From: Campylobacterales bacterium
Lineage (GTDB): Bacteria > Campylobacterota > Campylobacteria > Campylobacterales > QNZT01
Length of the DNA stretch: 39,540 nucleotides
Direction of reading: 5' to 3'
NCBI GenBank assembly: GCA_024278835.1
Contig: JAJRSK010000046.1
Location: forward strand, 1 to 39,540
A program made the position numbers and the translations under genes. Of this stretch, positions 1-39,540 are shown piece after piece; positions within the stretch are counted from its first letter, which is position 1; each line of letters begins with the position of its first letter. The notes below the pieces were generated by a model. The model saw nothing but the letters and a program-made list of their open reading frames with translations, was not told where the DNA came from and did not search any database.

Positions 1-50
1 GTTTAAATACCGATGAAATCAGTCTTTCAAACGTCCCATTCTTGTTGGGA
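1..50 (-). promoter_or_regulatory. Structured 5' leader of an off-window gene
   Basis: Downstream of the predicted promoter, the minus-strand transcript can form a TCCCA/TGGGA stem with a 7-base loop, followed by a TGAAA/TTTCA stem enclosed by GTTT/AAAC. No open reading frame begins here. Such a leader would fit a cis-regulatory element such as a ribosomal protein leader, but the class is not recognised. Confidence 0.35.
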
Positions 51-56
51 GCCGAA

Positions 57-62
57 ATTATA
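57..62 (-). promoter_or_regulatory. Predicted minus-strand promoter (-10) at left edge
   Basis: Read on the minus strand, a perfect TATAAT hexamer lies here, with an AT-rich T-tract about 17 bases upstream but no convincing -35, and a GC-rich start region (CGGCTCCC) just downstream. It points out of the window to the left, so it should drive a gene not included here. Confidence 0.5.
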
Positions 63-158
63 CATCCGCACCGCTTAAAAAAAGCTTAACCTAGTGAGGA
101 ATTTGCTTAATGTTTCGTTTTCTTTTGAAGTAGTTGTTTTGATTAAGATTTATGTTAT

Positions 159-860
159 TTATAAGATGTGTGTATAGCCAGTTTCTGGCTCTATTGCTAT
201 AGTTATTTTTTCATCTGTATCGGCAACTGTACAGTCATCAACTATACAAATATCTATATTGCAAGTTTTTATTATCAACCTTGGATAAGAACTATTAAGT
301 ACACCATATGGATTATTCGTTGTAATATAATTATTAAAAGGACGTCCTAAATTATCAAATTGGATATGGGTAATTCCTCCTCTACATCCATTGGAAAATC
401 TAACATCTTTAATACCAAATTTTTCACTTAACCTCATACTTTCCATTGAGTCTGAATCTTCTACATGCAGCTCATTAGCAGAACCACCTGATAAATATTT
501 CTTATTATTTAATGGGTTTTTTGCCATTTCTTTTTTACCAGCATTATGTAAGTAATGTGGCTTATCTGCATAAATAGTATAAGCCCATATATCATTGTAT
601 GTTTTATTAGGGATTAAAGATGTAAAAGATAAATTTTTATAAAAACGAATTTCCCATCTACCTTGAAACCAATTCGCATCACTAGAATCAAATTTATTAT
701 CCATCATAGCCAAATGCTGTGTATAACGTATGTGAGAAACAATTTGATTAGCTGCTTCTTGTAGTGAGTCTCGTTGGAAATTTGGGGCAAGAACAACTGC
801 AAGTATACCGACTATAGCAATCACAAATACAAGTTCTAGGAGGGTAAACGCTTTTTTCAA
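159..860 (-). CDS. Type IV pilin-like / pseudopilin protein
   Basis: A 233-residue protein with a class III signal sequence: a short basic start (MKKA), then FTLLELVFVIAIVGILA, the hydrophobic N-terminal helix with the conserved Glu at +5. The residue before the cleavage point is Ala rather than the usual Gly. The C-terminal part carries four Cys (NGC and the KTCNIDICIVDDC stretch) that could form disulfides. A prefilin peptidase-processed subunit of a type IV pilus or type II secretion machine is likely; the exact subunit cannot be told. The start codon is TTG, supported by an AAGGA Shine-Dalgarno six bases upstream. It lies 74 bases downstream of aclA on the same strand; pilT is at 24321. 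Confidence 0.8.
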   Translation of the reverse strand: MKKAFTLLELVFVIAIVGILAVVLAPNFQRDSLQEAANQIVSHIRYTQHLAMMDNKFDSSDANWFQGRWEIRFYKNLSFTSLIPNKTYNDIWAYTIYADKPHYLHNAGKKEMAKNPLNNKKYLSGGSANELHVEDSDSMESMRLSEKFGIKDVRFSNGCRGGITHIQFDNLGRPFNNYITTNNPYGVLNSSYPRLIIKTCNIDICIVDDCTVADTDEKITIAIEPETGYTHIL

Positions 861-873
861 TATTTTTCCTTAC

Positions 874-907
874 ACCGATATCAGAGTTTATATCCCCTAA
901 TATCGGT
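874..907. repeat. Inverted repeat between aclA and the pilin gene
   Basis: ACCGATAT at 874-881 and ATATCGGT at 900-907 form a perfect 8-bp inverted repeat with an 18-base spacer. There is no T-run, so a Rho-independent terminator is unlikely; RNA processing or a weak operator is possible. Confidence 0.35.
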
Positions 908-934
908 CAAAGTTGAAATATCTTTAATTATAGA

Positions 935-2737
935 CTATATCTTCTCTGCTTTTTGTACATCATAAAGGATATCATCCATTGGATGTCTGTACATTGGCAT
1001 AGCTAGACGTTTTTCATCAAGTACGTGACCGATGAAACCGATACTTCTACCTACGATAAAGAAGGCATTTAGTGTACCTGATTCGATAAACTCATTGATT
1101 TCTTCTTCAGAGTAGCCTAGTGCTCTCCACATATCTACCATCAAAATACCGATAGTACCATCTACATTAAGAATCAAGTTCTCTTTTTTAGATGTTGTCA
1201 ATGCTTCAACAGTCTTTGCATAGTCAAGCAGTGGAGTAGCAGGAAAATTATCTGCTGCAAAGTTCATAAGCCCCGTAACTCTCAAGTCTGGATTTTTAAG
1301 TGACTTGATTCTATGTCCGATACCTGGGATTGGAACACCCTCACCTTTCATATAACTTAGAAATTGTTTCGGGTCTAGGTTGTTATCATCTGCATACTTG
1401 AAGTACTTCGCTGCACCATCGATGGCACCACCAAATCTAGGTCCAATTGTTAAAAGACCCGTTACTAGTGATTCAACGACAGATTTACCAGCTCTTGCAG
1501 TTACTTTCGCATTATGCGCACCTGAAACAGCAGGACCGTGATCTGCTACCGTTTTGATAACTGTTTCAATAAAGTCAGTCGCCCATTTTGGATACTGTTT
1601 CTTAAACCATAGTAGTGAGATAACATCACCGATACCTTTACCCGTATCTGGTGTTGCTACAGAAGAGATAGGGAAACCTGCATATGTCGCTTCTTCGCCT
1701 CTATCATCTGAAATAGTACAGATAAACTGCTTACTTCTTCTTACTTTTGGTACTGTATTCATCTCTGGCTCAGGGATAGCTGGAAGATTAAGATCAGTAA
1801 AAACCTTGTTAATCATTGCTGGAAGTTCATTAAATGAAGCTGGTACATGAATACCTGCTTCTGCCATCGCTTTGTTTTTATATTCTGCTGTTTCTGAGTC
1901 AGCATTTGCCGAGGCACCTGCGTGACCAAACTGAACGCCTGAGTCATAATACTTAGCAATTGTACCGATACACCACGCAATAATTGGTTTTTTAATTCTG
2001 CCATCTTTCACTGCTTCGATAACTTTATACTCTTCAGTACCACCAACTTCACCAAGTAAAATCATATATTTTACTTCTGGATTTGCTTCCATTCTAAGGA
2101 GATTATCGATAAATACTGAACCAACAAATCTATCACCACCGATAGCTACACCTTCCGCGATACCATCAGCATTGATAGCAATGATATTTGAAAGTTCATT
2201 AAACAGTCCACCTGAACGTGTTACTAGTCCACAAGAACCTGCACGGTGAAGTTTAGAGTTTACGATGTTTTCGATAGTTCCACCGATATTTGCTATCTTA
2301 AAGCTACCTGGAGCAATTGCACCAACTGTTGCTGGTCCAATCACGGTGACATTGTGCTCTCTAGCAAATTCATTCATGCCACGCGCTAGTCTCTCAGGGA
2401 TACCTTCCGCTGTTATCATGATAGATGAAAATCCACCGATTTTAAGTGCTTCCATAGTCACATCATAAGCAGTTCTAAAAGAGGCAAAGTTTAGTAACAC
2501 ATCAGCTTGAGGCTGTGCTGCTTTTGCTTCGGCTGTACTTTTATACAGTGGAATCATCACTTCATCTGGACCATAAAAGAATTTTTCAAATTTATTTCCA
2601 GATGTAGGTGCTACGATAGCAGCTACTGAGGGTTTATCTCTCTTAATCGTATAATCATAATCTAACATTCTTTGGATTGCTGTTTTATTATTGTTCCAAA
2701 AAATTGCTTGTGTGTCTCTTGTGAATAATTGTGCCAT
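935..2737 (-). CDS. aclA: ATP citrate lyase, AclA subunit
   Basis: A 600-residue subunit of ATP citrate lyase, which cleaves citrate with ATP and CoA to acetyl-CoA and oxaloacetate in the reductive TCA cycle. The N-terminal half resembles the succinyl-CoA synthetase alpha subunit and carries the phosphohistidine motif QFGHAGA with the predicted catalytic His at 272. The C-terminal half is citrate-synthase-like, with VSGAHNAKVTARAG near 404 and GIGHR near 472-476. Length is normal for bacterial AclA (about 600). It starts immediately after the aclB stop with no spacer, and its Shine-Dalgarno AAGGAG lies within the last codons of aclB, so translation should be coupled. One TATCATGATA palindrome lies inside the gene. 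Confidence 0.97.
   Translation of the reverse strand: MAQLFTRDTQAIFWNNNKTAIQRMLDYDYTIKRDKPSVAAIVAPTSGNKFEKFFYGPDEVMIPLYKSTAEAKAAQPQADVLLNFASFRTAYDVTMEALKIGGFSSIMITAEGIPERLARGMNEFAREHNVTVIGPATVGAIAPGSFKIANIGGTIENIVNSKLHRAGSCGLVTRSGGLFNELSNIIAINADGIAEGVAIGGDRFVGSVFIDNLLRMEANPEVKYMILLGEVGGTEEYKVIEAVKDGRIKKPIIAWCIGTIAKYYDSGVQFGHAGASANADSETAEYKNKAMAEAGIHVPASFNELPAMINKVFTDLNLPAIPEPEMNTVPKVRRSKQFICTISDDRGEEATYAGFPISSVATPDTGKGIGDVISLLWFKKQYPKWATDFIETVIKTVADHGPAVSGAHNAKVTARAGKSVVESLVTGLLTIGPRFGGAIDGAAKYFKYADDNNLDPKQFLSYMKGEGVPIPGIGHRIKSLKNPDLRVTGLMNFAADNFPATPLLDYAKTVEALTTSKKENLILNVDGTIGILMVDMWRALGYSEEEINEFIESGTLNAFFIVGRSIGFIGHVLDEKRLAMPMYRHPMDDILYDVQKAEKI
2414..2423. repeat. TATCATGATA palindrome, copy 1
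   Basis: Exact copy in aclA, read as IMI. Confidence 0.95.
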
Positions 2738-4081
2738 CTATTTATCTCCTTCTATTGCCATACGAACGATATCAGTAACATGTGTTTCTGGTCCATATAC
2801 TTCTATATACAGTCCTAGTCTATCAGCTGCTTCTTTGATGTCTTTTAAACCTTTTTCATAGTTTGGTCCACCACGACGCACATAAATCTTCACACCTACT
2901 TCTTTCATCTTATCCGCATACTCTTCAAATGCCTGAATGATACCTGTAAACGTCTTCGCTACATCCGTAAAGTTCGCGATAGCCCCACCGATAATCATAA
3001 TCTTGTCTTTACCACTAGGATCTTTCTCTCTCGTCATAAGGTCTAAAAGTGTCTCAGCATAAAACTTTGTCTCACCAGTTGTTGGTCCACCAGAATACTC
3101 ACCATAGTTAGCAAGGTCATCGATTCCTGCCATATCAGCGATAGTATCAGCATACACTACTGAAGCACCACCACCAGCAACCATCGTCCAAATTCTCGCT
3201 TCTGGTTTAAGAAGTGTTAGTTTTAGTGAAGCACCTGTTTTGGCATCCGCTTCTTCGATAGCTAAAACTTCTGGAGATTTTGCTTCCATGCCAAATGAAG
3301 TAGGATATTCAACATCACCCCACTCATCTACCATCATAAAGCCCGCTGTATCATCAAGCTTGGCTACCATATCAAGTAGTTCTATTTTATTGCCTTGTAG
3401 TACAAATGGATTGATTTCTAAATAAGCAAAGTTCAACTCTCTATATGCTTTGAAAAAACCGATAGCAAATTCAGCAAATGCTTCTTTATCTTTATCTGCT
3501 ACATCAGCTGGAATATTTGCTCTTATTTTAGAAGCGATTTGCTCCTCTGTGTCTGTGATAGAGAAGGCCACTTCTGTGACTTTTTCGTCCCAGCCTTCTT
3601 CTACTTCCATACCACCCTCAGCTGACATATAAAGCATATCTTCATCACCCACACATGTTGCAGAGATATAGTACTCTTCTTCTTGCGTATGTGGTGTAAA
3701 AGGCTCAACGATAAAGTGTGTCAACATGTCGATTGATGGTTCACCTGTTGGTGTATCTCCATCAAATGAGAAATAAACTTTTTGTTTTGAACTTGACTTC
3801 TCATCAATCCAAGCAGCTGCTTTTGCTAAGCTAACATCACCAGGTTTTTGGTCACGAAACAGCACCAAATCATTTTTACCACGCTTACCAAATAACATAT
3901 CTGGCTTAGCCACTAATGTTTTTTCGTTTAACCACGCACTTGTTGTTGCCGCTTCTTTTAACTCTGAACCGTTTTGAACCATCACAGTCTCATATGCATA
4001 AGTAAAATCTGGAAAGTATTTATCCCAATGTCTTGCTAGAATTGATTTTGCATCATATTCTCGTATCGCCTTTTGAGCCAT
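2738..4081 (-). CDS. aclB: ATP citrate lyase, AclB subunit
   Basis: A 447-residue ATP-grasp/succinyl-CoA-synthetase-beta-like subunit that pairs with AclA. The start MAQKAIREYDAKSIL, the EINPFVL motif and the glycine-rich MVAGGGASVVYADTIAD stretch match the AclB family. The ATG is preceded by AAGGAG six bases upstream. It is the first gene of the aclBA pair; a candidate extended -10 lies just upstream at 4109-4117. With AclA it is strong evidence for an autotroph using the reverse TCA cycle. Confidence 0.97.
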   Translation of the reverse strand: MAQKAIREYDAKSILARHWDKYFPDFTYAYETVMVQNGSELKEAATTSAWLNEKTLVAKPDMLFGKRGKNDLVLFRDQKPGDVSLAKAAAWIDEKSSSKQKVYFSFDGDTPTGEPSIDMLTHFIVEPFTPHTQEEEYYISATCVGDEDMLYMSAEGGMEVEEGWDEKVTEVAFSITDTEEQIASKIRANIPADVADKDKEAFAEFAIGFFKAYRELNFAYLEINPFVLQGNKIELLDMVAKLDDTAGFMMVDEWGDVEYPTSFGMEAKSPEVLAIEEADAKTGASLKLTLLKPEARIWTMVAGGGASVVYADTIADMAGIDDLANYGEYSGGPTTGETKFYAETLLDLMTREKDPSGKDKIMIIGGAIANFTDVAKTFTGIIQAFEEYADKMKEVGVKIYVRRGGPNYEKGLKDIKEAADRLGLYIEVYGPETHVTDIVRMAIEGDK

Positions 4082-4108
4082 CGTTTCTCCTTGTAAATTT
4101 TCCCCATA

Positions 4109-4117
4109 ATTTTAGCA
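4109..4117 (-). promoter_or_regulatory. Predicted promoter of aclBA (extended -10)
   Basis: The minus strand reads TGCTAAAAT, an extended -10 box, about 28 bases upstream of the aclB start codon. The -35 is not clear, as is common in Campylobacterota. Confidence 0.5.
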
Positions 4118-4170
4118 TTTATGCATTTAAACTACTCTTTTGATTTAAAGTAAAATGCAGAAATAATGGG

Positions 4171-5361
4171 TTATTTGTTTATTTTGGTAACATTATAGCT
4201 TATTATGGGGTGAGACATGTAACTTATCGTAACACTATCCTTATCATGATAAGTGTCATGCTCTTCAAGCTTATAGTTGCCACCCTCTTGTATCTTATAA
4301 AATTTTAATCTCTTTTGCATCTGTTTATCATTGCAGTTGATAGCATGGATATCTAAAGCATGTAGCTTCTCTGCAAGTTCGTAGGCAATATGGTATTTAT
4401 AAGCAAAATGCTTTTTAGGATTTTCTAAAAAACGATAGAAATATTGATTAAAATATGTCGCATAAAAATTGATCAATAAAAAACTAAAGATAATAATAAA
4501 GGTGACATTGTGCATACGGCGTAGTTCTGGTAATCTCATACGATAACTCTTCACAAAAACTTGCACCATCAATGGCACAGAAACCACCACAAATGGAGCA
4601 AAATCTTCTATCATGATACGCTGTCTAAAAGAGAGTAGTATTGATATCATCAGGGTCGAAAAAGAGATGACCCACGACATGCTCTTCTTTTCTCGTACCA
4701 GTATCCTGTACATCGTGTAAAAAAAGTAGAGAAAAAGTAGCGGTGAAAAGACCAAAGAATACGCTGCAAAGGTATCCAAAAAATATCCCCTAGGCTTCCC
4801 TCCTACAGTAAATCCATACATGTACAAACCTACAAGAAAAAGTAGGGATGCCAGTATCATGATAAAGCGATTTTTTGCATACAGACCATAGGCAACAAGT
4901 GCTAAATAGAGAATGATAAATGAGTTATCTACAAGCAATAATAGTGGCAAAAGAAGCGCATATAGATTTTCTTTTTTTCGTAAGAACAGATAGATAAACA
5001 GAAGGGTAAAAAAGATAACTACCGAAGCAGAATTCACCAACAATGCAGAACTCACAATCCCAGGAAGAAGTACAAAAACGAGTACAGAAAGTAGCCTATC
5101 TTCATCCCGCTTTAAATAAAATTTTGAGATTTGATACATCAAAATGATGCTTAATAGATGTAGCAGTATAAAAGGAGCACGCAAAGCATAATCATTTTGT
5201 CCAAAAATCTGCGTGGAAAATTGCACTAGATAATGCAAAAAGCTACGCTCATCGAAAAATATCGTCGCTTCTTTATAGGAGATAGAGAGCGTATGCACTC
5301 CAAAAAGTAAAAATGCCAAATCCACCAAAAGGATGAGTGCTAGGGCTAACTTAACATTCAT
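4171..5361 (-). CDS. Membrane glycosyltransferase, GT-C/ArnT-PMT-like
   Basis: A 396-residue polytopic membrane protein with about nine or ten hydrophobic helices. Its first periplasmic loop has an Asp-Glu pair (FFDER, residues 37-38) followed by a helix beginning with YALRAPFILLHLL; this layout is typical of GT39/GT83 family enzymes that transfer sugars or aminoarabinose from lipid carriers. Family assignment rests on topology and this loop, so the substrate is unknown. Its ATG overlaps the trpG stop by four bases (ATGA). Three TATCATGATA palindromes fall inside the gene, read once as YHD and twice as IMI. Confidence 0.6.
   Translation of the reverse strand: MNVKLALALILLVDLAFLLFGVHTLSISYKEATIFFDERSFLHYLVQFSTQIFGQNDYALRAPFILLHLLSIILMYQISKFYLKRDEDRLLSVLVFVLLPGIVSSALLVNSASVVIFFTLLFIYLFLRKKENLYALLLPLLLLVDNSFIILYLALVAYGLYAKNRFIMILASLLFLVGLYMYGFTVGGKPRGYFLDTFAAYSLVFSPLLFLYFFYTMYRILVREKKSMSWVISFSTLMISILLSFRQRIMIEDFAPFVVVSVPLMVQVFVKSYRMRLPELRRMHNVTFIIIFSFLLINFYATYFNQYFYRFLENPKKHFAYKYHIAYELAEKLHALDIHAINCNDKQMQKRLKFYKIQEGGNYKLEEHDTYHDKDSVTISYMSHPIISYNVTKINK
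4242..4251. repeat. TATCATGATA palindrome, copy 2
   Basis: Exact copy in the GT-C membrane gene, read as YHDK. Confidence 0.95.
4609..4618. repeat. TATCATGATA palindrome, copy 3
   Basis: Exact copy in the GT-C membrane gene, read as IMI. Confidence 0.95.
4855..4864. repeat. TATCATGATA palindrome, copy 4
   Basis: Exact copy in the GT-C membrane gene, read as IMI. Confidence 0.95.
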
Positions 5362-5927
5362 ATCTTTAAAAAATTATCAAGCATTTCATGCCCATGCTCA
5401 CTCATAATGGACTCTGGGTGAAATTGTATCCCATAGATATCATATCCCTCTATCTCTAGTGCCATAATCTCCCCATCATCCATAGAGAAAGCAGTTGGAA
5501 TGATACAAGAGGGTAAGTTTTCTTGATTGACCACCAAGGAGTGATAACGCGTGGCTGTAAAGTTTTTGGGCAAGGCTTTAAAGACTACGGTATCTTCTTT
5601 TTTCTCAATAGTAGAAGTCTTACCATGCATCATATTTTTAGCGCGTATCACTTCCCCACCAAAACTCTGCGCAATCGCCTGATGCCCAAGACAAATCCCT
5701 AGTATCGGGACTTTCCCCTTAAAATAATCAATCACTTCCAAACTCACCCCCGCCTCATTGGGTGTGGCAGGTCCTGGTGAGATGATGATTTTTTCAGGAT
5801 TAAGCGCTTCTATCTCTTTGACGCTAAGTTCATCATTGCGAATGACTTTCAAATCCGCCCCGAGCTCTAGGCAGTACTGAACGATGTTGTATGTAAAACT
5901 GTCGTAATTATCTATCATTAATATCAT
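5358..5927 (-). CDS. trpG: Anthranilate synthase component II (TrpG/PabA amidotransferase)
   Basis: A class I glutamine amidotransferase of about 190 residues that supplies ammonia to anthranilate (or aminodeoxychorismate) synthase. The start MILMIDNYDSFTYN, the oxyanion/nucleophile motif GICLGHQ and the catalytic HPES motif are intact. The frame is open upstream to a GTG at 5942, but the family consensus favours the ATG at 5927; no clear Shine-Dalgarno precedes either. That ATG lies inside a TATCATGATA palindrome (5922-5931). The chorismate-binding partner trpE is far away at 30656; whether this subunit serves TrpE, PabB or both cannot be seen. Confidence 0.9.
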   Translation of the reverse strand: MILMIDNYDSFTYNIVQYCLELGADLKVIRNDELSVKEIEALNPEKIIISPGPATPNEAGVSLEVIDYFKGKVPILGICLGHQAIAQSFGGEVIRAKNMMHGKTSTIEKKEDTVVFKALPKNFTATRYHSLVVNQENLPSCIIPTAFSMDDGEIMALEIEGYDIYGIQFHPESIMSEHGHEMLDNFLKI

Positions 5928-5931
5928 GATA
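5922..5931. repeat. TATCATGATA palindrome, copy 5
   Basis: Exact copy whose central ATG is the preferred start codon of trpG. Confidence 0.95.
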
Positions 5932-5969
5932 GGATGATACACTTTGTTTGATTTAGGTTTGGTTAAAAA

Positions 5970-6878
5970 CTAAGTATGCCAGTTTTTATGTAGTGAAAGT
6001 AGTTTTCTCAGAGGTTTAGGAAGCTTATCATGATGATGCCCTAATTTAAAGGCTATATATTTGATACCTGTAAACCATAGAGACTTGGGAATCAACCATT
6101 TATCCTTTTCAAGAAGATACTTTATCTCCTCTTTTGCTTGCTTTTTCCCCATCGTCTCTGCTGCTTCATAACCTGCTAAATGCGCTTTTATATAGGCATT
6201 GGTCTTGAAAAAAACACCGATATCAAAGTAGCGCATAAAGATATCCCGTGCACGAAACATATGGGAGTGATAGACCCTTGCCTCTGCGGTGTAAGAGACC
6301 TTTTTACCATCCATGATAGCCCGTGCTGCATACTCCATATCTTCGTTCATAATCACACCATCTTTAAAGCCACCTACCTCTTTAAAATATGATGCCCTAT
6401 ACATCGCACACGAGTTTGAAACAAAAAATGTCTTGACGCCCAAGGTTTCTATACTCTCTTTTGACTTGATGATAGAAGTCGCTGGATAGTTCTTTGCCCG
6501 CGCAAAACGTTCTATCTTGTCAGCACCACGATACGGAATATGCCGCGCATAACTCACCATCACATCATCATCAGAAAAAGGCATCATGATATCTTCTATC
6601 AGCGTATCATCACAAGGCAAAGCATCTTGCGTCATAAAAAGGTAAAAATCCGCCTCATACTGCAATGCGATATTTCTCGTTGTGGCATGGTTAAACTCTT
6701 CTCTAGGTATCACAATACATTCGTTTTCATACGATTTTACGACATCTAAAGTATCATCATCAGAAGAAGAATCGATGATAAGCACAGAGACTTTTGAAGA
6801 GAGATGGACAAATTTACTCAATTGTGCATCGATGATATCAGCGGCGTTGAGGGTGGGTATGATGATAAGTGTTGTCAT
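5970..6878 (-). CDS. Glycosyltransferase family 2 (rhamnosyltransferase-like)
   Basis: A 302-residue soluble GT-A enzyme. The N-terminal IIIPTLNAADIID stretch, the nucleotide-binding VLIIDSSSDDDT and the FLFMTQDALP segment (in place of a classical DXD) follow the pattern of GT2 rhamnosyltransferases. The acceptor-site region GFKDGVIMNEDMEYAAR contains the conserved ED. It lies 42 bases upstream of trpG on the same strand, separated from the main glycan cluster by the scarred region 6879-8873. It probably acts in the same surface polysaccharide pathway. The substrate is inferred only from similarity. Confidence 0.85.
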   Translation of the reverse strand: MTTLIIIPTLNAADIIDAQLSKFVHLSSKVSVLIIDSSSDDDTLDVVKSYENECIVIPREEFNHATTRNIALQYEADFYLFMTQDALPCDDTLIEDIMMPFSDDDVMVSYARHIPYRGADKIERFARAKNYPATSIIKSKESIETLGVKTFFVSNSCAMYRASYFKEVGGFKDGVIMNEDMEYAARAIMDGKKVSYTAEARVYHSHMFRARDIFMRYFDIGVFFKTNAYIKAHLAGYEAAETMGKKQAKEEIKYLLEKDKWLIPKSLWFTGIKYIAFKLGHHHDKLPKPLRKLLSLHKNWHT

Positions 6879-6961
6879 CGCGATAAAAACTTACTTGTCA
6901 TTATGTATACATACCCTTATGTCTATTTTTAAATATCTTGAAATTCTATCAAAATATTTCT

Positions 6962-6991
6962 TTGTAACAAAGATTATGGATACAATATAAT
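6962..6991 (+). promoter_or_regulatory. Predicted plus-strand promoter ahead of the LTD pseudogene
   Basis: TTGTAA at 6962-6967 and a perfect TATAAT at 6986-6991 are 18 bases apart. It would drive the decayed lipoprotein gene that follows. The stretch 6879-7084 has no other convincing feature. Confidence 0.5.
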
Positions 6992-7084
6992 TGCTACTTT
7001 AATAAACAGAAAATATTTTTTACCTTTAAATGCTTAAAAACTTATGGCTCAAGAGGAATCGACACACATGTATCTATATAACCT

Positions 7085-7640
7085 TTACAAGTCACCATAC
7101 TTTTTATCGTCCTATCATCTCTCATAGCCTGTGGTACGACTGCATCTAGCACCCTACACAAAAACTATATATAAGTGAGATATTAGCAGCTAATGCTAGC
7201 ACAAACTTCGCCCCAGACTTTAAAGAGTTTTCAGATTGGATAGAGTTGTACAATGACAGTAATGAGACAATAGATATTGGAGATTACTACCTCAGTGATA
7301 ATCAAAAAAATATACGGAAATGGAAGATTCCCCAGGGTACAAAGATAGACGTTCATGGATATCTATTGATATGGGAGATGGACAAGGCATTTCCAAACAA
7401 GCGCTCCACATCAACTTCAAACTTTCACAAAGTGGCGAAGTGCTCACTCTGGCAAATAGCATAGGAGAAGTCATAGATAGCATAGAGTTTCCCAAGCAAG
7501 AAGGAGATATATCCTGCGCAAAACTCTCACAGCGTATCGTCTATATGCAACCTACCCCAAATCGTAAAAATAGCGATACACACCCAACAAGCAAGAGAAC
7601 TTCCCCACCTACTTTTTCTCTCGAAAGTGGATTTTATGCT
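7085..7640 (+). pseudogene. Frameshifted, truncated lipoprotein with lamin-tail (LTD) domain
   Basis: Three frames must be joined to read one protein. The first (7085-7171) encodes a lipoprotein signal, LFIVLSSLIAC followed by GTT, but lacks a start codon in frame. The second (from 7168) gives SEILAANAST and the WIELYNDSNETIDIGDYYLSD motif of lamin-tail domains. The third (from about 7373) gives NFKLSQSGEVLTL, PTPNRKN and SLESGFY, matching the rest of the domain and the beginning of a CotH-like region. Breaks fall at a TATATATA tract near 7166-7173 and near 7373-7380. Homology stops at about 7637, where the neighbouring HEPN gene ends, so the C-terminal part is lost. Sequencing error could explain the shifts but not the truncation. 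Confidence 0.7.
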
Positions 7641-8050
7641 GATTTCAAGTACTTCTGTATGTGTTCTATATATAACTTTATCTCTGGTAACTTACTCAAA
7701 CTCTTTTCACAAACGATGATATAATCTATATCTTCATAATGGTGGGCTAAAAAATTTCGGAAGGAAGCAATTTTTGCAAATTCATAAGCAAAATCTGCAG
7801 GGATAATCCCATATTCTCCAAGCATATCAATACTCCCAAAATAACTATCGGGGGAAGGAAGATTTTTATACTTAATCATCATTTCAGCAAGTGAAATACA
7901 ACTATCCGAGATCAGATACAAATAGTGTAACAATGCACCTTGATATATCTTGTCAACTAAAAACTTCTCTTTGCAATCTCTACCAATATCATCCAATAAT
8001 ACATAAGAAAGTTCAATTTTTTTGATTTTTTTTTCTATATTATGCAACAT
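7634..8050 (-). CDS. hepT: HEPN-domain RNase toxin, HepT-like
   Basis: A 138-residue all-helical HEPN (DUF86) protein with an intact RX4HXY motif: Arg98, His103 and Tyr105 in RNFLAHHY. In characterised MntA-HepT pairs, HepT is an RNase toxin whose Tyr in this motif is AMPylated by MntA. It overlaps the end of the upstream mntA gene by 11 bases, as expected for a coupled type VII toxin-antitoxin pair. Its 3' end abuts the truncated LTD pseudogene, which suggests that arrival of this module, or a linked deletion, cut that gene. Function is inferred from family and pairing. Confidence 0.88.
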   Translation of the reverse strand: MLHNIEKKIKKIELSYVLLDDIGRDCKEKFLVDKIYQGALLHYLYLISDSCISLAEMMIKYKNLPSPDSYFGSIDMLGEYGIIPADFAYEFAKIASFRNFLAHHYEDIDYIIVCEKSLSKLPEIKLYIEHIQKYLKSA

Positions 8051-8414
8051 CTAAAATCCGTTTAAAAACAGCATAATCTATAATCTCATGCTGTTTTTTT
8101 ACTTCAAACATAGCTCTATACTCACCGTCTTTGATTAAAACTCCTTCATAAAGGATATCTTTTAATAAACGATAATTTTTAACATCATTTAGTATAACTA
8201 CGTCAATATCTTTTAAAAGTTTTATCTCTAAAGCATGATGAACCTTTAATCCCACATCAAAGTGGTCAAAACCTTCTTTTATAAAAATAGCAACATCTAC
8301 ATCACTATGTTTTGAGATATTTTGAGTGGCATAAGAGCCAAACAGATAAGCAAACTCTACAGCATCAAATAATAAGACAATTTCCTTTAAACGCCCTAAA
8401 ACCATATCATCCAT
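8040..8414 (-). CDS. mntA: MNT-domain nucleotidyltransferase antitoxin, MntA-like
   Basis: A 124-residue minimal nucleotidyltransferase. The signature GSX10DXD is intact: Gly26-Ser27, ten residues, then Asp38-Val-Asp40. In known pairs MntA transfers AMP to HepT and neutralises it. The ATG is preceded by AAAGGA with a good spacing, and a TGCTATACT extended -10 lies about 20 bases further up at 8434-8442. It is the first gene of a two-gene module with hepT. Confidence 0.88.
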   Translation of the reverse strand: MDDMVLGRLKEIVLLFDAVEFAYLFGSYATQNISKHSDVDVAIFIKEGFDHFDVGLKVHHALEIKLLKDIDVVILNDVKNYRLLKDILYEGVLIKDGEYRAMFEVKKQHEIIDYAVFKRILDVA

Positions 8415-8433
8415 AACCCATCCTTTGCCACAC

Positions 8434-8442
8434 AGTATAGCA
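8434..8442 (-). promoter_or_regulatory. Predicted promoter of mntA-hepT
   Basis: The minus strand reads TGCTATACT, an extended -10 box, a short distance upstream of the mntA Shine-Dalgarno. No clear -35. Confidence 0.55.
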
Positions 8443-8567
8443 AAATATTATTTTAGCACTTCTGTAAATAGCCTACAATTTTTTTCTCAAAAACCAAGCT
8501 TTGATTATTTACCTCTAAATGCACTTATCAAACTAAGCGCATTTTCAAACTTCCCATGTAACAATCT

Positions 8568-8834
8568 ATGCACAAAATAAATAAATTATATGATTATGCT
8601 AATAGACGAAATGATATCATCCGGGAGCAACTTGAAAAAGAATTTCCTTCTTTACAGGAGTGCCTATCAGAGAACGCAACAACTAAGTTCTAAAACTGGA
8701 AAAAGACCTTATACTATATGGACTCTACCTTACCCTACAAGGTTGACATCATCGGTATCAATAGCATCTCAAATCAGGATTTATTGGGGCATATTGGGAG
8801 AGTTGGGGTTGTATTAGATAAAACCCATGTGTAG
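8568..8834 (+). pseudogene. Relic of an MNT-type nucleotidyltransferase
   Basis: One plus-strand frame reads 41 codons from ATG 8568 to a TAA at 8691, then continues in the same frame to TAG at 8832. The second part (MDSTLPYKVDIIGINSIS and GHIGRVGVVLDK) resembles the C-terminal end of minimal nucleotidyltransferases, but the GSX10DXD active site is missing. The first part (YANRRNDIIREQLEKEF) is not recognised. A deletion plus an in-frame nonsense codon is the simplest reading. The stretch 8443-8567 just before it holds nothing I recognise. Confidence 0.5.
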
Positions 8835-8873
8835 TATACCACACACAAAATCGGCTCATTGAAGTTTTAATAC

Positions 8874-9887
8874 CTACCTCGTTTTAGCTTTCGGCTTCAA
8901 CTTCATCATAGGTTTTTCGACAAAATGCCATGACATAACTGCAAAAAACATTGTTACAAAAAAACCACTTATTAGATACCAAAGTATTGAAATTTTTGGG
9001 AAAAGATAGATAATCGACTGCTGAACGGGGAAAGCGTAAATATAAAATCCATAGGAGTAATCGGCTTTATTAAATAAAGATAGATAATGGCTCTTTGAAA
9101 AACCAAAGGACAACACCACAAATGGTATAAGTAAGAATGATGCAATAGCATAGTATTTTTCCCATTGTGATACAAATAGGAGCAATAAAAGTGCAATAAC
9201 AAATGTCTCAAACGAGAAATATCGTTTGATATTCCAATGATACATCACTGCACCAGCCCAGAAAAATGTACCATTTATTACAATTTGTTTCAAATCTGTA
9301 TCATACACAACCAATATGTCGGAAGTGGCTCTTGCCCAAGTAACTGTCAAAATACTAAATATCAAAAAGGCTATCAAAACAATGTATTTCACATAGTGTT
9401 TTCCCTGTGCAAATAGTGCTACCAAAATATACATAAAAAATTCAACAGGCAACGACCAAAGCGATCCATTGACAGCATTGGGTACATGGTTTTGCTCAAA
9501 TACTCCTGGTAAATAGAATGAAATATGTAAAAAAATATTTTCCATATAACGCCATAAAGCAGGATGGTTGAAATACTCTTTCAGACTCATGGTTGTCATA
9601 ATCGGTCCAAGAATAAATACCGACAAAATTACGACCACCGCCAGTGCTGGAAAAATCCTCAAAGCCCTTTTGATAAAATAGCGTTTCAAGGAGGGATCAA
9701 GCTCCCAACTCATAGAAATCAAATATCCACTGATAGAGAAAAATATAAATAAACCTACTTCATGACTCAAACCAATATCTATCGTTTTTCCAGATAAAAC
9801 ATAGGCATGACCATAAAAAACTAAAAAAGCTGCAAACAATCTAATAAAATTGAAATGATTATCTTCATGTTTGGTTACTACTTTCAC
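8874..9887 (-). CDS. Membrane O-acyltransferase, acyltransferase-3 family
   Basis: A 337-residue polytopic protein of the OafA/NodX-type acyltransferase-3 family, which acylates (often O-acetylates) surface sugars. The N-terminal NFIRLFAAFLVFYGHAYV has the conserved Arg and His, followed by the FFSISGYL motif and the NGSLWSLPVEFF motif near residue 140. About ten hydrophobic helices are visible. The start is GTG, four bases after the stop of the upstream glycosyltransferase, with GGAAAT as a plausible ribosome-binding site. As last gene of the cluster it probably decorates the exported glycan. Confidence 0.88.
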   Translation of the reverse strand: MKVVTKHEDNHFNFIRLFAAFLVFYGHAYVLSGKTIDIGLSHEVGLFIFFSISGYLISMSWELDPSLKRYFIKRALRIFPALAVVVILSVFILGPIMTTMSLKEYFNHPALWRYMENIFLHISFYLPGVFEQNHVPNAVNGSLWSLPVEFFMYILVALFAQGKHYVKYIVLIAFLIFSILTVTWARATSDILVVYDTDLKQIVINGTFFWAGAVMYHWNIKRYFSFETFVIALLLLLFVSQWEKYYAIASFLLIPFVVLSFGFSKSHYLSLFNKADYSYGFYIYAFPVQQSIIYLFPKISILWYLISGFFVTMFFAVMSWHFVEKPMMKLKPKAKTR

Positions 9888-9891
9888 AAAT

Positions 9892-11709
9892 CTAATTTCC
9901 GTTCCATTTGCGTATTTTATGGTAAAGTTTTTTGAAAAGATTATAAAACCGATATAAAAATGGCATACGCACTATCATATTTTTCACGCCTTCACGAGAA
10001 ACGGTCACAACATTGATAGAGCCACTCAGTTCTCTATAACACCCCACCACATCTGCTGGCGTCATTTCTATTTTCAAAGCTTTCTGTTTTTCAACAGCCT
10101 TCTGATAGTAGGCATCCAACTCTTCCTGCCGTCTTTGGGTATGTTCCTGGTGATATGGTACACGGTATAAAGAGGTAGTTTTTTCAATATATTTAAAGTC
10201 ATGCTCCATCGAATACCTTGTCCAAAGATTCCAGTCTTCCAAATTATCCAACTCTTCATCAAATCCGCCATAGGTATCATATAGTTTTCGTGAAAACATA
10301 ATCGCCTGAATGGGGATATAGTTGTTGTACCACATCAAGCAGCGAGAAAAAGGTTGCCTGTAAATCACATCATGCGTCATCTCTTTATATTTCAATGGAT
10401 TCTTAGATAGCACTTTTGTGGAGACTTGAAAAGCAGAAGTGTAACATGCATCGATAGCCTCATGATTTTCCAATTCTGTTACAAGCACTTCAAGATGATC
10501 GGCAAAGAAAAGATCATCATCATCTAAAAATACAATATACTTTCCAGTTGTATGTGCCAGTCCGACATTACCAGCAATGCAGCGTCCAGATTTTGGTATG
10601 GGAACATACTCTATCCTCGATATATTTTCACTTTTTAGAGATGCTGCAAACTTGTTAGCATCACTGGTTCCATCCTCCACAATAATCAGCTCTATATTGC
10701 GATATGTCTGATTTTTAATACTTTCGACCGCTTCTTTCAGGTAACCCATTCTTTGACAGCATGTTCTAACTATCACCGATACCAGCGGGGGATTTGCAAA
10801 ATATTCTTTAGAAAACGCGTAAAAAGCCCCATCACGAATAAATTCATAATCCCAAAGCAAAAATTTATAATGCACATCTTTTCTCTTTTTTCGTGTGAGT
10901 AAAAAGTGGGGAGCTTTTTGGACAATATCCACAAAATTCTTTGCAAGTTTCCAACGCTGTGAAGGAAACTGTTCAGGAAGAAAAAACAACCCCGCATATA
11001 AAAGTACTCCTTTCCCTATAGCGCGTATTCCTCCATACCGCATGCGTAAAAGGAGGTTTGAAGATGTGCTACCCAAAAACTGTAGCTCTTTGACTTGATT
11101 GGCTTCTTCATAAGTATAGTGCCAACAAACAGCCTTAGGGTAATATTTGAGTATATAGCCATGATCACGCAGCCTATACGATATCTCGACATCTTCTCCA
11201 TACATAAAGATTTTTTCTTCGTAACCGCCAATTTCATCAAGTGCAGATTTACGAAATAGAATACAAGCACTACTTGACCAGTTTGTTTCAAGTGTAACAG
11301 GATTGTAATATTTCGGATGTTCATATGGCTTTTGACGAAACTCCCATGATGCAACCTGTTCACTATCAGATACTGCATAAGTAACTATTTGTGTTAAACT
11401 ATCCTTTTCAAATTCTAAATCTACATTAGTAACTAGTAAAAAACTACTATTTGCTTTTTTAATATTATTATTATGACCTGCACCAAAACCGAGGTTTTTT
11501 GCCTGTTCAAGATAAAAAGATTTAAATTCTGAAGATAATTTATCTTTTAACACTTGAAGTTTCTCATAGGTTTCATCTGTTGAACTGTTGTCTGTAATAT
11601 AAATATTAATCAAGTCAAGAGGATAATTCTGACTTTGCAAAGAAGAGAAAAAATTATCAAGCCATTTTTGTGAATTGTATGTTACTATGGAAATATCTAT
11701 AGACTTCAT
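9892..11709 (-). CDS. Two-domain GT2 glycosyltransferase
   Basis: A 605-residue protein with two GT-A domains. Domain 1 (about 1-250) starts DISIVTYNSQKWL and has the NVDLEF metal-binding site, as in WbbL-like rhamnosyltransferases. Domain 2 (about 307-520) starts PLVSVIVRTCCQR, has IIVEDGTSD and a clear DXD in LDDDDLF. Fused GT2 pairs usually add alternating sugars to a repeat or cap. The ATG overlaps the stop of the methyltransferase gene by four bases. It belongs to the dTDP-rhamnose/ABC-transporter glycan cluster, so rhamnose transfer is likely but not proven. Confidence 0.9.
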   Translation of the reverse strand: MKSIDISIVTYNSQKWLDNFFSSLQSQNYPLDLINIYITDNSSTDETYEKLQVLKDKLSSEFKSFYLEQAKNLGFGAGHNNNIKKANSSFLLVTNVDLEFEKDSLTQIVTYAVSDSEQVASWEFRQKPYEHPKYYNPVTLETNWSSSACILFRKSALDEIGGYEEKIFMYGEDVEISYRLRDHGYILKYYPKAVCWHYTYEEANQVKELQFLGSTSSNLLLRMRYGGIRAIGKGVLLYAGLFFLPEQFPSQRWKLAKNFVDIVQKAPHFLLTRKKRKDVHYKFLLWDYEFIRDGAFYAFSKEYFANPPLVSVIVRTCCQRMGYLKEAVESIKNQTYRNIELIIVEDGTSDANKFAASLKSENISRIEYVPIPKSGRCIAGNVGLAHTTGKYIVFLDDDDLFFADHLEVLVTELENHEAIDACYTSAFQVSTKVLSKNPLKYKEMTHDVIYRQPFSRCLMWYNNYIPIQAIMFSRKLYDTYGGFDEELDNLEDWNLWTRYSMEHDFKYIEKTTSLYRVPYHQEHTQRRQEELDAYYQKAVEKQKALKIEMTPADVVGCYRELSGSINVVTVSREGVKNMIVRMPFLYRFYNLFKKLYHKIRKWNGN

Positions 11710-12935
11710 GAAGTTGTTGCCTTCTTATAAAATTTAAATACCTTTTTCAAACGATTCTTAATACGCATCGACTCGGCAATCTCTTGAAGCGCTACCATCT
11801 CTTCGTGCAACTGCTGAATCTGTTGCTCTTTTTGTTGGAGTTGTTGCTCTTTTTCTTTCAACAAAATTGCTTTACTATCCAATATATCATTAATATATTC
11901 ATACTTAAATACTACCTCGTTAACTACCACATCGTCAGGCACCAAAAAAGATATTTGAGGATCACTATGCCCAAACACAATCTCACTATTATTCATATAG
12001 AAACCATTATGCACTAGTTGGTCATAAGGTATCTCTATACTGTTGACTAAAACTTTATCTATTTTTATACTAAACGGAAACTCTAGCGGGTCAATACGCA
12101 ACGCTTTGACATCACCCATCTCTGTCTCGAAACTAAAAACAAGTTCCTTATTGACATTAGGGGAATAACTTGTTTTGAGAACTTCAATAGAGTTGAACCC
12201 CTTACCCGTATCGTAAAAAAGCAATGCCATCTCTTTTTTCTCCAACACAATCTCTGCTTCTGAGACTTTACGCTTGGCTTCTATAATAAATTGATAAACT
12301 TCACCAAACTGATGTTGATAGAGATGAGAAACAATACTTGAATCAAAATCATTATATGCGTATCCAAATTCAGTCTGTTGTGGAGCAGCATACACACCCG
12401 TTTCATACGAAATTTTCAAACCACACTTTTCTATAAATTTATCAATCGTCTTTTTTGTAAAAAAGCGTATATGCGTATTGTCCAATAGACCTGTTTCACG
12501 ATAAGTAAAGCGGTCATTTAACAAATCCATTATCACTGCATTGTGTGCGATATTTGGCAAAGAGATTAAAACACTTCCATCTTTATGTAGCAACTCTTTT
12601 GCCTGTGTAAGTACCTTGTCTGGATAGTAAAGATGTTCAAGCACATCGGCAAAGATGATATAGTCAAATCGTAAATTTTTATACTTTTTAAACCACTCAT
12701 AATCTTCAATATTGCCAACGATTATCTCTTTAGAGTATTTTGCGGCATCTTTTGCTGCTTTTTTGTCAAGCTCAACGGTATAGACCTCACATCCCATCTC
12801 TTCTTTAAGATATTTTGTCAATCTTCCGTGTGCTGGTCCAAACTCTAAAATTTTACTATTTGGCTTAATCCTCTTGACAATAAGCGAAAGACTATTTCGT
12901 GTACTTAAATCTAAATCAAAATCATATTTACTCAT
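11706..12935 (-). CDS. SAM-dependent methyltransferase with C-terminal coiled coil
   Basis: A 409-residue protein. Residues about 20-180 form a class I methyltransferase with the SAM-binding motif ILEFGPAHGRLTKYL, the acidic VYTVELD strand end and FDYIIFADVLEHL. The middle part is not recognised and looks beta-rich. The C-terminus (about 355-395) is a Gln/Glu-rich coiled coil (KEKEQQLQQKEQQIQQL) followed by a basic tail. Methyltransferases with coiled coils beside Wzm/Wzt often cap the O-polysaccharide and set its length; that role is inferred from context. It overlaps the wzt end by eight bases and the downstream GT2 by four. Confidence 0.82.
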   Translation of the reverse strand: MSKYDFDLDLSTRNSLSLIVKRIKPNSKILEFGPAHGRLTKYLKEEMGCEVYTVELDKKAAKDAAKYSKEIIVGNIEDYEWFKKYKNLRFDYIIFADVLEHLYYPDKVLTQAKELLHKDGSVLISLPNIAHNAVIMDLLNDRFTYRETGLLDNTHIRFFTKKTIDKFIEKCGLKISYETGVYAAPQQTEFGYAYNDFDSSIVSHLYQHQFGEVYQFIIEAKRKVSEAEIVLEKKEMALLFYDTGKGFNSIEVLKTSYSPNVNKELVFSFETEMGDVKALRIDPLEFPFSIKIDKVLVNSIEIPYDQLVHNGFYMNNSEIVFGHSDPQISFLVPDDVVVNEVVFKYEYINDILDSKAILLKEKEQQLQQKEQQIQQLHEEMVALQEIAESMRIKNRLKKVFKFYKKATTS

Positions 12936-14193
12936 AACTAAACTCTACTTCATGTGGATATAGCGACACAATACAACCATCGACTTGATCGGCAGAGACA
13001 ATATTGATAGTCGTGGCATCATGTATCCAGTGCTGCTGAATATGATTTTGCTGCGTGCCCTCTGACAAGGCAACTGTTATAGTATATTCTTTTGGATAAA
13101 GTTTTGGCACAACAAACTCTATCGCCACCCTCACTCTTTTACCTTTTTTGACCTCTTTGATTTCACTGCCATACATATAGGAGTTAAAAGTTAAAATGTC
13201 ATTATTGAGAGTATCTTTAAACAATACACCAATACCCACACCATAAAGGTTTATTGTTGTATGAAAAATAGAAACGAAAGTTGCTTTTTCACCCTGTTTG
13301 AGGATAGAAGTAGCATTTCCATGGTCGTCAAAAAAACCAATCTTTTCAATCAAAGCCTTTTTTTCACCGAAAGAATCGAGTTTTTCTACATTGATTAGTG
13401 CTTCGTTTTCTGTCTCTTTTTCTTCTGAAACACGCTCCTCTCTGACCGTTTCCAAGCCATAAGTCATAAACGACATATACTCTTCCAAAATAGATGCCGG
13501 TTCCCCTTCTGCTTTTATCTTACCTTCATTAAGCCATATCACTCTATGACAAAACTTATTCACTGCCTGTGTATCGTGAGAGACAAAAAGTATCGTAGTT
13601 CCTGCATCACCAATCTCTTCCATCTTTCGGATACATCTGTTTTGAAACCTTGCATCCCCCACACTCAAAGCCTCATCCACTATCAACACATCAGGCTCCA
13701 CATTGATAGCCACCGAAAACGCCAACCTAGCAAACATCCCGCTACTATACATCTTCACCGGCTGATCTATAAATTCTCCAATGTCGGCAAAAGAGAGTAT
13801 GGCATCGACTTTTGCATCCATCTCCTCTTTACTAAAGCCCATGATCGTACCGTTTAGATAGATGTTTTCCATACCCGTCATCTCAGGGTTAAATCCTGCT
13901 CCAAGCTCTAAAAGTGAGGCGATTTTACCCTTTACCTGCACCTCTCCGCTGGTGGGAGTCAGCACGCCTGTGATGATTTTGAGCAGTGTCGATTTGCCCG
14001 CACCGTTTTTGCCGATGATGCCAACAGTTTCGCCCTTTTTTATCTCAAAACTGACATCTTTGAGGGCATAGAAATCATGATGATACTTTTTGCCAAAGGG
14101 GTTGAGTGCTTCTTTGAGTCTATCTTTTGGACTATCGTATAGGTGATAGACTTTGGTGAGGTTTTTGACGCTTATGGCTATGTTATCTTGCAT
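12928..14193 (-). CDS. wzt: Polysaccharide ABC transporter ATP-binding protein, Wzt-type
   Basis: A 421-residue ATPase of an O-antigen/teichoic-acid type exporter. The nucleotide-binding domain (1-about 245) has Walker A GKNGAGKST (61-69), the signature MYSSGMFARL and Walker B DVLIVDEAL. The extra C-terminal domain (about 270-421) matches the carbohydrate-binding Wzt-C fold, which recognises the terminal modification of the glycan. Its ATG shares one base with the stop of the preceding HEPN gene (TAATG), so it is translationally coupled to a toxin-antitoxin module rather than directly to its permease wzm, which lies beyond that module. Confidence 0.95.
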   Translation of the reverse strand: MQDNIAISVKNLTKVYHLYDSPKDRLKEALNPFGKKYHHDFYALKDVSFEIKKGETVGIIGKNGAGKSTLLKIITGVLTPTSGEVQVKGKIASLLELGAGFNPEMTGMENIYLNGTIMGFSKEEMDAKVDAILSFADIGEFIDQPVKMYSSGMFARLAFSVAINVEPDVLIVDEALSVGDARFQNRCIRKMEEIGDAGTTILFVSHDTQAVNKFCHRVIWLNEGKIKAEGEPASILEEYMSFMTYGLETVREERVSEEKETENEALINVEKLDSFGEKKALIEKIGFFDDHGNATSILKQGEKATFVSIFHTTINLYGVGIGVLFKDTLNNDILTFNSYMYGSEIKEVKKGKRVRVAIEFVVPKLYPKEYTITVALSEGTQQNHIQQHWIHDATTINIVSADQVDGCIVSLYPHEVEFSYE

Positions 14194-14564
14194 TATCTAA
14201 TTTCTTCTTTTATAGCCATTAATATATAGGATTTTAGCTCCACCAAATCCTCCCTGCATATATCATATATCACTTCAGCATCAATATCTATGTAATGATG
14301 AGATATAATCTCTCTAAATCTTACAATATCACTCCAGTAACTTTTACCTGCCTGTTTTAAAAGTATATCTGCATCTCTTTTTAAAATATTTTTGATAGCT
14401 TCTCCAATAGTTTGCAATCGCATAGAGATAGCATCAAGTTTCTCTAATCCAATATCATCTTTTAAAAAGTCATCACTATTATCAATATATTTAAAACGAT
14501 CCTCAATCAATTCTATGCTATTTAAAATATATTCAACCAGTTCTAAACTATCTCTTTTATCCAT
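14193..14564 (-). CDS. HEPN-domain protein (HepT family), between wzm and wzt
   Basis: A 123-residue HEPN/DUF86 protein with an intact RX4HXY motif: Arg84, His89 and Tyr91 in REIISHHY. It overlaps the upstream nucleotidyltransferase gene by eight bases and ends in TAATG, joining directly to wzt. By family it is an RNase toxin held in check by its MNT partner. It is clearly different in sequence from the HepT at 7634. Confidence 0.87.
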   Translation of the reverse strand: MDKRDSLELVEYILNSIELIEDRFKYIDNSDDFLKDDIGLEKLDAISMRLQTIGEAIKNILKRDADILLKQAGKSYWSDIVRFREIISHHYIDIDAEVIYDICREDLVELKSYILMAIKEEIR

Positions 14565-14847
14565 ATATAATCTCTTTTTCTATGTTGTTTTGCAAGCTTT
14601 TTCTCATATTTTTATGTTTGTAAAAGAGATCTATCTTTTTACCCAAATGTTTTTCAAGATAATTCCATGTTCGGGCAATATTTTTATACTTTTTATCACT
14701 AAATTCTACAAATATATCGATATCACTATTCTCATCTGCTTCATCTTTTGCATAACTACCAAACAGACCAATCTTGACAACACTATACTTTTGCTTAAGC
14801 TCAAGCTTATGCGTTTTTAGAAAATCTAAAATATCTGTTTTAGTCAT
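14557..14847 (-). CDS. MNT-domain nucleotidyltransferase (MntA family)
   Basis: A minimal nucleotidyltransferase of about 96 residues with an intact GSX10DXD motif (GSY, then DID in the SDIDIFVEF stretch). The frame is open up to 14895, but two adjacent ATGs (14850 and 14847) follow AAAGGA at a good distance, so the short start is chosen. It precedes the HEPN gene with an 8-base overlap. A near-perfect promoter lies at 14881-14889, and a 9-base direct repeat lies between promoter and start, so the module appears to have its own control. Confidence 0.87.
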   Translation of the reverse strand: MTKTDILDFLKTHKLELKQKYSVVKIGLFGSYAKDEADENSDIDIFVEFSDKKYKNIARTWNYLEKHLGKKIDLFYKHKNMRKSLQNNIEKEIIYG

Positions 14848-14855
14848 CATACTTC

Positions 14856-14877
14856 CTTTGCTTTGTTGCTTTGCTTT
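14856..14877. repeat. Direct repeat between promoter and start of the MNT gene
   Basis: CTTTGCTTT occurs at 14856-14864 and again at 14869-14877, a 13-base period. It sits where an operator for self-regulation of a toxin-antitoxin operon would be expected. Confidence 0.5.
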
Positions 14878-14880
14878 TTC

Positions 14881-14889
14881 ATTATAGCA
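14881..14889 (-). promoter_or_regulatory. Predicted promoter of the MNT/HEPN module (extended -10)
   Basis: The minus strand reads TGCTATAAT, a consensus extended -10, about 30 bases upstream of the MNT start and just past the wzm stop. It could also feed transcription into wzt and the genes after it. Confidence 0.65.
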
Positions 14890-14919
14890 TACCATCTACT
14901 AGAGATTACTCTATTTCCA

Positions 14920-15684
14920 TCACAACACATCCGCAAAATGAGGTTTAAGCTTTTTAAATGTCACATACCCAATCCCTATCATGATAGAGGCTACTACCCA
15001 AAAATAAAGCGTCATCATAGGCTTTTGCCAAAACCATATGTGATTTATCATACTATCGCGATAGCCCTCTATGATATAGACAAGAGGGTTTAGTTTCAAC
15101 AAAAAGTGATACTTCTGTGGTATCGTCCCTATCGCCCAAAATATCGGTGTCATCCAAAACCCAAACTGCAACAACATCGCCACCAACTGCCCCATATCTT
15201 TGAAAAATACCACAATCGACGAGGTGATATAAGAGATCCCAAGTATCAACACTATCAATGCCCCAAGATAGTAAAAAACTTGTAGCCAATGCAGGTCAAA
15301 CCCATACCCATACACCATAAAAAACCCATACATAAAAAAGATAAAAAAGAGATGCACCACCAGCGCAGAAGAGACTTTTATCACAGGCAACATACTCACT
15401 TTAAAGACGATTTTTTTCACGAGATAACTGTTTTCTGTGATGGCATTGGTCGCATTTGACAAGGCATCTGCAAAGAAAAACCATGGAAACATCCCCGAAA
15501 TAAGCCAGAGGATAAACGGCACATCATTGATAGGTTGTGACTTAAATCCCACCTGAAAAACAAACCAAAAGATAAGCACAGTGATGACAGGCTGTATAAA
15601 TGCCCACGCCACGCCCAAGTAAGAGCCTAGATATTTTTGTCTAAAGTCATTCTTTGCCAGTGAGAAAAGGAGTCTAATATTCAT
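14920..15684 (-). CDS. wzm: Polysaccharide ABC transporter permease, Wzm-type
   Basis: A permease of about 254 residues of the ABC-2 family that exports undecaprenyl-linked glycans. It shows the usual amphipathic N-terminus (FSLAKNDFRQKYLGSYLGVAWAF), the family motif PWFFFADALSNATNAI and six hydrophobic helices, with MTPIFWAI and LNPLVYIIEGYRDS near the end. The frame is open to 15705, but GGAGAAGT before ATG 15684 fixes the start, overlapping the rmlB end by eleven bases. Its ATPase partner wzt is separated from it by the MNT/HEPN pair. Confidence 0.93.
   Translation of the reverse strand: MNIRLLFSLAKNDFRQKYLGSYLGVAWAFIQPVITVLIFWFVFQVGFKSQPINDVPFILWLISGMFPWFFFADALSNATNAITENSYLVKKIVFKVSMLPVIKVSSALVVHLFFIFFMYGFFMVYGYGFDLHWLQVFYYLGALIVLILGISYITSSIVVFFKDMGQLVAMLLQFGFWMTPIFWAIGTIPQKYHFLLKLNPLVYIIEGYRDSMINHIWFWQKPMMTLYFWVVASIMIGIGYVTFKKLKPHFADVL
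14977..14986. repeat. TATCATGATA palindrome, copy 6
   Basis: Exact copy with the 12-base form CTATCATGATAG, in wzm, read as IMI. Confidence 0.95.
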
Positions 15685-16693
15685 ACTTCTCCAAATACCA
15701 CTCAATCGTTTTTAAAATTCCAGACTCAAAATTCTCCTGCGCCTTCCAGCCAAGTTCATTCTCGATCTTTGTCGCATCGATAGCATAGCGTCTATCATGC
15801 CCTGCTCTATCTTCTACAAACGTGATAATTTCTTTGTATGATTTCTCATTTGGTACTTTTTCATCCAGTATCTCACAGATAGTATTGACGATATAGAGAT
15901 TATCTCTCTCATTGCGTCCACCTATGTTGTATGTCTCTCCTGCCTCTCCATCATGATAGGCTATATCTATGCCCCTACAGTGGTCTTGCACATAGAGCCA
16001 ATCTCGTATATTTTTACCATCTCCATAAATCGGTATAGGTTCATTTGCTAACGCTTTTCGTATGATTGTAGGGATGAGTTTTTCATCATGTTGTTTGGGT
16101 CCATAGTTATTGGAGCAGTTAGTGATGATGGTATTGAGTCCAAAGGTATGGTGGTAGCTTCGCACTATCATATCGCTTGATGCTTTAGAAGCTGAGTAGG
16201 GAGAGTTTGGGGCGTAAGGTGTCTCTTCTGTGAAGAGCTCTTTTGGGTCATCACTGAGTGTGCCGTAGACTTCATCGGTGCTTATATGGTGAAATCGACA
16301 GTTTTTGTATCTATCATGATAGACAAAGGGTTTCTCCATCCAGTAGTTTTTAGCGACATCAACTAGAGTATAGGTACCATTGACATTGGTCTCTATAAAG
16401 ACACCGGGGTTTTTGATAGAGTTATCGACATGGCTTTCAGCAGCAAAGTGAATCACACCCTCTATATCATACTTTTCAAATATCTCTTGTATTAGTGTTC
16501 TATCACAGATATCGCCTTTGATAAAGGTGTATCGTGGGTTATTTTCACACTCTTTGAGGTTTGCTTCGTCGCCTGCGTAAGTGAGTAGGTCTAAGTTTAC
16601 CAAGTGATAGTTTGGATATTTTTCCAAAAAATATGGCACAAAGTTAGAGCCTATGAAGCCAGCTGTTCCTGTGAGTAGTATATGTTTTTTCAT
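15674..16693 (-). CDS. rmlB: dTDP-glucose 4,6-dehydratase
   Basis: A 339-residue extended SDR enzyme, second step of dTDP-L-rhamnose synthesis. It has the NAD-binding GTAGFIGSNF, FAAESHVDNSI, the STDEVYGTL motif and the catalytic YSASK. Length and motifs match RmlB. Its ATG overlaps the stop of the ORF6N gene by four bases, so the usual link to rmlD is interrupted. One exact palindrome (YHDR) and one single-mismatch copy (YHDG) fall inside. Confidence 0.97.
   Translation of the reverse strand: MKKHILLTGTAGFIGSNFVPYFLEKYPNYHLVNLDLLTYAGDEANLKECENNPRYTFIKGDICDRTLIQEIFEKYDIEGVIHFAAESHVDNSIKNPGVFIETNVNGTYTLVDVAKNYWMEKPFVYHDRYKNCRFHHISTDEVYGTLSDDPKELFTEETPYAPNSPYSASKASSDMIVRSYHHTFGLNTIITNCSNNYGPKQHDEKLIPTIIRKALANEPIPIYGDGKNIRDWLYVQDHCRGIDIAYHDGEAGETYNIGGRNERDNLYIVNTICEILDEKVPNEKSYKEIITFVEDRAGHDRRYAIDATKIENELGWKAQENFESGILKTIEWYLEKYEY
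16312..16321. repeat. TATCATGATA palindrome, copy 7
   Basis: Exact copy, 12-base form, in rmlB, read as YHDR. Confidence 0.95.
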
Positions 16694-17583
16694 GCTTCTA
16701 TCACCTTTTCTATTTTATCCATGAGTGCAAAGCTACTCTCATCTAGCAGAGAAAAGGCAAACCACTTTTTACCCAAATCTTTTAAGCTTGCCCCTATATG
16801 ATATATCTCTTTTTTATCGATGATGAGAAATCTATCATGAGAGAGTGTAAACTTGACTATTTTGATGTTGCTGTATTGGGCATTATGCTTTTTCAAATCT
16901 AACTGTAGTTTTTTTGTTATATCTTTAGTGAGTATAGTGATTTTTATATCTTTTTTAGCTTCAGAACTTAGTTGAAGTAAGACTGTTTCATCGATATAGT
17001 TGTCTACTAGGATGATAGAACTTTTTGCACTTTTAAGAATCTTGGATATAAAAACATAAGCGTCACATATCTGTCCATCAAAAAATATACCTTGTTTTGG
17101 TTTTATGTCTTTTGACTCTATAGCTTTAAATATTTTGTCAAACTTTTCATCATGTTTTAAAAGTTTTTGCTCTATGTAGTCTATCTTATCAAAGACTAAT
17201 GCGTTGTTTGATATAAATTTTCGCATTTGAACAAATGCCCTCATGATGGTGATATTGATTTCTATGGCGATTTGACTTGACAATACACTTGACAGGCTAG
17301 CAACTCCCTGCTCGGTAAACACAAAAGGTTTTGCACCACCTAAGTGTTTTTTTGAAGGTATCACAGATTGTGATACCAAAGTAGTTATCTCATTATCATC
17401 AAGCTCAAACATAAAATCAGCAGGAAATCTTTTGATATTTCTCTTTACTGCTTGTTTCAAAGCTCTAGTCTCCACTCCATAAAGTTCTGCCAAGTCACGA
17501 TCTAACATCACCTGCATATTACGAATCGTAAATATCTTGTCTTTGATAAGTAGTTCTTCTTTTGTTATGAGTTGATTTGCCAT
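16690..17583 (-). CDS. ORF6N-domain protein with PLD-like C-terminal region
   Basis: A 297-residue protein. Residues about 8-95 match the ORF6N domain of phage antirepressor-like proteins (NMQVMLDRDLAELYGVETRALKQAV, then RFPADFMFEL and FTEQGVASLSSVL). After a coiled linker (about 125-160), the C-terminal region resembles a phospholipase-D-like fold with one HD-type motif (HDRFLIID, His249) and GASLKDLGKKW, but no second motif, so it could be an atypical nuclease or a sensor. It is wedged between rmlD (TAATG overlap) and rmlB (ATGA overlap). Role unknown; DNA or nucleic-acid binding is inferred from ORF6N. Confidence 0.8.
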   Translation of the reverse strand: MANQLITKEELLIKDKIFTIRNMQVMLDRDLAELYGVETRALKQAVKRNIKRFPADFMFELDDNEITTLVSQSVIPSKKHLGGAKPFVFTEQGVASLSSVLSSQIAIEINITIMRAFVQMRKFISNNALVFDKIDYIEQKLLKHDEKFDKIFKAIESKDIKPKQGIFFDGQICDAYVFISKILKSAKSSIILVDNYIDETVLLQLSSEAKKDIKITILTKDITKKLQLDLKKHNAQYSNIKIVKFTLSHDRFLIIDKKEIYHIGASLKDLGKKWFAFSLLDESSFALMDKIEKVIEA

Positions 17584-18449
17584 TATCCTCTTTCTCCCAT
17601 CTCTCTCAAACAGATATCCAAGCTATCTTTCCAAAAAGGCACTTCCACACCGAATGTCTCTTTTATCTTTGTTTTATTAAGCAGACTAAAGTGTGGTCTT
17701 GTGGCAGGTGTTGGATAATTTTTGGTAGCGATTGGCTCTATCTTACACGCTAGCTTTGCCATTTTCATAATCTCTTTGGCAAAGTCATACCAGCTTAGCA
17801 CGCCTTCATTGGAGTAGTGATAAATCTCTGGTTTCTCATTGTTTAATTGTGGCACGATATCTAGAATGGCTCTAGCAAGGTCTCTTGCATAGGTGGGTGT
17901 GCCTACTTGGTCATTGATAACGGTGAGTTGTTCTTTGGTTTTTCCAAGCTTTAGCATCGTTTTGACAAAGTTATTTCCATAGCTACTATAGACCCAAGAG
18001 GTTCGTATCATGATGGTATCTTTAGGTGCTATCTCTTGGATGGCTTTTTCTCCTGCTAGTTTTGTTTTGCCATAGACACCATTGGGGTTGGTTGGGTCAT
18101 CTTCTCTGTAGGGTTTATAGTGTTTGCCATCAAAGACATAATCTGTGGAGATATGGATGAGTTTAAGGTTTTTAGCTTTGGCGATTTGGGCTAAGTTTTT
18201 TGCCCCTTGGGCATTTATCTTTTCTGCATTTAGTTCATCACTTTCTGCTTTATCGACGGCAGTGTATGCTGCGCAGTTGATGATGGTATCTATCTTTTCA
18301 TTTTTTATGATAGTCTCTATGGCATCTTTATCACTGATATCTAATGCTTTTTTGTCGGTAAAGATAAAGCTATCATGATAGTTTTTTGAGAGTGCTTTTA
18401 TCTCACTTCCTAACTGTCCATTGCTTCCTGTGACTAAGATATTAGACAT
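17583..18449 (-). CDS. rmlD: dTDP-4-dehydrorhamnose reductase
   Basis: A reductase of about 288 residues that completes dTDP-L-rhamnose. It has the NADPH-binding GSNGQLG, the STDYVFDG motif and catalytic YGKTK. The frame is open to 18470 but ATG 18449 has AAGGA before it and begins with the family-like MSNILVTG. It overlaps the rmlC end by eight bases. An exact CTATCATGATAG palindrome encodes YHDS in the loop after the first helix. Confidence 0.96.
   Translation of the reverse strand: MSNILVTGSNGQLGSEIKALSKNYHDSFIFTDKKALDISDKDAIETIIKNEKIDTIINCAAYTAVDKAESDELNAEKINAQGAKNLAQIAKAKNLKLIHISTDYVFDGKHYKPYREDDPTNPNGVYGKTKLAGEKAIQEIAPKDTIMIRTSWVYSSYGNNFVKTMLKLGKTKEQLTVINDQVGTPTYARDLARAILDIVPQLNNEKPEIYHYSNEGVLSWYDFAKEIMKMAKLACKIEPIATKNYPTPATRPHFSLLNKTKIKETFGVEVPFWKDSLDICLREMGERG
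18371..18380. repeat. TATCATGATA palindrome, copy 8
   Basis: Exact copy, 12-base form, in rmlD, read as YHDS. Confidence 0.95.
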
Positions 18450-19014
18450 ACAAATCCTTGTCATAGTCAAAGAGCTCTGCCTCTTTTAGAAGGGGTTGTT
18501 TTGTATCTTTCTCTGAGAGTTGCAATTTCTCTTTGTCTATCTTCCAATCTATCCCGATAGAAGCATCATCAAAGGCGATACCTCTATCACACTCAGGGCT
18601 ATAGAAGTTATCAACTTTATAAGCAAAGGTCGCAGTTTTACTGAGCACGACAAAGCCATGGGCAAAGCCTCTAGGCACAAAGAGTTGTCTTTTGTTTTCG
18701 CCTGTGAGTTCTACGGCGACATGTTGCCCAAATGTCGGACTCCCTTTACGGATATCGACTGCCACATCTAGTACCCTGCCTTCTATGACACGGACAAGTT
18801 TAGTTTGTGCGTGTGGAGGGAGTTGGTAGTGTAGTCCTCTGAGTACGCCTTGGCTACTTTTGGATTCATTATCTTGACAGAAATTGACTTTAAAGCCTAA
18901 AAATGCTTCTAATTTATCTGCTCTAAAGGTCTCTACAAAGTACCCTCTCTCATCACCATGTACAAGGGGGTCTATCATGATAACATCAGCTATCTTGGTT
19001 CTTGTAAATGTCAT
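18442..19014 (-). CDS. rmlC: dTDP-4-dehydrorhamnose 3,5-epimerase
   Basis: A 190-residue cupin enzyme of the dTDP-rhamnose pathway. LRGLHYQ carries the catalytic His; [13 protein letters not shown] and [15 protein letters not shown] (with the catalytic Tyr) are present. It overlaps the rmlA stop by four bases. A palindrome encodes IMI in [11 protein letters not shown] near the N-terminus. Confidence 0.97.
18973..18982. repeat. TATCATGATA palindrome, copy 9
   Basis: Exact copy in rmlC, read as IMI. Confidence 0.95.
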
Positions 19015-19901
19015 CGTGCTACTTTTCCTTCATTTGCGCGTCTTATGAGGTATTGTCCGTATTGGTTTTTCTTGAGTGGTTGGGCAAGTTCTAATAGTCT
19101 CTCTTTTGTGATGTATCCCATCTCATACGCTATCTCTTCGATACATGCCACTTTGAGTCCTTGACGGTTTTCTATCGTCTGGATGAAATTGCTTGCTTCT
19201 AGTAGGCTCTCATGTGTGCCAGTATCTAACCATGCAAATCCTCGTCCCATGAGTTCTACTTGCAAGGCATCTTTTTGGAGATAGACTTTATTGACATCGG
19301 TGATTTCTAATTCACCCCTATGGCTTGGTTTGATTTTCTTAGCGATTTCTATGACATCGTTGGTGTAGAAATAGAGCCCCGTGACGGCATAGTTGCTTTT
19401 TGCTTTTTTGGGTTTCTCTTCGATGGAGATGACTTTTCCACCCTCATCAAACTCTGCTACACCATAGCGTTCCGGGTCGGTGACATAGTAGCCAAAGATG
19501 ACCGATTTTTTTGCATCTTTTACAGAGTGCTTTGCCCGTTCTAACATCTCTGGCAAGCCATGTCCGTAGTAGATATTATCTCCTAGTATAAGGCAGACAT
19601 CATCATTGCCTATAAACTCTTCACCAAGTATAAAGGCTTGGGCAAGTCCATCAGGAGAGGGTTGTTCTTTGTAAGAGAGTTTGATACCTAGATGAGAACC
19701 ATCACCAAGTAGTGCCTTAAAACGCGGCAGTACTTCTGGTGTAGAGATGATAAGGATTTCTGAGATACCTGCTAGCATCAATACTGAGAGTGGGTAGTAA
19801 ATCATCGGTTTATCATAGACTGGCAAGAGTTGTTTGATGACCTCTTGGGTGAGCGGATAGAGTCTGGTGCCTGAGCCTCCTGCTAGGATGATGCCTTTCA
19901 T
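19011..19901 (-). CDS. rmlA: Glucose-1-phosphate thymidylyltransferase
   Basis: A 296-residue nucleotidyltransferase that makes dTDP-glucose, first step of the pathway. The start [18 protein letters not shown] is the pyrophosphorylase signature, followed by [20 protein letters not shown] and LGDNIYYG. Length matches RmlA. It heads the rhamnose block and lies 24 bases after hisG on the same strand; a single-mismatch palindrome covers its start codon. Confidence 0.97.
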
Positions 19902-19925
19902 GATAAACCTTTAAAATTAAACTAT

Positions 19926-20540
19926 TTAATCATTGATAATAGCATTTATCTTCTCATAAAGTGCTAAAATTTCACCCTTTTTAGCGATGAGTGAGTTTTG
20001 ATTAGCGATGAGATGCGCGGAAGAGTCCATGATATCTTCGACGACTTTGAGACCATTTTGTTTCATCGTCGTACCTGTCTCAACGATATCAACTATCGCG
20101 TCAGAGAGACCTACCAATGGAGCTAGTTCGATAGAGCCATTTAGCTTGATAACTTTGACAGCCATCGCTTTTTTGGCAAAATGTCTTTTGGTGATGTTGA
20201 CAAGCTTTGTTGCGATGGTGATTTGAGGTGCGTTGAGATCTAAGCTATCTTCGTTTTTCATCCCTACGGAGATTTTACAGCGCCCAAATCCTAAATCTAA
20301 AAGCTTCACCAAATCATACTCGCGCTCTTCTAGTATATCTAATCCTGCCACCCCTATATCTGCTGCTTGATGGAGTACATAAGATGCAACATCTTGATTT
20401 TTTACCAGTAAAAACTTAAACTCTTTTGTCTCTAAGATAAGCTTTCTATCTTCAAAAACTATCTTTTCACCAAAAGCCTTCTCAAACAACTCCAAAGTCT
20501 GCTCTGCTATCCGCCCTTTGGGCAATGCTACTGTCAACAT
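19926..20540 (-). CDS. hisG: ATP phosphoribosyltransferase, short form
   Basis: A 204-residue HisG of the short type, first enzyme of histidine synthesis. It has LPKGRIAEQ at the start, the AADIGVAGLDIL motif and VETGTTMKQNGL for phosphoribosyl-diphosphate binding. It lacks the C-terminal ACT-like regulatory domain, so it should need HisZ, which is not in this window. It overlaps coaX by seven bases. Confidence 0.95.
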   Translation of the reverse strand: MLTVALPKGRIAEQTLELFEKAFGEKIVFEDRKLILETKEFKFLLVKNQDVASYVLHQAADIGVAGLDILEEREYDLVKLLDLGFGRCKISVGMKNEDSLDLNAPQITIATKLVNITKRHFAKKAMAVKVIKLNGSIELAPLVGLSDAIVDIVETGTTMKQNGLKVVEDIMDSSAHLIANQNSLIAKKGEILALYEKINAIIND

Positions 20541-21142
20541 CCACTCTCCTCAATCACTTTTTTCATCCCCTCAAAAACAAGGCTATCATGATAGCTCGCC
20601 TCGTTAAAAAAATGTACCAATTTTTTACCATCTCCACCACAAAAAACGAGAGGCAAATCACCCCTCACTTTCTCTATCGCACCTACCACAGCTTGAAATG
20701 TCGCAAAGTTGAGTGCATCTTCTGTATTTTGTGGGATAGCGTCTAAATCTATCTTTTCATCTAGCGTATAGATTAATGCGTCCGATATAGTAGCGAAACT
20801 TTGCTGGAAAGCCCCAAGCCCTATCATGATAAAGCCGCCTTGATGCTTGCCCTCTCTCATGATATCCACCGTGATTGCCGAACCCGCATCGACAATCACA
20901 GCATTGTCAAGAGCTTTACAGACTGCCGCCCTGTCTACACCCAAGCCTTTATAGTTAGTATCTAAGTTGATTTTTTCTTTTAAATTGACAGCATTTTCTA
21001 TCTTGGCTAAGCTATCATGATAGGCGCTATTAACACAGATATAGTAAAATTTTTCTTTTGGGAAAAAACCACTATTATCGATGCTTACTTTGCCATCATG
21101 ATAGACTTTTATATTGGTATTGCCTATGTCATACAGAAGCAT
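20534..21142 (-). CDS. coaX: Type III pantothenate kinase
   Basis: A 202-residue CoaX that phosphorylates pantothenate at the start of CoA synthesis. Motifs: DIGNTN (phosphate 1), GLGVDRA, and VDAGSAITVD. It is short for the family (about 240-260). It holds three exact TATCATGATA palindromes and two single-mismatch copies in about 600 bases, the highest density in the window; they give KVYHDG, SAYHDS, FIMIG, DIMRE and SYHDS in the protein. Confidence 0.94.
   Translation of the reverse strand: MLLYDIGNTNIKVYHDGKVSIDNSGFFPKEKFYYICVNSAYHDSLAKIENAVNLKEKINLDTNYKGLGVDRAAVCKALDNAVIVDAGSAITVDIMREGKHQGGFIMIGLGAFQQSFATISDALIYTLDEKIDLDAIPQNTEDALNFATFQAVVGAIEKVRGDLPLVFCGGDGKKLVHFFNEASYHDSLVFEGMKKVIEESGC
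20584..20593. repeat. TATCATGATA palindrome, copy 10
   Basis: Exact copy, 12-base form, in coaX, read as YHDS. Confidence 0.95.
20822..20831. repeat. TATCATGATA palindrome, copy 11
   Basis: Exact copy in coaX, read as IMI. Confidence 0.95.
21013..21022. repeat. TATCATGATA palindrome, copy 12
   Basis: Exact copy, 12-base form, in coaX, read as YHDS. Confidence 0.95.
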
Positions 21143-21461
21143 CGATAAGCCTCCATCCCTCTTCTTTCATCTGCGCTTTTGCCTTTGAGCAAAGGGGCAT
21201 TTTATAGATGAGTATCTTTTTTTTAAAGTTATGGTCTTGAAGTACTTTTAACCGTTCATAAAGCGTTTCTAACACACTTGCATCTTTACGCAAAAATCGA
21301 CTCTTTTGCTCTAAAACAAATACCGCCGTATAGTACCTATCAAAATCCACCGCTTCATAAACGGCTATCTTTTTACGTGTTTTTAGGGCTTTGTTGTCTA
21401 TCATGATGAACTTTTTATAAATCAACTCTTTTTTACGAAGTGTATCGACTACTTCTTTCAT
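21129..21461 (-). CDS. Conserved hypothetical protein
   Basis: A 110-residue basic protein with no recognised domain. The middle (AVYEAVDFDRYYTAVFVLEQKSRFLRKD) and the end (KKILIYKMPLCSKAKAQMKEEGW) look like an alpha/beta fold with one Cys. It overlaps the recombinase gene by four bases (ATGA) and coaX by fourteen, so it is part of that transcription unit. Function unknown. Confidence 0.75.
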   Translation of the reverse strand: MKEVVDTLRKKELIYKKFIMIDNKALKTRKKIAVYEAVDFDRYYTAVFVLEQKSRFLRKDASVLETLYERLKVLQDHNFKKKILIYKMPLCSKAKAQMKEEGWRLIDASV

Positions 21462-22285
21462 GATGCCTGCCTTGAGAGAGGATGATATGTGCGTAAGGTC
21501 TGTGCCAAATCTTCACGATGCAGGTGCGTATAAATCTGCGTGGTATCTATCGAAACATGCCCCAAAAGCTCTTGTACCACACGCAAATCCGCCCCACCAA
21601 GTATGAGTGCTGTGGCATAGGAGTGACGCAAAACATGTGGCGATACCCCTAAATACTTCTGCGTGATTTTAAATGCCGTAATACGACTCATCTTTTTGCC
21701 TTGATAATTTAGCCACAACTCATCTTCCACAAAAGGTCTCTCATTGAGATAAGTAGTGAGTTTTTCGATTGCGATGGGAGCCAAGGGGACTAAGCGCTCT
21801 TTATCCCCCTTGGCATTGACAATCTTTAGCCACCCATCAACGATATCACTCTTTCTAGCCCCTATCGCTTCACTCACCCGCGCCCCACTTGCATACAAAA
21901 AGAGTAAAAATGCCGCGTCACGTTTGCCAAGCCAAGTAGATTCATCTATCCCAGAGAGAACATGCATGATGGCATCATACTCGATAAACTTTGGCAAGGT
22001 TTTTGGCACTTTGGAGAGTTTAACTTTGGGCTTTTCTTCTATAAACATAGATTTTAGACAAAAATCAAAAAATGAATTGATAGCAGAGAGTTTGCGATTG
22101 AGGGTTCTTTTGTTCTCTATCTGGGCTAAAAAGGCGATTAACTCCTCCGTAGTCGAGTTAATCGCCTCTTTTTTTAAAAATGCTTCATACTGTAACAAAT
22201 CTTTTTTGTATGCCACTACCGTCGCCTTACTCTGAACTTTGATGATAGTGATATACTCTAAAAACGCCTCAAGTGCTGATGACAT
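21458..22285 (-). CDS. Tyrosine recombinase, Xer family
   Basis: A 275-residue integrase-family recombinase. An N-terminal SAM-like core-binding domain (1-about 95) is followed by a catalytic domain with Arg136 (GARVSEA), Lys159, the HVLRHSYA box (His217, Arg220), His243 (LLGHVSI) and the nucleophile Tyr252 (QIYTHLH). Length is near XerC/XerD (about 300) and clearly shorter than H. pylori or Campylobacter XerH (about 350). Chromosome dimer resolution is the likely role, but a second Xer elsewhere is possible. It sits in a housekeeping operon, not beside phage genes. Confidence 0.9.
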   Translation of the reverse strand: MSSALEAFLEYITIIKVQSKATVVAYKKDLLQYEAFLKKEAINSTTEELIAFLAQIENKRTLNRKLSAINSFFDFCLKSMFIEEKPKVKLSKVPKTLPKFIEYDAIMHVLSGIDESTWLGKRDAAFLLFLYASGARVSEAIGARKSDIVDGWLKIVNAKGDKERLVPLAPIAIEKLTTYLNERPFVEDELWLNYQGKKMSRITAFKITQKYLGVSPHVLRHSYATALILGGADLRVVQELLGHVSIDTTQIYTHLHREDLAQTLRTYHPLSRQAS

Positions 22286-22287
22286 CG

Positions 22288-23277
22288 CTATTTTATTTTT
22301 AAGAAATGCTGACCAAAAAAGAGTCTATTTTTAAAGACAAAAAGGGGCTTATTGATTTCACTTGGCAACTCATAGACCTTCGTGTTTTCCAAATTTTTAT
22401 CTATCTCGATGAGATAACCACTCTTTTCAACGACATAAAGTTTATCCGTTCCCATCACTGCTGAAAACATTGCAAATGGAAACTTTAGCTCTTTTTTGAC
22501 ATTTAAGTTCACGTCTGTTAAAAGTACTTTTCCTGTCTTTGTAAAGATATAAAGTGCATTGTTATCATAGAGTATATCTTTGACATCGATTCGCTTTGTG
22601 TTGATGGTTTTTGGATTGATAGAGATCACTTTGGTGGCTGTTGCTGCGACCAAGATATTATTCTTTTCTTCTAAAAATATTACATTATTAAAAAGTTCTT
22701 TATTGGAGATAGACACATCTCTTAGTATCACTTTTTTAGTAGAATCCATGATTAACAAACGACCATCAAGTGTCGGGAAAATCACCAAGTCATTCAAAAA
22801 GAGAGGATTTGCCAGACGAGCATCATTGGCAAAAGTTGGCTCTAAGGATTCACTATAAAGTTCCTTATTTGCTTTTGTATCATATAAAACTAACGTATTA
22901 TTTGATAAAACCAAGGCTAAAAGATTGTTTTTCATCGCTCCAGAAGAGAGTGCAAAGGCAAACTTATGCTCAAATCGTGTCTCACCATTTAAGATAACTT
23001 TTACTGTACCCTCTTCATCTGCGATTAAAATCGCACTACCGCTATCATAGATAAATCTAAAATCTTTTTCTATCTTGTTTTTCAACAAACCTCTTTTTTT
23101 AGTCACCAACATACCATTGTCATAAGTCGCACCATCACGAGAAACACGAGAAAGCTGTGTTTTCATATTGGTATCATATTTTAGTGTAGATACTACTTCT
23201 GCTGGCTCATACCTACTTTTAGAGCTACAAGCACTCAACATAAAAAGTGATACAAAAACTAAAAATACATTTTTCAT
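22288..23277 (-). CDS. BamB-like beta-propeller lipoprotein
   Basis: A 329-residue lipoprotein with lipobox LSAC after a hydrophobic signal (MKNVFLVFVSLFMLSAC). The rest is made of repeating beta strands (for example KTGKVLLTDVNL, LVLYDTKANKELYSE) as in PQQ-like propellers. The gene follows a yfgM-like gene, as bamB does in other proteobacteria, so an outer-membrane assembly role is plausible. Sequence identity to BamB cannot be judged by eye. Confidence 0.72.
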   Translation of the reverse strand: MKNVFLVFVSLFMLSACSSKSRYEPAEVVSTLKYDTNMKTQLSRVSRDGATYDNGMLVTKKRGLLKNKIEKDFRFIYDSGSAILIADEEGTVKVILNGETRFEHKFAFALSSGAMKNNLLALVLSNNTLVLYDTKANKELYSESLEPTFANDARLANPLFLNDLVIFPTLDGRLLIMDSTKKVILRDVSISNKELFNNVIFLEEKNNILVAATATKVISINPKTINTKRIDVKDILYDNNALYIFTKTGKVLLTDVNLNVKKELKFPFAMFSAVMGTDKLYVVEKSGYLIEIDKNLENTKVYELPSEINKPLFVFKNRLFFGQHFLKIK

Positions 23278-23287
23278 TTATAAGCCT

Positions 23288-23869
23288 TTATTTACCACTA
23301 TAATGTTTGATATTTTTCACGACAGATTGAAGTGTTGAGTCTGCTGGAATCTGTGCAAACTTTGCACTAGCTTCTTTGATTTTATTTTCCTGAAGTAGTA
23401 GGTACCCCTCTTGTAGTAAGGCAAACTCTTTTGCGATACCTGCGTCAAGTGATACTACTTTTTTATTTAACGAACCTATTTGATAAGTAATCAAGTTTTT
23501 TAGTATAGGGTCGGTTATGCTTGCTTTCGTTTTTTCTAAAACAGCTACATCTTTACTATTTATACTTTTTTTGAACATATATAGTTCATAGAGTTTTGGA
23601 TTTTTACTCTTTAGTGTTGCCAAAGCGGATGCATCGTTAGCATCTTTTAAAAGCGCGTTATAAGCATGGTTTGAAGATTCTATGTTGCTCTCATGGATAT
23701 ACCCCATCACAGCTTTTGTTAGTAATCCCACAACAATTATCACCGCCAATGTGATGATAATCTTTTTATATTTTTTCCAAAAACCTTCTGCCTTTATCAC
23801 GCTTTCTAAAAACTGTTCTTCAGCACTTAACTCTTCTTTTATGGCGTTTACATTATCTTTTAAACTCAA
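23288..23869 (-). CDS. YfgM-like membrane-anchored protein
   Basis: A 193-residue protein with one transmembrane segment (about 37-55, KIIITLAVIIVVGLL) and a helical periplasmic part ending in a TPR-like stretch (LLQEGYLLLQENKIKEASAKFAQIP). This is the layout of YfgM (TPR_21), the usual upstream neighbour of bamB, involved in periplasmic protein traffic. The start is TTG, with AGGA seven bases upstream. A TATCATGATA palindrome lies just upstream, near the likely transcription start. Confidence 0.7.
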   Translation of the reverse strand: MSLKDNVNAIKEELSAEEQFLESVIKAEGFWKKYKKIIITLAVIIVVGLLTKAVMGYIHESNIESSNHAYNALLKDANDASALATLKSKNPKLYELYMFKKSINSKDVAVLEKTKASITDPILKNLITYQIGSLNKKVVSLDAGIAKEFALLQEGYLLLQENKIKEASAKFAQIPADSTLQSVVKNIKHYSGK

Positions 23870-23882
23870 AGTTTAATCCTTT

Positions 23883-23892
23883 TATCATGATA
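23883..23892. repeat. TATCATGATA palindrome, copy 13 (intergenic)
   Basis: The only copy fully between genes, 14 bases upstream of the yfgM-like start codon in the divergent yfgM/gatC gap. Confidence 0.95.
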
Positions 23893-23978
23893 GACGAACT
23901 CTAGCACAGATATCATTAAAAATTAATGTATTTATGTTAAACTCCGGCAATAACAGATTCAAATAAAGGATAAAAACA

Positions 23979-24272
23979 ATGACGAAAATAGACGATACCT
24001 TACTCAAAAAACTAGAAAAACTCTCTTCGCTTGAAATTGAAGAAGATAAAAGAGCTTCAACCATTCAAGAGATTAGTAAAATTGTCGATTTTGTTGAAAA
24101 TCTGAGTGAATTAGATTTAAAAGATAAAGATGCTTCATTTTCTACTGTTGATGGAGGGACGCCTTTTAGAGAGGATGTCCCTTTAAATGATCCTAAAATC
24201 ATTAAAACGATTTTAGAGCATGCGCCTAAAAGTAGTGATGGCTTCTTTATCGTACCAAAAATCATAGAGTAA
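23979..24272 (+). CDS. gatC: Asp-tRNA(Asn)/Glu-tRNA(Gln) amidotransferase subunit C
   Basis: A 97-residue GatC: N-terminal helix TLLKKLEKLSSLEIEEDK, then the conserved FREDVP motif. GatC stabilises GatA and GatB in making Gln-tRNA and Asn-tRNA by transamidation. AAAGGA lies upstream of the ATG. It opens the plus-strand block, divergent from the yfgM-like gene. Confidence 0.93.
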   Translation: MTKIDDTLLKKLEKLSSLEIEEDKRASTIQEISKIVDFVENLSELDLKDKDASFSTVDGGTPFREDVPLNDPKIIKTILEHAPKSSDGFFIVPKIIE

Positions 24273-24284
24273 AGGGTCTGTAGA

Positions 24285-24320
24285 TTTACATCCCTCTACT
24301 CCTATCAAAGAGGATGTAAA
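24285..24320 (+). promoter_or_regulatory. Hairpin covering the pilT ribosome-binding site
   Basis: TTTACATCC (24285-24293) pairs with GGATGTAAA (24312-24320); the stem extends through CTCT/AGAG with one bulged C, leaving a loop of about 11 bases. The Shine-Dalgarno (AGAGGA) is in the right arm, and the pilT ATG starts at 24321, the next base. No T-run follows, so it is not a terminator; it could restrain pilT translation. Confidence 0.6.
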
Positions 24321-25424
24321 ATGGAATCAGCTACGTTAGAGAGACCGCAAGTAAGAGAGATGGATATGAATACTCTTTTAAAAAATGTTGTTGCACATGG
24401 TGCTTCAGACCTTCACTTAGTCAGCCGTTCTGAACCACAAATCAGAATAGACGGTAAACTAGTCCCCCTCAATCTTGCCACACTAGATGGGAAAAAGATT
24501 GAAGAGATGTGTTACACACTTATTACCGACAAACAGAAAAAGTATTTAGAAGAGAACAAAGAAGTTGATTTTGCTATCGCTATCCCTAATGTTGGGCGTT
24601 TTCGTGGAAACTACTATTATACCTTTAACAACGAGTTAGCCGCAGCATTTAGAATAATTCCTACCTCCATCCCTTCACTAGATGATTTAAAATCACCCGA
24701 CATTTATAAAGAGATTATCAAAAGAGAAAAAGGCCTTATCCTTGTCACAGGGCCTACGGGTTCAGGTAAATCAACAACCCTTTCGGCACTTTTAAATGAG
24801 ATAAATCTTACAGAACACAAACATATCATTACCGTAGAAGATCCCGTGGAATTTATCCATCAAAACAAAAAATCTCTCTTCTCTCATCGTAATGTGGGTG
24901 AAGATACCAAAAGTTTCTCTTCGGCGCTTAAGTATGCCATGCGTGAAGATCCAGATATCATCCTTATCGGAGAAATGCGTGATAAAGAGACGATAGAAGC
25001 TGCCCTTACCGCCGCTGAAACAGGTCACTTAGTCTTTGGCACACTACATACCAACTCAGCCGTACAAACAATCAACAGAATTATCGATACGTTTGAAGGT
25101 AGTGAACAACAACAAATCGCCAATATGCTTTCTATCTCATTAACCGCCGTTATTTCTCAAATGCTTCTACCTAAAAATGGTGGTGGACGAACCGTAGCCA
25201 AAGAAATTATGATAAATAACCACGCTATTGGTAACTTAATCCGTGAACAAAAACTCCACCAAGTCTATTCACAGATGCAGCTAAACCAAGCATCTACAAG
25301 CATGATGACACAAACCCAAGATTTAGAACAATTGGTCAAAAAGAACATCGTCAAAAAAGAAGATGCCCTCCGTATCTCAACACAACCAGATGAACTTAAA
25401 ACAAGAATTGGTCTTGTAAACTAA
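24321..25424 (+). CDS. pilT: Twitching motility ATPase PilT
   Basis: A 367-residue retraction ATPase of the type IV pilus. It has the N-terminal GASDLHL motif, Walker A GPTGSGKST (starting at 144), the Asp box EDPVEFIH, Walker B DIILIGEMRD, the His box TGHLVFGTLHT and the AIRNLIRE-like AIGNLIREQK near the C-terminus. Length is typical. It could retract pili containing subunits such as the pilin-like protein at 159-860. Translation may be limited by the hairpin over its ribosome-binding site. Confidence 0.96.
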   Translation: MESATLERPQVREMDMNTLLKNVVAHGASDLHLVSRSEPQIRIDGKLVPLNLATLDGKKIEEMCYTLITDKQKKYLEENKEVDFAIAIPNVGRFRGNYYYTFNNELAAAFRIIPTSIPSLDDLKSPDIYKEIIKREKGLILVTGPTGSGKSTTLSALLNEINLTEHKHIITVEDPVEFIHQNKKSLFSHRNVGEDTKSFSSALKYAMREDPDIILIGEMRDKETIEAALTAAETGHLVFGTLHTNSAVQTINRIIDTFEGSEQQQIANMLSISLTAVISQMLLPKNGGGRTVAKEIMINNHAIGNLIREQKLHQVYSQMQLNQASTSMMTQTQDLEQLVKKNIVKKEDALRISTQPDELKTRIGLVN

Positions 25425-25446
25425 AAGCAATCTATAATCCTTCTTT

Positions 25447-25454
25447 GCTATAAT
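25447..25454 (+). promoter_or_regulatory. Predicted cvpA-fur promoter (extended -10)
   Basis: TGCTATAAT (from 25446/25447) is a consensus extended -10, about 36 bases before the cvpA ATG. It overlaps the left arm of a long inverted repeat. Confidence 0.6.
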
Positions 25455-25485
25455 ACTCTTTAATCATTCATTAAAGGGTATTATA
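25449..25485. repeat. 16-bp inverted repeat over the cvpA promoter and ribosome-binding site
   Basis: The left arm 25449-25464 (TATAATACTCTTTAAT) and right arm 25470-25485 (ATTAAAGGGTATTATA) pair along all 16 positions with a single T/G wobble and a 5-base loop. The left arm contains the -10 and the right arm the AAAGGG Shine-Dalgarno. It looks like an operator, or an mRNA hairpin if transcription starts further upstream. Confidence 0.7.
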
Positions 25486-25489
25486 CATC

Positions 25490-26035
25490 ATGGAAAATAT
25501 TTCACTTCTTGATCTCATCTCAATCGCACTTATCCTCTTTTTAGGTATTAAGGGATTCTTTCGTGGTTTTGTAAAAGAAGCTTTTGGACTTATCGGTATC
25601 ATTGGTGGTATCTATGTCGCGTCTCGTTATGCACAGCCTCTAGGAGATTACCTAGACTTAAACTTTTTACATCTTCAAAACAAAGGTTCTCTCTATCTTA
25701 TAGGCTTTATCGCTGCGCTTATCGCTTTTTGGTTAGCCGCTGTCATGATAGGAGGTCTACTTGGAAGACTAGTTAGCTCTAGTGGCTTAGGCATCGTCGA
25801 TAAAATCTTTGGTTTTGCTGTTGGTGGAGCGAAAGTATTTCTGATTTTTTCTATCATCATTTATGTACTCACTAGCATTCCAATGTTTAAATCAAGTGTT
25901 GAAAAGATATTTGAAGGGAGTATGATGTATCCAATCTTTACCAAAGTAGGTTCACAAATCGTCAAACTAGATCCTTCTGGGATGGTAGATAATGGTACTT
26001 CCATCATCAATGACAAAGTCAATGGGGAAGAGTAA
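25490..26035 (+). CDS. CvpA-family membrane protein
   Basis: A 181-residue protein with about four transmembrane helices and the CvpA pattern [28 protein letters not shown] at the start. CvpA is linked to colicin V production and, more generally, to envelope homeostasis; the molecular role is unsettled. It is followed at one base distance by fur. Confidence 0.88.
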
Positions 26036-26036
26036 A

Positions 26037-26492
26037 ATGGCGAACATAGAGAATCTCGACTATGACGAACTCTTAGAGACCTTTAAAACCCTGTTAAAGT
26101 CAAATAACTTAAAATTTACCTCTCAACGAGAGGCAATTTTAAGAACTCTTTATGATAACCCAGACCACTTCACCCCTGAAAATCTCTACCTCTTAGTCAA
26201 AGAAAAATATCCAGAATCCAACGTCGGTGTCACCACCGTCTATAGAACACTCAATCTTTTAGAAGAAAATGACATTGCCACGTCTATCTCATTTGGATCA
26301 CAAGGCAAAAAGTTTGAACTTGGAAACAAGCCTCATCATGATCATCTCATCTGTGAAAAATGTGGTACTATTGTGGAGTTTGAAAACGAAGAGATAGAAC
26401 AACTTCAGGAAAAAATAGCTAAACTATATGACTTTAAATTGACAAATCACTTGATGCAACTTTACGGCATTTGCAAAGCGTGTCAAACGTGA
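26037..26492 (+). CDS. fur: Ferric uptake regulator family protein
   Basis: A Fur-family metalloregulator of about 151 residues. The winged helix ([30 protein letters not shown]) is followed by metal-binding [11 protein letters not shown] and the C-terminal CKAC. The frame runs from 25992, inside cvpA, but ATG 26037 one base after the cvpA stop, with GAAGAG ahead, gives the normal N-terminus. It lies before lysS-glyA as fur does in Campylobacter jejuni, which supports Fur over PerR. Confidence 0.92.
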
Positions 26493-26520
26493 TTTTGTAC
26501 AGAAAATCTTAGGAAAAACC

Positions 26521-28041
26521 TTGATATTTGACAACCAATACGAACTACAACGAATCGAAAAATCAAACAACTTAAAAACAGCGGGCAAAAACCCTTATCC
26601 TCACAATATCCAAAAAGATACAAGCACTTTAGCTTTTAAACAAAACTTTGCTTATGTTGCTTCAGCAGCGACACAAAGAGATGATACCGTCACGGTGACA
26701 CTCTCTGGTCGTATCAAGTTTCTCAGAGTTATGGGTAAAGCAGCCTTTGTGAAAATCGAGGATGAAGAGGGACTTTTACAGATATATGTCGCACGGGATA
26801 ATTTACCTGAAGGCTTTTATAATGATGTCTTTAAAAAGATGATTGAGGTAGGTGATATCATCACGGTAAGTGGGTACCCATTTTTAACAAAAACGGAAGA
26901 ACTCTCCTTGCATGTAACAGCACTCGATATCACCACAAAGTCTATCAAGCCTCTTCCTGAAAAATTCCATGGGCTTCAAGACCACGAGTTACGCTATCGA
27001 CAACGTTATCTTGACATGATTATGAACCCTGATGTGAAAAACATCTTTAAATTGCGTTCAAAGATAGTCAGTACTACCAGAACATTTATGGAAGAGCAAG
27101 GCTTTTTAGAAGTAGAAACACCGATGATGCACCCTATTGCAGGTGGTGCCAATGCACGGCCTTTTATCACCCATCACAATGCACTAGGTATTGAGCGTTT
27201 CTTGCGCATCGCTCCTGAACTTTACCTAAAGCGTTTAATTGTGGGTGGGTTTGAAGCGGTATTTGAAATCAATCGTAACTTTAGAAATGAAGGGATGGAT
27301 CATACCCACAACCCAGAATTTACCATGATGGAATTTTACTGGGCGTATCACAATTATGAAGATTTGATGAAATTGACTGAAGATTTGTTTGAGAGGCTAT
27401 TATCAGAACTCAAGCTTCCTAGTAAACTTCCTTATGGTGAGTTGGAGATTGATTATGCTACACCATTTGCCAAGATAAAATGGGAAGATGCGCTTGTGGA
27501 GATAGCTGGTGTCAAGAGAGAAGCAGTCAGAGATAGAGAGGCTTTAAAAACTTTTTTAAAAGCAAACAATGTGAAATTTGATGAAAATCTCTCTATGGCA
27601 AAACTCCAAGAAGAGATATTTGACGAGTTTGTCGAAGCCAAGCTCATCAATCCTACCTTCTTAACGCACTATCCTATTGACATCTCTCCACTAGCAAGAC
27701 GAAGTGACGAAGATCCAGAGATTGCAGAGCGGTTTGAGTTTTTTGTAGGTGGTGCAGAGATAGCCAATGGCTTTAATGAGCTCAATGACCCACTTGATCA
27801 ATACGAGAGATTTGCAGCACAAGTCGCAAATAAAGCAGACGGTGATGATGAAGCCCATGAGATGGATGAAGATTACATCCAAGCACTAGGCTATGGTATG
27901 GCGCCAACTGCCGGTGAAGGAATCGGGATAGATAGACTTGTCATGATACTGACAAATCAACACTCTATTCGTGATGTTATACTATTTCCAGCGATGAAAC
28001 CATTAAATATTACAAAGAAGGAAAAGAGCGATAATGAGTGA
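26521..28041 (+). CDS. lysS: Lysyl-tRNA synthetase, class II
   Basis: A 506-residue class IIb synthetase charging tRNA-Lys. It has an N-terminal OB fold ([20 protein letters not shown]), motif 2 ([29 protein letters not shown]) split over the core, and motif 3 ([15 protein letters not shown]). The start is TTG with AGGA upstream. It overlaps glyA by eight bases. Confidence 0.96.
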
Positions 28042-29284
28042 ATTTTTAAAAAAACAAGACAAAGAAGTCTATGACATCATTCAAGATGAATTAACGAGAC
28101 AGACAGACCATTTAGAGATGATTGCAAGTGAAAACTTTACTTCACCTGCGGTGATGGAAGCGATGGGAAGCGTATTTACTAACAAATATGCAGAAGGGTA
28201 TCCCTACAAACGCTATTATGGTGGTTGTGAAAATGCAGATCGTGTAGAACAACTCGCGATAGATAGAGCCTGTGAACTGTTTGGCTGTAACTTTGCCAAT
28301 GTCCAACCAAACTCAGGGAGCCAAGCCAATCAAGGTGTTTATCAAGCACTACTAAAACCATTTGATAAAATCTTAGGAATGGATTTAAGCCATGGTGGGC
28401 ACTTGACACATGGATCTAAAGTTAGTTCATCTGGTAAGACGTATTCTTCATTCTTTTATGGCGTGGAGATGGATGGTCGTATCAATTATGACCGCGTGAT
28501 GGATATCGCAAAAATTGTTAAACCAAAGATGATTATCTGCGGGGCAAGTGCCTATGCAAGAGAGATTGACTTTGCTAAGTTTAGAGAGATTGCTGATGAA
28601 GTGGGTGCTATACTCTTTGCAGATATCGCACATATCGCTGGTTTAGTTTGTGCTGGTGAACATCCTAGCCCATTCCCTCATTGTGATATCGTTTCAACGA
28701 CAACACACAAGACATTGAGAGGGCCTCGTGGTGGTATGATTATGACCAATGATGAAGATATCGCAAAAAAAGTAAACTCTGCTATCTTCCCAGGTATTCA
28801 GGGTGGACCACTCGTGCATGTGATCGCTGGGAAAGCAGTCGGATTTGCTGAAAACTTATCTCCAGAGTGGAAAGTGTATGCCAAGCAAGTCAAAGCCAAT
28901 GCTAAAATACTCTCTGATGTTCTTATCAAGAGAGGATTTGATATCGTGAGTGGCGGTACCGATAACCACTTAGTGCTTGTCTCATTTTTAGATAAAACAT
29001 TTTCAGGGAAAGAGGCAGATGCAGCTCTTGGAAACGCTGGTATCACTGTTAACAAGAACACCGTACCGGGAGAGACAAGGAGTCCTTTTGTTACCTCAGG
29101 TATCCGAATCGGTGCACCTGCGTTAACTGCTAGAGGGATGAAAGAAGCAGAGTTTGAAATCATCGCAAATAAAATTGCAGATATTTTGGACAATATTGAA
29201 GATACTGAACTTCAAGCAAATATAAAACAAGAGATGAAATCTTTAGCACAAAATTTTATCATTTATGATAGAGCCATTTATTAG
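28034..29284 (+). CDS. glyA: Serine hydroxymethyltransferase
   Basis: A 416-residue PLP enzyme interconverting serine and glycine with tetrahydrofolate. The PLP lysine is in the [15 protein letters not shown] motif; the N-terminal [14 protein letters not shown] and [14 protein letters not shown] are family signatures. Length is standard. It overlaps lysS and is followed at five bases by the DUF1882 gene. Confidence 0.97.
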
Positions 29285-29289
29285 GATTA

Positions 29290-29835
29290 ATGATGTACAA
29301 TGTTGATGTATCACTGATTAAAATGGTGAATAACCATTATTGGATTAAGAGAGATAAGATAGTCAACAAAGTTAGCCATAAAGGGCGCATGTTTTTTGAT
29401 AAGTATGAACGGATTGATCAGCCACTTACACGTGCTCTCATGAATGAACATGATGGGCGAAAAATCATCGTTGCCCACTCTTTAATCAATGATCGAGACA
29501 AAGTAGAAAACATTGTTTTCGATTATAATGGTCGCAACACTGAAAAGTTTTGGCACCGTGCACAGTTGATGCTAAGAGAAGAGGGATTTTTAAACTTTAC
29601 CGCTTATGAGAGTAAAACACCTGGGCATTTGCACCTTTATGTACATAAGGGGCATACAACCTTGCAAGAGGGCTATCAAATAGCCAAAACACTCTCCATG
29701 AAGTTGGCACAAAAGTTACCAAGGGAATGGAAAATGTTTCCAAACCCAGATATGCCTCGTGAGTTTAACATACTCAACTTGCCTTATAAAGTCTACGAGA
29801 AAGAACGTGGTGCTTCATGGGCAAAACATTTATAA
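29290..29835 (+). CDS. DUF1882 protein of Campylobacterota
   Basis: A 181-residue soluble protein. By its place after glyA and its sequence it belongs to the DUF1882 family, found in this spot in Campylobacter. Visible conserved-looking stretches are [27 protein letters not shown] (three His) and [17 protein letters not shown]. The function is not known. The arrangement of a His-rich strand pair after a glycine turn recalls archaeo-eukaryotic primase folds, but this is only a visual impression. Confidence 0.8.
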
Positions 29836-29851
29836 TTTTTAAGGAAAAAAG

Positions 29852-30655
29852 ATGGAAGATAAAGTAAGACAGATGAGACAAAGAACCAATGATTTAAGTG
29901 ATATCGTCTTAGAAAAAGATTCAAAAAAGACAGAAAACACTAAAAAATGGCTATTAACTGCTGCTTCTATGATACTTCTATTTTTAATTATACTTGTCAT
30001 CATGAAGATGCTAAACAAAACCGATATGCCAGTCAGTGAAAATATGGCAAATGTTGGTGAAAGTGTAGAGACGCTATCACCATCAGACATACAAGAGGCC
30101 ACTGATCAAAATCTTTTCAAAAAAGAGCCTATCATAGACGAAACTTCAGAGACTGATCTTAAGTTTGAAGAGATGGTAAGGAAACTCAAAGAACAAGACG
30201 CTATCACAGAGCCAGTTGTTGAAAAAGTTCCCGTGGTTAAAAAAGAGATTATTGCTGTCAAAGAGGTAAAACCAAAAGAGATTAAACCTATCGTAGAAGT
30301 GGTACAAAATGTTGCTACACCTGTGATAGAGCCCGCACCTATCATCAAAACAGCACCAGAGAGAAGGGTGATCAAGAGAGAGATTATTCGTGACTTTCCA
30401 GAAACAAAAATACCAACCATTTCAGGGTATTTTATCCAGGTTGGTGCGACAGCAAAATCATTTCCTGATAAGCGATTTTTAACAAAAATCAAAAGAGCAG
30501 GCTTTGACTATATTGTACATGGTGTCACCATTAAAGGCAAACATATCAAAAAAGTTTTAGTAGGACCATATAGTACACGCGATGGTGCCAAAAATGCTTT
30601 GGGATCTGTCAAGGCTAACATCAATCCAAGTGCATATATCTATCGGATTAAGTAA
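29852..30655 (+). CDS. SPOR-domain membrane protein
   Basis: A 267-residue single-pass protein: cytoplasmic N-terminus, one transmembrane helix (about 37-57), a long Pro/Glu/Val/Lys-rich linker (about 85-180), and a C-terminal SPOR domain (from about 190, SGYFIQVGATAKSFP to the end) that binds denuded peptidoglycan at division sites. The same gene follows the DUF1882 gene in Campylobacter. Confidence 0.9.
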   Translation: MEDKVRQMRQRTNDLSDIVLEKDSKKTENTKKWLLTAASMILLFLIILVIMKMLNKTDMPVSENMANVGESVETLSPSDIQEATDQNLFKKEPIIDETSETDLKFEEMVRKLKEQDAITEPVVEKVPVVKKEIIAVKEVKPKEIKPIVEVVQNVATPVIEPAPIIKTAPERRVIKREIIRDFPETKIPTISGYFIQVGATAKSFPDKRFLTKIKRAGFDYIVHGVTIKGKHIKKVLVGPYSTRDGAKNALGSVKANINPSAYIYRIK

Positions 30656-32074
30656 TTGATAACACATAAGCAAGTACTTTTTGACCAACTAACCCCTATC
30701 GCGATATATGCCAAACTGAAAAAGAGATTTCCAAATGAACTCTCTTTTTTGTTTGAATCCGCTATCAACTCTGAAGAGGGTAATTATAGCTTTATCTTCA
30801 TTGGTGCTAAAGAGCGCCTTACTTATAAAGACAATGTAACCACACATATTGATACTGATGGCACAAAGCACACTTTAGAGATAGCTCCTTTTACATTTTT
30901 AAAATCATATTATGACGCTATCGATCCTGAGCCCTACCTAGAAATCTCCAAAGAATTAAATATTGGTTTTATAGATGGTTTTATCGGTTTTATCGGCTAT
31001 GATGCCGTGAAAGTTTTTGAGCCAATACTACATAAAAGTATGGACAATTTACAAGATGATTTACATACCCCCGATATTGACTTGATTCGTCCTAAACTCG
31101 TTGTGGCATTTGCACATAAAACCAATAAAATGACGCTACTCACAACTGATGCGAAAATGGCGACTCAACTTGATGATATCGACTCTTATCTCAAAGAGCC
31201 TTACCTCTATCAATCCATCCAAAAAAGTTATATAGACAAAAGCAAAGGATCATTTGCTTTTGATAAAGAACAATTTTTTGAGATGGTTCATGCGTCCAAA
31301 GAGATGATAAAAAGTGGAGATGTTTTTCAAATTCTTATGGCGAATCGTTTTACACAGTATGCCAATATCGATAAACTGAGCTTTTATAGAGTTCTTAGAA
31401 GTAAAAATCCCTCTCCCTATATGTTTTTACTAGAGTTTGAAGATTTTACCATCGCGGGAAGCTCTCCTGAAGTAATGGTAGGACTACACAATCAACATAT
31501 CCTTCTTCGTCCAATAGCAGGGACAAGAAGACGCGGTAATACCCCGCAGAAAGATGAAGAGATGGCGAAAGAGATGCTGGGAGACGCTAAAGAGTGTGCT
31601 GAACATCTCATGCTTGTTGATTTAGGGCGTAATGATGTGGGGCGTGTGGCAAAGACTGGTACTGTCAAAGTGACGGACATGATGCGTGTTGAGCGTTACT
31701 CTCACGTCATGCACATGGTAAGTGATATCGATGCTGTGCTTGATGAGCAACATGATATGTTTGATTTATTTGCCGCAACCTTTACGGCTGGAACGATGAC
31801 GGGTGCACCAAAGATACGTGCAATGGAACTTATCGCTAAGTTTGAAGGCATTAAGCGTGGTTTTTATAGTGGCGCAGTAGGTTACTTTGGATTTGATGGC
31901 AATATGGATAGTGCTATAGCGATTCGTACTGCCCTTTTAACCAATGAAAAAATCATCTTTCAAGCAGGTGCGGGTATCGTTGCAGATAGCCAACAAGAAC
32001 TTGAATACCTTGAAGTACATAACAAGCTTGAAGCGATGATGAGCACCCTATCAGAACTTAGTGATGATAGCTAA
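30656..32074 (+). CDS. trpE: Anthranilate synthase component I
   Basis: A 472-residue chorismate-binding enzyme making anthranilate. The PIAGT motif (286-290) has the Ala typical of TrpE; PabB has Lys there (PIKGT). The FLFES motif near 31-35 matches the N-terminal tryptophan feedback site of TrpE. DLGRNDVGRV, FTAGTMTGAPK and GAGIVADS are intact. The start is TTG directly after the SPOR stop, without a strong Shine-Dalgarno. It overlaps aroE by about ten bases. The amidotransferase partner trpG is at 5358 on the other strand. Confidence 0.92.
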   Translation: MITHKQVLFDQLTPIAIYAKLKKRFPNELSFLFESAINSEEGNYSFIFIGAKERLTYKDNVTTHIDTDGTKHTLEIAPFTFLKSYYDAIDPEPYLEISKELNIGFIDGFIGFIGYDAVKVFEPILHKSMDNLQDDLHTPDIDLIRPKLVVAFAHKTNKMTLLTTDAKMATQLDDIDSYLKEPYLYQSIQKSYIDKSKGSFAFDKEQFFEMVHASKEMIKSGDVFQILMANRFTQYANIDKLSFYRVLRSKNPSPYMFLLEFEDFTIAGSSPEVMVGLHNQHILLRPIAGTRRRGNTPQKDEEMAKEMLGDAKECAEHLMLVDLGRNDVGRVAKTGTVKVTDMMRVERYSHVMHMVSDIDAVLDEQHDMFDLFAATFTAGTMTGAPKIRAMELIAKFEGIKRGFYSGAVGYFGFDGNMDSAIAIRTALLTNEKIIFQAGAGIVADSQQELEYLEVHNKLEAMMSTLSELSDDS

Positions 32075-32846
32075 AAAATTCACTATCTTTGGTGACCCAG
32101 TTGAGCACTCTATCTCTCCTAAAATGCATACCTATGCCATAGAAGGCTTAGGACTTGATGCCACTTATACTAAAACACACCTAGAAGGTGCTTGCAGACT
32201 CAGAACTATCTTTTTAGAGAGTTTTGATGCTGCCAACGTGACCGTTCCTCACAAAGAAGCTGCCTTTGCCCAATGTGATGAAGTACGTGGCGTGGCTAAA
32301 GAGATAGGCGCTGTCAATACACTCATCAAAGAGAGTAGCAATATGATTGGCTATAACACCGATGCGGAAGGATTTTATCGCTCTGTTTTAGACTTTGGTG
32401 AGATAAAAACAGCCCTTATACTTGGTGCAGGTGGTACATCAAAAGCACTCTCATTTATCTTAAAATCTAAAGGGATAGAAGTCACCGTATTAAACCGCTC
32501 TGAGGGAAGACTCAAAGATTTTCAAAACTATAAAACCTTTAACTGGGAAAATTTTGAAAGCAGCTATCATGATATCATCATCAATACCACATCTGCAGGA
32601 CTTGAAGAAGAAAGTTTGCCTGCTCCTGAGTCTATCATGATAGAACTCTTTTCACATACAAAGTATGCCATAGATGTCATCTATAACAAAGAGACACCTT
32701 TTTTAAAAATGGCAAAAGCCTACAAGCTTCCCACAAAAGATGGTGCCGATATGTTACTTTATCAAGGCGTTTTAGCCTTTATGCTGTTCTATCATGATAG
32801 CTATACATTTGACGAGATTTTACCATTTATGAAGAAGGCGTTTTAA
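32064..32846 (+). CDS. aroE: Shikimate dehydrogenase
   Basis: An enzyme of about 260 residues reducing 3-dehydroshikimate. It has the shikimate-binding SISPKMH, the catalytic Lys in NVTVPHKE, NTDAEGF and the NADP-binding GAGGTSKAL. A GTG at 32061 is an alternative start; ATG 32064 is preferred. It ends convergent with recR, overlapping four bases. Three exact palindromes lie within its last 300 bases (YHDI, IMI, YHDS). Confidence 0.96.
   Translation: MIAKKFTIFGDPVEHSISPKMHTYAIEGLGLDATYTKTHLEGACRLRTIFLESFDAANVTVPHKEAAFAQCDEVRGVAKEIGAVNTLIKESSNMIGYNTDAEGFYRSVLDFGEIKTALILGAGGTSKALSFILKSKGIEVTVLNRSEGRLKDFQNYKTFNWENFESSYHDIIINTTSAGLEEESLPAPESIMIELFSHTKYAIDVIYNKETPFLKMAKAYKLPTKDGADMLLYQGVLAFMLFYHDSYTFDEILPFMKKAF
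32565..32574. repeat. TATCATGATA palindrome, copy 14
   Basis: Exact copy in aroE, read as YHDI. Confidence 0.95.
32633..32642. repeat. TATCATGATA palindrome, copy 15
   Basis: Exact copy, 12-base form, in aroE, read as IMI. Confidence 0.95.
32790..32799. repeat. TATCATGATA palindrome, copy 16
   Basis: Exact copy, 12-base form, in aroE, read as YHDS. Confidence 0.95.
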
Positions 32847-33415
32847 ACCTTCACCCTGTCATTGAGCGCTTTTGAAAGTGAAAGCATATCAACATTTTCT
32901 AAGTTCACGCCCGTTGGTACACCCTGCGCAATCTTTGTAAAAGTTAACTCATACTCTTTTAACTTATCTTCGATAAATAGTATCACCCCATCATTGGCTA
33001 GAGAAGGCGTAAATGCAAAAATTACTTCAGCCACACCTTCATCAATAAGAAGTTTTAAATTGATCAGTTTCTCTTCATCCAAACTCTCTAAAACAAAATA
33101 TCTCCCATCAAAATCTACACCCTCTTCTATCACAAAGATGTCTTTTGCACTCTCTACGATACAAAGTTTTTCACTATCTCTTGTCTCATCAAAACAGATA
33201 TCACAAATCTCATCTTCACTGAGTCCTCCACACTTACAACACCGCTTGATATTGCTAACAGCATTTTCTATAGCATGGGAAAGTTTTAAAGCAGCAAAAG
33301 AGTCATGTAAGACCATATGATAGGCATAACGCAGAGCTGATTTTTTACCTACTGTAGGAAGAGAAGAAAGCGCATCTACTAAGTTATTAAATTTTTCTAA
33401 ACCTCGTTTTTTCAT
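32843..33415 (-). CDS. recR: Recombination mediator RecR
   Basis: A 190-residue RecR: helix-hairpin-helix (LSSLPTVGKKSALRYAYH), a four-Cys zinc finger (Cys59/60, Cys62, Cys71, Cys74) and a Toprim domain (LCIVESAKDIFVIE to the ASP region). It loads RecA in the RecFOR pathway. Slightly shorter than the E. coli protein (201). Confidence 0.96.
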   Translation of the reverse strand: MKKRGLEKFNNLVDALSSLPTVGKKSALRYAYHMVLHDSFAALKLSHAIENAVSNIKRCCKCGGLSEDEICDICFDETRDSEKLCIVESAKDIFVIEEGVDFDGRYFVLESLDEEKLINLKLLIDEGVAEVIFAFTPSLANDGVILFIEDKLKEYELTFTKIAQGVPTGVNLENVDMLSLSKALNDRVKV

Positions 33416-33493
33416 CCGCTAAGTGTAGCCTACTTTATCTAAAATAAATGATTTATTCTCTATAATAAAGCATTATAAAAAAAGGTTATATTA

Positions 33494-34306
33494 ATGGTTG
33501 AAGAATTAGTTGTTTATCCCGACAAAAGAATAGAAATCCCCTCACCTGATGTGAGAAAGTTTGATGAAACCCTAGCCCAAATCATCATCAATTTAAAAGA
33601 CACTATCGAGCATCATAATGCTGAAGGTTTAGCGGCAATGCAGTGCGCTATCCCTGCTGCTGTAGTCGTAATCAAAAAAGAAGATGGTTCTTATTTGGAA
33701 CTTATTAATCCTCGTATCTTAAAAAGTGAAGGGAAAGTTGCTTCTATTGAAACCACACTCTATCTTCCTGGCGTCACAGAAACCGTACCCCGTTATGAAA
33801 AAATAAAACTCATCTATCAAGATGCCAAGGGAGCACAACACTCCATGGATGTAGGTGGTAAACTATCACTTTTAATACAACGAAAAGTTGACTATATCTA
33901 TGGAGGGAGTTTTGCCACTAAGCTAGCAGATACAAAAAAGAAGAAAATTTCTAAAGTAATGTCAAACAATGGTATTGATGGTTCTTTAGAAGCTTGTCCA
34001 ATAGAACCTATGAAAAAAGATTATCTATCCTCTTTTATGATTAAGTTACTCCTATTTTCGCTTATCATGCTAGTAGCTGGATTTTTTGTTTCTCAGGAGA
34101 CAAAAGAAACACTTTATACCATCAATACCTACATCTATATCGCAATGATACCCTTTATCATAGGATACTATTTTCTTGGTCTTTCTGACTCTAAAAAATT
34201 TAGTGCTTGCACGTCCTGTCAGATAGGTAACCTTTTGGGTGTGATGGCTAAGTTTTCTATCTTTACCCTCATACTTTTTTTAGCTTCTAAGTTTTTGTTG
34301 ACATAA
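33494..34306 (+). CDS. Catalytically dead peptide-deformylase-like domain fused to a membrane domain
   Basis: A 270-residue protein. Residues about 1-150 align with peptide deformylase: AEGLAAMQ (43-50) for the GxGLAAxQ motif, INPRILKSEG, then ETTLYLPG where active enzymes have EGCLSIP, and QRKVDYIYG (129-137) where they have QHExDHLxG. The metal-binding Cys, both His and the catalytic Glu are thus all replaced (Thr88, Arg130, Tyr134, Lys131). After a linker come three hydrophobic helices (about 181-200, 211-231, 251-269) with a small Cys pair (ACTSC). It cannot be a standard deformylase; a binding or scaffold role is possible. Confidence 0.82.
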   Translation: MVEELVVYPDKRIEIPSPDVRKFDETLAQIIINLKDTIEHHNAEGLAAMQCAIPAAVVVIKKEDGSYLELINPRILKSEGKVASIETTLYLPGVTETVPRYEKIKLIYQDAKGAQHSMDVGGKLSLLIQRKVDYIYGGSFATKLADTKKKKISKVMSNNGIDGSLEACPIEPMKKDYLSSFMIKLLLFSLIMLVAGFFVSQETKETLYTINTYIYIAMIPFIIGYYFLGLSDSKKFSACTSCQIGNLLGVMAKFSIFTLILFLASKFLLT

Positions 34307-34673
34307 ACCCTCTGAAAAATTCCCGATAATTATCGAGAATTTTTCCTATTTTACCACCTTCACATAAAAAGACTAACGTCGCTTCCATTGTAAATATCAG
34401 ATCATTTCCACGTTTTATCTCATGATATATGATAAAAGAGGCATTTTTTAACTTCTTGATTTCAGAACTTACCTCTAACATATCCCCAAGTTTTGAGTAG
34501 GCAACAAAATCACAAGAGATATGCTTTAAGGCAAAGTGACAACCATCCACTGAGGGAGACATCTCCGCTTGAAAAAAAAGCTCACTTCTAGTCATCTCAC
34601 AAAAATCAAGATAGTTAGAGTGATAGGTAATCCCACCACAATCTGTGTGCTTATAATAGATACGTATATTCAC
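34287..34673 (-). CDS. YbgC-type acyl-CoA thioesterase
   Basis: A 128-residue hotdog-fold thioesterase. The start IRIYYKHTDCGGITYHSNYLDF matches the YbgC/4-hydroxybenzoyl-CoA thioesterase signature with the catalytic Asp in HTDCGG. Members of this family act on acyl-CoA or acyl-ACP, in some bacteria near tol-pal or phospholipid enzymes. Its last 20 bases overlap the plus-strand PDF-like gene. Confidence 0.88.
   Translation of the reverse strand: MNIRIYYKHTDCGGITYHSNYLDFCEMTRSELFFQAEMSPSVDGCHFALKHISCDFVAYSKLGDMLEVSSEIKKLKNASFIIYHEIKRGNDLIFTMEATLVFLCEGGKIGKILDNYREFFRGFMSTKT
34315..34344. terminator. Bidirectional terminator-like hairpin
   Basis: AAAAATTC and GAATTTTT flank the palindrome CGATAATTATCG with a single C/A mismatch, giving a hairpin with A-tract on one side and T-tract on the other. 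It stands nine bases after the stop of the PDF-like gene, as expected for its terminator, but lies within the C-terminal codons of the thioesterase gene on the other strand. Confidence 0.6.
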
Positions 34674-34683
34674 ATCAACACCC

Positions 34684-34693
34684 TATCATGATA
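34684..34693. repeat. TATCATGATA palindrome, copy 17
   Basis: Exact copy, 12-base form, supplying the last codons and the TGA stop of the pseudouridine synthase gene. Confidence 0.95.
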
Positions 34694-35420
34694 GGTAAAA
34701 TCTAAAATCTTTAGGCTCTTCACTCTCAAAGGTATACCCCATGAGAGAAATCTTATTGGCATGTAAAAGGATACGTTTATATGGCTTGCCACCATAAACA
34801 CTGTCTCCTACGATAGGATGTCCTTCTGATGCAAGGTGTATACGTATCTGATGGGTTCTCCCTGTTAAGATGCTCACTTTTACTTTCGTAAACCGCCCTT
34901 CTATCATCAAAGGTGCTACCGTAGTTGAAGCAGAACGACCATCTTCTGCTATCTTCGTATAGGCTACATTATTTTTCTTGATAGTGAGTAGTGGGGCTTC
35001 AATCGTATGCTCTTCTACCAACTTTCCACCAACCCACGCAGTATACTCTTTTTGGACATCGTGTCTTTTAAAAGCATTGATAGCTTTAACGCGAAAATCT
35101 TCATCTTTGACGAGTAACAATACCCCACTTGTCTCTTTATCAAGTCTATGAAGTAAGGGATAGCCTTGCTTTTTTGCGATTTGTTCACTTGTCACAAAGG
35201 CAGGCTTATCTACTGCCATGATAAATTCATCTTCGAAAATGATTTTTGTTTTGGTGATTTTTTCCACGCGAAACTTTGCCCGATCACTCATCTCAGCTCT
35301 TGCCATCAATACTTTTCTACCACCACTATAAACCACACCACGGTCGATTAAATCTTTGGCGGAACGGTTGGTGATACCTTCTTGGATGGCTAATAACTTA
35401 TATGCTTTTTCTTTTGTCAT
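34686..35420 (-). CDS. RluA-family 23S rRNA pseudouridine synthase
   Basis: A 244-residue pseudouridine synthase with an N-terminal S4-like domain (about 5-55) and the RluA catalytic motif HRLDKETSG with Asp94. GRTHQIRIHL and the VGDSVYGG motif complete the family signature. Which uridine it modifies cannot be seen. It ends YLS plus TGA, where the last codons and the stop are part of a TATCATGATA palindrome (34684-34693). Its start overlaps the DUF167 stop by four bases. Confidence 0.93.
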   Translation of the reverse strand: MTKEKAYKLLAIQEGITNRSAKDLIDRGVVYSGGRKVLMARAEMSDRAKFRVEKITKTKIIFEDEFIMAVDKPAFVTSEQIAKKQGYPLLHRLDKETSGVLLLVKDEDFRVKAINAFKRHDVQKEYTAWVGGKLVEEHTIEAPLLTIKKNNVAYTKIAEDGRSASTTVAPLMIEGRFTKVKVSILTGRTHQIRIHLASEGHPIVGDSVYGGKPYKRILLHANKISLMGYTFESEEPKDFRFYLS

Positions 35421-35701
35421 GATAACTCTTTTATAAAATTTTCTACTTTTTCGTTTAGTGGTACTTTTATCAACTTACGTTTACTTGTTGCACCATTGAC
35501 AAATGTAATGTCAGATTTTGCTACCTTAAACATCTTTGATAAAAACTTGACCAACTCTTTATTGGCAGCACCTTCAACAGCGGGTGCTTTAATCTTGATT
35601 TTCAAGCTCTCATCGAGCAATCCTGAAACGAGATTTTTGCTAGAATTTGGTACCGCTTTGATACTAAATATAGCATAATCCTCTTTTATCTCAACCCACA
35701 T
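35417..35701 (-). CDS. DUF167/YggU-family protein
   Basis: A 94-residue protein of the YggU family: VPNSSKN, then LKIKIKAPAVEGAANKELVKFLSKMF and the VNGATSKRKLIKV end. The biochemical role is unknown. It overlaps waaA by eleven bases and the pseudouridine synthase by four. Confidence 0.92.
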   Translation of the reverse strand: MWVEIKEDYAIFSIKAVPNSSKNLVSGLLDESLKIKIKAPAVEGAANKELVKFLSKMFKVAKSDITFVNGATSKRKLIKVPLNEKVENFIKELS

Positions 35702-36833
35702 CTTTTATCGCCTCTATAATTGGCTCTATGTTCACCTCACCTACTATCCTAGTAGGCTTTGCTTTTAAGATAGTTGTTGCTATCTCATCTACCTCTATCG
35801 TCTCTATATTTTCCACTAAAGGAAAAAGTGACTTTTGGTTAAAGATATGCATGCCAGAGAGAATCTTACATCCAAAGGTAGCCGGTTCGAGGGGATTGTG
35901 TCCCCCTACATTTTTTACAAAACTCCCACCTAGTAAAACCACATCACTTATGGCATAGATATTGATGAGTTCTCCCATTTTATCTATCATGATAACATCA
36001 CTTTCAAAATCTTCCCTCTGAGAAAACTTATGAAAACTTAACTCCTTCTCTTTGGCAAATCTAGCCAACATCTCCCCTACTTCTTCAAAGCGTTCAGGAT
36101 GTCTTGGTACTACGATAATCTTCTTATCATGATAGTCTATATATGACAGTAAAAGAGCCTCTTCTAAGGGGTGTGTACTAGCTAGCGTGATAACCTCTTG
36201 TTTTGGCTTTTGAAATACCCTAGTTGTTTTGATATTCCCATAGGCTTTGATATTGCCAGTCACTATAACTTCTTTTGCCCCTATTTCTAACAAACGCGCG
36301 CTATCTTTCTCACTTTGTGCAAAAACGATATCTATATGAGAAAATATCCTCTTATAAAACCACGAAAACTTCACATAGCTTTTATAGGAGTTATCAGAAA
36401 TCCTAGCATTGATAAGTATCGTTTTAGCACCTCTTTTTTTCGCCATAAAAAAGAGCATATACCAGAGTTCCGCTTCACTCACGACCAAAACTTTCTGTCG
36501 ATTTACCCAAAAAGGCAGTAGCGACTCAAAAGGCAAAAAACGTACATCTGCTTTTAGTTTTTGTGCTTCTACGTATCCGGTTCCCGTGGTAACTGAGATA
36601 TTGACATCATCATCTAGGCGCGCTAAAAGTGGTTTTAGAGAAATGACTTCTCCAAAAGAACAGACATGAAACCAAATAGCCTCTTTTTTGAAAGGGGGAT
36701 TATCAATAAGAAAAAAACGTTTGGGAATGGATAGTTTATATTTTTCTTTAAAAGAGAGAAGTAACAGAATTGGCAAAGCTACAATCGTTAAAATCGCAGC
36801 CACCAAAAAGTAAAGAAGTGAAAATGCCTTCAA
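35691..36833 (-). CDS. waaA: 3-deoxy-D-manno-octulosonic acid (Kdo) transferase
   Basis: A 380-residue GT30 enzyme adding Kdo to lipid A. It has an N-terminal membrane anchor (about 5-27), FHVCSFGEVISLKPL, the SEAELWYMLFFMAKKRG motif with the conserved Glu, INARISDNSY, TGNIKAYG, VPRHPERF and NPLEPATFGCKIL. The same gene neighbours flgZ in H. pylori. Two exact palindromes lie inside (YHDK and IMI). Confidence 0.95.
   Translation of the reverse strand: MKAFSLLYFLVAAILTIVALPILLLLSFKEKYKLSIPKRFFLIDNPPFKKEAIWFHVCSFGEVISLKPLLARLDDDVNISVTTGTGYVEAQKLKADVRFLPFESLLPFWVNRQKVLVVSEAELWYMLFFMAKKRGAKTILINARISDNSYKSYVKFSWFYKRIFSHIDIVFAQSEKDSARLLEIGAKEVIVTGNIKAYGNIKTTRVFQKPKQEVITLASTHPLEEALLLSYIDYHDKKIIVVPRHPERFEEVGEMLARFAKEKELSFHKFSQREDFESDVIMIDKMGELINIYAISDVVLLGGSFVKNVGGHNPLEPATFGCKILSGMHIFNQKSLFPLVENIETIEVDEIATTILKAKPTRIVGEVNIEPIIEAIKDVG
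35985..35994. repeat. TATCATGATA palindrome, copy 18
   Basis: Exact copy in waaA, read as IMI. Confidence 0.95.
36125..36134. repeat. TATCATGATA palindrome, copy 19
   Basis: Exact copy in waaA, read as YHDK. Confidence 0.95.
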
Positions 36834-36836
36834 TGC

Positions 36837-37586
36837 CTATTTTGCACTTTCCTCTGCTGCTGCCGCTTCTGCTTCTAGTGCTTTTGTATCTAGGTAGAGA
36901 ATTCTTCCACAGTGAGGACAAGTTGTTATCTCATCCCCTCGTACTACATTTGCATAAGTATGGTCATTGAGTTTCATATAACAACCATAACATGCTTGTT
37001 TTCTCACAGGAACAACCGTTGTATTTTTAGCCCATCTTCTTATCTTTTCATAAAAAACGATGATATTTTGGTTCATCTGGGAAAGTAATTTTTGTTTATC
37101 TTCATATACTTTCATACGCGTTTTTTCTAGCTCAGCTAGCTCAGTATCTGTCGTCACTTGGATATCGACAGTTTCAGTTTGCATACCATCAATCTCTTCT
37201 TGATACTCTGTCATCTCGATTTCTTTGAGCTCTTTTATCTTGTCAAGTCTCTCTATTTCTTCATTGGCAAAATCAATTTGCTCTTTGGCAATCTCTTCTT
37301 CAAGTTGTAACGCTTTCATCTCTTTGTCAGTTTTGACAGCCGCTGATTTTTCGCCTAAACTTTTTATCTTTTCTGCAAGTTCCGCAAGATGGAGTTCATT
37401 TTTACTCTTGCTAAGTTCGTTACTTAGTAAAAGTTCTTTATTGCTCTCGATCTTTTTTACAAGTGTTGCCTCTTTTTCAAGTTGTGCATCAAGATTTGCT
37501 CTAATTTTTTCGATTTCTGGTTCGAATGAGTCGATTTTTTTATCTGTTTCAACAAGCTCAACAAGTTGCGTTAAGTACTGATTCAT
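36837..37586 (-). CDS. flgZ: Coiled-coil zinc-ribbon protein, FlgZ (HP0958) type
   Basis: A 249-residue protein with a long antiparallel coiled coil (about 1-175) and a C-terminal zinc ribbon with Cys199, Cys202, Cys223 and Cys226 (CYGC and CPHC). This matches HP0958 of H. pylori, which stabilises the sigma-54 factor RpoN and affects flagellin mRNA, and it has the same neighbours here (waaA, NIF3, glyQ). It ends in an Ala/Glu-rich tail. Its flagellar role in this organism is inferred. Confidence 0.85.
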   Translation of the reverse strand: MNQYLTQLVELVETDKKIDSFEPEIEKIRANLDAQLEKEATLVKKIESNKELLLSNELSKSKNELHLAELAEKIKSLGEKSAAVKTDKEMKALQLEEEIAKEQIDFANEEIERLDKIKELKEIEMTEYQEEIDGMQTETVDIQVTTDTELAELEKTRMKVYEDKQKLLSQMNQNIIVFYEKIRRWAKNTTVVPVRKQACYGCYMKLNDHTYANVVRGDEITTCPHCGRILYLDTKALEAEAAAAEESAK

Positions 37587-38323
37587 GGTTGTTTATCCTT
37601 TGAGATAGTGCTAAATGGGTTTTTTGAATTCGCGATTATACCATTTAATCCCTTTTTTTTCAACTCTTTTTGCAAAGAAATAGCAAAAAACTGCTCACTT
37701 TCATAATGTCTGACATCTATAAGCGAAAGTCCATTTTCATAAGCCTCTTTTGCCGTGTGGTATTTGATATCCCCAGTTAAAAAACAATCTGCTTTAACAT
37801 CCGCTATCAAATCTGCCCCTGAACCCGTACATAATGCCGCCGTGCGCACGCTATCATGATACTTCACCACAGTAAGATTTTCGATACCCAAATCTAAGGC
37901 AACATCCAAAGCAAAGTCATCAAATGCTTTGTTCACTTCAAAATAACAAAGATGACCCTCTACTTTTAACACTTTATACCCTAACACCTCTTCCAAAACA
38001 TAAACATTTAAATGTGATAAATCATAGTTGGTATGCATAGAGACGATAGCGATATTTTTCTTGATTGCCCTGATTAAAAAGCTAGAGGGGTAGGTATCAA
38101 AATCAAGGGATTTTAAGCCTTTGAAAATAGGTGGATGATGCACCACCAAAAGTGAATTTTCCGGTATCTTCTCTACCAGTTCTTTGTCTGCATCTAAAGA
38201 GAGATAAATGTGTTCTATCTCTTGGTTTTCATCCCCAACACACAAGCCAGAGTTATCCCACTCAGCCTGTGTCTCAAATGGGCTTATCTCATCAAGCGTC
38301 TTGAGTAATTGCTTTAGCTTCAT
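37583..38323 (-). CDS. NIF3/DUF34-family metal-binding protein
   Basis: A 246-residue YbgI/NIF3-like protein: [12 protein letters not shown], the [12 protein letters not shown] metal-site motif, [11 protein letters not shown] and [13 protein letters not shown] at the end. Sometimes annotated GTP cyclohydrolase I type 2, a role that is poorly supported; metal-chaperone or repair roles are discussed. It overlaps flgZ by four bases and glyQ by 32. A palindrome codes YHDS. Confidence 0.92.
37852..37861. repeat. TATCATGATA palindrome, copy 20
   Basis: Exact copy in the NIF3-family gene, read as YHDS. Confidence 0.95.
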
Positions 38324-39185
38324 CTATTCCTGCTTTATATACCTCAGCACAGCCTTTGGCAAGGTCACGTACTTTTAAGATGTAGTTTTGACGCTCCGTC
38401 ACAGATATCGCCTTTCTCGCATCCAAAGTATTGAATGTATGCGACGCTAAAAGACAGTAGTCATACGCTGGCAAAGCCAAATTCTCTGCCAATGCCCGTT
38501 TGCACTCTGCGGCATAATCATCAAAGTGTTTAAAAAGCATATCTGTATCAGCTATCTCAAAGTTGTACTTTGAAAACTCATACTCACTCTGTTTATGGAT
38601 ATCACCATACGTCGTCACACCATGTTCATTTTCATTCCAGATGATGTCATAGACGGAGTCTACGTTTTGTAGATACATCGCCAAACGCTCAGTTCCATAG
38701 GTAATCTCTACAGCGACAGACTCACAAGCAAATCCACCCACTTGTTGAAAATAAGTAAACTGCGTCACTTCCATCCCATCAAGCCACACTTCCCAACCAA
38801 GACCCCAGGCACCAAGTGTTGGAGATTCCCAGTTGTCTTCAACAAAACGGATGTCATGTTGCGACAAATCAAGTCCAAGTGCTTCTAGACTTTTAAGATA
38901 TAATTCTTGGATATTGTCAGGACTTGGCTGGATAATCACTTGAAACTGGTAGTAGGCTCCTAAACGGTTAGGATTTTCTCCATAACGCCCATCAGTCGGA
39001 CGACGCGAAGGAGCGACATAGGCGGTTGACCAAGGCTTAGGGTCAAGCGTCTTTAAAAAAGTAGCATTATGAAATGTCCCCGCCCCTGCCGGAATATCAT
39101 AAGGTTGTACGATATTACAACCTAACTCTGCCCAATACGTTTGAAGTTTTAGTAACATTTGTGAAAAGTTTAATGGTTTTGTCAT
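38292..39185 (-). CDS. glyQ: Glycyl-tRNA synthetase alpha subunit
   Basis: About 297 residues of the alpha chain of heterotetrameric GlyRS. It starts [30 protein letters not shown] with AGGA six bases before ATG 39185; the frame is open to 39230 but that start lacks support. [19 protein letters not shown] and [10 protein letters not shown] are family motifs. The beta-subunit gene glyS is not adjacent. Confidence 0.96.
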
Positions 39186-39230
39186 TTTAATCCTAATTAA
39201 TATCTTAATTGTTTCCTTCCAGCAAAGCAA

Positions 39231-39260
39231 AGCTTCACTGAAATTCCTAGCACTGAAGCT
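39231..39260. repeat. Short inverted repeat upstream of glyQ
   Basis: AGCTTCA at 39231-39237 and TGAAGCT at 39254-39260 form a 7-bp inverted repeat with a 16-base spacer, in the gap between the glutaredoxin-like gene and glyQ. Without a T-run its role is unclear. Confidence 0.35.
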
Positions 39261-39286
39261 ACGGCATTTGTCGAGAAACAGTATCT

Positions 39287-39540
39287 TTATATACCTAACT
39301 CTCTATCTATTTTTTTCTGGTCGAATCCTGATATCCAGCGACTACCTACTAGCACGACAGGCACACCACGACAACCATGTCTCAGACAATCTTCTGCCGC
39401 TTTTTTATCTTTGGAGATATCAATCTGCGTAAATTTTATCTTGTTTTTTTGAAAGTATTGCTTGGCAACGGTACACCACTTGCAATTTGGCGAGGTGAAA
39501 AGTACCACGCGTTTTTGTCTCTTTTTACTTTTTTCTTCCA
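39287..39540 (-). CDS. Glutaredoxin/thioredoxin-like thiol protein (5' end at the window edge)
   Basis: A small thiol-disulfide protein: [15 protein letters not shown] carries the CXXC active site (CKWC), GVPVV the cis-Pro motif, and [11 protein letters not shown] the C-terminal helix. A GTG at 39508 could start it, but the frame is open to the edge with a basic stretch ([10 protein letters not shown]), and the last bases of the window would complete an ATG one base outside. It is therefore treated as partial at its 5' end. Confidence 0.85.

Follow-up and report, generated by a model that had tools for sequence, protein, structure and literature searches.

The ORF at positions 33494-34306 of the forward strand of the window, i.e., the complete 39,540-nucleotide stretch of Campylobacterales DNA analysed here, encodes a 270-residue protein which, we conclude with moderate confidence, belongs to a conserved family of Campylobacterales membrane pseudoenzymes that serve as accessory proteins to a sulfide oxidation module of the sulfide:quinone oxidoreductase (SQR)-like type. 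The protein, here termed pseudo-PDF, joins a peptide deformylase (PDF)-like head to a cysteine-containing membrane part. The ORF, coordinates and residue numbering given in an earlier sequence-only reading of this DNA all proved exact upon re-examination and are retained. The features considered are listed in Table 1.

Table 1. Position of the pseudo-PDF gene, its parts and related features. Unless a locus is given, positions are those of the window.
Feature	Position	Strand	Basis or remark
Whole gene: pseudo-PDF/three-TM/three-Cys protein, 270 residues	33494..34306	+	
PDF-like domain, residues 3-155	33500..33958	+	Pfam PF01327, PDB sequence matches, Foldseek
Motif I remnant GLAAMQ, residues 45-50	33626..33643	+	Gln50 in 76/82 homologues
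Motif II position: ETTLY for EGCLS; Cys ligand replaced by Thr88	33749..33763	+	Cys in 0/82
Motif III position: QRKVDY for QHExDH (R130, K131, Y134)	33878..33895	+	Sequence alignments
Cys168 of CP motif, before TM helix 1; nearly invariant	33995..33997	+	81/82
Predicted TM helix 1, about residues 178-196	34025..34081	+	Family hydropathy; AF2 helix 177-195
Predicted TM helix 2, about residues 211-229	34124..34180	+	Family hydropathy
Cys239 and Cys242 of CTSCQIGN, loop between TM helices 2 and 3; invariant	34208..34219	+	82/82
Predicted TM helix 3, about residues 250-268	34241..34297	+	Family hydropathy
Hairpin directly 3' of the stop codon, candidate terminator	34314..34345	+	z -5.5; within convergent ORF
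Small peptide gene on contig C48 of the genome that contains the window	L115:5567-5752		
Pseudo-PDF in Sulfurovum mangrovi ST1-3, split into two annotated pieces	L135:8001-8816		

That the head adopts the PDF fold had been proposed as a point for structure prediction, and was borne out. Residues 3-149 matched Pfam family PF01327 (peptide deformylase) with an E-value of 1e-28, far over the cut-off, and such a match was obtained for each of the family members tested (58/58). The best PDB sequence matches of the window protein were all PDFs (4wxk, 3e-18). When an AF2 model, of modest quality (pLDDT 67) and built from five sequences, was used as a Foldseek query, the top matches were likewise PDFs only (best match 2ew7, E 1.2e-8); modeling of the head alone brought no improvement (pLDDT 63 vs. 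67 in the first run). With 75.5 bits, the window protein scored below the equivalog cut-off of NCBIfam TIGR00079 (103.95).

Alignment to PDFs in the PDB placed T88 at the position of the Cys ligand, R130 and Y134 at those of the first and second His and K131 at that of the catalytic Glu, in agreement with the earlier claim that all of the metal ligands and the catalytic Glu have been replaced. When 82 full-length homologues from Campylobacterales were aligned, the motif III Glu and second His were found in none (0/82 each) and the first His in three (3/82). The Gln of motif I was kept in 76, with the first Gly of that motif being frequently replaced by Ala. Conservation across the family extends to the replacement motif, QRK-I/L-DY, and to Gln50, Glu86, Arg100 and Asp133, with T/R/K/Y being the commonest state over most of the tree and QQF, QMF, HQY or DRKM appearing in subclades. 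By the known mechanism, the classic PDF reaction would be impossible for a protein of this sequence. It is, moreover, very unlikely that the head is still an enzyme, be it one of new chemistry or one with weak deformylase activity that dispenses with the classic ligands. The conservation of the replacement residues and of Gln50, Glu86, Arg100 and Asp133 would be in keeping with such activity, as would Trypanosoma brucei type 3 PDFs with changed motifs, cited as active in PMC12690207, but the ligands have all been lost, along with the Glu, and the drift of the replacements between subclades is more reminiscent of a binding site than of a catalytic one.

The genome that contains the window also carries a separate and intact def gene, with motifs EGCLS and QHEMDH, adjoining clpP. 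The second, active-type def raised as a point to be checked is thus present, ruling out the pseudo-PDF as the sole def of this genome. In a profile search of 397 genomes, the two types of protein were cleanly separated, with pseudo-PDFs scoring at least 260 bits and def products at most 147 bits among the matches listed. Likewise, in a tree that covered pseudo-PDFs and the def copies of related genomes, the pseudo-PDFs formed one clade apart from def (SH-aLRT 100). In Escherichia coli PDF, the C-terminal region is described in PMC5591237 as the key part for interaction with the ribosome. The median net charge of the C-terminal helix in the pseudo-PDF family was +1 (+3 in the window copy), as opposed to +8 in real PDFs. 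Judging from these predicted charges, the basic ribosome-binding helix is lost in the family.

The full-length protein occurs in the majority of genomes from the GTDB family to which the window belongs and spans eight Campylobacterales families, while the profile search showed many other families of this order to be without it. As compared to the nearest relative (79% identical), dN was 0.15 and dS was saturated. The pseudo-PDF is under strong purifying selection and is conserved well beyond a single strain, which supports the membrane-bound pseudo-deformylase of the sequence-only reading. Strain-specific decay was ruled out by the wide distribution of homologues, by the conserved replacement motif and by these substitution rates. 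A search for viral relatives of the pseudo-PDF found none. Among the matches listed from plasmid records, only that in Sulfurovum mangrovi covered most of the protein, with the others being limited to the deformylase part. The Sulfurovum mangrovi 'plasmid' record also carries rpsI and rplM and may, as such, be chromosomal.

As to the C-terminal part of the protein, family-averaged hydropathy revealed three conserved hydrophobic segments, in line with the proposed fusion to three transmembrane (TM) helices. A point absent from the earlier reading is that this membrane part contains three conserved cysteines (Cys168, Cys239 and Cys242), found together in 81 of the 82 members. Conserved positions within the C-terminal 100 residues comprise CP, D176, E232 and C-x-S-C-Q-x-G-N. 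The distribution of charges, read according to the positive-inside rule, would orient the head, along with all three cysteines, toward the cytoplasm. When the C-terminal domain was compared to Pfam, weak and scattered matches alone were obtained (e.g., FeoB_associated in 6/58), and a PDB search with the same domain returned a single non-significant match and no family.

Examination of the neighborhood of pseudo-PDF genes revealed an SQR-like gene directly upstream and on the same strand in approximately 50 of the 64 loci considered, with a gene for a small membrane peptide lying between the two in at least 48. The resulting cassette, seen across many sulfur-oxidizing Campylobacterota, has the order SQR, small peptide, pseudo-PDF, with median gaps of 21 and 58 bp. 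Although recognized only generically by Pfam and NCBIfam, the cassette flavoprotein matches solved SQRs at 3e-41, and each of the three SQR positions is occupied by a cysteine in every cassette flavoprotein examined (51/51); based on alignment with the Acidithiobacillus ferrooxidans enzyme and on general knowledge, we take these cysteines to be catalytic. The small peptide, mostly of 52-60 residues (48-76 overall) and of the pattern RtC-iwQfiRFi-IN-KM-VV-KSH, yielded no Pfam or NCBIfam match. Almost all of the SQR-like genes of this kind examined in Campylobacterales are followed directly by a gene for such a peptide (RTC-IWQFIRF-INIKM-VV-KSH), with or without a pseudo-PDF, and the peptide was also seen in the cassettes of loci L035, L036 and L085. 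Antisense ORFs detected in the SQR gap (cluster c9) were rejected, having turned out to be shadows of the gene for the small peptide. In Sulfurovum mangrovi (NZ_CP087125), the members of the cassette are annotated as an FAD-dependent oxidoreductase, a hypothetical protein and, in two pieces, a peptide deformylase.

When 299 genomes were considered, 91 contained a full-length pseudo-PDF together with SQR, 65 contained SQR alone, 143 contained neither and none contained a full-length pseudo-PDF alone, a co-occurrence that is confounded by phylogeny, such that shared ancestry inflates its Fisher p-value. The physical linkage of the genes is evidence that is independent of this co-occurrence. The pseudo-PDF is likely associated with SQR. 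The shared cassette points toward sulfide oxidation, as opposed to the maturation of proteins, as the process in which it acts.

These findings bear on the role assigned in the sequence-only reading, namely that of a receptor for nascent chains or ribosomes, in which the dead head would bind chains beginning with N-formyl-Met at the membrane in the service of insertion or quality control. Retention of the PDF scaffold and of the motif I Gln, along with three TM helices and a head that would face the cytoplasm according to charge, is what such a receptor would call for. The pseudo-PDF is, however, confined to SQR-bearing genomes (91/91), is usually found in a cassette with SQR, is missing from many Campylobacterales families and no longer has the basic ribosome-binding helix. 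Given the loss of this tail and the association with SQR, a general role in nascent chain handling is unlikely, and the earlier assignment is not upheld, although the head may still bind peptides.

The linkage to SQR is not without exceptions. The window copy and those of its close relatives are found between recR and a thioesterase-like gene, rather than beside SQR, with SQR and the small peptide being encoded on another contig of the window's genome. Many genomes encode SQR and the small peptide but no pseudo-PDF, such that the latter is not essential to SQR. In genome G039, no SQR was found, and part of the C-terminal region is present as a fragment at the edge of a contig. Finally, in genome G149, SQR and the small peptide are followed by a 98-residue CxxC membrane protein with no PDF part (L142:4551-4847). 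This stand-alone domain is a weak (E 7e-7) and divergent match in which the first cysteine is missing, yet its existence suggests that the membrane part may be the more basic partner.

The order of the three genes could also be read as pointing to a dedicated assembly factor or chaperone, one that would recognize the N-terminus of either SQR or the small peptide through its head and position these proteins at the membrane. The PDF fold naturally binds N-termini, which would suit this role. Such a protein is nonetheless rather unlikely, since SQR and the small peptide are found without a pseudo-PDF in many genomes, and since the three conserved cysteines and the headless form of G149 would be left unexplained.

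Several genomes contain two pseudo-PDF copies. Some copies (L061, L095 and L037, and L067, L069, L104 and L098) are found beside RpoN-like or near AhpD-like or MerR-like genes and not SQR. The adjacency of some paralogues to an AhpD-like gene, together with three nearly invariant cysteines on one predicted side of the membrane, would fit a protein that senses redox state or metals, or one that transfers electrons, with a metal or cluster held by the cysteines and only a loose functional connection to SQR. This we consider most improbable in light of the strong linkage to one type of SQR and the lack of likeness to known metal or cluster domains in Pfam and the PDB.

In the window, the pseudo-PDF gene is flanked by recR, which is divergent from it, and by a thioesterase-like ORF that is convergent with it (names that we assign from general knowledge). 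Both lie on the opposite strand, and the pseudo-PDF gene is monocistronic, as proposed. The gene had also been proposed to have its own terminator. A strong, AT-rich hairpin (-11.5 kcal/mol, z -5.5) does follow the stop codon, but was not called in a terminator scan of the window, with the terminator consensus not being matched, and overlaps the convergent ORF. Its assignment as the terminator of the pseudo-PDF gene is thus only plausible. This palindrome falls within the 3' end of that ORF (34287-34673), with z scores of -5.5 on one strand and -6.5 on the other.

In the favored reading, that of an SQR accessory, the cysteine-containing membrane module would sit beside SQR and handle its sulfur product or redox state, possibly by relaying persulfide or by forming a redox or metal site. 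The dead head would bind or dock a partner or ligand, be it SQR, the small peptide or a small anion. In a more specific and speculative version, possible although not probable, a deformylase has become a non-catalytic membrane subunit of a sulfide-oxidizing complex. Its emptied site (R, K, T and Y) would bind either a partner peptide or a sulfur species, and the three cysteines at the membrane face would pass on sulfane sulfur from SQR. The sulfur relay by the cysteine module is just as speculative. If true, Campylobacterota would possess a dedicated route for sulfur hand-off. The pseudo-PDFs comprise a widely conserved and testable pseudoenzyme family, the linkage to SQR offers a concrete route to their role in Campylobacterota sulfide oxidation and would be a case of a housekeeping N-terminal processing enzyme being recruited to energy metabolism, and the name 'peptide deformylase', as used in the annotated Sulfurovum mangrovi record, would mislead functional annotation.

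With respect to known systems, we know of no described SQR cassette that includes a PDF-like membrane protein and a peptide of 48-76 residues, based on a limited literature search. Similarly, a partial search of the literature on pseudo-PDFs and deformylase-like proteins did not find a membrane-fused, SQR-linked family. Deformylase went unmentioned in the SQR papers examined, including PMC4584964, according to which a number of questions about the function of SQR, and about its intermediates, are unresolved in Campylobacterota. The pseudo-PDF shares with SQR cassettes a gene neighbor, i.e., a flavoprotein with matches among SQR structures and with the three cysteines retained, but is itself not an SQR.

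Altered catalytic motifs also define the type 3 PDFs, namely the accessory PDFs of Staphylococcus aureus and Streptococcus pneumoniae and those of trypanosomatids, some of which are reported to be inactive (PMC12690207 and PMC5591237). An inactive PDF as such is, therefore, not new. The pseudo-PDFs share with this group substitutions in conserved motifs but differ in that the motif II and III residues have been replaced throughout the family (one His being kept in 3/82) by a replacement motif that is itself conserved; the passages of PMC12690207 and PMC5591237 that were examined make no mention of membrane fusion or SQR linkage for type 3 PDFs. Def (PF01327), which includes the closest PDB matches, has in common with the pseudo-PDF the fold, the domain length, the motif I Gln, the motif II Glu, the motif III Asp and Arg100. 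The pseudo-PDF differs from Def in having neither the metal ligands, the catalytic Glu nor the basic ribosome-binding tail, in being fused to a three-TM, three-cysteine domain and in belonging to a clade separate from that of the genome's own def.
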